64,000 nt of DNA from Prevotella sp. (GTDB lineage: Bacteria > Bacteroidota > Bacteroidia > Bacteroidales > Bacteroidaceae). Shown here piece by piece: positions 1 through 64,000 of the stretch; the stretch's first letter is position 1, and each line of letters begins with the position of its first letter. The position numbers and the translations under genes are program-made. The DNA lies in assembly GCA_024697645.1 (NCBI GenBank), contig JAILFH010000089.1, positions 25,320 through 89,319 on the forward strand. Reading direction: 5' to 3'. The notes under the pieces are model-generated. The model saw only the letters and a program-made list of their open reading frames with translations. It was not told the DNA's origin and did no database searches.

Positions 1-248
1 ATTGCGCAAATGCCCTATTTCCACAGGCAAGAAATGCTGCCAACAATAATAATTTCACAAATGAAGACTTCATATATTGAGTTTGAGAGTTGTTATTTTG
101 ATGAGTCTATGAAATTTGCAAGTAGAGTAGGTTATGTCATCACATAGTGGGACTTCAATATCTCGTGCGTCACGTTCCGCTTTTGACGGAGACGCAACGC
201 ACGATGAAATGGAACGCCCTCTAAATTAGAGAGAGTGAAAAGAGTTTC

Positions 249-2339
249 TTATCTGACAATGTACTTCGAACCGTTCTTAATAACGACGCCCTTGTAGTTC
301 TTAGAAACACGCTGACCAGCGAGGTTGTAGATTGCGTCATTGCTGCGGACGGTATTGTCGTTCACGTTGTTGATGCCAGTATCGGTACCAAACTCATAGG
401 GAGAAGTGCCTGCGCCTTCCTTCACGTAGAAGTTCTTAGTGCCAGTCTGGTCGATCAGAGACTCTGTGCTGGCCTCGTCTCTCCAGATAACATCGGTGAT
501 GTAGTAGTCGCAAGCAGCCTTGATCTCAGCCATATTGAAGGCGATAGACTTCATGCCGTCGGCCTCAGAAGGAACGGTGAATGTAGTCTCGAAGTTCTGC
601 CATTCCTCAGTGAAGTTGAAGGTGCCGAGGCAATTCCAGTGCAAGTAAGCACCTGGCTCACCGTGACACTGTGTGCCGCTCGTAGCAGGAATAGAACTCT
701 TGTATCTGAAGGAAATAACAGTTACCTCACCAGCAGAAAGAGTGCGGTTGGCAATGATGAAGAACTGGTTGTCCCAAGGCTGGCCTTCACCACCTTCTTC
801 CTCATTGATAGTGCCATCAGAGCCGTCGGCAAGGTCGTCGCGCTCCTGACCCTTCACAACCACTTCCGTCGGGTTGGGATCAATCTGGATAACCGGCTTG
901 TCGATGATTTCCTCACCTTCTAACTGAACGAAGTTGATTGACTTGTATTCAGTATCGATAGAAATCTTCCACACACCAGCAGCGGGGAGTTTGATCTTGG
1001 CGTTAGATCCTTCAGTGTAGTCGTACCACTCGTCCTCACCACTCTTAATATTGGTTGTGGAAGGCTTGATGGTACCGCCCTTGAACGAAGCATTGTGGCC
1101 GCGAACAGTAGAAATCATCAACTCATTGACCCAACTGTCTTGCTTGCCCTGTGTACCAACGGTAGCAACAAGCAGGCCATCGCCGCCATCAACAAACTCA
1201 ATAGCATTGTCGAAGTCGTACTCAATACCTGTAGTGGTGTTGGAAGAAGCAACGAAGAATCCGTGGTCGAGTTTCATTTCAGACAGAGAGATGTCGTCGA
1301 TATAGAAATCAACAGCATCCTTGACATTCGGGTTCAGGTTGAATGCGATAGAATAAGCATCGGTTGCTGCATCAGGAACTGTGAATGTCTGGTCGAAATC
1401 CTGCCAAGCCGTTGTGAAGGAAACATCACCGATAGCCTGCCAGTGGACATAGTCAGACGGAGTCTGATGGTGGAACTGGGTGTTTGTAACAACGTCCTGA
1501 GAAGCCTTGTAGCGGAAATGGATCTTGTACTGTGAGCCAACCTTCAACTGCTTCGGAGACTGGATCCAGAACTGGTTGTCCCAAGCAGAGGCATCGCCCT
1601 CAGTATCGGCAATGGCTGCATGAACGACGAACACGTGAGAACCGTCAACCTCTTCGATGTCGGCAGGATATGGGTTCCAAGCGCCATCCTCATTCAGGTT
1701 CTTACCCTTCACCTTACCCCAAGCACAAACGAACGTGTTCCTTTCAGAATCGTTATAGACTACGTCGGCAAGACCCAGGTCGGCCCACGATTTCTCAGCA
1801 TCACCATTGGTGAGCAACTCAATCCACTCTACGGGCTTCTGGTTGCCGCTTTCCTCGTGGGTAATCTTCAGATAGGCGATATCCCAATCACCAACATAGT
1901 CACCACACTGCATGAGGATGTTACCGCCGGAAGCATCTGTGCACTCGTAATCGACAGTTCCCTCAACCCAATCAGTCGTGATGGGGAATTGTCCATAAGG
2001 TGTCTGTCCGAATCCAAGCATAGATACGTTCTGGGCAACAGAACCCTTAATCTTGTAATGAAGCGTATAGACAACGCCTATCTCAGCACTGACACCACCG
2101 ATAGGATGGAACTGGCAGTCCCAAGAGGGGTCAGTTGCTTCCTCACTATGGAAGTGAAGACAACCATCCTGAATGGTGAGACGGGCTACTGCCGATTCAC
2201 TGGCGCCCCAGCCCGCAAACTTAAACTCCGAAATGTCGGAATACTTAGAGAAGTCGACTTCAGCATCAACTACCTCTACCGCCTTTGCCCCCATGAAACA
2301 TGCAAGGAGAACAAAAAGAGTAAAAATTTTCTTCATCAT
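249..2339 (-). CDS. Secreted protein with about three CBM4/9-like beta-sandwich modules and a Prevotella-type C-terminal tail
   Basis: Signal peptide MKKIFTLFVLLACFMGAKA. Repeated module ends such as WQDFDQTFTVPDAATDAYSIAFNLN and WQNFETTFTVPSEADGMKSIAFNM. C-terminus IYNLAGQRVSKNYKGVVIKNGSKYIVR. Last gene of the minus-strand xylan operon. Confidence 0.7.
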   Translation of the reverse strand: MMKKIFTLFVLLACFMGAKAVEVVDAEVDFSKYSDISEFKFAGWGASESAVARLTIQDGCLHFHSEEATDPSWDCQFHPIGGVSAEIGVVYTLHYKIKGSVAQNVSMLGFGQTPYGQFPITTDWVEGTVDYECTDASGGNILMQCGDYVGDWDIAYLKITHEESGNQKPVEWIELLTNGDAEKSWADLGLADVVYNDSERNTFVCAWGKVKGKNLNEDGAWNPYPADIEEVDGSHVFVVHAAIADTEGDASAWDNQFWIQSPKQLKVGSQYKIHFRYKASQDVVTNTQFHHQTPSDYVHWQAIGDVSFTTAWQDFDQTFTVPDAATDAYSIAFNLNPNVKDAVDFYIDDISLSEMKLDHGFFVASSNTTTGIEYDFDNAIEFVDGGDGLLVATVGTQGKQDSWVNELMISTVRGHNASFKGGTIKPSTTNIKSGEDEWYDYTEGSNAKIKLPAAGVWKISIDTEYKSINFVQLEGEEIIDKPVIQIDPNPTEVVVKGQERDDLADGSDGTINEEEGGEGQPWDNQFFIIANRTLSAGEVTVISFRYKSSIPATSGTQCHGEPGAYLHWNCLGTFNFTEEWQNFETTFTVPSEADGMKSIAFNMAEIKAACDYYITDVIWRDEASTESLIDQTGTKNFYVKEGAGTSPYEFGTDTGINNVNDNTVRSNDAIYNLAGQRVSKNYKGVVIKNGSKYIVR

Positions 2340-2455
2340 AATAATTTTAGATTAATAAAATAGAATAAAAATAAAGTGTAATTGCTATTTGAAAGATAAC
2401 TGCCAGGAAAGGGGTTTCCCTCTGTTCGCTGGCAATTATCTGCCATAAGAGTTCA

Positions 2456-4195
2456 TCATTGTCCGCTGAGGGCATCGCAGAATGCCTTATAGGTGGCATT
2501 GCGTACCCAGTCCTTGCTCTTGCTGTCGACAGACCAGAGACCTACGGGGTCGGTGGTGTCGGCGAGGTTGCCCTTACAGATACCAGCCTGTTTGTCGTGA
2601 GGAATCTTATTCATGTAAGTCTTGATGACATAACCATAGTAATCGGCCAACTGCTGACGCTGGGCTTCCGTGATTGCTGCCGCTGAGACAGGAGCGCCCG
2701 CAGCATCCTGATACTTAATGTCGAAATTGGAGAGGCGGACGAGTTTTCCCGTAGAGGCAAGATTCGCGAGAAGGCGGTCGAGAGAAGCCTTGTTGGCCTC
2801 CTGCTTGGCGGGATTCTCGCTATAGGTGAGATTCAGTTTGGCATTGATGCCGTCGATCTTCGCTCCGTTGGCGTCCCAGATGCCAATCCAGTACTTGAGG
2901 CTCTCGAATACCTTCTGCTGCTCAAGTCCGGTTTCGCTGATAAAGAACTTCAGTTCTTCGGGTACTCCGCCATACTTCTCGAAAGCAGCACGAGCCACTT
3001 TTGATACCTCAGGCGCATAGTTGGCGCTTCCGAGAATATCCTGCCAGAAAATCTTCTCGGTAGAATGCTTGAGGTCGAGCATACCGTTCTCCAATTCAGC
3101 CGAGGGATCAATGGGTTCGTCAATCAGGTCGAACAACTTGATGCGACCGGCATTGATTTCCATCAGTTTGTCGCACCATGTGTCGATGGCATAATTGATG
3201 GTGTCGTTCAGTTCCTGCGCAGTCTGTGGACGATGGTTGTCGGGATAGTAGCCTACCTCCACCTTCTGGATATAGACAGGAGCGGAAGGCGTATTGTCGA
3301 TTCTCAGGTAACCTTCAGTCGCGTCGGGAGCACTTTGTGCCTCGACCACAATCTTCTGCCATTTACCGGGCTTGCAGATCCACTTTCCATCAGTACCGCT
3401 TCCGTCGATTCTATTACCGGAAAAGTTTACATAGAAAGATGCTTCCTTGTCGGCCTTTGCCCAGAAGACAATCGTATACTTAGCAAGCGGATCGACATCG
3501 AAACCTTCGATGATGCGTACTTTTGCTCGCTGATTGATCTTGAGCGTGTTCTGATCATCATACTTGGTAATTGAAGCACTTCCGCTTTCAATGGTACCTG
3601 TGTAGTTGCCTACAGGCATATCGTTGAAGTTGACGGTCTTTCCCTCTACGTAGTCGACAGGGACTTCAATGGGAGCCGTGAGCGTGGCCAGCCATTCGTC
3701 GGCCTGATTGGCATTAGCGAAGAGCGGACTGCCGTAGACCTCATAGCCGATTTCTTCAACATGGGCGAGGAGGTCGCTCATATCGAGGAAATTCATCACA
3801 CCCTTGGCGTTGACAATAGAACCAGACATCAGGGACGTGCCGAAAGCAACATTGTCGAAGTTGGTAACGGCGGCAGCATGAGCCAGTTCCTGCTTGTTGA
3901 AATCAACCACCTTCAGCAATGCGCCGAGCGACATGTTCGGATAAGCCTCCCTATTGATGTAGTCCTTAACGGGGTTCAGATCCTTATACGGCTCCACGAA
4001 AGCAGGGTCGGGCTGAGCAGTGAAATCGTCTGTCTCATTATAGTCAGCACAGGAGGAAACGAAGCATGAAGAAAGAAGAATGAAGAATGCTGTTGCAAGC
4101 AACTTCACCGACGTTTTCTTGCGTCTTTTCTCTGCTATAAATTTCTTTTGTCTCATATCTTTATCAATTTTAAACCACCATGAAAAATTCTTCAT
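2456..4195 (-). CDS. GH10 xylanase-like lipoprotein with an inserted CBM, probably catalytically inactive
   Basis: Lipobox SSCFVSSCADYNE. GH10-like YPNMSLGA, FDLIDEPID (acid/base region) and EEL.FFISETGLE. CBM-like insert VNFNDMPVGNYTG...VYIQKVEVGYY. Nucleophile motif reads LSNFD instead of xTELD. Confidence 0.75.
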   Translation of the reverse strand: MKNFSWWFKIDKDMRQKKFIAEKRRKKTSVKLLATAFFILLSSCFVSSCADYNETDDFTAQPDPAFVEPYKDLNPVKDYINREAYPNMSLGALLKVVDFNKQELAHAAAVTNFDNVAFGTSLMSGSIVNAKGVMNFLDMSDLLAHVEEIGYEVYGSPLFANANQADEWLATLTAPIEVPVDYVEGKTVNFNDMPVGNYTGTIESGSASITKYDDQNTLKINQRAKVRIIEGFDVDPLAKYTIVFWAKADKEASFYVNFSGNRIDGSGTDGKWICKPGKWQKIVVEAQSAPDATEGYLRIDNTPSAPVYIQKVEVGYYPDNHRPQTAQELNDTINYAIDTWCDKLMEINAGRIKLFDLIDEPIDPSAELENGMLDLKHSTEKIFWQDILGSANYAPEVSKVARAAFEKYGGVPEELKFFISETGLEQQKVFESLKYWIGIWDANGAKIDGINAKLNLTYSENPAKQEANKASLDRLLANLASTGKLVRLSNFDIKYQDAAGAPVSAAAITEAQRQQLADYYGYVIKTYMNKIPHDKQAGICKGNLADTTDPVGLWSVDSKSKDWVRNATYKAFCDALSGQ

Positions 4196-4198
4196 TCA

Positions 4199-5341
4199 TC
4201 ACTTCACGTATTTGGGCGTGAAGAATACTTTCTGATTAGACTCACGGGTCTGAACGACAAGCGTATCGTTGGTTGACACCTGAATATCGCTGTTTTCGAA
4301 ACTTACATTGTAAGCCAGACGGAGAATATCGCGCTGAACGGGCTCTCCTTCGTTGCTTCCCCACTGATAGTCCTTATATTCCGAACGCTCTGTGCCATTG
4401 GTAATGAATTCGCCAGAACCAGTGGCCGTTACGTTCTCATCGTCAGTGGAAATGGTGCATGTGTTGCCGTTGAACGTGAGGATGAGGTTGCAGGAAATGG
4501 ATGCGCCGGAAGTCTTGAACGATACCGGGAAGATGGCCTGCGACATGTTCTTGGTTGTGATGCCGCAGACTTCATCATTCTGGTTGACGGGATTCTCCTT
4601 ATAACGCTCCACATCTGTGTTCACGAGTGAGAAATCCTTGCGTACAATCGTTGTAGTCTCTCCCTTTTCAGTCACATTGTCGACGCCTCGGCGAATATAT
4701 TTTGCCTGCCACGGGTTCATGTATTTCACGCAGTAGAGCACATAGTCCTTGGCGAGAATGTCCCAGTCTTCGGTGTTGGTGCGGGAAGGCGAGAGACCTT
4801 CGCGCGGTTTGCCCGTAAGAATATGGTCGATGCCCCGTACGCTCTTCATCAGAAGGGGTATGACGTAGGTATTCTCTATGGCCTTAGGGTCGTTGAAGAA
4901 AGCATCAGTGAACTGTACTTCTACATAACCGCGAGTATCACCATTGTAGGGAATGACATTGGATGCGAGTTTATAATATGATGTCGGCATTGGAAGCACC
5001 GGTGACGCTGCATTGCCGCCTTCATCCACAAACCAGAGATTGTCGCAGAGTGACTCGTCGACGGCAATCTCGGCATAGGCGTCGCGTCCGCCATAGGCTC
5101 CACCCATCGTAGAATAGATCCGGCACTTGTGCTCGTTGTCGATGGCGTTGTCGTAGATGTCATTGCCAAGTACAAGTGTGCGTACCGGGAACTGATAGGC
5201 GAAGTAGGCTGTGGTGCCTCCTTCGTAGTCGGGGAACTCATGGTCTGCATTATAGCAGGACGTAAGTGCTACGCTAAATGACAACTGACAAATGATAAAT
5301 GATAGAATTATCAAGCGTCTCTTATTATTTTTGGTAATCAT
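4199..5341 (-). CDS. DUF1735-type surface glycan-binding lipoprotein (XusE-like position)
   Basis: Lipobox VALTSCYNADHEFPDYEGGTTAYFAYQFPVRTLVLG is characteristic of DUF1735/BT_3987-like proteins. Directly downstream of the second susD. Confidence 0.75.
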   Translation of the reverse strand: MITKNNKRRLIILSFIICQLSFSVALTSCYNADHEFPDYEGGTTAYFAYQFPVRTLVLGNDIYDNAIDNEHKCRIYSTMGGAYGGRDAYAEIAVDESLCDNLWFVDEGGNAASPVLPMPTSYYKLASNVIPYNGDTRGYVEVQFTDAFFNDPKAIENTYVIPLLMKSVRGIDHILTGKPREGLSPSRTNTEDWDILAKDYVLYCVKYMNPWQAKYIRRGVDNVTEKGETTTIVRKDFSLVNTDVERYKENPVNQNDEVCGITTKNMSQAIFPVSFKTSGASISCNLILTFNGNTCTISTDDENVTATGSGEFITNGTERSEYKDYQWGSNEGEPVQRDILRLAYNVSFENSDIQVSTNDTLVVQTRESNQKVFFTPKYVK

Positions 5342-5401
5342 AATTCTTAATTATATTATTATAGTTCGTGAGTTTTATGAGTTACTCTTCACTTATCAGT
5401 T

Positions 5402-7291
5402 CTATTGCCAACCTTTGTTTTGTTTGAGGTTGCTCCATTTGAGTACTTCGCTCTTAGGGATAGGTCCGTAACACTGGTAAGAGTTGTTGTAATTGCGTTC
5501 CTCGACATTAATGATGGTGTAGGAGAGTTCGCCCGTTTCTTCGTTGCGGTCGATCTTCATTCCCTTCACAGTTTCATCGAGAGGCAACAACCAACGACGA
5601 AGATCCCAGAAACGCTTGTTCTCAAAGCAGAGTTCAAGACGGCGTTCGTTGCGAATCAAGTTGGTCATCTTCACCTGATCGTTGGCACATTCTTCAAGAT
5701 AGACATCACCTTCGGGGAGTTTGCGACCAAATTCGTCGGTGCCAAGACCTGCACGCTCGCGGATGGCCTTAATGACGTCGTAGGCTGTGAAGCCGACGTT
5801 CGTAGGATCAGCCTTGGGTCCCCAGGCATCATTGGCTGCTTCGGCGTAGGCCAGGAAGATTTCGGTGTAGCGGATGCGAGGATAGATGTGCTGTTGCTCA
5901 ATCAGTGAACTTGACAGCGGGCTCACATCGTCGCGAAGCAATTTCTTCAGGTAGTAGCCTGTGCGTGTGGATCTGTCGATGCTGTTGAGATTGTCGTCAG
6001 TCTCGGACTGATCGCCATGAATAGCAGGATAAGTACCCGTAATGATTTCATACTTCTTGGTATGGAAAACGGTACCATTGTAGATGACATCGTCGGTCAG
6101 ACGAAGGTCGCGGTTAGCATACGGATTATTGGGGTCGTAACCGGAATTGGGATCTGTGATAGGACGTCCGCTGCGCATGGGGAAAGCGTCGACAAGGTTC
6201 TGGGACGGGTTGACACGACCCTGACCATACAATGTCGGCGGATAGTTTTCTCTTTCCTGATCGGCATTCTTATGGCGGTCCTCACGCCAGAGAATCTCAG
6301 GCATCTCAGCCGCACTGGGCTCAAGTTTGGGTTTGTTCTTGTACCAAACATTACCTGTCGTGTCGAATCCTTCTAACCCGCCGATACGTTTGAGTACATT
6401 GGCACAAAGCGTTGCTGCTTCGGCAGAAGTCACACCACTCTGTTCGCGGAATGCAGGACTGGCGGCAAGCAGGGCGACCTGAGCCTTGACAGCCTCGGCA
6501 ATACGACCAGAGAGAAGATTCTTAGCCTTGGTGCCAAACACGAGGTTATAGCCAGAGGCATTTGCGCCCAACTGCCTGTATTTCTCAGGAATCTGGGTCT
6601 CCGAACCGATGTCTTCATAATCGGTAGGGAGAAGAAGCATAGCGCTGTCGCAGTCGGCAAAACACTGCTTAACACAGTCGGCAAATGTGGCGCGAGACTG
6701 ATTGAAGTCGGAACCGCCATCCTCGAAAGTGGTCAGCAGGGGCACACCGTATAGGGTACCATCGTCAGCATAGCCTCCGTGGGCCTGCAGCAGATAGTAA
6801 TAAAGAATCGCGCGCAAGCCGAATGCCTCACCTTTCAGACGGTCGACGAACATCTGCTGCTTCGAAGCAGCACTCGGTGCCCATTTCACCTTCTCTACGA
6901 TCGTGAAGAAAAGATTGATATACTGTATTCCATCCTTACAGTTGTTCCACTGAGACATCGGGTTATTGTCGGAAGCCCATGTTCCTGTTGCCATATTCAG
7001 ATAATTGCTCGTCTTCAGGTTGGTGACAGCATCGTCTGTGGCAATGTCGGTTGTCGTGGTCGTAAGGTAAGGAAGTCGTCCGTAGCCATACATCAGCAAG
7101 CCATAGGCATACAGAGACTCTTCCACCATGTCGTCGGCCTGTCGCTTGTTTTCATCTGCTGGCTCGAACATGTCATCACATGAGGTGAGCAGCACTGCAC
7201 TAAATGAGAAACTGCAGATGATCAATAATAAACTTATCAGGCGTCTATAGATATTTTTGGTAATCATAATACTGAATTTTACTCTTTTCAC
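5402..7291 (-). CDS. SusD/RagB-like nutrient-binding outer membrane lipoprotein
   Basis: LLTSCDDMFEPADE lipobox. SusD C-terminal motif IRYTEIFLAYAEAANDAWG...RNERRLELCFENKRFWDLRRW. Confidence 0.92.
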   Translation of the reverse strand: MKRVKFSIMITKNIYRRLISLLLIICSFSFSAVLLTSCDDMFEPADENKRQADDMVEESLYAYGLLMYGYGRLPYLTTTTTDIATDDAVTNLKTSNYLNMATGTWASDNNPMSQWNNCKDGIQYINLFFTIVEKVKWAPSAASKQQMFVDRLKGEAFGLRAILYYYLLQAHGGYADDGTLYGVPLLTTFEDGGSDFNQSRATFADCVKQCFADCDSAMLLLPTDYEDIGSETQIPEKYRQLGANASGYNLVFGTKAKNLLSGRIAEAVKAQVALLAASPAFREQSGVTSAEAATLCANVLKRIGGLEGFDTTGNVWYKNKPKLEPSAAEMPEILWREDRHKNADQERENYPPTLYGQGRVNPSQNLVDAFPMRSGRPITDPNSGYDPNNPYANRDLRLTDDVIYNGTVFHTKKYEIITGTYPAIHGDQSETDDNLNSIDRSTRTGYYLKKLLRDDVSPLSSSLIEQQHIYPRIRYTEIFLAYAEAANDAWGPKADPTNVGFTAYDVIKAIRERAGLGTDEFGRKLPEGDVYLEECANDQVKMTNLIRNERRLELCFENKRFWDLRRWLLPLDETVKGMKIDRNEETGELSYTIINVEERNYNNSYQCYGPIPKSEVLKWSNLKQNKGWQ

Positions 7292-7302
7292 TTATCACTT
7301 CA

Positions 7303-10296
7303 TTACAGGGTAACCTTGACACCGAGGTTATAGAAACGAGTCTGTGGCGCATAGCCAACGCTGGTTTCCATCAACTTGCGGTTCTTTGAAATTGTGAGCA
7401 GGTCGTTTCCGTTCACATAAACAGAGAGGGACTTCACCCATTTCCCATCAAACATTTCCGACGGGAAGTCGTAAGTCAACTGTACCTTGCGAAGGTTGAA
7501 ACGGTCGGTGCTGTACATCCAGAATGTAGATGCTGCACGATTGTTGTTCGAACTCAGCGTTGTCAGACGTGGATGCGTAGCAGTATTAGCAGTCTCCGGC
7601 GTCCAACGACCACGAACGTTCACAGAGTACTTAGCCTCTTGATCCATATAGTAGTAACTCGTGCCGCCACTGTTCTTCATTGCATAAGCGCCGAACTGGC
7701 CATTACCGAGCACAAAGAGCGTGAAATTCTTATACTTGAGCGTAAGGTTCACGCCAACGAACCAAGGAGTTCCGATGCTGCCCAAAGGATTGCTGTAAGG
7801 ACTGGCGGTAGGATTACCTCCGTCGTCAAAAACAGTAATGGTGCCCGACTTGCCAAGAACGACCAAATCCTTATTGTCGATTCGGCCATCACCATTGACA
7901 TCTTCGTACTTCAGGTCACCGGGCTGGATGCTACCACCGATAGCAGGAGTCGGGAGTTCTGACTTCAGCGTGTACTTCGTGGTGCCATCATCGCTGGTGG
8001 TCACATTAAAATCGTTCAGAGAATAGAAGCCCTGACACTTATAGCCCCAGAGCGCATCAAGAGCCTGACCTTCCAAATATTTGTGAGATGCCAAAGGATC
8101 TATCGTCTCATCGTACTTCTTCCATTTTGTGGTGAGATAAGTACCAACGACTCCTAAAGTAGCATCAACTTCACCGATCTTCTTCTTGAGCGTGACGCTA
8201 AAGTCGACACCCTTACGGTTCTGTATGTTATTGTTGATGGCCGGCATGAATGAACTTCCAGAAAGACCACCCTGCAAGTGAGAGGGGAAGGTAGTCAGAT
8301 TCTGGACAATATAGCCAGACATATCCGTATTGAAGAAACTAAGGTCGGTAGAGATCAACTTGTTGAAGAAGGAACCTCTCAGGCTTACCGACCATTCCTT
8401 GCGTTGAACGAAACCGAGGGAGGGATTGACACCCATTGTGGAATAAGTATAACTTGCAGTCGTTCCTTCATTCCATGAGAATCCGCTACCCTTCTGGTTC
8501 CATAAGGCATCATAGATATAGAAGGTATTGTCTTTCAGATAGACATCAATATCTTCTTTCAGATCGCTGTAGGAAGCGCTGAGCATCAGGTCGTCGACGA
8601 AACTTCCCTCCATGAAACTCTCTTTGGCGATGTTCCAACCGAGGGTGAACGAAGGTGAAATGGCATTGCGCTGGTCTTTGGGAAGGCGGGCAGAATGAAC
8701 GCCTGCCATTGCTGCTTCAGCAAAATAACGCCCCATATAGTCGTAACCTAACTGCAGACCTAAGTTTGCATTTGCATAACGATGGTATGTGCCACTTGTC
8801 GTTGTCGTAAACATATTGGCGAGCAACATTCCCGTTACATGATGCTTGGCAGCAAAGGTGTGGTCGTAGTCGAAATGGCCATTCCAACTAATGGTCTGAC
8901 GATATTTCGTATCCGACATAGACATATGACCTGTCACCACTTCGTCGTTCTGCTGGGTAATTGCCGTGATGACGTCCTGTGAATTATAGTTACTCCACGT
9001 TGGAATGAACACAGCGTACTTATTGTTGTATGAAAGACTGTAGTTGGCAGCATAGTCAATAGAGAACAATGTCTTGAAGGACAAACCCTTCAGGAATTTG
9101 TTCATGTCGTAAATGATTCCTGCATCAAACTGGAACTGACGACTGACGTCCTTTGTTCTACCACCAAAATAGCAATCTGCAATGGAGTTAGTCTGGGTGG
9201 CCTTTGTTCCGCCGGGGAAATACTTTCCGTCAAGAAGATTGAGCGACTTGCCCAGGATGGCGAGTGCCTTACTGGCATTCGGGTCTACCATATCAATAGG
9301 AATCAATGGTGCGGCATTCTCCGGGAAGTTTGGACGCATACTGGCCGCATCACCCCAGAAGTTACCCTTATTCTTATTGGCGTTATAGAAGGTGGCGCTC
9401 ACGTTGGCAAAGCCCTTGATGAGTTTGTTGACTACGAGATCCACATTACCACGTACGCTAAAACGGTCGGTGTAGTTGTCCTTAGCCGGACCGAAGTTGA
9501 TGAGATCCTCGAAGCGATAGTAGTTGATGTTTGTGTAGAAGTGGGCACGCGCTCCACCACCCTGGATTTCCAAAGTCCCTTCAGAACGGTTATACACCTT
9601 ACGAATATAATCGGAGGAATAGTAGTTCACGTTAGGATAACGATATGGATTAACACCCAAGGCATGGTTGTATATCTCCTGTTGCGAATAGCGGGGACCT
9701 GTGGGCAATTGGTCGTTCATACATGCCTCGTTATAGAGCGTCATGTACTCCGCAGAGCCAAGATACTCTGGAAATTCCTTGGCCACATGGAAACCTGTAT
9801 TCGCGTTTGCCTGAATCTGAAGGCCGTCCACCTTACCGCGCTTGGTAGTAATCAAGATAGCACCCTTTGCTCCCTTGGCACCATAAAGCACCACTGCCTG
9901 AGCACCCTTAAGGAAGGTAATCTGCTCTATTTCAGAAGGAAGCACATTGTTCGACGGACGCTTCACACCGTCGATAATAACGAGCGGCAGATTGCTGTTG
10001 TCGTTATTGTCGAGACGTTCATTGTCCATACCCCAAAGGTTGTTGCCATTCCATCCACCGACAAGCGCATACATGTCTTCAAGGCTACTCATCGTATAGT
10101 CCTTCCTCTGCAATTCTTCCATATCCACATAGGAAATGCCTCCCAGAAGATGGTCGGGATCCTTATCGCGGAAAGCGACATGGACTTTCTTTTTTGCCGA
10201 GACAGAATCCGCCTCATCGGTGGTCTGTGCATTGACCGCAAGCGGTGATGCAGCGAGCATGGCAAAGAGAAATATGTTTATTTTTATACTTTTCAT
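7303..10296 (-). CDS. SusC/RagA-family TonB-linked outer membrane protein (lacks the N-terminal carboxypeptidase-regulatory domain)
   Basis: Plug motif LVIIDGVKRPSNNVLPSEIEQITFLKGAQAVVLYGAKGAKGAILITTKRG. C-terminal ...RFYNLGVKVTL. Confidence 0.92.
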   Translation of the reverse strand: MKSIKINIFLFAMLAASPLAVNAQTTDEADSVSAKKKVHVAFRDKDPDHLLGGISYVDMEELQRKDYTMSSLEDMYALVGGWNGNNLWGMDNERLDNNDNSNLPLVIIDGVKRPSNNVLPSEIEQITFLKGAQAVVLYGAKGAKGAILITTKRGKVDGLQIQANANTGFHVAKEFPEYLGSAEYMTLYNEACMNDQLPTGPRYSQQEIYNHALGVNPYRYPNVNYYSSDYIRKVYNRSEGTLEIQGGGARAHFYTNINYYRFEDLINFGPAKDNYTDRFSVRGNVDLVVNKLIKGFANVSATFYNANKNKGNFWGDAASMRPNFPENAAPLIPIDMVDPNASKALAILGKSLNLLDGKYFPGGTKATQTNSIADCYFGGRTKDVSRQFQFDAGIIYDMNKFLKGLSFKTLFSIDYAANYSLSYNNKYAVFIPTWSNYNSQDVITAITQQNDEVVTGHMSMSDTKYRQTISWNGHFDYDHTFAAKHHVTGMLLANMFTTTTSGTYHRYANANLGLQLGYDYMGRYFAEAAMAGVHSARLPKDQRNAISPSFTLGWNIAKESFMEGSFVDDLMLSASYSDLKEDIDVYLKDNTFYIYDALWNQKGSGFSWNEGTTASYTYSTMGVNPSLGFVQRKEWSVSLRGSFFNKLISTDLSFFNTDMSGYIVQNLTTFPSHLQGGLSGSSFMPAINNNIQNRKGVDFSVTLKKKIGEVDATLGVVGTYLTTKWKKYDETIDPLASHKYLEGQALDALWGYKCQGFYSLNDFNVTTSDDGTTKYTLKSELPTPAIGGSIQPGDLKYEDVNGDGRIDNKDLVVLGKSGTITVFDDGGNPTASPYSNPLGSIGTPWFVGVNLTLKYKNFTLFVLGNGQFGAYAMKNSGGTSYYYMDQEAKYSVNVRGRWTPETANTATHPRLTTLSSNNNRAASTFWMYSTDRFNLRKVQLTYDFPSEMFDGKWVKSLSVYVNGNDLLTISKNRKLMETSVGYAPQTRFYNLGVKVTL

Positions 10297-10339
10297 ATTT
10301 TCAATTTTTCATTTTCTCATTTCTCATTTTCTCATTGAC

Positions 10340-12448
10340 TTACCATCCAGGGTTCTGTGGGAATCCTTCGTAAAGATATATATCCTTATCGGGAAGTGGG
10401 AACCAGTAGTGCTTAGATTCCAGACGACGGGTGATGAGTTCCTTCTTGGTGAAGTTACCAACATGTGCGTCCTTGGGATCATGACTTTTGAACCAATCCC
10501 ACGGATAGAGCGGTTCTGATCTCTTCTTGCCTTTCTCATCAATTTGATTCTCCTCAAAGGACTTGTTCGGGTCGTAATTGCCCCATTCCAGTCGCTCAAA
10601 TTCATGAGAGTATTTCATTGTGTAAGGAGGCTCCGTCAGGAGAAGCCAGCGTTGGAGGTCGCACCAGCGGAAACCTTCGAAAGCAAGTTCCACAGCGCGT
10701 TCGCGGCGTACTTCATCAATAAAATGCTCACGAGTGTCGCGAAGATTAGCGGCAACATGCTCCATAGGATAATCGATTGAGTTCACTCGATCGCGGAGTG
10801 CGTTGATGGCCTCTACGGCCGACAATGTGGTACAATACATGGGTCTTTCGTTCAATTCACTTACATTCGTTGCAATAGCAGCCTTGGCCTCTGCATACAT
10901 CAGATAGACATCAGCCAGACGCATATAAGGAATATAAGACTGGAAAGCGTACTCCCAATCGTACCATTTATCGCCGAAATTACACTGGTGAGGCACCAAT
11001 TTCTGAATGAAATAACCCGTGCTGCTTCCATGGTCGATGTCGCGCATAGCGCCACCCGTGTAAAGGTCGCAATATTCAAGTTTCTTCTGCTCTGCCGACA
11101 GGGGGTCTGTACTGAGAACATAGTGGAAACCGTCGAACACAAAGTCATGATAGAATCGTGGGTCACGATTCTTAAAGGGATGCTCAGGATCCCAGCCGGA
11201 ATTGGGGTTCAGCACGTATTCACCATTCTGAACCAGATAGATGGGTTGTCCGTTAGCCATACCGTATTGGTCGACGAGGTTAGCGGTGGGATGATGAATG
11301 ATGTTGTCGTGCTCTACAAGACCGGAAACCTTAGGACCGAAAATCTTTGCACAGTTCCAGTTGGCGGAATTGACTCCTGGATAAGCACCGCGGAAGATGG
11401 CTTCTGTAGTACCAGGCATATTCCAACTCTGCTTGACCGTATAGAAGATGTCAGAATAGTTGGTCTCTGAATTTTCATCACGCTCGTGATCGTAGATATT
11501 TGAATACTTATACTCAGCAAGTTTGTATCTTACGGTACCCTTGTTGACCATATCAAGCGCCTTTCCGAGTGCCTCTGCTGCCAAACGGCAGTACTTGACA
11601 TCGTAGTCATAAGTCTTGCCATTGGAACTTGCACCCAACAGTTGGGCTACACCACCATCCTTGGTCTTCTCGAACTCCTTCATCAGCGGAGAACCTGCCC
11701 AAAGATAGCACTTGCCAAGATAGCAGAGCGCCATGAACTTATTGACACGAAGTTCGTTCTTTCCTGATGTCTGCATACCGGCCAGAGTTTCATCCCAATC
11801 CAAAGGAAGAAGATCGTAGGCACGTTCGAAGTCTTCAGCACAACGGTCAGCACATTCCTGGAAAGAAAGACGAGGAAGTTCTGGAATGTTGGAAGCCTCA
11901 AAAGCCTGATCAATATAGGGGAGACCTCCGAAGTAGCACATCAGTTCGAAATGCCACCATGCACGGAAGAAATACATCTGACCAAGCAACAGGTCGCGCT
12001 CTTCATCAGTTCCTACGAGTGACTTAATCTGCTCAATACCCATGTTGCATTTACGAATGCTGTACCATGAGTTTCTCCAGAGCGACTGGTCGCGGCCATT
12101 GAAGTTGTTACCCATGAGCCAGCACTGGTTGTTATTCAGCCAGTTGCGATAGTTGCCAAGGTCCACCTGATGATCCATATGTGCATAGCCTTCAGGGTTA
12201 TGAACAGCATCATCGCCAAAATTCCATGCGGTACAATAATTAACCTTCTCCTTGTCAGGTATCAGGTTATAGATTTCCTCAATATATCCCTGGAAGTTGC
12301 GGAAGTTCTTGAATGCCTCATCTTCTGCCACGATAGACTCCGGATCTTTTTCGAGCCAGTCGGTGCACGACGTAAGCGAAGCGCCAACAGCCAACGAGAG
12401 CAGCAAACTCCACAAAAGGGATTTTATGTTATTATAATATTTAATCAT
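10340..12448 (-). CDS. SusD/RagB-like nutrient-binding outer membrane lipoprotein
   Basis: LTSCTDWLEKDPESIVAEDEAFKN. IPYMRLADVYLMYAEAKAAI...RRERAVELAFEGFRWCDLQRW. Confidence 0.93.
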   Translation of the reverse strand: MIKYYNNIKSLLWSLLLSLAVGASLTSCTDWLEKDPESIVAEDEAFKNFRNFQGYIEEIYNLIPDKEKVNYCTAWNFGDDAVHNPEGYAHMDHQVDLGNYRNWLNNNQCWLMGNNFNGRDQSLWRNSWYSIRKCNMGIEQIKSLVGTDEERDLLLGQMYFFRAWWHFELMCYFGGLPYIDQAFEASNIPELPRLSFQECADRCAEDFERAYDLLPLDWDETLAGMQTSGKNELRVNKFMALCYLGKCYLWAGSPLMKEFEKTKDGGVAQLLGASSNGKTYDYDVKYCRLAAEALGKALDMVNKGTVRYKLAEYKYSNIYDHERDENSETNYSDIFYTVKQSWNMPGTTEAIFRGAYPGVNSANWNCAKIFGPKVSGLVEHDNIIHHPTANLVDQYGMANGQPIYLVQNGEYVLNPNSGWDPEHPFKNRDPRFYHDFVFDGFHYVLSTDPLSAEQKKLEYCDLYTGGAMRDIDHGSSTGYFIQKLVPHQCNFGDKWYDWEYAFQSYIPYMRLADVYLMYAEAKAAIATNVSELNERPMYCTTLSAVEAINALRDRVNSIDYPMEHVAANLRDTREHFIDEVRRERAVELAFEGFRWCDLQRWLLLTEPPYTMKYSHEFERLEWGNYDPNKSFEENQIDEKGKKRSEPLYPWDWFKSHDPKDAHVGNFTKKELITRRLESKHYWFPLPDKDIYLYEGFPQNPGW

Positions 12449-12460
12449 AGTTGTACGCCA

Positions 12461-15400
12461 TTAAATGTTAAGTTTAATTCCGAAGTTGTAACGTCTGACA
12501 GTAGGATAGGCACCGCCTCCGCCACTCCATCCATAGTTACTCTCACGGTCGTCAGGCATCTTGGTAATCAGGAAAAGGTTGTTACCATTGAGGTAGATTT
12601 TCAGACTTGTGAATCCAAGTTTCCTAATCCAGCCCTTCGTCCATGTATAGGCGACTTCAACGTTCTTCAGTCTGAAGTAAGAACCGTCGTAGAGATACTG
12701 TGTTCCATCGTTGTATGAAACTTGAGTCGTGAAGCGAGGTACGACAACCTCACCTGTTCCATCTACAGCATTCCACCATTTACCATTATCATATACGGTG
12801 AGAAGTTTATTATTGAAAGAGGGGAGACCTACGTCACGCGTAACACCCGTGACGCCATAGAGTTGGGCAAACATGCTGAAGCCCTTCCACTCCCATCCGA
12901 TGGTAGCATTGTAGGTGTGCTCAGGATTTCCTGTATAGCCGTAAGGAGCCTGGTCGTTTGTTTCATCAACGACACCGTCACCATTAAAGTCGACGATATA
13001 GTGGTCGCCGATAAGAACCTGACCGTCGTCCTTTTCACGCGCAGGCGTACCATATAGTTCATCATAAGAGCCGATAAAACCTTTATCAATGAACGACCAG
13101 TATTGTCCCTGAGAATAACCCTCAGCCTTACGGTAACTCGGAATCAGTTTGGGATCGTCTTTCAACTTAATCACATTGTGTGCATAGGTATAGTTGGAAT
13201 TAACCCAGAAACGCATACCGTTCTTCAGCACCTTGTTGAAGCGAAGTTCAATTTCGAAACCAGTATTCTTAATCTTACCCTTATTGATGTCAGGAGTCTT
13301 TGCTGCACCAAAATAAGAAGGAACCGAGCGGTCGGCACCTGATATAAAGATGTCATAACGGTCGTCACGGAACCAGTCGAAACTACCGGCAAACATACCG
13401 CCGAGGAATCCGTAGTCGAAACCAAGGTTCTTCTTCTGAACCGTTGCCCAGCGAAGGTCAGGCATAGCAATCGTGGCTTCCTTATAGGCTACGAAGGGAC
13501 TTGCCGAACCGTCAATAGACATATTGAAACCATCTCCGTTGTTCATAACTTCCCAACCAGTCAGGTAAGCGAAGCGGGCACCGGCACTATCATCACCGAT
13601 CTCACCAAATGAACCACGAATCTTGAGCATATCAACGATATTTCGATCTTTAAGAGATTTCATGAATTTCTCTTCAGACACCATCCAGCCTACTGCTCCT
13701 GAACAGAAGAATGCAAAACGATTGTCGGGTGAGAATCTCTGTGAACCGTTGTAGGCTCCATTGAACTCTGCAAAGTACTTGCTCTTATAATCATAGGTGG
13801 TACGGAACACCCAGTCTTCACGACGATTTTCGAGGTCAGCATTACCTGCATCGATACGACGCTTCCAGTTGCCCATGAGCGTCAAGTTATGGTCGCCGAA
13901 CTGACGTCCCCAGAATAGTTGGAGCGACATTTCGGTTGCACGGTATGTATAACTGACGTCACCTGCCCTGACATCCCAGTCGCGGCTCTCATAGAAGTCG
14001 AAACCAGTATTATCATAGATGGCCGACTCAAATAGTAGCAGTCCGTCCTCAGGAAGCATGTATGCTCTACTGTTCTTGTGACCTTCGGCAGAAATACCAC
14101 GGGTTCCCTCATCGAAGCGGTTGTCCCAGGAAATCGTTCCTCTTGCAACAAGTCCCTTCGTGATGAAATCGAGTTTCTGCTCGAGTGCAAAGTCAGTGTA
14201 TACACGTGTGATGGTTTTCAACTCATAACCTGCTGTAGCCACACTCATCGGAGAGTTCTCGATGTTGGAAACCAGTGGGTAGTAACCCCAGGCCCCATTG
14301 GAGAACTGAACAGGGAAAAGGTTGGGCGCCATACCATAGGCACCTGCCCACTTCTGCTGCTGGAAGAACTCGCCGCTATTACCATAATAATAACGAGGCG
14401 TCTTCTGCTGGGCATTAGAACCTGCCAGATTCACCTTGAACTGAGTGGTCTTCGTAATTTGGAAGTCAAGATTTGAACGTACATTCAAACGATTATAGGA
14501 GTAACCACCTTCATAGCCCTGATGGTTATCCCAAAGTTTTGTCATATCACCTTCATTCTGAAAGTCAAATGCTACGAAATACTTTACATACTCCGTACCA
14601 CCATAGATGTTGAGGTTTGTATTATATGACAAAGCAGTATTTTTGAACATCTCTTCCTGCCAGTCAACATTCGGATAACGCTCTGCCTGACTGTAGTCGC
14701 CAAGGTAGGAACCATCAGCAGTATAGTTTGACAAAACCGTATGATCCTGATTGCGGAAATTATTGATGAAGGTCTGTGGACGATAATATGCCCACGATGC
14801 GGCTCCGCCTATGGCAAGTTCATGCTCGATGGCCTGATTACGGTACATATAACCGTCATAGGAGTCGTACTTGCGTGGCAGTTTTGATACGGCCTTTAAG
14901 GTAGCATTGAAGCCAACATCAATTCTTGCCTTACCCTCCACACCACGTTTGGTGGTAATAAGGATAACGCCGTTAGCACCTTCCACACCATATACAGCAG
15001 TGGCAGATGCGTCCTTCAATACCGAGATTGTTGCCACAGACGTGATATCTACTGACTTGATCTCACGCTTGACGCCATCGACGAGAACCAGTGGCTGAGC
15101 ATCCTGATTCCAGGCAGCAGCACCACGGATATAAATTCGTGGGTCTTCTTCACCTGGCTGACCCGTAGAAGCAATTGTCGCAATACCGGGTAGATTACCT
15201 GTAAGGGCAGCACTGACACTACCTATACCGGCTGCTCGTTCAAGCACTTCACCTGTTGTCTGGGTAATGGCTCCCACCACAGAGGCTTTCTTCTGCTGGC
15301 CATAACCGACAATAACCACTTCTTCAAGTTGGGTATCATCATCTTCCAAAGTCACTCTGTTTACTTTATCAGATGTAACTTTTACTTCTTTCTCTTTCAT

Positions 15401-15676
15401 GCCGACGTAAGTCACTATAAGAGTACCCTTACCTCCTGGCATATTTAGCGAGAAGTTTCCGTCGATGTCGGTAATAGTTCCATTCGTACGATTGTCTTTT
15501 TGGACAACTGTTGCACCTATTACCGCCTCGCCGCTGCTGTCAATGACGACACCCTTGACTAAACTTTGACCGAATGATGGTAATGAGAAAACCACCATAA
15601 GCAAAGCCAGAACCGATGTCTTTGAAGATTTCTTGCACATAACAAGATTGATCATCATTTTCAGTTTTTTTGTCAT
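12461..15676 (-). CDS. SusC/RagA-family TonB-linked outer membrane protein
   Basis: N-terminal carboxypeptidase-regulatory domain VKGVVIDSSGEAVIGATVVQKDNRTNGTITDIDGNFSL. EEVVIVGYGQQKKASVVGAI. LVLVDGVKREIKSVDITSVATISVLKDASATAVYGVEGANGVILITTKRG. Confidence 0.97.
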   Translation of the reverse strand: MTKKLKMMINLVMCKKSSKTSVLALLMVVFSLPSFGQSLVKGVVIDSSGEAVIGATVVQKDNRTNGTITDIDGNFSLNMPGGKGTLIVTYVGMKEKEVKVTSDKVNRVTLEDDDTQLEEVVIVGYGQQKKASVVGAITQTTGEVLERAAGIGSVSAALTGNLPGIATIASTGQPGEEDPRIYIRGAAAWNQDAQPLVLVDGVKREIKSVDITSVATISVLKDASATAVYGVEGANGVILITTKRGVEGKARIDVGFNATLKAVSKLPRKYDSYDGYMYRNQAIEHELAIGGAASWAYYRPQTFINNFRNQDHTVLSNYTADGSYLGDYSQAERYPNVDWQEEMFKNTALSYNTNLNIYGGTEYVKYFVAFDFQNEGDMTKLWDNHQGYEGGYSYNRLNVRSNLDFQITKTTQFKVNLAGSNAQQKTPRYYYGNSGEFFQQQKWAGAYGMAPNLFPVQFSNGAWGYYPLVSNIENSPMSVATAGYELKTITRVYTDFALEQKLDFITKGLVARGTISWDNRFDEGTRGISAEGHKNSRAYMLPEDGLLLFESAIYDNTGFDFYESRDWDVRAGDVSYTYRATEMSLQLFWGRQFGDHNLTLMGNWKRRIDAGNADLENRREDWVFRTTYDYKSKYFAEFNGAYNGSQRFSPDNRFAFFCSGAVGWMVSEEKFMKSLKDRNIVDMLKIRGSFGEIGDDSAGARFAYLTGWEVMNNGDGFNMSIDGSASPFVAYKEATIAMPDLRWATVQKKNLGFDYGFLGGMFAGSFDWFRDDRYDIFISGADRSVPSYFGAAKTPDINKGKIKNTGFEIELRFNKVLKNGMRFWVNSNYTYAHNVIKLKDDPKLIPSYRKAEGYSQGQYWSFIDKGFIGSYDELYGTPAREKDDGQVLIGDHYIVDFNGDGVVDETNDQAPYGYTGNPEHTYNATIGWEWKGFSMFAQLYGVTGVTRDVGLPSFNNKLLTVYDNGKWWNAVDGTGEVVVPRFTTQVSYNDGTQYLYDGSYFRLKNVEVAYTWTKGWIRKLGFTSLKIYLNGNNLFLITKMPDDRESNYGWSGGGGAYPTVRRYNFGIKLNI

Positions 15677-15845
15677 TTGGGTTTTAATTATTATATCAAA
15701 TTTTCGTTTAGTTTACAGATTGTGGAATTTATATATATATTGTCATTTGCAAATTTAAACATTTTTTTTGTTTGTTGTTATATATTTAAAATATCGTTTG
15801 CAAAATTAAACATTATTTTCATTTGTAACGACTTTTTATGTATCA

Positions 15846-15865
15846 GTTACTTTTCAAAAAGTAAC
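15846..15865. promoter_or_regulatory. Perfect palindrome GTTACTTTT-CA-AAAAGTAAC upstream of the susC operon
   Basis: Inverted repeat read directly; about 170 bp upstream of the first susC start. Confidence 0.4.
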
Positions 15866-16111
15866 ATTTGCAAAAAAATGGAACTAAATTCGTAAAAAAA
15901 TTACTCGTTCATATCCTTATCTCTCACGCGCGTACCATATTAAATAATTTCACAAGTTGGTTCCTTTGCCGGTTCGAACATGATATCACCCTTGTCTTTC
16001 GGTTAGGATGCTGCGTCATACGCGTCCGCACCTTCACAAGATACTGCTGGAAATTATAACCTATGCAGTTTTTCTTTGGACGCACCTTGTGGACACAGGT
16101 TGTGCCTAGTG

Positions 16112-16178
16112 CCTAACGATCGTAGGCCAGGTGGGCCGTTACCCCCGCCTGCTGCCTAATCCTACGCATCCCCATCCC
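16112..16178 (-). pseudogene. 16S rRNA-derived fragment (helix 11 region)
   Basis: Reverse complement GGATGGGGATGCGTAGGATTAGGCAGCAGGCGGGGGTAACGGCCCACCTGGCCTACGATCGTTAGG closely resembles Prevotella 16S sequence around E. coli 230-300 (GATGGGGATGCG..GATTAG....GGCGGGGTAACGGCCCACC..GCC.ACGATC). Confidence 0.65.
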
Positions 16179-16279
16179 ACAGCATCGACCAACAGAGGAC
16201 CTTTTCCAGGATATTTCATTCTTCACAATTTTAGGTCAATAATAAAGTAGGACTGAATAGCGCTTATGGTTTTAAAAAC

Positions 16280-16313
16280 GAGCAGGAGGGTGAATCACAT
16301 CAGCCTCCTGCTC
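16280..16313 (-). terminator. Strong inverted repeat, candidate terminator
   Basis: GAGCAGGAGG / CCTCCTGCTC with a 14-nt loop. On the minus strand it is followed by GTTTTTAAAA. Confidence 0.5.
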
Positions 16314-16552
16314 TTGAAAACATTAACCATAATATATCTAATGCATATAATATATATATATTCGATTGCAAAATTATCGCATTCTTCGCATATATCCAAA
16401 AAAGTTTGTTACACGTATTTTCTCATTTGTAACACTCGTTTGGAACTTTTTCGAGAAGGTTTGTAAACAAGTGGCACAAAAGTGGTACAACAATGAATAC
16501 CCTCAAAAACAAGAAACCCTATAAGACAATTGACTTACAGGGTTTTACGCCT

Positions 16553-16629
16553 TGGGGTGCCCGGTGGGACTCGAACCCACGACATTCAGAACCACAATCT
16601 GACGCTCTAACCAACTGAACTACGGGCAC
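16553..16629 (-). tRNA. tRNA-His (anticodon GTG), CCA encoded
   Basis: Minus strand GTGCCCGTAGTTCAGTTGGTTAGAGCGTCAGATTGTGGTTCTGAATGTCGTGGGTTCGAGTCCCACCGGGCACCCCA. Cloverleaf arms present, and the base before G1 is G (the -1 G typical of tRNA-His). Confidence 0.97.
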
Positions 16630-16779
16630 CATGTTGGTTTTGCGGATGCAAAGGTAAGTAAAAAGTTCGGAACCACCAAATATTTGGGTTGAATTTTTGA
16701 TAAAAACTTTCTGAGACCTTGTTTTTAGAGCGAGCCTGAAGGCTTCGGATGCAAGTTCTTTGGCGTAACATTCTCAACT

Positions 16780-17360
16780 TTCTCAACAAAGACCGAAGGC
16801 TTCTCAACCGCGCGAAGTTCATTCTCAACTCTTCTCAACACCTCTCAACACCTCTCAACCGCGCGAAGCGCCTTGTTACCTTGTTACCTTGTTACTTTGT
16901 TACTTTGGATATGCCTCTCAACTCCTCTCAACCGCGCGAAGCGCCTTGTTACCTTGTTACCTTGTTACTTTGGATATGCCTCTCAACTCTTCTCAACACA
17001 TCTCAACCGCGCGAAGCGCTTTGTTACCTTGTTACTTTGTTACTTTGGATATGCCTCTCAACTCTTCTCAACTCTTCTCAACCGCGCGAAGCGCTTTGTT
17101 ACCTTGTTACCCTGTTACTTTGGATATGCCTCTCAACTCTTCTCAACACATCTCAACCGCGCGAAGCGCCTTGTTACTTTGTTACCTTGTTACTTTGGAT
17201 ATGCCACTCATAACTACTCATAACCACTCATAACCTAGTAACTTTAAGATTGAAGGTAGACCTCTTTCTCAACCGCGCGAAGCGCTTTCTCAACCTTCTC
17301 AACAAAGGCCGAAGGCTTCTCAACTGCGCGAAGCGCCTTGTTACCTTGTTACTTTGGAAA
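16780..17360. repeat. Tandem repeat array (~75-bp unit) with CTCAACTCTT and TTGTTACC sub-repeats and GCGC-GAA-GCGC hairpins
   Basis: GGATATGCC recurs at 16907, 16972, 17047, 17122 and 17197 (spacings 65, 75, 75, 75). GCGCGAAGCGC recurs at 16861, 16934, 17009, 17084, 17159, 17275 and 17326. Confidence 0.93.
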
Positions 17361-17424
17361 GCCCCCTTGTCATAGCGAAAAAGAGCATTTTTAAGGCAAT
17401 TTTCACAATCTTGTTCCATAAAAT

Positions 17425-17455
17425 TTGGTAATTTCATGAAAAATACGTAAATTTG
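17425..17455 (+). promoter_or_regulatory. Bacteroidetes-type promoter TTG-N20-TAAATTTG
   Basis: TTG at 17425-17427 and TAAATTTG at 17448-17455, upstream of the Na/Pi cotransporter. Confidence 0.6.
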
Positions 17456-17510
17456 TCACACGAATGTAACATTTGCAAAATCATTTACAAATTACATCAA
17501 TTTTTTATTT

Positions 17511-19202
17511 GTGGATACGATTATTAATATCTTTTCGCTTCTAGGTTCTCTTGGCATGTTCCTCTATGGTATGAAGATCATGAGTGAGGGACTTGAGAAG
17601 TTTGCCGGTGATCGACTGAGATCGATTCTGGCTTCTATGACGAAGAACCGGTTGATGGGTGTCCTTACGGGTATTGTCGTAACGACCCTGATTCAGAGTT
17701 CAAGTGCAACAACCGTAATGGTCGTTTCGTTTGTAAACGCCGGCTTGATGAATCTTGTGCAAGCCATTGGCGTAATCATGGGTGCCAACATTGGTACAAC
17801 GACCACGGCGTGGGTCATCTCGGCCGTAGGATTCAAGGTGAACATCGCCGCCTTTGCCGTACCGTTATTGGCATTTGGTGTGCCGCTGATCTTCTCTAAG
17901 CAGTCAAAACGAAAGAGTATTGGTGAGTTCATCTTTGGCTTCTCGTTCCTGTTCATGGGTCTGAGTTTCCTGCAGCAGGCAGCCAACGACATGAACATCG
18001 GCACGATGGTCGCCAATATGCTTGCCCACGTCTCCAGCGACAGTTTCCTGACCATTCTGCTGTTCATTGCAGTGGGTGCACTGGTCACCATGCTCGTGCA
18101 GGCATCAGCTGCCACGATGGCCATCACCTTGATGCTCTTCGACATGAACATTCCCGGATTCGGATTCGAACAGGCTGCAGCCCTTGCAATGGGTCAGAAC
18201 ATCGGTACGACCATCACCGCCTTCATGGCCTCACTCACGGGTAACACGCAGGCCAAGCGAGCCGCCCTGGCCCACATGTTCTTCAACGTGTTCGGTGTCG
18301 TTGTCGTCCTGCCGTTCTTCTATCCTGCTTGCGATGCCGTCAGTTGGTTCGTAACCAATGTGATGGGTGCTGGCGACAATCCGCTGTTCAAGCTCTCCGC
18401 ATTCCACACCGCATTCAATATTGTCAACACCCTGTTGCTCATCTGGTTCGTCAATCAGATTGCTGCACTCGTCTGCAAGATTCTGCCTATGAAGAAGCAG
18501 GACGAGGAGTATCGTCTGAAGTACATTTCTGCTGGTCTGCTCTCCACTTCCGAACTTAGCATTCTGGAAGCCCAGAAGGAGATCAACAGTTTTGCTGAGC
18601 GTTGTCAGAAGATGTTCGGATTCACGAAGGATCTGCTCGACACCGACGACGAGAAGGAGTTTAGCTCCCTCTTTGCGCGTATCCAGAAATACGAGCAGAT
18701 TACCGACCGAATGGAAATCGAAATCGCCGACTACCTGCATAAGGTAAGCGAAGGACGCCTGTCGGATGAGTCGAAGAGTCAGATTCAGATGATGATGCGC
18801 CAGATTGACGAATTGGAAAGTATCGGCGACAGTTGCTACAATCTGGGTCGTACCCTGAACCGCAAGCGCGAAGCTGGCGAGGCACCGTTCACGACGGAAC
18901 AGACCGACCACATACGCACGATGATGTCGCTTGTCGACAAGGCATTCGACGAGATGGTGAAGAAGGTGAAGAGTCCTACCCCACGTCCGAATATCGCGCA
19001 GTCGTATAACATCGAGCACGAGATCAACAACTATCGCAACCAGTTGAAGAATCAGAACGTGCGCGACGTCGAAGCCGGCAAGTACAGTTACCAACTCGGT
19101 ATCTACTACACCGATATGGTTTCAGAGTGCGAGAAGGTTGGCGACTTCATCATGAATGTCGTACAGGCTGGTCAGAGCAAGAGCAACGACTACGAGGATT
19201 AA
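17511..19202 (+). CDS. Na/Pi cotransporter family protein with C-terminal PhoU-like domain (GTG start)
   Basis: FLYGMKIMSEGLEKFAGDRLR, TTLIQSSSATTVMVVSFVNAGLM, MGANIGTTTTAWV, QASAATMAITL, then a PhoU-like helical C-terminus. Confidence 0.95.
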   Translation: MDTIINIFSLLGSLGMFLYGMKIMSEGLEKFAGDRLRSILASMTKNRLMGVLTGIVVTTLIQSSSATTVMVVSFVNAGLMNLVQAIGVIMGANIGTTTTAWVISAVGFKVNIAAFAVPLLAFGVPLIFSKQSKRKSIGEFIFGFSFLFMGLSFLQQAANDMNIGTMVANMLAHVSSDSFLTILLFIAVGALVTMLVQASAATMAITLMLFDMNIPGFGFEQAAALAMGQNIGTTITAFMASLTGNTQAKRAALAHMFFNVFGVVVVLPFFYPACDAVSWFVTNVMGAGDNPLFKLSAFHTAFNIVNTLLLIWFVNQIAALVCKILPMKKQDEEYRLKYISAGLLSTSELSILEAQKEINSFAERCQKMFGFTKDLLDTDDEKEFSSLFARIQKYEQITDRMEIEIADYLHKVSEGRLSDESKSQIQMMMRQIDELESIGDSCYNLGRTLNRKREAGEAPFTTEQTDHIRTMMSLVDKAFDEMVKKVKSPTPRPNIAQSYNIEHEINNYRNQLKNQNVRDVEAGKYSYQLGIYYTDMVSECEKVGDFIMNVVQAGQSKSNDYED

Positions 19203-19267
19203 TCCATTCTGAATGCTCATAGCATAGCAAATCCCTGGGCACCTGATAGTGCCTCTGCAAAATAAAG

Positions 19268-19322
19268 AAACTCACCTACGAGGACCATTCCATCCGGAAG
19301 AAACCTTGTGGGTGAGTTTTTG
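19268..19322 (+). terminator. Rho-independent terminator of the Na/Pi cotransporter gene
   Basis: AAACTCACC...GGTGAGTTTTT, long stem with G-T wobbles followed by T residues. Confidence 0.75.
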
Positions 19323-19607
19323 CTATTTATGGAAACATTCGATATCTGGATATTGCGACTCTTGAAAGGTCGGGCGAAGCCTATGACCAACATAGGAGAC
19401 GCAAAAGGCAAAGGGCTTAAGCCAAAGGGGAATAAAGAAAAACCCTGCTCTGAATGAAACCTGAAACCTGAATTTTCGTGCAAACCGAACGCAAAGAGAA
19501 CTTGTTTTCATTTGCTGAGGTTCTCACCGATTTTCTTCCCTTTCAACTTAGACTCAATCGGAATTAAAACGTAGGACGATGGTGGTATTTTAAATCTAAA
19601 TATCCAT

Positions 19608-19646
19608 AAAAAAGAGTTTGGGGGTTTAGTCAATAAACCCCCAAAC
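19608..19646 (-). terminator. Rho-independent terminator of the TolB-like lipoprotein gene
   Basis: GTTTGGGGGTTTA / TAAACCCCCAAAC 13-bp stem. On the minus strand it is followed by TCTTTTTT. Confidence 0.85.
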
Positions 19647-19690
19647 ATACGAACTACCAAGTTGCTAACTCCCGAATCAGAAACGAATTC

Positions 19691-21283
19691 CTATTCTTTA
19701 TATTTCACAGGGGTGGCTTCGCCTTTCAGGATGTCTGCAAACTGATGTGGGGTGATGGTTACAGGTCCGCGCATGAATTCGGGGATGTTGTAACTCCTCA
19801 TGAACTGCCTGTGATAGTCGGGGTCGGCGGTCGGCAGTTCGAAAGGCTTCGTCCCCTTTCCGTTTGCATCGATATGTGCAATGAACGGTCGGGTGAACGT
19901 ACCGTCGTATCTTCTGCTGCTGATGATCACCCACCGGCCGTTGCTCGACCAGGAATGATAACTCTCGGTGTCGGAGGAGTTGATTTCACTCATAGGTCGT
20001 ATCTCGCCGCTCTGGAGGTCAAGTGACCAGATGTCGGCATCGTGATGCCAGATGTGGAAATAGCCGAATTTGCCGGATGTGAAATGCAGGAAGCGCCCAT
20101 CGGGTGAAACTCTTGGCAGCGTGGCACTCTGGTCGTTGGCCGCAGCGTCATAGACCAGTTCCTTAGGACCGAACTGACGGGTGGCAGGGTCGAAACTCTT
20201 CTTGTAGATGTTGTATCTGAATTCCTGATATCTGTTTCTCATCTCCACATTTTTTGAATGTGCTGTATCCTGATACTCAAAGTGGGCACTACAGAAGTAG
20301 AGCGTCTTCCCATCGGGAGCCCAGCAGGGGAATACCTCAAACTCCGTGGTGTCGTTTTCCAGGTTGGTCACCTCATTCTTGTCGATGTCGTAGGCAATGA
20401 TGTCGCTCGCCAGATCATATACCTCAATCTTGTTGAGGTTGTTGATGTGGAAGTTCTGGAAGGTCTTGTCGGTGGCATAGACGATGAAGTTGAGGGTGGG
20501 ATGCCACGCGGGATAGACACCAGCCGCAAGGATGGAGTCGTTCTTCATGTTTATTTTCTTCATGTTCCCGTCCATGACAAGGACAGTGCCACCGCGGAAC
20601 TGACGGGCGTGGAACTGCATGCGCTGGGGATTGTATGCCTGATAGTGGTGACAGTTGATGCACTGGCCGTCTTTCTCGAAACTGTTGAGGATGTTGTCGT
20701 AGATAACGCTTTCGTCGTAGTTCTCGAGGCATCGCTGGTTGATGGTCAGAGCCTCGTAGGAGACGAAGGACGGGGCTATCAGTCGGTAACTGATATAGGG
20801 GTCGATGGAGTCGGCCGACACATAGATGCAGAAAGGCTTGTGGCGTGTCCATTGGTCATCGGTCTGTGTGAAGACGTCCACTTCAATCTTACCTCCCCGT
20901 GCTTTTTCCGTCAGTCGGTGCCATTCCTCTTCCGTAGGCTGCATCTTGTCGGCATAGATTACTTCCTCATCCCCCGCCTTGTAGCGCGCAATCATGCCCA
21001 CGTCAGGATTATCGGGCATGAACGTCAGTGGGGCTATATTTGCCGGTACGGTTACGTTGACATAGTCTGGATAGATCTTAGGCCACTCGCCAGACTGTTT
21101 GTATTCCGTGGGCAACTGAGGCTGGCCGCACGAGGCCAACAGCAGTATGAAAAGTCCCACCCCAACCCTTCCTATGAGGGATAGCAGGGGAACCTTGACG
21201 CTAACGCTAACCTTGAACCTTGAACTTTGTTCCTTGAACTTTGAACCTTGAACCATAAACCTTGAACTTATAACCTTGACCAT
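19691..21283 (-). CDS. PD40/TolB-like beta-propeller lipoprotein with one CxxCH (c-type heme) motif
   Basis: Lipobox LLLASCGQ. Propeller repeats FPCWAPDGKTLYFCSAHF, LPRVSPDGRFLHFTSGKFG, YHSWSSNGRWVIISSRR. CINCHHY heme motif at about 20648-20662. N-terminus overlaps repeat DNA, so the start is uncertain. Confidence 0.75.
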   Translation of the reverse strand: MVKVISSRFMVQGSKFKEQSSRFKVSVSVKVPLLSLIGRVGVGLFILLLASCGQPQLPTEYKQSGEWPKIYPDYVNVTVPANIAPLTFMPDNPDVGMIARYKAGDEEVIYADKMQPTEEEWHRLTEKARGGKIEVDVFTQTDDQWTRHKPFCIYVSADSIDPYISYRLIAPSFVSYEALTINQRCLENYDESVIYDNILNSFEKDGQCINCHHYQAYNPQRMQFHARQFRGGTVLVMDGNMKKINMKNDSILAAGVYPAWHPTLNFIVYATDKTFQNFHINNLNKIEVYDLASDIIAYDIDKNEVTNLENDTTEFEVFPCWAPDGKTLYFCSAHFEYQDTAHSKNVEMRNRYQEFRYNIYKKSFDPATRQFGPKELVYDAAANDQSATLPRVSPDGRFLHFTSGKFGYFHIWHHDADIWSLDLQSGEIRPMSEINSSDTESYHSWSSNGRWVIISSRRYDGTFTRPFIAHIDANGKGTKPFELPTADPDYHRQFMRSYNIPEFMRGPVTITPHQFADILKGEATPVKYKE

Positions 21284-21480
21284 TAGACTTTAAACTTTGA
21301 ACTTTGACGCTAACGCTAACGTTAACGTTAACCTTAACCTTAACCTTAACCTTAACCTTGATCTTTGATCCTCGAAACTTGAAACTTGAAACTCGAAACT
21401 TGAAACTCGAAACTTGAAACTCGAAACTTGTTCCTCGAAACTTGTTCCTCGAAACTTGTTCCTTGAACTTTGAACCTTGA
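21190..21480. repeat. Low-complexity microrepeat array: (TTGAAC/TTTGAACC)n, (GCTAAC)2(GTTAAC)2(CTTAAC)n, (GAAACTTGAAACTC)n
   Basis: Directly visible, e.g. gacgctaacgctaacgttaacgttaaccttaaccttaaccttaacctt and gaaacttgaaacttgaaactcgaaacttgaaactcgaaacttg. Confidence 0.95.
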
Positions 21481-21483
21481 ACT

Positions 21484-21560
21484 AGGGCGAAGCCCGTTGA
21501 ACTGCGACGAATGTCGCCTTGAACAGGCGCTTGCGCCGATTGAACTGGGGCGAAGCCCCC
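21484..21560. repeat. Cluster of short hairpins separated by TTGAAC spacers
   Basis: gggcGAAgccc, gcgacGAATgtcgc, ggcgcTTgcgcc, ggggcGAAgcccc separated by gttgaactg / cttgaaca / gattgaact. Confidence 0.85.
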
Positions 21561-23435
21561 TCAATATTCTGGGAGGTTTGACATGAGGTAATACTGGTAG
21601 AAATAGGTGTTACCGAAGAGCGGCTCAGTGGCTTCTCGTACGTCTTTGATATCCTTTCCGTCGTATAGGCCCATCGTTTGGTCGAATCGTGAGAATGTCC
21701 CTTTCACACTGGGATCTATCGGATATCTATCGACGTTGGGATCGTTTCCGAGTATGCCAAACAGATAGGCCGCCTCCTGATAATGGATGGGGATGGGCTG
21801 CTGGGGATGCAGTTTCACATAGCGACTGAAGTGATACCAGAACACCTGAGGATTGGCCGACCAAAGCGCGGCGAGCAAGGCCTGTTCCTGGAAATAGGGG
21901 TCATCAACCTCACGAAGGTCGGCAAGATGCAACATGATGCATTTCTCCACATCTCCCTGATCGGAATAGAGTCGGTTCTCGTAATGCATCAGATGGGTGA
22001 TAGGACCCAACTCGGGGTGCTGCGCAATCTTGTCCCTATGGCCCACCAACTGCTCCATATCCTCGGCCCATTTCCTGTGGAAGGTGGTCTTCTTCAGTTG
22101 GCCGATGTATTTGCGGGCAGCATTCCACTCGCCGTTGAGCAGTGTGCAGCGGGTGAGGTTCTTATAGTATTCGGCACGCCAGTCGTATTCCACGCCCATC
22201 TCCGTACAGTAGCGGATGCAGAAATTGGTCATGCCATACTGGCAGTAGATCATCGGACCATTGACCAGCATCATGCGGAAGAGGAAGGGGGCATTGTATT
22301 GCTTGGAACCATTCTTGTAGGAATACATCTCGCTGCCCTGTCGTCCGAGCCGACCCAACGCGAGGTTCTTCATCATGACAATGGCACGTGTGGGCTCATC
22401 GACTTGCTTGGAGGCCTCAGTCAGCACCCCTTCCCAGTCGAGACGGTCAATGCATCGCTCCATCGCCAGTTCGTGGTGGAAGTTCTCGTCCTTGAACCAG
22501 CCCTTGTAGGTGCCAATCACGAGAACGGCGAGCATAGCGGCCTGAATCAGGAGCCAGCGCATGGGCTTGGCCATCTGCTCGTTTCTGTCCGGCTTGTAGG
22601 TCGCAGCGAGAATGACATAGAACAGGGCGAGCAGATAGTAGGGAATGTAGTATTGGTGATACTCTTCCTGAATAAGATAGAGGGGCAATTTCGCCCAATA
22701 GACGTTGGCCTGATTAACCTCGTAATAAAGATACCTGTAGCAAAGTAGCGGTACGGCCACCGCGGCAAGAATGGCCAGCGTGCTATAGACTGCACTCACC
22801 ATCTTCGACTCCAGTCGCCAGCAAAATATGCCCATCAGCAAGGTGGCGGCCAGACCATAGATGCCCGCCAGCGGATAGCCCACTACGGCGGTGAGCACAA
22901 TCAGAACGGCCCTGAGATGATATTTCGACGGCAGACTGCGGAAAGCCCATAGCATAGCGGTCACGAACAAGGCTCCTAAGGTGGCGACGAAGAAATGACC
23001 GCGCAGTTTGAGGATATAGATCCAGTAGCCCATGTCCATGAACGTGAGCAGAAGCAAGACCACAGGCACAAACATCACCAGCGCCCATGTTCCCGGTAGT
23101 CGGAATGCCCGCTTGATCATCCACATCAACAGCAGCCAGCATCCGATGATAATCATTACGCCAAGCCAGGGATAATAGAAGAACTGGGTGAGGAACGTAC
23201 CCAGATAGGTGAGCATGCCTCCGGGCACCAACATCTGCTGCCTGAAGAAGAGGCTCGTGTGCTGAAAGAGATTCATCTCCTGTGCTTTCCATAAGAAATC
23301 GTTCTCGAAGAAAAGCAAGGCGAAAGCAATGATCGCTAACCCTACTGCCCAGACAATGATATTATAGAGGCCAGGTTTGGCAATACCCTGGAAGCGGGGG
23401 AGAGACTTTTTCTGTTTCTTATTCTTATGCTTCAT
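21561..23435 (-). CDS. DUF6057-like polytopic membrane protein with a large soluble C-terminus
   Basis: Start MKHKNKKQKKSLPRFQGIAKPGLYN (ATG at 23435) is more plausible than the ORF-track start. Multiple TM helices, then a TPR-like C-terminus. Confidence 0.7.
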   Translation of the reverse strand: MKHKNKKQKKSLPRFQGIAKPGLYNIIVWAVGLAIIAFALLFFENDFLWKAQEMNLFQHTSLFFRQQMLVPGGMLTYLGTFLTQFFYYPWLGVMIIIGCWLLLMWMIKRAFRLPGTWALVMFVPVVLLLLTFMDMGYWIYILKLRGHFFVATLGALFVTAMLWAFRSLPSKYHLRAVLIVLTAVVGYPLAGIYGLAATLLMGIFCWRLESKMVSAVYSTLAILAAVAVPLLCYRYLYYEVNQANVYWAKLPLYLIQEEYHQYYIPYYLLALFYVILAATYKPDRNEQMAKPMRWLLIQAAMLAVLVIGTYKGWFKDENFHHELAMERCIDRLDWEGVLTEASKQVDEPTRAIVMMKNLALGRLGRQGSEMYSYKNGSKQYNAPFLFRMMLVNGPMIYCQYGMTNFCIRYCTEMGVEYDWRAEYYKNLTRCTLLNGEWNAARKYIGQLKKTTFHRKWAEDMEQLVGHRDKIAQHPELGPITHLMHYENRLYSDQGDVEKCIMLHLADLREVDDPYFQEQALLAALWSANPQVFWYHFSRYVKLHPQQPIPIHYQEAAYLFGILGNDPNVDRYPIDPSVKGTFSRFDQTMGLYDGKDIKDVREATEPLFGNTYFYQYYLMSNLPEY

Positions 23436-23568
23436 GTCCAATCGATTTGACTCTATGAGGTGTAACCTAATCATACATAATAATAGGTGCAAAGATAAAC
23501 AAAAAAAGTAATAATCGAGCAGAATGAGTGCGGAAAGATGATTTTGAAACAAAAGAAAAAAAAGTTGA

Positions 23569-25575
<2,007 letters not shown>

Positions 25576-25615
25576 TATTCCCGCTTTTGGGAGAGTATTT
25601 ATTTTCTTTTCTGCT

Positions 25616-25646
25616 AGTCCGTCTGACCCTCAGGCGGACTTTTTTC
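25616..25646 (+). terminator. Rho-independent terminator of the CE6-CE1 gene
   Basis: AGTCCGTCTGA-CCC-TCAGGCGGACT followed by TTTTTT. Confidence 0.9.
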
Positions 25647-25734
25647 TGCTCCGATTCTCTCAGTTTCATCAGATATTTCAGTTGTGCTTGGCGTAATTGA
25701 AACAAATTCAATAAACTATGTAACAAATCAATAT

Positions 25735-25764
25735 TGTTTATTTAGTTTAGATTTCTTATCTTTG
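25735..25764 (+). promoter_or_regulatory. Bacteroidetes-type promoter TTG-N19-TATCTTTG
   Basis: TTG at 25735-25737 and TATCTTTG at 25757-25764, 30 bp upstream of the GH8 ATG. Confidence 0.7.
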
Positions 25765-25794
25765 CAGAAGAATAAATGGAACTCAATTGAAACA

Positions 25795-27096
25795 ATGAAA
25801 AAATTACTGATTCTTCTTATGTTTGGAGCAGTCTCGCTGTCGGCAAGCGCCTTGACACCTTGGACAAAGGGAGCGTTCGAGACGCGCCAGTATCGGAATC
25901 TTTTTGTGGAGATGGGGTATAAACCCGCCGATGTGGAGGCCAAGTTGCACGAAGTCTTTAATGATGTCTTCCGCGGACCCAACAAAGTTTATTTTGAAGT
26001 GGGCGATTCCATGGGATATGTTTCCGACATCAAGAACCATGATGCCCGCACCGAAGGCATGTCGTACGGAATGATGATTGCCGTACAGTTTGGAGAAAAG
26101 GACATCTTCGACCGACTCTGGAGATGGAGCAAACGCTATATGCAGCACCAGTCAGGACCCCGTGAAGGCTATTTCGCCTGGAGTTGTAAGACTGACGGAA
26201 CGCAGAATGCGCAGGGTGCCGCCAGCGACGGTGAACTCTATTTTATCACGGCGCTCATTTTTGCATCCAACCGCTGGGGAAATGATACGGGCATCAATTA
26301 CAAGGCAGAGGCACAGCGCATTTTGCGTTGCACGATGCCCCGCGAAATAGAATCCGACCCCAATATGCCCGCCTTTGGTCGGCAACAGGGGCCTCGTATG
26401 AGTTATCTCATTGACCCCACCACTCATCTCATCACTTTCACGCCCGATGGATTCGGCAATAGTTTCACCGATCCGTCGTATCACATTCCTGCTTTCTATG
26501 AGGTCTGGGCGCGTTGGGCTGATGACGGAAACGCGCAGTTGTGGAACGACTGTGCTGCCAAGTCGCGTGCCTATTTGCACAAGGCCACTCATCCGCAGAC
26601 AGGACTGAATCCCGACATGAGCAATTTCGACGGTTCGCTCATGAAAGGGTGGGGCGGACGCCGTAATGGCAGTTCCAATTTCCGTTACGATTCTTGGCGT
26701 GTGCCGATGAATATTACGCTTGATTATGAATGGAGTTGCGCTGACTGCGAGTGGCAACAGCAGTATGGCGAGCGCATTCAGAATTTCCTGTATTCCCAGG
26801 GCATCGATACTTTCGTCGATCAGTATCGCATAGACGGTTCACTGCCCGAAGACGACGAGATTCTGCAGGCTGGCGGTTTCAGGAAACTGCGTCATAGTAT
26901 TGGTCTGGTGGCCACTTCGGCTGCTGCTTCGATGATGTGCTCCCACGAGAAGAGCCGCGAATTTGTCGATGCGTTATGGAACGCCCGTCATGAGCCTTTC
27001 GAAGACGGCTATTTCGATGCTTACTATGATGGTCTGCTGCGACTCTTTGCCTTCATGCATCTCAGCGGTAACTATCGCATTATTTTTCCGAACTAA
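25795..27096 (+). CDS. GH8 reducing-end xylose-releasing exo-oligoxylanase-like
   Basis: GPNKVYFEVGDSMGYVSDIKNHDARTEGMSYGMMIAVQ, YFAWSCKTDG...GAASDGELYFITALIFASNRWG. Start at MKKLLILL (25795). Confidence 0.9.
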   Translation: MKKLLILLMFGAVSLSASALTPWTKGAFETRQYRNLFVEMGYKPADVEAKLHEVFNDVFRGPNKVYFEVGDSMGYVSDIKNHDARTEGMSYGMMIAVQFGEKDIFDRLWRWSKRYMQHQSGPREGYFAWSCKTDGTQNAQGAASDGELYFITALIFASNRWGNDTGINYKAEAQRILRCTMPREIESDPNMPAFGRQQGPRMSYLIDPTTHLITFTPDGFGNSFTDPSYHIPAFYEVWARWADDGNAQLWNDCAAKSRAYLHKATHPQTGLNPDMSNFDGSLMKGWGGRRNGSSNFRYDSWRVPMNITLDYEWSCADCEWQQQYGERIQNFLYSQGIDTFVDQYRIDGSLPEDDEILQAGGFRKLRHSIGLVATSAAASMMCSHEKSREFVDALWNARHEPFEDGYFDAYYDGLLRLFAFMHLSGNYRIIFPN

Positions 27097-27134
27097 AATA
27101 AGTAACTATCGCATTTTTTTCAAACTAAAATAAG
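27069..27134. repeat. Tandem duplication (34/32 bp) of the GH8 3' end including its stop codon
   Basis: taactatcgcattatttttccgaactaaaataag then taactatcgcatttttttcaaactaaaataag. Confidence 0.95.
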
Positions 27135-27145
27135 TAATTGTAGAT

Positions 27146-28186
27146 ATGAATAAGACAATTTTATTGACTTTGTATTTTGCACTCGTCTGGGTAGTAGTCC
27201 ATGGTGCCGAAGTGAGTGTAAGCAGTCCTGACGGAGATCTGAAAGAGATTGTCAGCGACAATGGTGGAAGTGCTGCTGATTGTGTAGATTTGAGCGGTAC
27301 TGAGGTACTGGGAAACTCTCCTTTGGGAGTGGTTACCAATATGGCTGACGGCGAGCGCATTGTGGAGGAGGGCGGTACTGGTGCCTACAAAGCAGTGATG
27401 AAAGAGGAATCCACGCTGCCTGCCCACACCTTTTTTGTGCCGCAGGACTTGAAGAAATTCGATGCTTCCAATCCCTTGCCGGTGCTGGTATGGGGCAATG
27501 GTGCTTGCGCCAATTCGCCTTTCGAACACTACAAGTTCCTCAACGAGATTGCCTCTCATGGCTATCTGGTGGTGGCGACAGGCTTCATGCCCGAAGGTGA
27601 TGAACGCTACGTTGGACCGATGTCGACGACGGAGCAGCAGATTGAGGCCGTCGACTGGGTTTTTGAACAGAACGAGGACAGCCGCTCGCCTTACTATCAG
27701 CGCATCGACTTGCAGCATATATGTGTTGCAGGCATGTCGTGCGGCGGTTTGCAGACACTTTTCAATTGTGCCGATCCTCGCATCAGTTCGCTTATGATTT
27801 GTAACAGCGGTCTCTTCAAACAGTCCAATGCGGCAAGTGCTGTGGGAGGTATGCCGATGCCGCCTAAGAGCAAGTTGAAGGAAATTCATACACCTATTAT
27901 CTATATCCTCGGCGGCGAGACCGATATTGCCTACGAGAACGGTATGGACGATTTCCATCTCATCAACCATGTGCCAGCCTGCGCCACTAATTTCCCTGTA
28001 GGTCACGGTGGCACCTATGCACGTCCCCACGGCGGCGAGTTTGCGGTAGTGGCTCTCAACTGGCTCAACTGGCAACTCAAGAACGATCAGCAGGCTGCGC
28101 TCATGTTCAAAGGCAGTGACTGCGGTCTCTCCAAGCGCGAGGGATGGACTATCGAGAAGAATTCGAAGTTTGACGAATTACGCTGA
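27146..28186 (+). CDS. Secreted alpha/beta hydrolase (Ser elbow GMSCGG) with a short GH97-N-like N-terminal stretch
   Basis: LPVLVWGNGACANSPFEHYKFLNEIASHGYLVVATGF, ICVAGMSCGGLQTLF, HGGTYARPHGGEFA. N-terminus VSSPDGDLKEIVSDNGG...LSGTEVLGNSPLGVVTNMADG. Confidence 0.7.
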   Translation: MNKTILLTLYFALVWVVVHGAEVSVSSPDGDLKEIVSDNGGSAADCVDLSGTEVLGNSPLGVVTNMADGERIVEEGGTGAYKAVMKEESTLPAHTFFVPQDLKKFDASNPLPVLVWGNGACANSPFEHYKFLNEIASHGYLVVATGFMPEGDERYVGPMSTTEQQIEAVDWVFEQNEDSRSPYYQRIDLQHICVAGMSCGGLQTLFNCADPRISSLMICNSGLFKQSNAASAVGGMPMPPKSKLKEIHTPIIYILGGETDIAYENGMDDFHLINHVPACATNFPVGHGGTYARPHGGEFAVVALNWLNWQLKNDQQAALMFKGSDCGLSKREGWTIEKNSKFDELR

Positions 28187-28366
28187 TTTCACAGGTGAAG
28201 TCTCTTCTTCTTGAATAGAAAGGACTGCGGCAGGGGATCAGTTTTGCGACTTTCTTATCCATTTGTTTCAAGCGTTTTCGCTGTTACAAATCAGATAGAA
28301 CATGTTACGCAAGACAAATCCCTTTTCCCCCGTGGGTAGTACCTTTGTGAACAATTTAGAATGGTA

Positions 28367-28435
28367 AGACCTGTATGAGGCATTTATCAAGACCTATCTG
28401 AGACATTTGTCAATGCCTATATGTGGCATTTGTCA
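28367..28435. repeat. 23-bp tandem repeat, 3 imperfect copies
   Basis: agacctgtatgaggcatttatca / agacctatctgagacatttgtca / atgcctatatgtggcatttgtca at 28367, 28390 and 28413. Confidence 0.9.
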
Positions 28436-28499
28436 TTTATTTTTGCTTTTCTTTCAATTTGACGATATAAATTTTATCACATAAAAATATTAACAAGAT

Positions 28500-30164
28500 A
28501 TGAAAAAACTCCTTCTGGCAACAATTCTCGCCTCCGCCTCGCTCTTCGCATCTGCGCAGGAGGCAACCTTCGGCTACTTCAAGTACACAGGAAATGACAC
28601 CCGTTTCGACAAACAGTTCAATCCTGCCAGTGAGTATCTCAACCCAATATTGGCAGGATTCTATCCAGATCCTTCTTTCTGCAGGGCTGGCGACAAGTTC
28701 TATCTCGTCAATTCCTCTTTTTCGTTCTTCCCCGGTGTACCTATCTTTGAGAGTAGCGATCTTGTCAACTGGCAGCAGATAGGGCATGTGCTCAATCGTC
28801 CATCCCAATTGCCGCTCGACGGTCAGGGCGTCTCACAGGGTATCTTTGCTCCCGACATCAAGTACAACGCCCGTAACAAGACCTTCTACATGATTACCAC
28901 CAGCATCCGCATGGGCAACTTCTTCGTTAAGACCAAGGACCCGCGTGCTGGATGGAGCGACCCTATTCCGCTTCCTAAGATTGACGGCATCGATCCCTCT
29001 TTCTTCTTCGATAACGACGGCAAGGCCTACATCGTGCATAACGGCCCAGTTGACGGTGGTGCTGACTACGAGGGACAGCGGGCCATCCGAATTTTCCGAT
29101 TCGACACCAAGGGCGATAGCATCATTGGTACCTATCGTCAGATTATCCGCGGAGGCACCCATGTCGAAGAGCATCCCATCTGGATTGAAGGACCTCATAT
29201 CTATCGCATTGGCAAATACTACTATCTCATGTGTGCAGAGGGAGGAACTGGCGATTGGCACAGTGAGGTCATTCTCCGTGCTCCGCTGAAGTCTGATATC
29301 ATGGATCCCAACTCATGGGAGGAATGCCCCAACAACCCCATACTCACACAACGCACGGGCGTTGATCCCAACCGTCCCGACATTGTTACGAGCACAGGTC
29401 ATGCAGATCTCCTTCAGGATAAAGAAGGTCGTTGGTGGTCGGTGTTCCTCGGATGCCGTGCTTACGAAGGACCATTCTACAATACAGGACGCGACACTTA
29501 TATGCTGCCTGTCACATGGAAAGACGGATGGCCCGAAATCCTCGAAAAGGGTAAGGCGCTGCCGACGGTGGTCAGCAAGTCAGGACTGTCTGCCGCTGCT
29601 GCTCCCTCGCTTCTCACGGGTAATTTCTCTTATGTCGACCGTTTTGATACCCCAGAACTTAACATGCGCTGGATGTTCCTCCGCAATCCTGAGATGGACC
29701 GTTACAAGTGGGGCAATGGTAAATTCGTCATCCGTCCCTCTGAGGCTGACATCAGTCAACGCAAACCCCTCTCCGCCATTTTCTGTCGCCAGCAGCACAC
29801 TCGTTTCTCAGCCGAAACAGAAGTTGTCTTTACGCCGAAATCCGAAAAGGATGTAGCCGGTTTTGCTCTTCTTCAGAACGAAAATTTCAACTTCGTCTTC
29901 GGTAAGACCCTGCTCAATGGTCGTCCTGCAGTCACCCTTACGCGTGCAGAAAGAGGAAAGAGCCTCATTGGTTCTGCTTTCCTCAAGTCTGACGGTGCAT
30001 TGCAGTTGAAGATTGAAGGCGATGGCCGCTACTATTCGTTCTTCTATCGTGAGTCAGGAGAGTGGTGCCCAATAGCCGTTGGAGTCGATGCCGTCAACCT
30101 GAGTACTTCCCGTTCTGGTGGTTTCATAGGAGCCTGCATCGGTCTGTATGCTACAGGCGAATAG
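28500..30164 (+). CDS. GH43 family glycoside hydrolase (beta-xylosidase/arabinofuranosidase type) with C-terminal beta-sandwich
   Basis: NPILAGFYPDPSFCRAGDKFYLVNSSFSFFPGVPIFESSDLVNW, IDPSFFFDNDGKAYIVHNG, WIEGPHIYRIGKYYYLMCAEGGT. Confidence 0.93.
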   Translation: MKKLLLATILASASLFASAQEATFGYFKYTGNDTRFDKQFNPASEYLNPILAGFYPDPSFCRAGDKFYLVNSSFSFFPGVPIFESSDLVNWQQIGHVLNRPSQLPLDGQGVSQGIFAPDIKYNARNKTFYMITTSIRMGNFFVKTKDPRAGWSDPIPLPKIDGIDPSFFFDNDGKAYIVHNGPVDGGADYEGQRAIRIFRFDTKGDSIIGTYRQIIRGGTHVEEHPIWIEGPHIYRIGKYYYLMCAEGGTGDWHSEVILRAPLKSDIMDPNSWEECPNNPILTQRTGVDPNRPDIVTSTGHADLLQDKEGRWWSVFLGCRAYEGPFYNTGRDTYMLPVTWKDGWPEILEKGKALPTVVSKSGLSAAAAPSLLTGNFSYVDRFDTPELNMRWMFLRNPEMDRYKWGNGKFVIRPSEADISQRKPLSAIFCRQQHTRFSAETEVVFTPKSEKDVAGFALLQNENFNFVFGKTLLNGRPAVTLTRAERGKSLIGSAFLKSDGALQLKIEGDGRYYSFFYRESGEWCPIAVGVDAVNLSTSRSGGFIGACIGLYATGE

Positions 30165-30260
30165 TCTTTTTGTTTTTCTTTTTTCAACAACGACGCCTAT
30201 AATTGGGGACAAGTGTCGAAAAAAATGTTTAAATTTGCAAGCATAATTATATAGGTTATT

Positions 30261-32984
30261 ATGAGAGCAAGATCACACTTTGTTACAGTTCTGCTGGGAC
30301 TCTTCGTCTTGACAACTGCTACAGCGCAAAACCCGTTTGTACAGACTTGGTTCACGAGTGACCCTGCACCCATGGTGCATGATGGTACGATGTATGTATA
30401 CACGGGTCATGACGAAGACAATGCAGACTTCTTCTGGATGCAGGAGTGGCGTGTCTATTCAACGCAGGATATGGTGAACTGGACCGATCATGGTTCGCCT
30501 TTGGCTTTGGAGAGTTTCTCATGGGCAGACGATCGCGCTTGGGCAAGTCAGTGTGTGGAACGCGACGGGAAGTTCTACTGGTATATCTGCGCCCACTCGA
30601 AACTGTCGGGAGGTATGGCTATTGGCGTTGCAGTGGGCGATTCACCCACAGGACCGTTCCGCGATGCCATTGGGAAACCGCTCTTCGAAAATGGTTCCTG
30701 GGATCATATCGACCCAACCGTATTCATCGACGACGATGGCCAGGCGTGGCTGATGTGGGGTAATCCACGAGTCTATTACCTGAAACTGAACCGCGACATG
30801 ATAACCTATGAGGGAGAAGTGGGTATGCTCCCCATGACGGAACAGGCTTTCGGTGCTCCTTCGATGGATAAGCGCGAGAGGGACAAGAAATATAAGGATT
30901 CGTATGTGGAAGGACCGTGGTTGACAAAGCGGAACGGAACCTATCAACTGCTGTATGCTGCCGGAGGTGTACCTGAACATATCTCTTACAGTACGGCTCC
31001 TTCGCCTACTGGTCCCTGGACGTATGCTGGTGAAATCATGCCGCTCTGTGAAACGAATTCATTTACGAACCATTGTGGCGTTGCCGACTATAAGGGACAT
31101 AGTTATTTCTTCTATCACACGGGAAAGTTGCCACAAGGTGGAGGATTTGGACGTAGCGTTGCTGTGGAGGAATTCAAATATAATGCCGACGGCAGTTTCC
31201 CGAAGATTCTTCCTACTGATGAGGGGGTGAAGCCTGTTGGTAAATTTGACCCGTATCGGAAGGTGGAAGCAGAGACTATGGCTTTCTCGAAGGGCATCAA
31301 GACAGAGCAGAACGACCAAGTGGGCGTATATGTGACAGATATCCATAACGGTGACTATATCAAACTCCAAAGCGTGCATTTCTGCAAGAAGACGCCCCGA
31401 ACGTTTACGGTACGTGTGGCAAGCGGACTCCGTGGTGGTGCCATCGAGATTCGTCTTGACAGCGTGGGCGGAAAACTGGCAGGTCGTCTGGAGGTTCCGG
31501 GAACCGGAGGATGGGAAGAGTGGAAGACCTTGACAACAGACCTGACGGAAATTGTCAGCGGGCATCATGACCTCTACTTTGTCTTCACAGGTAGGAAAGG
31601 ACCTAAACTCTTCAACTTCGACTGGTGGGAGATGCGCGGTTTGGAACAATGCAACATGCCTCTGTTCCAGACAAAGTTCACCGCCGATCCTTCGCCGTTG
31701 GTGGTGGGAGACACCTTGTTCCTTTACACCTCGCATGACGCATCACCTGAAGACATCCCCGATGCTAACGAGAAAAGTTCTGCCGGGTTCTTTATGTACG
31801 ACTGGCTGTTATGGTCAACGACGGATATGGTGAACTGGACGGAACACGGAGCCGTGGCATCCTTGAAGGACTTCGTATGGCGCTCGCGTGAGAACGGGGC
31901 TTGGGCTATACAGACGGTGGAACGCAACGGGAAATACTATCTGTATGCTCCGCTTCATGGTCATGGCATCGGCGTATTGGTGGCGGATTCTCCTTACGGA
32001 CCGTTCCATGATCCGCTCGGGAAGCCGCTGGTTTGGCAGAAGGAACATTGGGATGACATCGATCCTACAGTCTTCGTGGACGACGACGGACAGGCGTATA
32101 TGTATTGGGGTAATCCCCACACTTACTACGCACTGTTGAATGATGACATGATTTCTTTAAAGAGCGATATCGTAAAACTCGACTACCACATTGACAACTA
32201 CCAGGAAGGACCGTGGTTCTACAAACGCAACGGTCATTATTATCTGGGATACGCATCCACCTGTTGTCCGGAGGCATTGGGCTATGCCATGAGCGACTCT
32301 CCTACAGGTCCCTGGATTAGCAAGGGCTATATCATGCGACCCACGGAGCGTGACCGTGGAAACCATCCGGGAATCACAGATTATAAAGGACATAGTTATG
32401 TCTTCGGACAGAACTACGACCTGATGCATCTGAAGACTTTCATACATCATGAACAACGCTCGGTGTCGGCCACGGAGATTACGTATTTGGCAGACGGTAC
32501 GATACAGGAAGTTCCTTATTGGCTTGACCAGGAACCCATGAAACAACTGCATTACCTGAATCCCTACCAACGAGTGGAGGCAGAGACTATGGCATGGGGC
32601 TTCGGTCTGAAATCTGCTAAGATGGGGATTCCCAACACGGGGGTGGTAGCGGACATGCCTTCTTCGACGGGAAAGAAGAATATGTATATCTACGATATCA
32701 ACGACGGGGAGTATATCAAACTGCGTGGTGTTGACTTCGGAGCAAAAGGTCCTTCCCGGTTCCTGATGACGGCAGCCGCCAAAGGCTCCTGCACGATTAC
32801 CCTTCGCGTGGATGGAACCGATGGTCCTGTGGTTGGAACTTTGTTAGTAAACGACACTTCATCTTTGGAGAAATACCGTCAGTTCAGCGCCAAGACAAAA
32901 AAGATGACGGGTGTTCACGACCTGTATCTTTGTTTTGAAAAGGCTAATGGTGAGGTGCGACTCGACTGGTGGCAATTTAAGTAA
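30261..32984 (+). CDS. GH43-CBM6-GH43-CBM6 internally duplicated glycoside hydrolase
   Basis: Domain 1 TSDPAPMVHDGTMYVYTGHDE...HIDPTVFIDDDGQAWLMWGN...VEGPWLTKRNG. Domain 2 TADPSPLVVGDTLFLYTSHD...DIDPTVFVDDDGQAYMYWGN...QEGPWFYKRNG. Two YxxVEAETMA..G CBM6 starts. Confidence 0.93.
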   Translation: MRARSHFVTVLLGLFVLTTATAQNPFVQTWFTSDPAPMVHDGTMYVYTGHDEDNADFFWMQEWRVYSTQDMVNWTDHGSPLALESFSWADDRAWASQCVERDGKFYWYICAHSKLSGGMAIGVAVGDSPTGPFRDAIGKPLFENGSWDHIDPTVFIDDDGQAWLMWGNPRVYYLKLNRDMITYEGEVGMLPMTEQAFGAPSMDKRERDKKYKDSYVEGPWLTKRNGTYQLLYAAGGVPEHISYSTAPSPTGPWTYAGEIMPLCETNSFTNHCGVADYKGHSYFFYHTGKLPQGGGFGRSVAVEEFKYNADGSFPKILPTDEGVKPVGKFDPYRKVEAETMAFSKGIKTEQNDQVGVYVTDIHNGDYIKLQSVHFCKKTPRTFTVRVASGLRGGAIEIRLDSVGGKLAGRLEVPGTGGWEEWKTLTTDLTEIVSGHHDLYFVFTGRKGPKLFNFDWWEMRGLEQCNMPLFQTKFTADPSPLVVGDTLFLYTSHDASPEDIPDANEKSSAGFFMYDWLLWSTTDMVNWTEHGAVASLKDFVWRSRENGAWAIQTVERNGKYYLYAPLHGHGIGVLVADSPYGPFHDPLGKPLVWQKEHWDDIDPTVFVDDDGQAYMYWGNPHTYYALLNDDMISLKSDIVKLDYHIDNYQEGPWFYKRNGHYYLGYASTCCPEALGYAMSDSPTGPWISKGYIMRPTERDRGNHPGITDYKGHSYVFGQNYDLMHLKTFIHHEQRSVSATEITYLADGTIQEVPYWLDQEPMKQLHYLNPYQRVEAETMAWGFGLKSAKMGIPNTGVVADMPSSTGKKNMYIYDINDGEYIKLRGVDFGAKGPSRFLMTAAAKGSCTITLRVDGTDGPVVGTLLVNDTSSLEKYRQFSAKTKKMTGVHDLYLCFEKANGEVRLDWWQFK

Positions 32985-33004
32985 TTCACCTTTTTTAAGG
33001 AGAT

Positions 33005-35182
33005 ATGATGAAAAGGACTTTATTACCTGTTATCCTTCTGTGCGTTTGTGCGATACTATCGGCTCAGACACCTTTCGGAAAGGGACAACTATGTGTGAGC
33101 AAGGTGGCCAGAAATGCCGTACGTATTCAGTATACGACCGATGGTGTCAAGGGCAGTGATCTTCCGGACTGGCTCTATGTGAAACATGATAATGTGGAGG
33201 AGCAGGACATTAGTTTCCAAGTGGATGCGCAACAGGAAACTCTCATCGTCAAAGACAAGAATGGTAAATCTTTATTTAAGGCCACACGCCATCAGTTGGT
33301 GGATGGACAGGCAACTCTGGCGTTCGATTCTCCTGAGGATGAGTTCTTGTTCGGGCTGGGACAGTTTCAGGATGGTTACAGCAACGTGCGCGGTCTCTCC
33401 CGACGTCTGACGCAGGTGAATACCCAGATATCCATCCCCATGCTTCTCTCAAGCAAAGGCTATGGGGTGCTGTGGAACAACTATGGCCTTACAGAGTTTA
33501 ATCCCTGTGGACAGAGCGTCCGTCTGAATAAAACTTATGGCAGCGGGAAGACGGAAGAGGTGGACGTAACTACGACCGAGGGCAATAATAAGGAAGTGCG
33601 CGAGCGGCATGTCTTCGAGGCGACCTTAGATATTAAAGAAACGGGCGACTATGCTTTGCTGCTCGATGTGGGGCAGAAGATGGCCCGCCGCCATCATCTC
33701 TGCATCGACGGTACCCCCGTTATCGATATGCAGAACCTCTGGCTGCCGCCTACAGCATCGACGATTGTCAGGCTGGAGGCTGGACGTCACACATTGATGG
33801 CAGAACTGACGAAAGATGACCAACCAACACTATATTATGATAAGGTGAAGAATGAGACGGTGCTGAGGTCGCCTGTGGCAACAGCAGTGGACTATACGGT
33901 ATTTATCGGTACACCCGATGAGATCATTGCCACTTACCGCGAACTGACGGGCCCCTGTCCGCTGATGCCAAAGTGGGCGTTAGGTTATATCCATTGTCGC
34001 GAAAGGTTTCATTCTTCGCAAGAGATTCTTGAGACCGCCAACAGGTTTAAGGCAGAGCAGATGCCCGTGAGAATGCTTGTGCAGGACTGGCAATGGTGGG
34101 GCAAGTACGGATGGAACTCGATGCAGTTTGATGAGGACTTCTATCCTGATCCCAAGGCATTGACGGACAGCCTTCACAGAATGAACATCCGACTCATGCT
34201 TAGCGTTTGGTCGAAGATAGACAAGTCATCGGAGTTGGGCCGTCAGATGGAACATGACGGCTATTATATTCCCGGTACAGATTGGATAGACTTCTTCAAT
34301 CCCGACGCTGCCGCTGCCTACTGGAAGGCATTCAATGAACGGTTGCTGCCTACGGGAATCGATGCCTGGTGGCAGGACGCAACGGAGCCTGAGAACGATG
34401 ACCTTGCTGGGCGAAAGGTGAATAACGGTCAATGGAGTGGGGAACAAGTGCGCAATGTCTATCCCTTACTTGTGAACAAGACCGTCTATGAGGGACTTGT
34501 TGCTGCCGGTAGGGAACCGATGATTCTTACTCGCAGCGGATTCCCCGGCATACAGCGTTATGGTTCTGCCTTATGGAGTGGAGACGTGGGCAATGACTGG
34601 GATACCTTCCGCCGTCAGATTACGGCAGGATTGGGTGTACAGGTTGCTGGCATCCCTTGGTGGACTTACGATGCAGGCGGTTTCTTCCGTCCTCGGGATC
34701 AGTACACCAATCAGGAATATATCGAACGGATGCTGCGCTGGATAGAGACAAGTGTATATCTGCCGTTGATGCGGGTACATGGCTATATGAGTAACACCGA
34801 ACCATGGAACTATGGCGATGAGGCCAAGCAGATTATCGCAGACTGTCTGAAGGAACGTGAACAGTTGCGCCCGTACATCGAGGCTTGTGCTGAACGCGTG
34901 GCCAATGAAGGCTATACTTTGATGCGACCGCTCGTCTTCGACTTTGCCGATGATACGGAAGCCTTGAAGCAGACATGTGAGTATATGTTTGGTCCGGAAC
35001 TGCTCATCAGTCCCGTAACGGAGCCCGGTGTTACAACGTGGAAAACATATCTGCCTCGTCAGAAGGGCGGTTGGACGGACATTCATACGGGTGAACACTA
35101 TGACGGTGGGCAGTATGTCACAACTATAGTGGATAAAGCACATATCCCCGTCTTCAAAAGACTACAATATAAAGTTAACTAA
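33005..35182 (+). CDS. GH31 family glycosidase (alpha-xylosidase-like) with PA14-like insert
   Basis: MPVRMLVQDWQWWGKYGWNSMQFDEDFYPDPKAL, IDAWWQDATEPEND, GWTDIHTGEHYDGGQ. PA14-like RHVFEATLDIKETGDYALLLDVGQ. Confidence 0.93.
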   Translation: MMKRTLLPVILLCVCAILSAQTPFGKGQLCVSKVARNAVRIQYTTDGVKGSDLPDWLYVKHDNVEEQDISFQVDAQQETLIVKDKNGKSLFKATRHQLVDGQATLAFDSPEDEFLFGLGQFQDGYSNVRGLSRRLTQVNTQISIPMLLSSKGYGVLWNNYGLTEFNPCGQSVRLNKTYGSGKTEEVDVTTTEGNNKEVRERHVFEATLDIKETGDYALLLDVGQKMARRHHLCIDGTPVIDMQNLWLPPTASTIVRLEAGRHTLMAELTKDDQPTLYYDKVKNETVLRSPVATAVDYTVFIGTPDEIIATYRELTGPCPLMPKWALGYIHCRERFHSSQEILETANRFKAEQMPVRMLVQDWQWWGKYGWNSMQFDEDFYPDPKALTDSLHRMNIRLMLSVWSKIDKSSELGRQMEHDGYYIPGTDWIDFFNPDAAAAYWKAFNERLLPTGIDAWWQDATEPENDDLAGRKVNNGQWSGEQVRNVYPLLVNKTVYEGLVAAGREPMILTRSGFPGIQRYGSALWSGDVGNDWDTFRRQITAGLGVQVAGIPWWTYDAGGFFRPRDQYTNQEYIERMLRWIETSVYLPLMRVHGYMSNTEPWNYGDEAKQIIADCLKEREQLRPYIEACAERVANEGYTLMRPLVFDFADDTEALKQTCEYMFGPELLISPVTEPGVTTWKTYLPRQKGGWTDIHTGEHYDGGQYVTTIVDKAHIPVFKRLQYKVN

Positions 35183-35193
35183 CAACAAGGATT

Positions 35194-36171
35194 ATGAAAC
35201 GTATTTTATTATCAACATTTTTGCTGTGCATGGTCACATGGCTTATGGCGCAGCCGCAGGGAGGTTTTGGAGGCTTTCAGGCGCCTCAAGTGAAATTGGA
35301 AACCAGTCAGGAATGGAAGGATGTAAACTATGCTGGCGACGATCAGGCTTATCACACCTGCGACATCTACCTGCCCAAGAAGGAGGCAGAGAAATATCCT
35401 GTGGTGATCCACATTTACGGTAGTGCATGGTTTAGCAACAACGGCAAAGGAATGGCAGATCTCGGCACTATCGTCAAAACACTGCTGGAATCAGGTTATG
35501 CTGTGGTATGTCCAAACCATCGCTCGAGTATGGATGCTAAGTGGCCTGCACAAATCCACGATATCCGGGCCGTCATCCGCTTCGTACGTGGAGAGGCCAC
35601 GAAATATAAGTTCGATAGTTCGTTTATTGCCACAAGTGGCTTTTCTTCTGGCGGCCATCTGTCATCGACTGCTGCTACTACCAGTGGGGTGAAGCAGACA
35701 AAGGTGGGCACTGTGGACATCGATCTCGAGGGCACTGTGGGTAACTATCTCAATGAAAGCAGTGTTGTGAATGCTGCATGTGACTGGAGTGGTCCCGTAG
35801 ATCTTACGTCTATGGATTGTGGAGAGCACATGACTATGGGCGATAACTCGCCGGAGGACATCCTGCTGGATTCGAAACTAACGCAGGAACCCGACAAGTA
35901 CCTCAGTCTGAGTGCAACAAACTATGTTGATTCTAATGATCCTCCTGTGATTATCTTTCATGGTGAAAAGGATAATGTGGTGCCTTGCTGTCAGGGTAAG
36001 AAGTTCTTTGAGTTGTTGCAGGCTGCTGGCGTGAAGACGAAGGCCACTTTTGTTCCTGAAGGCGGTCACGGCGGTCCTCAGATGTACACCGAGGAGAATT
36101 TGAAGAAGATGGTTCATTTCTTGGATTGTGTACGTCAGAAGGGGGCATGTTGTAAAGAGAACGGAAACTAA
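35194..36171 (+). CDS. Secreted alpha/beta hydrolase, carbohydrate esterase-like (BD-FAE/HSL type)
   Basis: YPVVIHIYGSAWFSNN, GFSSGGHLSSTAA elbow, DPPVIIFHGEKDNVVPCCQGKKF, GGHGG. Confidence 0.85.
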   Translation: MKRILLSTFLLCMVTWLMAQPQGGFGGFQAPQVKLETSQEWKDVNYAGDDQAYHTCDIYLPKKEAEKYPVVIHIYGSAWFSNNGKGMADLGTIVKTLLESGYAVVCPNHRSSMDAKWPAQIHDIRAVIRFVRGEATKYKFDSSFIATSGFSSGGHLSSTAATTSGVKQTKVGTVDIDLEGTVGNYLNESSVVNAACDWSGPVDLTSMDCGEHMTMGDNSPEDILLDSKLTQEPDKYLSLSATNYVDSNDPPVIIFHGEKDNVVPCCQGKKFFELLQAAGVKTKATFVPEGGHGGPQMYTEENLKKMVHFLDCVRQKGACCKENGN

Positions 36172-36313
36172 ATGGCAAGTCGATTATTATTGAGGAAAAT
36201 GGAATTGGAGACCCTTTAAATGAACGATAAGTATTTGTTTAAAGTTTGCTGATAACAGTTTGAAAATAAAACCTTTAAGATATAGTTTGTGGAGTAAGTT
36301 GCACTCTTCCTGA

Positions 36314-36346
36314 AGTCCTGTAGTCATCTGATTACAGGGCTTTTTC
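36314..36346 (+). terminator. Rho-independent terminator ending the plus-strand hemicellulose cluster
   Basis: AGTCCTGTA...TACAGGGCT followed by TTTTCTTTT. Confidence 0.85.
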
Positions 36347-36907
36347 TTTTCACCTAATTATTATACGCAATTTGAGGGATTACTTTTGATGATTGAAATT
36401 GAACTAAAGTAAGAAACTCGGTGGAAACGTTAGGAAATGAGAGTTTGTTGTCAGGTGTTTTTATGTGGTGTTTTTAATGGGGATTGGACTGCAAAATTAC
36501 AAATAATAATTTTTATGACAAAATAATTGGGATAAAAGTCTTAAACTATTTATTTGGTGGTTTTGGATTGAAAGAAAACGTGGCCTAATTCTTACAATTT
36601 GTAATTATAAGCGGTATATATTCTTTTGGATATTAATTATTTTGATTTCAAAGAAAGTAAATAGTGAATTTTTACGACTGTTGAATCAAAAAAGAAGTAA
36701 TTTTGCAAACGGAAACAAATACAATTGAATTTTATTGGGTCGTAATTGCCGATTGTAATGGTCGATAAGGCTTGAAGAAAGCCTGTGGACAGGACCTTCT
36801 GGGGTAGTGTGGAACGCGGTTGGCAGTCAGTTCCTTGCGAGGAAGTCAGGATTCATCATGTTGTAGGGATACCAAGAGCAGAGAAAACTCTCAACAAAAA
36901 CAATCAT

Positions 36908-38488
36908 ATGCAAAGTAGTAAATTTATCTTCGTAACAGGCGGTGTCGTTTCTTCATTGGGAAAGGGCATTATTTCAGCCGCTATAGGCAAACTGTTACAA
37001 GCACGAGGCTTCAAAATCACGATACAGAAGTTTGATCCGTATATCAATATCGACCCGGGTACGCTGAATCCCTATGAACACGGTGAATGCTACGTGACTG
37101 CCGACGGAATGGAAACCGATTTGGATCTTGGCCATTACGAGCGGTTCACAGGCATTGAGACCACACGTTCGAACTCGATGACCACTGGCCGAATCTACAA
37201 GGCAGTCATCGACAAAGAGCGCCGAGGGGATTATTTGGGCAAGACAATTCAGGTGGTACCTCATATCACAGATGAGATCAAGCGTCGCATACAGTATCTT
37301 TCGAAAGACGGCTACGACTTCATCATCACCGAGATTGGCGGTACGATTGGCGACATTGAGAGTGCTCCATTCCTGGAAGCCATTCGTCAGTTGAAATGGG
37401 AACTGGGCAGAGACGCCGTGAGCATTCATCTCACTTACGTTCCCTATCTGAAGGCCGCAGGTGAACTAAAGACAAAGCCTACACAGCATAGCGTGAAGGA
37501 ATTGCAGTCGGTAGGTATTCAGCCCGACATCTTGATTTTGCGTACGGAACTGCATCTCGACGATCAGTTGCGGAAGAAGGTAGCAGGATTCTGCAATGTC
37601 GACCTTGAATGCGTCATCCAAAGCGAAGACCTTCCGAGCATCTATGAGGTGCCGGTGAATATGCAGAAGCAAGGACTCGACGCAGCAATCCTTCGGAAGA
37701 TGGGAATCCCCGTTGGCGAGACACCCGATCTTGGACCTTGGAATCATTTCCTTGAACTTTGCCGTTGTGCGACTAAGGAGGTTCGTATTGGTCTCGTTGG
37801 CAAATACGACCTTCAGGATGCCTATAAGAGCATCAATGAGAGTCTGAGTCATGCAGCCACCTATCATATGAGAAAGGTGAAGATTACGTTCATCAATTCG
37901 GAACATCTGGATATGGACTTGGTGAAAGCGCAGGACGGTCTTGTCATCTGTCCGGGCTTTGGTCAGCGCGGTATCGAGGGGAAGATTCAGGCTGCAAAAT
38001 ACGCTCGCGAAAACGATATTCCCTGTTTCGGCATTTGTCTGGGAATGCAGATGATGGTCATAGAGTTTGCCCGCGATGTGTTGGGACTGGAGATGGCCAA
38101 CAGCCGCGAGTTTTCCAATGAGGGCGACTTCGTCATCGACCTGATGGAAGAACAGAAGAACATTTCCCAGATGGGAGGAACGATGCGACTTGGAGCCTAT
38201 GAGTGCGAACTGATGGAGAACTCCAAGGCGGAAAGGATTTATGGAGAGACGCTTGTTCGTGAGCGTCATCGTCATCGTTATGAGTTCAACAATGCGTATT
38301 TCGATGATTTTGAAAGTCACGGTATGAAATGTTCTGGGCGAAATCCTGCCGCCGATCTGGTTGAGATTGTGGAGATTCCCACACTTCGCTGGTATATCGG
38401 CACGCAGTTCCATCCTGAATATCAGAGCACCGTGCTTCATCCGCATCCGCTGTTTATGGATTTTATCAAAGCAACTATTAAGAAATGA
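36908..38488 (+). CDS. pyrG: CTP synthase
   Basis: MQSSKFIFVTGGVVSSLGKGIISAAIGKLLQARGFKITIQKFDPYINIDPGTLNPYEHGECYVTADGMETDLDLGHYERF. ATG at 36908; the upstream in-frame extension is judged non-coding. Confidence 0.98.
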   Translation: MQSSKFIFVTGGVVSSLGKGIISAAIGKLLQARGFKITIQKFDPYINIDPGTLNPYEHGECYVTADGMETDLDLGHYERFTGIETTRSNSMTTGRIYKAVIDKERRGDYLGKTIQVVPHITDEIKRRIQYLSKDGYDFIITEIGGTIGDIESAPFLEAIRQLKWELGRDAVSIHLTYVPYLKAAGELKTKPTQHSVKELQSVGIQPDILILRTELHLDDQLRKKVAGFCNVDLECVIQSEDLPSIYEVPVNMQKQGLDAAILRKMGIPVGETPDLGPWNHFLELCRCATKEVRIGLVGKYDLQDAYKSINESLSHAATYHMRKVKITFINSEHLDMDLVKAQDGLVICPGFGQRGIEGKIQAAKYARENDIPCFGICLGMQMMVIEFARDVLGLEMANSREFSNEGDFVIDLMEEQKNISQMGGTMRLGAYECELMENSKAERIYGETLVRERHRHRYEFNNAYFDDFESHGMKCSGRNPAADLVEIVEIPTLRWYIGTQFHPEYQSTVLHPHPLFMDFIKATIKK

Positions 38489-39546
38489 AGAAAGCAATAT
38501 TGACATTAAGCGATGGTACGACATTTCATTGCCAGTCGTTCGGTTTTGAAGGACCGACGACTGGCGAAGTTGTGTTTTGTACTGCCATGACGGGCTATCC
38601 TGAAAGCCTTACCGACCCGAGTTATGCAGGCCAGTTATTGGTGATGACTTACCCGCTTGCAGGAAACTACGGCGTGCCTCCCCGTGAGTATTGGGAGAGT
38701 GAGCGCATTCATGCCTCTGCCCTCATTGTTGCCGACTATAGTGAGGAATATGCCCACTGGAATGCGGTAGAAAGTTTGGGCGACTGGTTGAAGCGCGAGC
38801 AAGTTGCAGGAATTACGGGTGTTGATACTCGTGCCCTAACCAAACTGCTTCGTGAGCGAGGCGTGATGATGGGACGAATTGAGATAGAAGGCTCTGAAAA
38901 CGCTTCACCGAAGGCAGAAACAGAAGGCGACTACGGAAGCATTAATTGGGTGGAGCGCGTTTCGTGTAAGGACATCATTCGCTACAATGAGGGTGCGGGG
39001 AAGAAAGTGGTGCTCGTGGATTGCGGCGTGAAGGCCAATATCATCCGAAGCCTCGTGAAGCGCAATCTCGAAGTGATACGTGTCCCTTGGAATTTCGACT
39101 ATACCACAATGGATTTCGACGGGCTGTTCCTTGCCAATGGACCTGGCGACCCCGACAAATGTGTAGAGGCTGTAGAAATCCTGAAGCGTCAGATGGCTCA
39201 GTCGAAGAAACCCATCTGCGGCATCTGTATGGGCAATCAACTTCTGGCGAAGGCAGCAGGTGCAACCATCTACAAGTTGAAATACGGTCATCGCAGCCAT
39301 AATCAGCCGGTACGACTGGTGGGAACTAACCGCTGTTTCATCACGCCCCAGAATCATGGTTATGCCGTTGACGCATCCACACTGGGAAACGACTGGGAGG
39401 AGTTGTTTGTCAACATGAACGACGGTTCGAACGAAGGCATTCGTCATCGCACAAACGCCTGGTTCTCAGCCCAGTTCCACCCCGAGGCCTGCAGTGGTCC
39501 TACGGATACAGAGTTTATGTTTGACCGATTTATGGAAGCATTATGA
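38485..39546 (+). CDS. carA: Carbamoyl-phosphate synthase small subunit
   Basis: TGEVVFCTAMTGYPESLTDPSYAGQLLVMTYPLAGNYGV, ICGICMGNQLLAKAAGA. Overlaps pyrG by ATGA. Confidence 0.98.
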   Translation: MKKAILTLSDGTTFHCQSFGFEGPTTGEVVFCTAMTGYPESLTDPSYAGQLLVMTYPLAGNYGVPPREYWESERIHASALIVADYSEEYAHWNAVESLGDWLKREQVAGITGVDTRALTKLLRERGVMMGRIEIEGSENASPKAETEGDYGSINWVERVSCKDIIRYNEGAGKKVVLVDCGVKANIIRSLVKRNLEVIRVPWNFDYTTMDFDGLFLANGPGDPDKCVEAVEILKRQMAQSKKPICGICMGNQLLAKAAGATIYKLKYGHRSHNQPVRLVGTNRCFITPQNHGYAVDASTLGNDWEELFVNMNDGSNEGIRHRTNAWFSAQFHPEACSGPTDTEFMFDRFMEAL

Positions 39547-42500
39547 AAGACGAGACGATAAAGAAAGTATTGTTGTTAGGCTCGGGCGCACTGAAGATAG
39601 GCGAGGCCGGCGAGTTCGACTATAGTGGTTCGCAAGCGCTGAAGGCATTACGCGAAGAAGGAATCAAGACCATGCTTATCAATCCGAACATTGCCACCGT
39701 GCAGACTTCGGAGGGAGTTGCCGACGAAATCTATTTCCTGCCCGTTCAGCCCTATTTCGTTGAGAGAGTGATAGAGAAAGAGCGTCCCGACGGCATTCTG
39801 CTAGCATTTGGCGGTCAGACCGCATTGAACTGTGGTGTGGAGTTGTATAAGAGCGGCGTGCTGGAAAAATATGACGTGAAGGTGTTGGGTACACCCGTTC
39901 AGGCGATTATCGACACCGAAGACCGCGAACTGTTCGTGGAGCGACTCAACGAAATCAATGTGAAAACCATCAATAGCGAAGCCTGCTCGACGGTGGCTGA
40001 AGCCCGCAAGGCTGCTCAGGAGGTTGGCTATCCGGTGATTCTGCGTGCCGCCTATGCCCTTGGCGGACTCGGCTCTGGTTTCTGCGATAATGAGGAGCAA
40101 CTGAACACACTTGCCGAGAAAGCCTTTGCCTTCTCGCCGCAGGTGCTTGTCGAGAAGTCGCTGAAGGGATGGAAGGAAATCGAATACGAAGTGGTGCGCG
40201 ACTGCTACGACAACTGCATCACCGTATGCAACATGGAGAATTTCGACCCGCTGGGAATCCATACCGGCGAGAGCATTGTGGTAGCGCCGAGTCAGACACT
40301 CAGCAATGCCGACTATCATAAGTTGCGCGCACTGGCCATTAAGATTATCCGACATATCGGAATTGTCGGTGAGTGCAATGTGCAGTATGCCTATGACCCA
40401 CTTTCGGAAGACTATCGCGTGATTGAGGTGAATGCCCGACTCTCGCGTTCTTCGGCGCTGGCCAGTAAGGCTACGGGCTATCCGCTTGCCTTCGTGGCCG
40501 CTAAACTCGGATTAGGCTATGGTCTCTTCGAGTTGAAGAATTCTGTGACGAAGACCACTTCGGCTTTCTTCGAACCGGCACTCGACTATGTCGTCTGCAA
40601 GATTCCCCGCTGGGATTTGTCGAAGTTTCATGGCGTCGACCACGAACTTGGCTCGTCGATGAAGAGCGTAGGCGAGGTGATGGCTATCGGTCGCACCTTC
40701 GAGGAGGCGCTGCAAAAGGGTTTGCGTATGATTGGTCAGGGTATGCACGGATTCGTCGAGAACAAGGAACTTCGTATCAATGACATCGACGCAGCCTTGC
40801 GTGAACCCACCGACAAGCGAATTTTCGTAGTATCGAAGGCAATGCATCTGCCCGAATACAGCATCGACCGCATCTACGAACTGACGAAGATTGACAAGTG
40901 GTTCCTGCATAAGTTGAAGCACATCATCGACATCGACGAAAAACTGAAGACCGCCAGCATCGACACTATCAGCAGGGAGTTGCTCTGCGAGGCGAAGGTC
41001 TATGGATTCTCCGATTTCCAGATTGCCCGCGCCATCGGACTCGAAGGTCAGGAGGAGAACATGCATAAGGCAATGGTACGGGTGCGTCAGCTGCGTCAGC
41101 AGTTCGGCATACGGCCAGTAGTGAAGCAGATTGACACGCTTGCTGCCGAATATCCCGCCCAGACCAACTACCTCTACCTGACCTATCAGGGCGAAGCCCA
41201 CGACATCGACTACGAGCAGGATGGACGTTCGGTAGTGGTTCTCGGTTCGGGTGCCTATCGCATCGGAAGCAGCGTGGAGTTCGACTGGTGTGGCGTTCAG
41301 GCGCTTCAGACCATTCGCAAGGAAGGCTGGCGTTCGGTCATGATTAATTATAATCCCGAGACAGTCAGCACCGACTACGACTTGTGCGACCGACTCTACT
41401 TCGACGAACTTACTTTCGAGCGCGTGATGGATATTATTGAACTCGAGACGCCTCATGGAGTAGTAGTCTCGACGGGCGGTCAGATTCCCAATAATCTCGC
41501 AATGTATCTTGACGAGCAGCACGTGAATATTCTCGGAACGCAGGCCATTGATATCGATGGTGCCGAAGACCGCGCGAAATTCTCGCAGATGCTCAACGAA
41601 CTTGGCGTGAATCAGCCCGAATGGTCGGCTCTGACAAGTCTTGAGGAAATCGACGCGTTTGTTCAGCGAGTTGGCTTCCCCGTGTTGGTTCGTCCCTCCT
41701 ACGTGCTGAGTGGCGCTGCGATGAATGTCTGTTCGAACGAAGACGAACTTCGCCGATTCCTGCAATTGGCTGCGAATGTTTCGGAGGATCATCCCGTTGT
41801 GGTGTCGAAATTTATTGAGAACGCCAAGGAAATTGAAATGGATGCTGTGGCACGCGATGGTGAAATCCTCGCCTATGCCATCAGTGAGCACATCGAATTT
41901 GCGGGCGTTCATTCAGGCGATGCTACGATTCAGTTCCCGCCGCAGAAACTCTATGTGGAGACTGTTCGACGCATCAAGCGCATCAGTCGTCAGATTGCGA
42001 AGGCGCTGCATATCAATGGTCCCTTCAATATCCAGTATATGGCGCGCGACAACGATATTCTCGTCATCGAGTGCAATCTGCGTGCTTCTCGCTCGTTCCC
42101 CTTTGTCTCGAAAGTGCTGAAACTCAATCTCATTGATCTGGCTACACGAGTGATGCTCGGACTTCCTGTGGAAAGACCCGAGAAGAACCTCTTCGACCTC
42201 GACTATGTGGGCATAAAGGCCAGTCAGTTCTCCTTCAATCGTTTGCAGAATGCCGACCCTGTGCTGGGAGTAGATATGGCTTCGACGGGCGAGGTGGGCT
42301 GCATTGGAGATAACACCGATACGGCGCTCTTGGCAGCAATGCTTTCCGTAGGTCATCGCATTCCGAAGAAGACAGTGTTGCTGTCGACGGGTACGGCCAA
42401 GCAGAAGGCTTCGATGCTCGACGCTGCCCGGCAACTGGCTGCAAACGGCTATGAACTCTATGCTACGGGCGGAACATCGCGCTATCTGGCCGAGAATGGG

Positions 42501-42773
42501 ATTCCGAATACACTCGTCTATTGGCCATCAGAGGCTGAACGCCAGCCTCAGGCGCTGACTTTGCTTCATGAGCACAAGATTGACTTGGTGGTGAACATTC
42601 CGAAGGAACTGACCACTCACGAGTTGACCAACGGCTACAAGATTCGCCGCGCCGCCATCGACATGAACATTCCGCTGATTACAAACTCACGTCTGGCTTC
42701 GGCCTTCATTGATGCGTTCACGACTGTGCCGCTTGAGGAAATCAGCATCAAGAGTTGGAGGGAATATCAATAA
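39543..42773 (+). CDS. carB: Carbamoyl-phosphate synthase large subunit
   Basis: KKVLLLGSGALKIGEAGEFDYSGSQALKALREEG. Duplicated ATP-grasp, C-terminal MGS-like domain. Overlaps carA by ATGA. Confidence 0.98.
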   Translation: MKDETIKKVLLLGSGALKIGEAGEFDYSGSQALKALREEGIKTMLINPNIATVQTSEGVADEIYFLPVQPYFVERVIEKERPDGILLAFGGQTALNCGVELYKSGVLEKYDVKVLGTPVQAIIDTEDRELFVERLNEINVKTINSEACSTVAEARKAAQEVGYPVILRAAYALGGLGSGFCDNEEQLNTLAEKAFAFSPQVLVEKSLKGWKEIEYEVVRDCYDNCITVCNMENFDPLGIHTGESIVVAPSQTLSNADYHKLRALAIKIIRHIGIVGECNVQYAYDPLSEDYRVIEVNARLSRSSALASKATGYPLAFVAAKLGLGYGLFELKNSVTKTTSAFFEPALDYVVCKIPRWDLSKFHGVDHELGSSMKSVGEVMAIGRTFEEALQKGLRMIGQGMHGFVENKELRINDIDAALREPTDKRIFVVSKAMHLPEYSIDRIYELTKIDKWFLHKLKHIIDIDEKLKTASIDTISRELLCEAKVYGFSDFQIARAIGLEGQEENMHKAMVRVRQLRQQFGIRPVVKQIDTLAAEYPAQTNYLYLTYQGEAHDIDYEQDGRSVVVLGSGAYRIGSSVEFDWCGVQALQTIRKEGWRSVMINYNPETVSTDYDLCDRLYFDELTFERVMDIIELETPHGVVVSTGGQIPNNLAMYLDEQHVNILGTQAIDIDGAEDRAKFSQMLNELGVNQPEWSALTSLEEIDAFVQRVGFPVLVRPSYVLSGAAMNVCSNEDELRRFLQLAANVSEDHPVVVSKFIENAKEIEMDAVARDGEILAYAISEHIEFAGVHSGDATIQFPPQKLYVETVRRIKRISRQIAKALHINGPFNIQYMARDNDILVIECNLRASRSFPFVSKVLKLNLIDLATRVMLGLPVERPEKNLFDLDYVGIKASQFSFNRLQNADPVLGVDMASTGEVGCIGDNTDTALLAAMLSVGHRIPKKTVLLSTGTAKQKASMLDAARQLAANGYELYATGGTSRYLAENGIPNTLVYWPSEAERQPQALTLLHEHKIDLVVNIPKELTTHELTNGYKIRRAAIDMNIPLITNSRLASAFIDAFTTVPLEEISIKSWREYQ

Positions 42774-42825
42774 AAGGTTGTAATTTTCCGAAATTGAATT
42801 CAATAACGTAAATTTAATTGAAACT

Positions 42826-44670
42826 ATGTGTGGAATTGTAGGATATATTGGAAAACGGGAGAGTTATCCCATCTTGATAAAAGGACTGAAGCGTTTGGAA
42901 TATCGCGGCTATGACAGTGCCGGCGTTGCACTTCAGAACAGCAATGGCGAACTGAACGTCTATAAGACCAAGGGAAAGGTGAGCAATCTGGAGGAATTCT
43001 GCAGCGACAAGAACGTGAGCGGAACCGTAGGTATTGCCCATACCCGTTGGGCTACGCACGGTGAACCTTCTTCGCGAAATGCCCATCCGCACTATTCTGA
43101 GTCGAGGAATCTCGCCATTATCCATAATGGAATCATTGAGAACTATGCCGACCTGAAGAAGAAACTGCAGGAGAAGGGCGTCGTTTTCCGTTCAGATACT
43201 GATACAGAAGTACTTGTGCAGTTTGTGGAATATGTACAGAAAAGGAAGAATCTCGATTTGCTCACGGCCGTTCAGTTGGTCCTTCACGAGGTGATTGGCG
43301 CCTATGCCATTGCTTTGCTCGATAAGCGCAATCCCGATATGATTATTGCAGCGCGCAAGCAGAGTCCACTGGTGGTGGGAGTTGGCAAGGATGAGTTCTT
43401 CCTTGGGTCCGATGCAAGCCCGATTATCGAATACACCGATCAGGTGGTTTACCTCGAGGATGGAAACATTGCGATTATGGAGCGGGGAAAGGAACTGCGC
43501 GTGGTCAACATTCACAACGTAAGTCTTTCGCCTGAGGTGAAGACAGTCGATATCAGTCTTGGCCAGATTGAGAAAGGCGGCTATCCCCACTTCATGCTGA
43601 AGGAGATTTTCGAGCAGCCGGAATGCATCACCAACTGTATGCGAGGACGTGTGAACGTTGAGGCTAACAACGTGACACTCAGCGCGGTAATCGATTTTAA
43701 GAAAGAATTACTTGAAGCAAAGCGCATCATCATTGTGGCTTGTGGAACATCGTGGCATGCAGGACTTATTGGCAAACAACTCATAGAGAATTTCTGCCGA
43801 ATTCCTGTGGAAGTTGAGTATGCGTCGGAGTTCCGCTATCGCAATCCAGTAGTCGGGAAAGATGACGTAGTGATTGCCATTTCGCAGAGTGGAGAGACTG
43901 CTGATACACTTGCAGCCGTTGAACTTGCTAAGCAGAACGGTGCGTTCATCTATGGAATCTGCAATGCTATTGGCTCGAGCATTCCACGCGCCACTCATAC
44001 GGGTTCCTACATCCACGTAGGACCCGAAATTGGTGTTGCCTCTACGAAGGCTTTCACGGGTCAGGTAACGGTTTTGGCGATGTTGGCGCTCGCCTTGGGT
44101 AAGGAAAAGGGAACCATTGCTGAGGCTGACTATCTGAACATTGTGCAGGAACTCGCCTCGATTCCTGAGAAGATGAAAGAAGTGCTGAAACTCAACGAGC
44201 GAATTGCTGACCTGAGCCAAATCTTCACTTATGCCCGCAACTTCCTCTATCTGGGTCGAGGCTTCAGTTATCCAGTAGCGCTCGAAGGAGCACTGAAGTT
44301 GAAGGAAATCAGTTATATCCACGCTGAAGGCTATCCTGCTGCTGAGATGAAACACGGACCGATTGCGCTGATTGACTCTGATATGCCTGTTGTGGTGATT
44401 GCTACGCATAACAATATGTACGAGAAAGTGCTCTCAAACATTCAGGAGGTGAAGGCGCGCAAAGGTCGTGTGATTGCGTTGGTGACAAAGGGCGACGACA
44501 CGATTAGCCGTATTGCCGATGAAGTGATAGAACTTCCCGACACACTCGAATGCCTTGAGCCGCTCATAGCAACGATACCTCTTCAGTTGATGGCTTATCA
44601 CGTGGCTGTCTGCAAAGGTAAGAACGTCGATCAGCCCCGCAATCTCGCCAAATCGGTGACTGTAGAGTAG
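42826..44670 (+). CDS. glmS: Glutamine-fructose-6-phosphate aminotransferase
   Basis: MCGIVGYIGKRESYPILIKGLKRLEYRGYDSAGVA. Two SIS domains. C-terminal DQPRNLAKSVTVE. Confidence 0.98.
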   Translation: MCGIVGYIGKRESYPILIKGLKRLEYRGYDSAGVALQNSNGELNVYKTKGKVSNLEEFCSDKNVSGTVGIAHTRWATHGEPSSRNAHPHYSESRNLAIIHNGIIENYADLKKKLQEKGVVFRSDTDTEVLVQFVEYVQKRKNLDLLTAVQLVLHEVIGAYAIALLDKRNPDMIIAARKQSPLVVGVGKDEFFLGSDASPIIEYTDQVVYLEDGNIAIMERGKELRVVNIHNVSLSPEVKTVDISLGQIEKGGYPHFMLKEIFEQPECITNCMRGRVNVEANNVTLSAVIDFKKELLEAKRIIIVACGTSWHAGLIGKQLIENFCRIPVEVEYASEFRYRNPVVGKDDVVIAISQSGETADTLAAVELAKQNGAFIYGICNAIGSSIPRATHTGSYIHVGPEIGVASTKAFTGQVTVLAMLALALGKEKGTIAEADYLNIVQELASIPEKMKEVLKLNERIADLSQIFTYARNFLYLGRGFSYPVALEGALKLKEISYIHAEGYPAAEMKHGPIALIDSDMPVVVIATHNNMYEKVLSNIQEVKARKGRVIALVTKGDDTISRIADEVIELPDTLECLEPLIATIPLQLMAYHVAVCKGKNVDQPRNLAKSVTVE

Positions 44671-44830
44671 GGGAGAGAAGAATTTCTAAAGCAATGCTCC
44701 TGACAATAGAGAGTTATCCTCTTGACTGTAGGGAGCATTGCTTTTGACTATAGAGAGATGTCCTTTTGACCATAGAGAGATGGTCTTTATATAGGTATAG
44801 AGATGGTCTTTATATAGGTATAAAGGTATG
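44657..44830. repeat. ~22-nt tandem repeats beginning in the glmS 3' end
   Basis: tgactgtagagtag (44657, glmS last codons), tgacaatagagag (44701), tgactgtagggag (44723), tgactatagagag (44745), tgaccatagagag (44767), then ggtctttatataggtata (44782, 44805). Confidence 0.9.
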
Positions 44831-44859
44831 CTCTGTAAGGTCAAAAGGATACCTTTATA
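44819..44859. terminator. Perfect 11-bp inverted repeat downstream of glmS
   Basis: TATAAAGGTAT / ATACCTTTATA with a 19-nt loop; no strong T-run. Confidence 0.4.
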
Positions 44860-44982
44860 TAAAATAGAGGTAAACGCCGAATAAAATAGGTGGAAACTTT
44901 GTATATTATTGTGGAGATCTTCACATAGACCTAAGGCAAACTTGGTATAATTGATGGGTTTTCTTCAAAGCGAGGAAACAAG

Positions 44983-45023
44983 AAAAAGGCTCCCAACATT
45001 CAGCAGGAATGATGGAAGCCTTT
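44983..45023 (-). terminator. Rho-independent terminator of the ilv operon
   Basis: Minus strand AAAGGCTTCCATCATT...AATGTTGGGAGCCTTTTTC. Confidence 0.8.
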
Positions 45024-45057
45024 ATAGATTCTTTTGAAATGTTCTTTCGGAATCGGA

Positions 45058-46104
45058 TTATTCGTTGTTCTCAGGACGGAGAGTACGAACGACAGCACCA
45101 GTCTGCCACATTTCGAGGTTGCGCATTGCGGTGAGTTCCTTGGTCAGTCCTTCGCGATAGTCAGCCTTAGAGTTCGAATCGATAGAGCGCTGAGCCTCAT
45201 TGCCGCAACGAACCTCCTCGTAGAGGGTCTTCATCACAGGCTTGATGGCCTCGCGGAAACGGGGAGCCCAGTCAAGAGCACCACGCTGAGCAGTTGTAGA
45301 GCAGTTAGCATACATCCAGTCCATTCCCTTCTGTGCGAAGAGCGGGCCAAGGCTCTGTGTCAGTTCCTCAACGGTCTCGTTGAATGCTTCCGAAGGAGAG
45401 TGTCCATTCTCGCGGAGCACTTCATACTGAGCCTCCAGAAGTCCCTCGATGGCACCCATCAGTGAGCCGCGCTCACCAGTGAGGTCGCTGATAGCCTCAC
45501 GCTCGAAGGTGGTCTTGAACAGATAGCCGGCACCGATACCGATACCAAAGGCCAAAGTCTTCTCCTCAGCCTTGCCGCTTGCGTCCTGATGAACGGCATA
45601 AGAGCAGTTCAGACCGCGACCTTCCTTGAACATAGTGCGGAGTGAAGTACCAGAACCCTTCGGGGCAACAAGTACTACGTCGATATCCTTTGGAGGATTC
45701 ACACCCGTGCGGTCGCTCCAGCAAATGGCGAAACCATGACTGTAGTAGAGAGTCTTACCAGGTGTCAGATGGGGCAGAATCTTAGGCCATGCAGCAATCT
45801 GACCTGCATCGCTCAGCAGCATGCAGACAATAGTACCGCGTTTTGCAGCCTCCTCGATAGAGAACAGAGTCTCACCGGGAACCCATCCATCAGCAATAGC
45901 CTTGTCGAAAGTCTTACCCTCGCGCTGTCCAACAATTACGTTGAAACCGTTATCGCGCAAGTTGCAAGCCTGACCAGGACCCTGAATACCGTAGCCAATC
46001 ACTGCGATAGTTTCGTTCTTCAGCACTTCGCGTGCCTTTTCCAAAGAAAATTCCTTACTGGTGACAACCTGTTCGATGACACCGCCAAAATTCATTTCTG
46101 CCAT
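45058..46104 (-). CDS. ilvC: Ketol-acid reductoisomerase
   Basis: IAVIGYGIQGPGQACNLRDNGFNVIVGQREG. KARI C-terminal domain. Confidence 0.97.
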   Translation of the reverse strand: MAEMNFGGVIEQVVTSKEFSLEKAREVLKNETIAVIGYGIQGPGQACNLRDNGFNVIVGQREGKTFDKAIADGWVPGETLFSIEEAAKRGTIVCMLLSDAGQIAAWPKILPHLTPGKTLYYSHGFAICWSDRTGVNPPKDIDVVLVAPKGSGTSLRTMFKEGRGLNCSYAVHQDASGKAEEKTLAFGIGIGAGYLFKTTFEREAISDLTGERGSLMGAIEGLLEAQYEVLRENGHSPSEAFNETVEELTQSLGPLFAQKGMDWMYANCSTTAQRGALDWAPRFREAIKPVMKTLYEEVRCGNEAQRSIDSNSKADYREGLTKELTAMRNLEMWQTGAVVRTLRPENNE

Positions 46105-46189
46105 AATGTTTGATTTTTGAATTGATATTATTTAATTGATTTATTAATTTCTGATTGCGTTATTTTGCAACTGATTGATTCTTAAACGT

Positions 46190-46681
46190 TTATCTTGTTA
46201 CGGCGATACGGCCGCTACGTGTGAACTGAAGCAGGCAGCCCATCGACTTCATCGCCTCAAACAGACTGACAATATCACCCGTCAGTCCCGCAAGAAGCAC
46301 TGTGCTGTAAGTAGGATTCACCTCCATCATGCGAGCATCGTGACGACGAATCGTACGCGAAACTTCTGGATTCTCCAGCAGCACTGGGGTTGAAATCTTG
46401 AACAATGCAACCTCGTGGTAGAACACCTGTTCGTCGGTGTAGTAGTTGGCCTTTACAATGTCGATTTTCTTCTCAATCTGGCGCGTAATGATTTGCATCT
46501 GTTCCTCATCGCTCCAAGCAGTAATGGTGTATTTGTGAATGCCCTCAGTGCTTGATGCAGACACGTTGAGGCTCTCGATATTCACCTGTCGGCGAGTGAA
46601 AACCGCAGTAATCTGATTCAGCAGACCAGCAATATTCTCTGAATACACCAGCATTGTATATAGTTTTTTCTCGTTGTCCAT
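46190..46681 (-). CDS. ilvN: Acetolactate synthase small subunit
   Basis: ACT domain YTMLVYSENIAGLLNQITAVFTRRQVNIESLNVSAS. Between ilvB and ilvC. Confidence 0.93.
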   Translation of the reverse strand: MDNEKKLYTMLVYSENIAGLLNQITAVFTRRQVNIESLNVSASSTEGIHKYTITAWSDEEQMQIITRQIEKKIDIVKANYYTDEQVFYHEVALFKISTPVLLENPEVSRTIRRHDARMMEVNPTYSTVLLAGLTGDIVSLFEAMKSMGCLLQFTRSGRIAVTR

Positions 46682-46687
46682 ACCTCT

Positions 46688-48397
46688 TTAGATGCTAAGT
46701 TTCATTTCGTCGACGCGCTTTCCGGGTGACGTCATCGGCAATACGTTGTCCTCTTCTCTCACTGCACACTCCAGCAGATAGGGTCCTGGGGTTGTGAGCA
46801 TTTCTTCGACATACGAGCGCAGTTCGTCGCGGTTGATGGCGAGACCATAGCCAATGCCGTAACCTCTGGCAATATCCATGTATCTCGGATTCATCATGTG
46901 TGTGAATGAACGGCGACCCTCCCAGAACATATCCTGCCACTGGCGCACATTGCCCAAGTAGTTGTTGTTGAGCAGAATCATCTTCACCGGAAGTTTCTGT
47001 TCCATGATGGTGCCGAGTTCCTGAATGCTCATCTGGAAACCACCGTCGCCCATGAAGACTACAACCGTGCGGTCGGGAGCGCCAAACGAGGCTCCTGCGG
47101 CTGCGGGAAGTCCGAATCCCATGGTGCCCAGACCACCACTCGTCACGATGGAGCGACGCTTCGGGAACTGGAAATAGCGGCAGCCAAACAACTGATTCTG
47201 ACCCACATCGGTCACGAGAATCGCATCACCCTTGGTGGCTTCAGCAACAGCGTTGACCACTTCGCCCATGAGCAAAGGTCCTCCTGCTGGATGAATTGCA
47301 GGCAGTACAACCTTCTCTCTCTCACGCTGGCGAAGGGGCTCGAAACTATCTATCCATTCCTTGTGATCAGCCTTATCGATGAGTGCAGTCAGTGCAGGCA
47401 GTGACTCCTTGCAGTCGGCAACGATAGCCACATCAGTCTTCACATTCTTATCGATTTCAGCAAAGTCGATGTCGAGATGAATCACCTTTGCCTGAGGCGC
47501 ATAGCCCGAGGGATGACCCGTCACACGATCGCTGAAGCGCATGCCAATGGCAATGATGAGGTCGCACTCTTGCGTCTTCATATTGGTCGCATAACTTCCG
47601 TGCATTCCCAACATGCCCATATTCAGCGGATGATCGCTGGGCAAAGCAGAAAGACCGAGCATCGTGCGACCAGCAGGAATATTGGCTTTCTCGAGGAAAG
47701 TCTGCAGTTCGTCTTGGGCATTTCCCAGTTCTACGCCCTGACCCACCAATGCGAGCGGGCGTTTGGAACTATTGATGAGTTTGGCCGCTTCTTCAACAGC
47801 CGTCTGGTCTAGTTTAGGATAGGGAATATATCCCGCCACCTTATCGACTTTGGCAGGATTCCATTTGCATAACCCAACTTGTGCATTCTTCGGGAAGTCG
47901 AGAACGACTGGACCCGGGCGACCTGTTCTTGCAATGAAGAAGGCGCGGCTCACAGCCCAGGCAACATCCTCGGCTGAACGTATCTGATAACTCCATTTCG
48001 AGATAGGCTGCGAAACGCCCACTAAGTCGACTTCCTGAAAGGCATCTGTACCCAGTGCCGAAATAGAGACTTGTCCGGCAATGACGACAACAGGCGTAGA
48101 GTCCATCATTGCATCAGCCACGCCGGTAATGGTGTTTGTAGCACCAGGACCACTTGTGACGATGCTCACACCTACATTCCCACTCACGCGTGCATAGCCT
48201 TCGGCGGCATGAACCGCTCCTTGCTCATGACGCACCAGAACGTGCTTGAACACAGCATTTCCTGGGCGAGTGTAGCGATAGAGTGCATCATAGACAGGCA
48301 TGATAGCGCCTCCGGGATAGCCGAAGATGGTCTTCACCTGTTCGGCCTGCAAAGCGCGCATCAATGCTTCTGCACCTGTAATCATTCCATTATCCAT
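46688..48397 (-). CDS. ilvB: Acetolactate synthase large subunit
   Basis: TIFGYPGGAIMPVYDAL, HEQGAVHAAEGYARVSG, GDGGFQMSIQELGT (ThDP motif). Confidence 0.97.
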   Translation of the reverse strand: MDNGMITGAEALMRALQAEQVKTIFGYPGGAIMPVYDALYRYTRPGNAVFKHVLVRHEQGAVHAAEGYARVSGNVGVSIVTSGPGATNTITGVADAMMDSTPVVVIAGQVSISALGTDAFQEVDLVGVSQPISKWSYQIRSAEDVAWAVSRAFFIARTGRPGPVVLDFPKNAQVGLCKWNPAKVDKVAGYIPYPKLDQTAVEEAAKLINSSKRPLALVGQGVELGNAQDELQTFLEKANIPAGRTMLGLSALPSDHPLNMGMLGMHGSYATNMKTQECDLIIAIGMRFSDRVTGHPSGYAPQAKVIHLDIDFAEIDKNVKTDVAIVADCKESLPALTALIDKADHKEWIDSFEPLRQREREKVVLPAIHPAGGPLLMGEVVNAVAEATKGDAILVTDVGQNQLFGCRYFQFPKRRSIVTSGGLGTMGFGLPAAAGASFGAPDRTVVVFMGDGGFQMSIQELGTIMEQKLPVKMILLNNNYLGNVRQWQDMFWEGRRSFTHMMNPRYMDIARGYGIGYGLAINRDELRSYVEEMLTTPGPYLLECAVREEDNVLPMTSPGKRVDEMKLSI

Positions 48398-48485
48398 ATA
48401 TAAACAATCCTTTCTGTTTTCTTTTGTTCAATATCGATGTGTTTCGGTCGGTGTCTCAAGGGGCAACGGCCTGTGACCACATCGG

Positions 48486-50303
48486 TTAGTCAATAATTCT
48501 CACGCCACCCTTGTCGGCACTCGATACGCTCTGAGCGTAGGCACGAAGGGCCTTCGAAACCTCACGCTGGCGCTGTAGTGGGCGCTGCTCGCGGGCATTC
48601 AACTCATCGTCGTCGACAAGTACTCGAATCGTACGGCTGGGAATATCAATCTCGATGATGTCGCCATCCTGTATTTTGCCAATGGCGCCACCCGAAGCGG
48701 CTTCGGGCGAGATGTGTCCGATGCTGAGTCCACTCGTACCGCCTGAGAATCGGCCATCGGTAATCAGTGCGCACTCCTTGCCGAGATGACGGCTCTTGAT
48801 GTAGGAAGTGGGATAGAGCATCTCCTGCATTCCTGGGCCGCCCTTGGGTCCTTCGTGGGTAATTACGACGCAGTCGCCAGCCTTCACCTTACCACCGAGG
48901 ATTCCCTCGCAGGCGTCTTCCTGAGAGTCGAAAACGACAGCAGGACCACTGAAGTGCCAGAGCGATTCGTCGACACCAGCCGTCTTCACGACACAACCAT
49001 CCTTCGCGATGTTGCCGAAGAGAACAGCCAGACCGCCGTCCTTGGTGTAAGCATGCTCAAGGTCGCGGATGCAACCCTCGCTGCGGTCAGTATCCAGCGA
49101 CTCGTAATATTCGCTCTGCGAGCCCATCTTCGTTGAGAAATGGTTGCCTGAGGCGCTCAGATAGATGCGACGAGGGTCTTCCTTGTCGTTGCCCTGAATC
49201 GAGAGGGCAGGAGTGAGACTATATTTTGCCAAAGCCTCTTCGACAGTTGTTCCGTCGACGCGATGACAGTTCTTATCGAGGAGTCCGCCTTTGCAGAGTT
49301 CATTCATGATGCCCAGAATGCCACCTGCGCGGTTGCAGTCCTGAACGGCGTATTTAGCAGTGTTTGGTGCGAGTTTGCACAGACAGGGAACACGACGCGA
49401 AAGAGCGTCGATATCCTGCATGGTGAAGTTGACTTCGGCTTCCTGAGCAACTGCCAGCAGATGGAGCACCGTATTGGTCGAACCGCCCATCGCAATGTCA
49501 ACAGTCATAGCATTGAGGAAAGCCTCACGAGTGGCTATCGAACGAGGCAGTACGCTCTCGTCGCCATACTCGTAGTAGGCATAGGCGTTCTTCACCACCT
49601 GACGGGCGGCTTCTCGGAAGAGTTCCAAGCGATTGGTGTGGGTTGCAAGAACGGTACCGTTACCGGGCAACGAAAGACCAATGGCTTCGGTCAGAGAGTT
49701 CATGCTGTTGGCAGTGAACATTCCCGAGCAACTGCCACAACCGGGGCAAGCGCATTGCTCAACTTCAGCCAGATCCTTGTCGCTGACGCTATCGTCGGCG
49801 CCCATGACCATTGCCGAAATCAAGTCAACATTCTGTCCGCGCCAGCGACCAACCTCCATCGGACCGCCTGAGCAGAACACCGTGGGGATGTTCAGACGCA
49901 TAGCAGCCATCAGCATACCTGGGGTCACCTTGTCGCAGTTGGAAATGCAAATCATTGCGTCAGCCTTATGGGCTTCAACCATATATTCAACGGAGTCGGC
50001 AATCACGTCGCGAGAAGGCAGCGAGTAGAGCATTCCGGAGTGTCCCATGGCGATACCATCGTCGACGGCAATCGTATTGAATTCGGCTGCATAACAGCCC
50101 ATGCGTTCAATTTCTTCACGAACAATCTGACCCACTTCGTGCAAATGAGTATGACCAGGAACAAACTGAGTGAACGAATTCACGATAGCAATAATGGGCT
50201 TTCCCATCTGCTCTCGTTTCATACCCGTTGCTACCCAGAGTGCGCGTGCTCCAGCCATACGACGACCCTCCGTCGTCACTGAACTTCTCAATTTATGTAT
50301 CAT
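48486..50303 (-). CDS. ilvD: Dihydroxy-acid dehydratase
   Basis: [73 protein letters not shown]. Confidence 0.98.
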
Positions 50304-50343
50304 ATTGATTGTTTTTTATCCCGAAAAATTTTAAACATGGGTG

Positions 50344-50374
50344 CAAAGTTACTCAAGTTTTATGAATTACGCAA
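50344..50374 (-). promoter_or_regulatory. Bacteroidetes-type promoter TTG-N20-TAACTTTG for ilvD
   Basis: Forward CAAAGTTA at 50344-50351 and CAA at 50372-50374. Confidence 0.65.
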
Positions 50375-50591
50375 CAATTTCGAAGATTTATTTTCAAAAT
50401 TATTGCAATTTATAATCAAAAAAGTTCATTTTGTAACGAATTATTCAAAAACAAACGGGGAATGTTGTGAATGAATCTAAATTTACAGTGTTGGAATCTT
50501 TGTTTTTTGTTCTATTTGAGACGTCCGCAAGCCTCGCGCGTACATAATATAATATATATTTTGTTGGCAGAGATCTTGCTGCTATCTTGAA

Positions 50592-50725
50592 TTCTGCGAA
50601 CAGAGCAATACTCGTTATTTATTCTTCTGTATGTAGAGAAAACCTAACTATTTCTTTTCTGTTTACAGAGAATTCCTTCGTATTCACATTCTGCAAGCAG
50701 AGACTTCGTTGTTCTCTATGCGGAG
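50592..50725. repeat. Regularly spaced short palindromes TTCTGnnnnCAGAG (5 copies)
   Basis: ttctgcgaacagag (50592), ttctgtatgtagag (50625), ttctgtttacagag (50657), ttctgcaagcagag (50689), ttctctatgcggag (50712). Spacings 33, 32, 32, 23. Confidence 0.85.
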
Positions 50726-50843
50726 ATTACTTAGTCTTAAGTTACGTTTTTGGTTGATTATGACCTCGGAATTGGCATTTGCATGCGGAAGTTTCCGAAA
50801 GACATCAAGAACTTTGCTTACGACCATCAACTTCCTCACAATT

Positions 50844-50931
50844 GGATTGATGGAGTCCTCGACAACTGGATTGATGGAGTCCTCGCAACAGGATAGGTGG
50901 AGTCCTCGACAACTGGATTGATGGAGGCTGC
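50844..50931. repeat. 23-24-bp tandem repeat, ~3.7 copies
   Basis: ggattgatggagtcctcgacaact / ggattgatggagtcctcgcaaca / ggataggtggagtcctcgacaact / ggattgatggaggctgc. Confidence 0.95.
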
Positions 50932-50935
50932 AAAG

Positions 50936-50978
50936 AAAAAGGAAACGGGATTTGTCCGTTACTCCAAACAAATCCCGT
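50936..50978 (-). terminator. Rho-independent terminator of secG
   Basis: ACGGGATTTGT / ACAAATCCCGT perfect 11-bp stem. On the minus strand it is followed by TTCCTTTTT. Confidence 0.9.
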
Positions 50979-51008
50979 ATCTTGTTAAGAAATCAATTCT
51001 CAGATGAG

Positions 51009-51455
51009 TTATTTCTTTGCGGGAGCAGCTTCCTTGGCAGCAGCAGGAGCAGCAGCGGGTGCAGCATCCTTAGCGGCGGCAGGAGCAGCCTCTTTAGCGG
51101 CAGCGGGTGCAGCGGCTTCACCAGCCTGAGGAGCTGCCTGCTGGCCAGCACCGAATCCCTGAGTGTTAGTCGGGTTGGTGGTCTGAGTCTCTGTAGCAAC
51201 GTTCTCCAGAACGCTCTGCTCTGTTGAAGCAGTAGGAGCGACATAAGCGCAAACAACGCTGAAGATAACCATAGCAGCGGCGAGGCTCCATGTTGCTTTC
51301 TCGATGACGTCTGTAGTCTTGCGGACGCCCATAATCTGGTTAGAGGAAGAGAAGTTTGAAGCCAAACCACCTCCCTTAGACTCCTGGATGAGCACGATGC
51401 CAATCATGAGCAGTGCTGCCAGTACGATGAGAATTACGAATAATGTGTAAATCAT
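51009..51455 (-). CDS. secG: Preprotein translocase subunit SecG with Ala/Pro/Lys-rich repetitive tail
   Basis: MIYTLFVILIVLAALLMIGIVLIQESKGGGLASNFSSSNQIMGVRKTTDVIEKATW. Confidence 0.95.
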   Translation of the reverse strand: MIYTLFVILIVLAALLMIGIVLIQESKGGGLASNFSSSNQIMGVRKTTDVIEKATWSLAAAMVIFSVVCAYVAPTASTEQSVLENVATETQTTNPTNTQGFGAGQQAAPQAGEAAAPAAAKEAAPAAAKDAAPAAAPAAAKEAAPAKK

Positions 51456-51490
51456 TTTTTTGTTTTGTTTGTTTATTTATTATTTATGTT

Positions 51491-52267
51491 CTAATTTGTC
51501 TTGCTATTGAGTATCAATTTTTCTAAAAATCGAATTTGGTCTGCAAAGTAAGCATTTTTTTTTGGATAATTCAAATTTAAACGCTGAATAATTTCTAAAG
51601 CCTTCGAATATCTGCCCTGTTTGATGTAAATTTTGGCCAAAGTCTCGGTGAAATAGCCTTCGTCGGCATCATTTTCGTCGTCTTTTGCCTCATTTTCAGT
51701 TTCGGGTGTGAATTCGGGATTCTCGTTGAGATGAATTTTCCCTCCTTCGTTGTCGATGAAGTTGTCGATGAGACTCTGTCCCTTCATCTCGGGAGCCGTC
51801 GTTTCGACTTCAGCATCGGGCAGTTCGTTCTCAGTTTCAAGCAGATAGGCCACATAGTCGACCGTAGCGTCAGCAGGAGTGGGCTTCCTCCTCATGGTGG
51901 CGTTCTCGCCTTCTTCGTCCTGCGGAATGGAATCGAGGAAGTTGTCGATCAGTGCAATCATCCTGCTTCCCTTCTCCGGTTTGTCGGCTTCGGCATTCTC
52001 TTTCTTTGCGCTGGGCTCCTGACTCTTGGTCTTCAACTGATAGTGGGCAGCCTCTACGAGATTGAAGAGTTTCTTCCTGTCGGTGATGTAGATAGAAGCC
52101 CTGCGGAGTTCCTCGTCGAACGTCGGATCGTGGAGCAGATAGAGATTCTGCAGCAGGAGCAGTCGCGCCGTCTGGTAGTAAGGATGCAGTGCCAGCAGAC
52201 CACGGAGATCGTAGAGGGTCTCCTTGTCCATGAGTCTGGGCTGCTTGATGAGTTCGTAAACTTCCAT
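51491..52267 (-). CDS. Conserved Bacteroidales protein with C-terminal TPR-like repeat
   Basis: LRGLLALHPYYQTARLLLLQNLYLLHD. C-terminal YFTETLAKIYIKQGRYSKALEIIQRLNLNYPKKNAYFADQIRFLEKLI. Confidence 0.75.
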   Translation of the reverse strand: MEVYELIKQPRLMDKETLYDLRGLLALHPYYQTARLLLLQNLYLLHDPTFDEELRRASIYITDRKKLFNLVEAAHYQLKTKSQEPSAKKENAEADKPEKGSRMIALIDNFLDSIPQDEEGENATMRRKPTPADATVDYVAYLLETENELPDAEVETTAPEMKGQSLIDNFIDNEGGKIHLNENPEFTPETENEAKDDENDADEGYFTETLAKIYIKQGRYSKALEIIQRLNLNYPKKNAYFADQIRFLEKLILNSKTN

Positions 52268-52300
52268 ATCTCTTACTGCTTGATGCGTTCTATTTGCTTG

Positions 52301-52380
52301 CCAGTTGCCGACAGTTTGATTTCCAGTTGCCGACTATTTACTTACTTGTTGCCGACAGTTGATTACCAGTTGGCGACAGT
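52301..52380. repeat. 21-22-bp tandem repeat, 4 copies, overlapping the lptE 3' end
   Basis: ccagttgccgacagt at 52301, ccagttgccgactat at 52323, cttgttgccgacagt at 52345, ccagttggcgacagt at 52366. lptE stop is at 52363-52365. Confidence 0.95.
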
Positions 52381-52890
52381 CGCGTTGAATATCTGGTCGG
52401 TAAGTTCCTTGACCATCTGAGTGACAAGTTCTTCCTGAACAGAGTTGAGCGACTGGGTAGACTCGTAGGTCGACGTTGCCGTGAAGGAACGCTCGAAGTC
52501 CTGCGTGTGGTCGACGTTATTGGTGAAGCGAACGTTCACCGTAATCGACAGTTCCACCTGAGCAGAGTAGCCTTCGCTCGACACCGATTTATTACGCTGT
52601 TGATATTGCGTGATCTCGCCCTCAATCTTCAGGTCGCCATTGCGTTTCACCTGAGTGAGTTTCGTGTGATCAGCAAACTGGTCTTTCAGTTGGTTGTTGA
52701 ACATGGGCCCCATCGGTCCCCACACGTAACTTGCGCGGATGGGGAAGTCGACAATCTGGATGGTCTTCATCTTCGAATAGTCGATGCTGGCTCCGTTGAA
52801 CTTATAGCCTTCGAAGGCGCACGACGTGAGCAGAAAACTCAATATCGCAACCCAAAAAGTGCCAAGTGTTCTATTTATTGTCCAATCCAT
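52363..52890 (-). CDS. lptE: LPS-assembly lipoprotein LptE-like
   Basis: LLTSCAFEGYKFNGASIDYSKMKTIQIVDFPIRASYVWGPMGPMFNNQLKDQFADHTKL, typical of Bacteroidales LptE. Confidence 0.85.
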   Translation of the reverse strand: MDWTINRTLGTFWVAILSFLLTSCAFEGYKFNGASIDYSKMKTIQIVDFPIRASYVWGPMGPMFNNQLKDQFADHTKLTQVKRNGDLKIEGEITQYQQRNKSVSSEGYSAQVELSITVNVRFTNNVDHTQDFERSFTATSTYESTQSLNSVQEELVTQMVKELTDQIFNATVANW

Positions 52891-54112
52891 ACTGTTTCAG
52901 TCGTCTATAGAGTGTTCTGTCGCTGATGCCCAGTTCCTGAGCGGCGCGCTTGCGGTTGCCACCGTTGCGTTCCAGCGCTTTCTCAAGCATCTGCTTGCTC
53001 ATCTGATTCAGGTTGAGACTCTCCTGATCTTTGATTTCCTCAGCATCAGCATCCTCGACAGGTGCAGGGCGCTCAGACTCGGAGTTGTGAACGGCTGTGG
53101 GCAGTGCTGATGCTTCCGGTTCGAAAGCAGCCACACCACCAAAGGCACTGGCGCCTCCCAGTCCTCTCACCTCGTCGAGTTGTTTGCGCAGGCTGGTCAT
53201 CTCGCGACGCAGGTCACTGACGTTGCCGTGAAGTTCCTGCAGTATCTTGTAGAGCATCTCGCGCTCATTCTCGTAGGAGTGAGATCCAGCGGGCGTGATG
53301 GGCACGAGTTGAGTGCTCTCGGGGTCTTGGGGAATGAACTGGCTGAGTGTCTCAGCATCGATTTCCCTCTTCTCGCTGAGCACCGACATCTGCTCGGTGA
53401 TGTTCTTCAGTTGTCGCACGTTTCCCGGCCACTTATAGCGTAGCATGAGTTGCTGGGCTTCCTCACTGAGCGTGATGCGGGGGAATTTGTGCTTCTCGGC
53501 CATCTGCATCGCGAAGAGACGGAACAGTTGCAGAATGTCGTTTCCTCGCTCGCGCAGAGGCGGCATCTGGATTGACACCTGCAGCAGTCTGTAGTAGAGA
53601 TCCTCGCGGAAGCGACCTTCGCTGATGGCCTTGCGGAAGTTGATGTTGGTTGCTGCAACAATGCGCACGTCGGTCTTTCTGACCTGAGTGCCTCCGACTC
53701 GGATGTACTCTCCGTTTTCAAGTACACGCAAAAGTCGTGCCTGAGTGGCAAGCGGAAGTTCACCGACTTCGTCGAGGAAGATGGTTCCCTTGTTGGCTGC
53801 ACCGAAATAGCCTTCGCTTTCGCCGACCGATCCCGTGTAGGCACCCTTCTCGTGTCCGAAGAGTTCGGAGTCGATGGTTCCTTCGGGAATAGCGCCGCAG
53901 TTGATGGCGAAATAGCGTTCCTTGCGTCGCGGCGATCTGTCGTGAATGATGCGTGGGAGAATCTCCTTACCCACACCGCTTTCGCCGACGATAAGCACGC
54001 TGAGATCAGTGGATGCTACCTTCAGGGCAATATCCACAGCACGGTTCAAAGCATCGCAGTTTCCCACGATGTTATACCTTTTTTTGACCTCTTGCAATTC
54101 AGTCGTATTCAT
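52871..54112 (-). CDS. Sigma-54-interacting AAA+ transcriptional activator lacking a receiver domain
   Basis: VGESGVGKEILPRIIHDRSPR, ELFGHEKGAYTGSVGESEGYF, GTIFLDEVGELPLATQARLLRVLE. Fis-type HTH NGGNRKRAAQELGISDRTLYRRLKQYGL. Start at MNTTEL. Confidence 0.92.
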   Translation of the reverse strand: MNTTELQEVKKRYNIVGNCDALNRAVDIALKVASTDLSVLIVGESGVGKEILPRIIHDRSPRRKERYFAINCGAIPEGTIDSELFGHEKGAYTGSVGESEGYFGAANKGTIFLDEVGELPLATQARLLRVLENGEYIRVGGTQVRKTDVRIVAATNINFRKAISEGRFREDLYYRLLQVSIQMPPLRERGNDILQLFRLFAMQMAEKHKFPRITLSEEAQQLMLRYKWPGNVRQLKNITEQMSVLSEKREIDAETLSQFIPQDPESTQLVPITPAGSHSYENEREMLYKILQELHGNVSDLRREMTSLRKQLDEVRGLGGASAFGGVAAFEPEASALPTAVHNSESERPAPVEDADAEEIKDQESLNLNQMSKQMLEKALERNGGNRKRAAQELGISDRTLYRRLKQYGLDNK

Positions 54113-54167
54113 TTGGGGTGACAAAATTACACAATTTATTCGAGATATCTGCAATTTTGGCAGAAAA

Positions 54168-55349
54168 TTAACTGATTTTATGCTCGATAGCCTCTTTCAG
54201 GCGCGAAAGTGCCTCTTGAAGCAGACTTCTCTGCGTTCCAACGTTCAGTCGCATGAATCCCTCGCCACCAGGTCCGAACATAGCGCCGTCGTTGAGTGCC
54301 AGACGGGCTTTGTTGACGAAGAGATCGACCAGTTCGTCGTGGCTGAGACCAAGTTCCCTACAGTCGAGCCAGACGAGGAACGAAGCCTGTGGGCGCAGGG
54401 GTTTCAGTTGTGGAATCTTTTCGTGACAGAATGTCTCGACAAAGCGAATATTCTCTTCCACATAGGCAAGCATCTGTTGGCGCCATTCCTCACCCTGACT
54501 GAAGGCTGCCATCGTCGCGATGGGCGAGAAGATGGTCGGAGCGTCCATCTCGTTGGCCTCGAGCCATTTGAAGAACTTCTCGCGCAGTTCGTCGTTGGGT
54601 ACGATGGCGTAACTTGAGACGATACCCGCAATGTTGAACGTCTTCGACGGAGCACCGAAGGTGATACTGCAGGCAGCAGCCTCTTCGCTGACCGATGCGA
54701 ATGGAATGTGGCGATGGCCGAAGAGAGCCATATCGCAGTGGATTTCGTCGCTGATGACGATGATGCCGCGCGAATGGCAGAAGTGGGCAAGTTGCTGCAG
54801 CACCTCACGTGGCCAGACGATTCCTGCAGGGTTGTGAGGATTGCTCAGGATGAGCAGACGACAACTCTCGTCGCAGACTTCAGCCAGAAGGTCGAAGTCA
54901 ATCTCGTAGGTATTGCCCACGGGTCGCAGCGGACAGTTGACGACCTTTCGCCCATTGCCCTCAGGAACGAGGCGGAACGGATGATAGACCGGCGGCATGA
55001 TCACGACGCTGTCTCCAGGCTTCGTGAACACGTTAATCACCATACCGATGCCCTTTACAATGCCCGGAATGAACGCATACCATTCCTCCCGCGTCTCCCA
55101 CTGATGATGGTCGGTAATCCACTTCTGAACCGTAGGCCAGAGTTCGGGTGGGGTGATGGTGTAGCCGAAGAGCGAGTGGTCGAGTCGCTTCCGGAGCGCA
55201 TCGGTGATGAACTGCGGTGTTTCGAAGTCCATATCGGCCACCCAGAGAGGCAGCAGGTCGTTTCGTCCGTAGATTTTCTCGAGCACACAGTGTTTGTAGT
55301 CGCCCGATCCGGTTCGGTCAACGGGTTTGTCGAAATTGTAAGTTGGCAT
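54168..55349 (-). CDS. MalY/PatB family PLP-dependent C-S lyase/aminotransferase
   Basis: LPLWVADMDFETPQFITDALRKRLDHSLFGYT, LLILSNPHNPAGIVW, ITFGAPSKTFNIAGI. Confidence 0.92.
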   Translation of the reverse strand: MPTYNFDKPVDRTGSGDYKHCVLEKIYGRNDLLPLWVADMDFETPQFITDALRKRLDHSLFGYTITPPELWPTVQKWITDHHQWETREEWYAFIPGIVKGIGMVINVFTKPGDSVVIMPPVYHPFRLVPEGNGRKVVNCPLRPVGNTYEIDFDLLAEVCDESCRLLILSNPHNPAGIVWPREVLQQLAHFCHSRGIIVISDEIHCDMALFGHRHIPFASVSEEAAACSITFGAPSKTFNIAGIVSSYAIVPNDELREKFFKWLEANEMDAPTIFSPIATMAAFSQGEEWRQQMLAYVEENIRFVETFCHEKIPQLKPLRPQASFLVWLDCRELGLSHDELVDLFVNKARLALNDGAMFGPGGEGFMRLNVGTQRSLLQEALSRLKEAIEHKIS

Positions 55350-55376
55350 TGTCTGGTGTGTGGATAATATAAGTTT

Positions 55377-56684
55377 CTATTGTTTCTTGATCAATTTAAT
55401 CAATGCAAGTCCTATGCCAGTCCAAATGAGTTCGCGGAGACGTACGATGAGCGCCACAAGTGTGGCAGCGCTCGACGTCATTCCCAGATTCTTCACCGAC
55501 ATGAGGAATCCGCCCTCACGGCCTCCGAGTTGCAGGGGCATGAAGAAGAGCAGATTGGCGAAGAGCGAGGTAAAGGCCAGAATGAGTATGCACTGAATGA
55601 AATTGACCGATGGCATAAGGATGAGCAACACGAAGAACACCTCCAGCGCGGCACCCACGCGGCAAAGCACTTCGAGCAGAACGGCCGAGACGAAGGTCTT
55701 CGGATTCTGACGGTGCAGCGCGGCTATCTGTGCGTCAATCGTGTCGAGTTGCTGACGATGGTGCTCAATGAAGGGCTGCGCCCATTTCTTCACAAACGGC
55801 ACATGACGCAGCAGGTTCATCACTCTTACGGCAAGACCTTTCCTGTAGCCCGCCATGAAGAACCAAAGGCCGAGAATGCAGAAGGCGCCGACAAGGGTGA
55901 GCAGCGTGCCCATGAAGAAGTTGACGGGTTGCGTCAGAATGTAGAGGAAAATAGCGAGGAACCAATACCAGAAATGGCTGAAGATGTGCGTCATCGCATA
56001 GAGAATCACCGACGACGACGCTCTTTCAGTACCGATTCTCGGTGCCAGTTCCATGATGCGGTAAGGTTCACCGCCCATCAGTCCGCCCGGAGTTGCATAG
56101 TTCAGGGCAAAGCCGCTGATGGTAATCTTGTAGAGCCACCAGAACGGCACGTTCTCCGTTCCTGACGACAGTTTGGGATCAGGCTTCTGCTGCTGGTTAG
56201 CGGCTATAGCGTCCGAAGCGCCGTCAGCCTGCTGTTGATTAGCCATTGGTGCGTTCAAAGCGTCATCAACTGCTTTCTCTTGAGCCGCCTGTGCTTCCGT
56301 TGTGTCGGAAGATGCTTGCTGGCCCATTGCTTCGGCTTTCTGCGGAGCCATGATTTCAGCATATTGCTGCGCAATCACGTCACAAGTCTGCTCGGCCATC
56401 GCGTCACAAGTCTGCTGAGCCAAGGCGGCGATTGAATTGCCCTCAGCCGTTATCCCATCGATGAAGGGCGCGAGTTCCTTTGTGGGCTTCTGCGTCTTGA
56501 TGATGAGATACCACGCGCTCGTGTTGAGCATATACAACGGTCCCCATAGCGCGACTACTGCAAAGAACCAGTAGCCTGCGTGCTTCAGTCCTGCCCATAC
56601 GGCTGCGAAGTCGAGTTGTGTCACCATGATGATGAGCACCAGCAGACCGAAGATGAAAAAGCCGTTTTGATATTTCTTCTTCAT
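55377..56684 (-). CDS. Lysylphosphatidylglycerol synthase TM region/UPF0104 flippase-like protein with a low-complexity insert
   Basis: [60 protein letters not shown]. Insert at roughly aa 75-177. Confidence 0.85.
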
Positions 56685-57700
56685 TTCTTAGGTACGGCAA
56701 AACGCACTTTCTCTCCGTCCTCACGTTTCTCGTGATAGAGTTTCGGCAGCGGATTAGCCATCGGCTCGTCGTATTGACTGCGGTTGCGGCAAGCGTCGAT
56801 CACTGCGTAGATAGCGTGACGGAACGAGTCCTCGTCGGCTTCTCCCTTGCCTGCCATCTTGAATTCAGCATCGTCGCTCGATGTGGCACAAGCCACGGGC
56901 AGACCTGCTACGTTCAGCACGTAAGAATCGCTCGTGAGTGCCTTGAAGGGCGTTGCACCCTGATCGTAGTACATAGCGAGCACAGCGTCGAATGCCTCAT
57001 ACTGCGCCAGACCGAAGAAGTCGTCGGCAGCATAGGGACCGAATGCCTGATAGCCTTTGCTCTCCATCTGCTCGATGGCGGGCTTCAGGATTTCCTCCTC
57101 CTCGGTGCCGTTGCCCTTCGGATTCAGTGCGAGCACAGCCACTCGTGGATTGCTGATCATATAGTCGCGGCGAAGCATGTTGAAGAGCGTCTCAAGGCGT
57201 TTCTCGATGTTCTCCTGACTAATCTCCGCAGCCACATCCTTCAGGGCTACGTCGTAAGTTGCCAGACCAATGCGCAGACGCTCGTTGGTGAGTACCACCA
57301 GACCGCGCTTCAGCAGTTCCTGATTCCTGTTCAGCGGAGCGAGCACGAGTCCGTCGAAGCAACCGTTCTTCTGGTCTTCAACGGCCTTGATGAGTGCCTT
57401 CACACCCGCATTCTCCGACTCAGGAGTCGCTGTTCCGAGTTCCACCTTCACGTCGTCTTCGAAGCAGGTGAGCAGGTTCAGACGGCCGTCGCGCACGTCG
57501 TCAACCGAATTGACGATGCTGAACGGAGTCTCTACGCCAAGGGCTTTCTTGTGATAGGAAGCCACTTTGGGCGAGCCGTAGATGATCGGCGTGCAGAGTT
57601 CGAGCATCTCGGGGGCAGCAAAGGTTTTAAAAATTAGTTCGTATCCAATTCCATTGGTGTCGCCATGCGTGATGGCAATTCGAAGTTTTCTTTCTTCCAT
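56681..57700 (-). CDS. pdxA: 4-hydroxythreonine-4-phosphate dehydrogenase
   Basis: [75 protein letters not shown]. Confidence 0.93.
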
Positions 57701-57748
57701 ATTTGTTGAAATTTGTTGTGTTCTATTTTATGAAATAGCGTCCTGCTG

Positions 57749-57925
57749 GGCCTTCTGACGGCGGAACAAGTCCCCCATTATTTCCACAAAGCAAATCATA
57801 TTTGTGATTTGTCATTTGTAAATTGTCACTTGGCCTTCTGACGGCGGAACAAGTTCCCCGTTCTTCCACAAAGCAAATCATATTTGTGAATTGTCACTTG
57901 TGAATTGTCATTTTGCCTTCTGACG
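57749..57925. repeat. ~83-bp tandem duplication plus partial third copy at the rlmN 3' end
   Basis: gccttctgacg at 57750, 57833 and 57915. Copies 1 and 2 share ggccttctgacggcggaacaagt.cccc..tt...ccacaaagcaaatcatatttgtga.ttgtca. Confidence 0.95.
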
Positions 57926-59023
57926 AGCCGTCGAGAGCAGTCCGCAGGCAGCATAGATGTCTTGTCCGCGCGAGGCTCTGATGGTCGTGAAGATGCCGTG
58001 CTGGGTCAGATAGTCGCGAAGTCGCTCCATCGTGGCTTCGTCGGCTCCGTGAAGCGGAACGTCGGGAATCTGATGGAAGCGGATGAGGTTGATGCGGCAG
58101 TCGAGACCCTTCAGCAGGTTGATGATGGCGCGTCCGTGGGCTCGCGAGTCGTTGAGACCGCCAAACACGATGTACTCGAACGACAGGCGGCGCTGATGGG
58201 CGAAGTCGTAGTTGCGCAGCAGTTCCACCACCTCCTCGATGGGCATTGCCTTCTCGGCAGGCATCAGTTCGGCGCGCTGCTCGTGGAGTGGGGAGTGGAG
58301 GCTGATGGCCACGTGGCACTCGCTCTCCTCAATGAATCGCTTCAGTTTGTCGCGCACTCCCACCGAACTCACCGTGATGCGGCGCGGACTCCAGGCCCAG
58401 CCCCAGTCGGCAGTGAGCACCTCAGTGGCGCGAAGTACGGCGTCGAGGTTGTCCATCGGTTCGCCCTGACCCATGAACACGATGTTCGTCAGTCGGTCTT
58501 GCTCGGGCAGGGCATAGATCTGATTCAGAATGTCGGCGGCCTCCAGATTGCCTTCCCAGCCTTGCTTGCCGGTCTGGCAGAACAGACAGTTCATCTTGCA
58601 GCCCACCTGACACGAAACGCACAGCGTGGCGCGTTCGCCATCGGGAATGAACACCGTTTCGACAAACGCCTTAGCCTCAGTTCCCGTCTCGACAAACGCC
58701 TTGCCCTCCTTGCCAGACTCGTCATCGGCTTCGGCAGCAACCTTCGCGCGCTTCTTGCACCTCACGGGAAATAGGTATTTCACCGTGCCGTCGACCGAGT
58801 GTTGACCATCGGCAGGCGCCATTGCTCCCACCTCATACGCAGCCTTCAGGCGTTCGCGGTTCTGCTTCGAAAGATTCGTCATCTCGTCGATGCTCATCAC
58901 ATGCTTCTGATAGAGCCACTGAGCAATCTGTCCACCTGTGAAGGCGGGCATACCTAACTCCTTCGCCATCTCCTTGAGTTCAGCGAGGGTCATGCCTAGA
59001 AGACGCTTTCTCGTGCAGTCCAT
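57908..59023 (-). CDS. rlmN: 23S rRNA/tRNA adenosine-C2 methyltransferase RlmN
   Basis: VFIPDGERATLCVSCQVGCKMNCLFCQTGKQGWEGNL (radical SAM CxxxCxxC), NIVFMGQGEPMDNLDAVLRA. Confidence 0.95.
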   Translation of the reverse strand: MDCTRKRLLGMTLAELKEMAKELGMPAFTGGQIAQWLYQKHVMSIDEMTNLSKQNRERLKAAYEVGAMAPADGQHSVDGTVKYLFPVRCKKRAKVAAEADDESGKEGKAFVETGTEAKAFVETVFIPDGERATLCVSCQVGCKMNCLFCQTGKQGWEGNLEAADILNQIYALPEQDRLTNIVFMGQGEPMDNLDAVLRATEVLTADWGWAWSPRRITVSSVGVRDKLKRFIEESECHVAISLHSPLHEQRAELMPAEKAMPIEEVVELLRNYDFAHQRRLSFEYIVFGGLNDSRAHGRAIINLLKGLDCRINLIRFHQIPDVPLHGADEATMERLRDYLTQHGIFTTIRASRGQDIYAACGLLSTARQKAK

Positions 59024-59265
59024 TGGTCTTTGTTCCTAAATCTGCTGCAAAGATACTGCAAAAAATTGAAAATTGGTTCTTCTTTACCTATTTATTTTAC
59101 ATTTGCGAGTGAAGAAAGCGAGATTTTGGACAGTAGTATTTCGTGAGCATTTCGAAAGGCCGTCGCGATTGTCTTAGAGAGTTTTCGTGCTGATTTGCGT
59201 AGAAATCGTGATAAAATGTGAAGTTTTTAGGCAGAGGTGCCGTTCAATTTCATAATTATTAGGTA

Positions 59266-59296
59266 TTGTCGAAGTGGAAAAATCGTCGTACCTTTG
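59266..59296 (+). promoter_or_regulatory. Bacteroidetes-type promoter TTG-N20-TACCTTTG
   Basis: TTG at 59266-59268 and TACCTTTG at 59289-59296, ~315 bp upstream of the ECF sigma ATG. Confidence 0.65.
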
Positions 59297-59302
59297 CAGC
59301 GC

Positions 59303-59415
59303 AAACGAGTTTTTGTTAGAACTTTTCACCGGCTGAGAGTGGCCGTTGGTTCATAATGTTTTTGTATAATCGCAGCAAAGGGGTGCCGAGAGGCAACCCT
59401 TTGAGCATTTTATGG
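59303..59415 (+). ncRNA. Candidate small intergenic RNA or long structured leader
   Basis: Follows a consensus promoter. Hairpin AAAGGGGTGCC-GAGA-GGCAACCCTTT (59377-59402) with a GNRA tetraloop. Confidence 0.35.
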
Positions 59416-59611
59416 CAGTTTGTTTTTGCAACCACTTTCAGCATTCCAATGCCTCGTATTCTCAAAAGATTTAGTAACTTTGCAACAGTTTCCTAAAACA
59501 AGCATTACGAACAGAAAACGAAAAAAGTTTGCGTTTCCGTAGAAAAACGGCTTTCTGAATTGTCTATTATATAGAACGTCCCTCGGAAGAGGACATTTTT
59601 ACGACATTGGA

Positions 59612-60100
59612 ATGATTGAAAAGACGATACTTCACAGGCTCTTCTGCCAGCATTACAGCGAGATGATTCATCTGGCCAGAACGCTGCTGTATGATGACGA
59701 AGAGGCCGAGGACATTGTGCAGAATGTATTCATGAGGCTCATGGAAATCGACATCGCTCCTGCCGAGGAGAAAATGCGGGGCTATCTGATGACGGCGGTA
59801 CGCAATGGCTGCTTCAACCGTATCAGACAAAAGAGCATAGCAGAACGAGTCAAGAACCTCTATGCCATTGAAACCGCAGCCGACTGGCAATCTATTGACG
59901 CGCGACTGAAGACGCTGGACGAGGTCCGCGAATATGCCGACAGTCATCTGAAAGAGCCTCACCGCACCATTTTCCACTTGCGTTTCGAGGAAGGCCTTTC
60001 GCTGAAGGAAATTGCCCAGCAACTGGACATGAACCTCAAAACCGTCTTCAAGTATCTCAGTCAATCTATCCAAAGTGTTCAGAAACAATTCAGACAATAA
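59612..60100 (+). CDS. RNA polymerase sigma-70 factor, ECF subfamily
   Basis: DDEEAEDIVQNVFMRLMEID (region 2). HRTIFHLRFEEGLSLKEIAQQLDMNLKTVFKYLSQSIQSVQK (region 4). Confidence 0.93.
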   Translation: MIEKTILHRLFCQHYSEMIHLARTLLYDDEEAEDIVQNVFMRLMEIDIAPAEEKMRGYLMTAVRNGCFNRIRQKSIAERVKNLYAIETAADWQSIDARLKTLDEVREYADSHLKEPHRTIFHLRFEEGLSLKEIAQQLDMNLKTVFKYLSQSIQSVQKQFRQ

Positions 60101-60112
60101 AAACCAGAAGAT

Positions 60113-60823
60113 ATGGAAACGAATCCAAACATCATCAGATTACTGGAAATGCTCGACCATCCGGAGCAATATTCCGAGCAGGAAATCCGCGACATCATCG
60201 ACAGCGACGGCGAGACGCGCGAGGCCTACCGTCTTATGGTAATGGCAAAACAGAGTTATCGCCATGAGAAGACAGCGAAGGCCGAAGATCTGGACGCAGC
60301 ATGGAATCGGTTTGAACGAAAAGCAATCAGGGAAGAAGATAAGGAGCAATCTCATTTGAATCCATCGGCTGAATTTGGAACCGATGTTGCTCACTCGCGG
60401 AATTCTTCATTTTCGAAAATTGCCGCTTCCTTCATTGGCTTACTCTTTGCATCGGGCATCGCCTTTGCCGCCATCCACATCGTGCAGCGATATCAGAAGC
60501 AGAATGCTCAAATTGAGCAGACAGGCGCTGAACAACCATCTTCGGCGAAGGATTCCAACGGCATCATTCCCGCTGATACCCTTACAACGGATACCGTCTC
60601 AGTCCAACCCAAGGTCTATGATAACATCCCTCTCGAAGAAATGCTGGCCGAGATAGCCGCTCAATATCGTGTGGAAGTCAAATACCAGAACGAAGAGACC
60701 CGCCAGTTGCGTTTCCATTTTGTCTGGAACCGCCAGCAGGGAATAGAGCAGGTGGCCAGTGACCTAAATCATTTCGAACGTATACATGTCACGCTGAAAG
60801 ATAACCAACTAATCGTGGAGTAA
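60113..60823 (+). CDS. Membrane anti-sigma factor-like protein with DUF4974/STN-like C-terminus
   Basis: Single TM FSKIAASFIGLLFASGIAFAAIHIV. C-terminal NIPLEEMLAEIAAQYRVEVKYQNEETRQLRFHFVWNRQQGIEQVASDLNHFERIHVTLKDNQLIVE. Confidence 0.75.
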   Translation: METNPNIIRLLEMLDHPEQYSEQEIRDIIDSDGETREAYRLMVMAKQSYRHEKTAKAEDLDAAWNRFERKAIREEDKEQSHLNPSAEFGTDVAHSRNSSFSKIAASFIGLLFASGIAFAAIHIVQRYQKQNAQIEQTGAEQPSSAKDSNGIIPADTLTTDTVSVQPKVYDNIPLEEMLAEIAAQYRVEVKYQNEETRQLRFHFVWNRQQGIEQVASDLNHFERIHVTLKDNQLIVE

Positions 60824-60829
60824 AAGGCT

Positions 60830-63355
60830 ATGCGACGAACTTTGATAATCCTATTCGCTTGCCTGCTGACCATAGGAGTGCAAGCCCAGCGTGTCACACG
60901 CAGTTACAATAATGTGTCGTTCAGCGAGGCCCTGCGCCAACTGAGCCAGGAGTCTAACGACTACACGATATTTTTCCTCTACGACGAACTGGAGGACTTC
61001 CGCATTACGACGACTGTCCAGCGCAAGAGCCTGCCTGATGTCATTCAGCAGATGATTGGTTTCTATCCCATCCGTATGACTGTTGAGGAGGAGAACCCCG
61101 AAGAGCGCAAGATATTTGTGGAATGCACCCACAAGACTGAGCGCCATCTTAAAGGCACTATTGTTGATGAGAAAGGCCAGCCTGTAGCCTACGCCAACAT
61201 TGCGGTTCTCAATCCCGCGGACTCTACAATGCTAAGTGGCGGTGTCTCTAACGAAAGCGGTTATTTCGCCGTTCCCTACGAACAGGAGAAAGTCCTTGCC
61301 CGCATTTCCTATGTTGGCTATAAGACCATCTACAAACTTTGCAACAAGCCAGAAATGGGAATGATACGCATGCAACCTGACACCTATGCCTTGAAAAACG
61401 TTACGGTGAAAGGTGAACGCCAGATAGTGAAGGCAGAGAACGGACACCTTACTTACCAGATGCCCCAACTGTTGGAGATTCTTCCTGCTGATGACGCCTA
61501 TGAGGCATTGACACGTATTCCAGGAGTGATAGATACTGGCGATGGACTTACTTTCACTGGACGCTCAGTAACACTGATCATCAACGGAAAACCAACGACG
61601 CTCAGTGCCGAGCAAGTCAAAGAACGATTGAAGAACATGCCTGCCTCACAATTGGCAAAGGCAGAAATATTGCCCTCTGCTCCCGCCAAATATCATGCTC
61701 GTGGTTTGGCTATTAATGTAATCACTAAGGACTATGCTGGAACCCATCAGTTATCAGGGCAGTTGCAAGGTTATTATCAACAAACCAAATATGGTTATGG
61801 ACAAGGAAAAGCCAGCGCGATTTACCAATCGGGAAAGTTTGGTTTGGATGCTTCTTATTCTTATGGCTATGGCGATGCTTACGGGAAAACGGAGCACGAG
61901 GCACACCATCCCTTGGGCAACCAGCGTATTGACTATTCTGATTGCATCGAGCGCGTGAGCAGACATCTCAAACACAACTACCGTCTTGGTATGGACTATG
62001 CCTTTGCTGAGGACAATAGGCTGAGTCTTGCCTATACAGGATCATGGGAATTAAGCAATGGTGCCAATACGACTACAGGAGTGGAAACGGCCATTCAGAA
62101 GTCACGGCATCATGAATACCTGCACAACGTAGATGCCAGTTATTCTACACCCTTCGGCTTGCAACTCAGTGCTTCTTATACGAACTATCAGAACCCTCAC
62201 ACACAACACTTGGATAGTAAGTTGTACGATGAAACTCGAAATCTCTCGGCAGTCAGCGATCAGCAAATCAACAAGTGGCTATTTACGGCTGACCAGACAC
62301 ACGATTTAGGCCATAACTGGGAACTGAACTATGGTGTGGAAGCGCAGTTCACTGGCAATGACAGTTATCAGACAACAGTAGATACGGAAGGAAGAGAACT
62401 ACCCGATGCCACCAGTCATGTGAATTACGACGAGCGTATTCTTGACTTTTATGCCGGGTTCAGCAAGCAATTCAGTCCTGCATTGTCAATGGAAGCCTCA
62501 CTGGAGGCTGAACAATATCATGCTCCGAAGTGGAACGACTGGCGTATTTATCCCTCATTCAGCCTAATGTGGAATGTCAACAAGAACCACTTGCTCAACT
62601 TTGCACTTAGTTCGTCGAGCGTGTACCCATCTTATTGGAGCACTATGAACCACATCTTCTATACTTCATCCTATAGCGAGATTTGGGGTAATCCAGACCT
62701 TAAGCCGTCATCAAATTATAAGTTTGACCTGATGTGGCAACTCAAGCAGCGCTATACATTAGGCACTTTTGTGAGTCTGCAACCCGATTATGCTGTACAA
62801 TTGGCCTATCAGCCTTCCGACCGCATGGCCGTCATCATGAAGGAAACCAACTTCAATTATTCCAATCTTGTGGGCATCTATGCATCCGTACGATTTAGTG
62901 CGGGTCAGTGGCTAAATGGTAATGTCAACCTGACAGGCCTTTATCGCCATGATAAGAGCGACCAATTCTTTGATTTGCCATTCAACCGCCATCACTTTTC
63001 AACAATTCTTGGTGGTAATCTGGCAGCCAAACTCATGAAGCGCCACAATCTCATGCTTATGCTGAATCCATTCTTCCAGTCGGGGGCAATCCAAGGCGTT
63101 TACGACATCGATTCCTATTTCCGCCTCAGTGCGTCCATCCGTTGGACGTCAGACAACAAGAAATGGAGCGTCATTGTTGATGGGGCAAACCTCCTGAACA
63201 ACCATCTCTATACTCGCTCTAAGGTTGGTAACCAAGACTATACCATGAAAGTCTGGTTGCAAGTTCCCACTGTGTCACTCACAGCCGTTTATCGCTTTGG
63301 CGGCTTTAAGGAGAAGAAAACCAAGGCCGTGGATACTTCACGTATGGGATATTAA
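60830..63355 (+). CDS. TonB-dependent receptor-like outer membrane protein (STN-like, carboxypeptidase-regulatory and beta-barrel domains)
   Basis: VSFSEALRQLSQESNDYTIFFLYDELEDFRITTTVQRKSLPDVIQQMI. GTIVDEKGQPVAYANIAVLNPADSTMLSGGVSNESGYFAVP. Plug KNVTVKGERQIVKAENGHLTYQMP. C-terminal barrel. Confidence 0.88.
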   Translation: MRRTLIILFACLLTIGVQAQRVTRSYNNVSFSEALRQLSQESNDYTIFFLYDELEDFRITTTVQRKSLPDVIQQMIGFYPIRMTVEEENPEERKIFVECTHKTERHLKGTIVDEKGQPVAYANIAVLNPADSTMLSGGVSNESGYFAVPYEQEKVLARISYVGYKTIYKLCNKPEMGMIRMQPDTYALKNVTVKGERQIVKAENGHLTYQMPQLLEILPADDAYEALTRIPGVIDTGDGLTFTGRSVTLIINGKPTTLSAEQVKERLKNMPASQLAKAEILPSAPAKYHARGLAINVITKDYAGTHQLSGQLQGYYQQTKYGYGQGKASAIYQSGKFGLDASYSYGYGDAYGKTEHEAHHPLGNQRIDYSDCIERVSRHLKHNYRLGMDYAFAEDNRLSLAYTGSWELSNGANTTTGVETAIQKSRHHEYLHNVDASYSTPFGLQLSASYTNYQNPHTQHLDSKLYDETRNLSAVSDQQINKWLFTADQTHDLGHNWELNYGVEAQFTGNDSYQTTVDTEGRELPDATSHVNYDERILDFYAGFSKQFSPALSMEASLEAEQYHAPKWNDWRIYPSFSLMWNVNKNHLLNFALSSSSVYPSYWSTMNHIFYTSSYSEIWGNPDLKPSSNYKFDLMWQLKQRYTLGTFVSLQPDYAVQLAYQPSDRMAVIMKETNFNYSNLVGIYASVRFSAGQWLNGNVNLTGLYRHDKSDQFFDLPFNRHHFSTILGGNLAAKLMKRHNLMLMLNPFFQSGAIQGVYDIDSYFRLSASIRWTSDNKKWSVIVDGANLLNNHLYTRSKVGNQDYTMKVWLQVPTVSLTAVYRFGGFKEKKTKAVDTSRMGY

Positions 63356-63429
63356 CACATTAATTACACTATAAACTCTCTCTTTAGGGCAGTCGTCAGC
63401 CTTTATAACTGGCGCTGCCCGTTATTAAT

Positions 63430-63480
63430 TTCATCAAATGATTTTTAAATTCATCAAATGATTTAAATTCATCAAATGAT
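63430..63480. repeat. Three tandem copies of palindromic TTCATCAAATGAT
   Basis: ttcatcaaatgat at 63430, 63450 and 63468; core TCAT-CAA-ATGA is self-complementary. Confidence 0.95.
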
Positions 63481-63718
63481 GCCTAATCTGCGTTTTTGTA
63501 TTGTGCATGAACGAGGGAAATTTTTCCCTGGTTGGCATAGTAATCGGTGATGTGGGCTCAAACAATTTGCTTCTCTTTTCTTTTGGACGGCAAAAGTGTT
63601 GTATTGAGTGGCTAAATTGTTCCTTTTTCAATAAAATGGGCCATAAAGATGAAGATTTTGAGCAAAATATGCACGAGATAATAATATTTTTATTACTTTT
63701 GCAACAAAAAGTTTCTAT

Positions 63719-63877
63719 ATGACTCTTCAAAAGTGGATAAAGGATAGGGCAATTCATGGGTATCCTACATTCTCGATAAAGGATGTAAGAGGAACTGGAA
63801 TGTACTCTTCAGAACAGATAATGAAGAATGAACTTAACAGGTTATGTTCAAATAAGACTATTATTACTGTCCGCTAA
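63719..63877 (+). pseudogene. Truncated AbiEi-type antitoxin/DUF6088-like N-terminal wHTH fragment (52 aa)
   Basis: MTLQKWIKDRAIHGYPTFSIKDVRGTGMYSSEQIMKNELNRLCSNKTIITVR*, an AbiEi-like N-terminus that stops where family members usually continue with a xGFYxI segment. Not in the ORF track. Confidence 0.45.
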
Positions 63878-63900
63878 ACATTGATTCATCAGACAAAATT

Positions 63901-63936
63901 AGGGCTGTCACCATTCAAAGGTGTCAGCCCTTTTGG
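63901..63936 (+). terminator. Rho-independent terminator
   Basis: AGGGCTGTCACC-attcaaa-GGTGTCAGCCCT followed by TTT. Confidence 0.8.
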
Positions 63937-63973
63937 TTATCTTTGCAGTCGCCAAACATAAACAAACATAACC

Positions 63974-64000
63974 ATGGGCAAAAGTACACATTTTTTCGGA
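63974..64000 (+). mobile_element. First codons of a probable IS4-like (DUF4372) transposase, truncated by the window edge
   Basis: MGKSTHFFG... resembles DUF4372-transposase starts. TATCTTTG -7-like element at 63938-63945. Only nine codons are visible. Confidence 0.35.

Follow-up and report, generated by a model that had tools for sequence, protein, structure and literature searches.

pGH10, a Probable Xylan-Binding Surface Lipoprotein with a Predicted Inactive GH10 Fold in Rumen Prevotella

BACOVA_03431 from PUL-XylL of Bacteroides ovatus is an inactive GH10 protein that resides on the surface as a lipoprotein and binds xylan; at the time of its description, no other naturally inactive GH10 was known to the authors (Rogowski et al. 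2015, PMC4491172). The product of the adjoining gene, BACOVA_03430 (PDB 3N91), does not bind xylan (PMC4491172). An analogy is provided by the GH18-fold chitin-binding lectins, which keep a glycosidase fold and glycan binding but have lost catalysis (PMC4491172); these belong to a different family from the protein described here, and no homology is claimed. The active counterparts are the surface enzymes Xyn10C, BACOVA_04390, and Pm25, which retain both catalytic glutamates and the residues of subsites -1 and -2. In the Xyn10C-type Pm25, the barrel is reported to be split by an insert after strand β3 (PMC7848910).

The window analyzed here, a stretch of 64,000 nucleotides from a Prevotella sp., encodes a GH10-fold protein, termed pGH10. 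It shares with Xyn10C, BACOVA_04390, and Pm25 the fold, the CBM4-like insert after β3, and the xus-type operon, but has lost the catalytic and subsite residues that these enzymes keep. Its gene is the sixth of seven on the minus strand, in the order susC-susD-susC-susD-3N91-like-pGH10-CBMx2 (Table 1). The first-pass annotation had given the open reading frame, its strand and coordinates, and the codon of residue 490 correctly. A GH30 gene lies downstream of the operon, and plus-strand genes at 23.6-36.2 kb of the window encode a GH8, two GH43, a GH31, and esterases, including one of the BD-FAE type.

Table 1. Features of the pGH10 operon and positions of interest within pGH10 (window coordinates)
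Feature	Coordinates	Strand	Remarks
SusC-like TonB-dependent transporter 1	12461..15676	-	Pfam
SusD-like protein 1	10340..12448	-	Pfam
SusC-like TonB-dependent transporter 2	7303..10296	-	42% identical to B. ovatus counterpart
SusD-like protein 2	5402..7291	-	Pfam
BT_3987-like_N + DUF5627 protein, 3N91 (BACOVA_03430) homologue	4199..5341	-	PDB match, E 6.5e-65
pGH10, predicted inactive lipoprotein of GH10 fold, carrying a CBM4_9-like insert	2456..4195	-	579 aa
CBMx2, secreted, two CBM_4_9 domains	249..2339	-	always directly downstream of pGH10
Lipobox Cys49, predicted lipid anchor	4049..4051	-	invariant; from sequence
Residues 119-123 (GTSLM) for the GNxMK / ENEMK region	3827..3841	-	subsite -2 Asn/Lys lost
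Residues 156-161 (SPLFAN) for HTLxWH	3713..3730	-	Ser156 and Asn161 invariant
CBM4_9-like insert, ~residues 183-318, after β3	3242..3649	-	Pfam + AlphaFold
Glu360, former acid/base position	3116..3118	-	Lys in five deep relatives
Lys453, in place of subsite -1 Gln	2837..2839	-	Glu in the same five Lys360 relatives
Asn490, in place of catalytic nucleophile Glu	2726..2728	-	invariant, 79/79
Lys541-Gly542 for Gln-Trp	2570..2575	-	subsite -1 Trp lost; Lys541 invariant

The arrangement is maintained among relatives: the 3N91-like (DUF5627) gene lies directly upstream of pGH10 in each of the 76 loci whose contigs reach that far, and CBMx2 directly downstream in 78 of 78. CBMx2 harbors no catalytic domain and varies more than any other protein of the operon, at 33-71% identity to the window copy; it is possibly a second xylan-binding protein. 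A fusion of CBMx2 to a GH10 was considered and ruled out, as CBMx2 is a separate open reading frame and the GH10 found downstream in some loci is a different gene.

Pfam assigns Glyco_hydro_10 to residues 330-530 of pGH10 (E 1.2e-10), with a PF00331 score of 41.6 bits against a cut-off of 22.1, and gives a CBM_4_9 match at residues 189-300 that falls under the curated cut-off (E 3.4e-4). An NCBIfam search with pGH10 returned no match. Because phmmer matches to GH10 structures in the PDB are weak (E 0.06), the fold was not assigned on the basis of sequence alone. AlphaFold prediction from the single sequence was unusable (pLDDT 42), while an input alignment of 72 family sequences yielded a model with a mean pLDDT of 88. 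The 50 PDB matches that Foldseek listed for this model are without exception GH10 xylanases or designs on the GH10 fold, the best of those listed having an E of 9.8e-15. By sequence as well as by fold, pGH10 belongs to the GH10 (β/α)8 barrels, and the earlier description of a GH10 barrel with a CBM-like insert is borne out by Pfam and by the AlphaFold model with its Foldseek matches.

In clan GH-A barrels, the acid/base is located at the end of β4 and the nucleophile at the end of β7. In the pGH10 model, Glu360 directly follows strand 354-359 (β4) and residue 490 directly follows strand 485-489 (β7), so that the structure prediction which the first-pass annotation had put forward as a check returned a GH10 match with both residues at the expected barrel positions. 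Alignment of the pGH10 profile with active Bacteroidales Xyn10C by hhalign (E 6e-103 over 528 columns) pairs RLSNFD with RVSEMD/SELD, and the nucleophile glutamate is therefore replaced by asparagine. Active GH10 enzymes have two catalytic glutamates; in pGH10, the β7 residue is Asn490, and no alternative glutamate occurs within 10 residues of it. The glutamate-to-asparagine replacement, which had been proposed from the sequence, is thereby confirmed by the hhalign pairing, by the strand position in the model, and by the presence of Asn490 throughout the family.

The losses extend beyond the nucleophile. In the profile alignment, YGSPLFANANQ of pGH10 lies opposite YGHTLAWHSQQ of active Xyn10C, GINAKLN opposite GIGTQMH, and AGICKGN opposite WGICQWC. 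In place of the residues of the active type, pGH10 has Ser156 (for His), Ala160 (for Trp), Asn161 (for His), Asp359 (for Asn), Lys453 (for Gln), Asn455 (for His), and Gly542 (for Trp). The residues conserved at subsites -1 and -2 of active GH10 enzymes (Asn, Lys, His, Trp, Gln, His, Trp) are all replaced, in agreement with the earlier suggestion that further subsite -1 residues are missing. With the nucleophile and the subsite -1 His, Trp, Asn, Gln, His, and Trp all substituted, the alignments and the model strongly support a loss of catalysis in pGH10.

The former acid/base position requires separate consideration. The motif had been described as kept, which holds for pGH10 itself but not strictly for the family: among 79 sequences, position 360 is Glu in 72, Lys in five, Asp in one, and Gly in one. 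All five sequences with Lys360 carry Glu453, nearly all others carry Lys453, and the single Gly360 sequence has Gln453. On the tree, the Lys360/Glu453 state corresponds to one event and the Gly/Gln change to a second. The joint exchange of Glu/Lys for Lys/Glu suggests a salt bridge, and Glu360 is probably the partner of Lys453 rather than a spare catalytic function; reversion of Asn490 to glutamate (N490E) alone would therefore not be expected to bring activity back. The prevalence of Glu360 could be taken to favor residual hydrolysis by another route, such as an inverting reaction employing this residue. However, the Lys, Gly, and Asp variants at this position and the replacement of the remainder of subsite -1 make such a route highly improbable.

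A locus scan identified 78 relatives of pGH10 from rumen and gut Prevotella, mostly rumen metagenome-assembled genomes together with Prevotella sp. P5-92. N490, S156, N161, M123, and K541 are present in all 79 sequences (78 relatives and the window copy), and the alignment of Prevotella proteins suggested in the first-pass annotation thus finds Asn490 invariant, far beyond what chance would give. The lipobox cysteine C49, which was read from the sequence, is likewise invariant across 72 family sequences, as are A50 and Y52. As one of the six seed peptides of the scan was NFDIKYQD, a possible ascertainment bias towards SNFD has to be considered. An independent whole-genome search of 301 genomes of the bacterial family, which is free of this seed bias, gave the same picture: the matches with at least 65% identity to pGH10 all have SNFD (10 of 10, including the window's own copy), while of the matches at or below 38% identity that were read, nearly all retain the nucleophile glutamate. 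For pairs with usable dS, dN/dS is 0.07-0.23, indicating purifying selection on a gene that is not decaying. A pseudogene or a sequencing artefact was ruled out by the open frame, a dN/dS far below 1, and the existence of relatives across the family (79 sequences in all).

The closest described counterpart was located through a genome with a 100% identical copy of 3N91, in which SusC, SusD, SusC, SusD, 3N91, a GH10-like protein, and GH30 follow in order; by operon position, this GH10-like protein is taken as BACOVA_03431. Like pGH10, it is a GH10-like protein with a lost nucleophile, a disrupted -2 subsite, and a lipoprotein signal (read from sequence in pGH10), encoded directly behind a 3N91-type gene that itself follows two susC/susD pairs, with GH30 downstream. 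In contrast, the two sequences are distant (27% over the BLAST-aligned part) and their lesions differ. The B. ovatus protein, of about 750 aa, has SDLS at the nucleophile and an asparagine at the acid/base (IIGNP), whereas pGH10 has SNFD, Glu360, and a smaller insert.

These likenesses raise the question of whether catalysis was lost once or more than once. GH10 trees were built without the catalytic columns and without the insert. In the free tree, the Prevotella pGH10 group and the BACOVA_03431 group are weakly joined (90/65), and this join, together with the common operon position, is what a plain orthology would predict, with a single loss predating the split of Prevotella and Bacteroides. 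However, the join is a meeting of two long branches. When the Bacteroides dead group is left out, the Prevotella pGH10 group clusters with the active Xyn10C of Prevotella (99/100), and when the Prevotella group is left out, the Bacteroides dead group falls with Bacteroides-type active Xyn10C (100/100). The nucleophile lesions also differ between the groups, and constraining both as one clade costs 6.3 lnL, although at a p-AU of 0.32 the constraint is not rejected. A single ancient loss is accordingly regarded as doubtful. The pGH10 family probably arose independently from Prevotella Xyn10C, parallel loss being favored by these trees but not proven. A wider reading, offered tentatively and held at somewhat less than even confidence as a whole, is that Xyn10C-type xylanases of Bacteroidales have repeatedly and independently become surface proteins that bind xylan without catalysis, each time at the same place in the operon, and that the newly evolved Prevotella pocket, with its invariant Ser156, Asn161, Asn490, and Lys541 and a putative E360-K453 salt bridge, might read a specific xylan decoration.

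The role that best accommodates the data, and a likely one, is that of a dead GH10-fold surface lipoprotein that holds xylan in the manner of BACOVA_03431 and probably arose independently by duplication and subsequent decay of a Prevotella Xyn10C. As the lipobox suggests, pGH10 would be exported and attached through a lipid anchor to the outer face, next to both SusC/SusD pairs. The insert, the locus, and the B. ovatus counterpart are consistent with a role in which the CBM4-like insert and the remodeled barrel cleft both hold xylan chains, and the active site residues suggest that the chain is gripped but not cleaved. Xylan may thereby be concentrated for SusD/SusC and for separate active xylanases. 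The repurposing as a surface glycan-binding protein proposed in the first-pass annotation is thus supported by the lipobox cysteine, the linkage to SusC/SusD, the purifying selection, and the BACOVA_03431 precedent.

Two other roles have to be weighed against this one. The barrel could be a mere scaffold, with the CBM4-like insert doing all of the glycan binding and the cleft no longer in contact with sugar, as might be expected from the loss of all -1/-2 residues checked and from the active relative Pm25, whose xylan binding is mostly due to its two inserted CBM4s (PMC7848910). Against this, barrel columns are more conserved than those of the insert (major-residue frequency ~0.81 vs 0.65), which is weak evidence because active enzymes show the same contrast, and the substituted residues of the cleft do not vary, suggesting that the cleft is under selection; a pure scaffold is rather unlikely. 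Alternatively, pGH10 could bind a partner protein (e.g., the SusC/SusD complex or Xyn10C) or a cell-wall glycan other than xylan, as the xylan-reading subsite residues are gone and 3N91 itself, the homologue of the adjacent protein, bound no xylan (PMC4491172). Such a target is considered improbable given the xylan-type enzymes at the locus (GH8, GH43, and feruloyl-esterase-like) and the binding of xylans by BACOVA_03431 (PMC4491172). A xylan-holding pGH10 is retained as the preferred reading.

Active-type xylanases are also encoded in the genomes examined. In that of the window, full-length GH10s with intact catalytic motifs are found on contigs C21, C87, and C78; the last is a paralogue of the Xyn10C type, its motifs reading SEMD and VNEA. 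This paralogue (L116:2133-3986, minus strand) has no obvious lipobox and lies near a xylose isomerase-like gene, outside the operon of the window. Nine further genomes with the dead GH10 all hold additional strong GH10 matches. An additional GH10 is located downstream of the dead GH10 in 13 fetched loci, with Xyn10C in four of them. Three loci from rumen Bacteroidaceae (L055, L063, and L070) harbor, 2-3 kb downstream of the dead GH10, an open reading frame of 1318-1326 aa; its GH10 domain is of the active type and most closely resembles the C21 GH10.

Since BACOVA_03431 was described in 2015, an inactive xylan-binding GH10 is an already known kind of protein; the present reading is well supported by that precedent and is not conceptually new. 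What is new is a large conserved Prevotella family with lesions differing from those of BACOVA_03431 and a remodeled site of its own. No earlier description of this family was found in the open-access papers searched. The single oddity described in B. ovatus thereby becomes a widespread and conserved element of the xylan loci of rumen Prevotella. Going by a Pfam match alone, pGH10 would be annotated as a xylanase, and annotations of this kind therefore overestimate the capacity to cut. Should parallel loss prove correct, the two groups constitute a repeated natural experiment in the conversion of a glycosidase cleft to a lectin.

Two further GH10-like proteins were encountered. In a B. ovatus-like genome (G320), a second, also apparently dead GH10-like protein (L152:4302-6059, minus strand) adjoins another DUF5627 gene; it has SDLN at the nucleophile and a cysteine at the acid/base (IASCP), and appears distinct from BACOVA_03431. 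A Xyn10C-type protein at L122 (G290:C8:14000-19000) has glycine in place of the nucleophile glutamate (SGLD) and HTLCWH degraded to GALCSHKKQ, making it a possible further inactive GH10.
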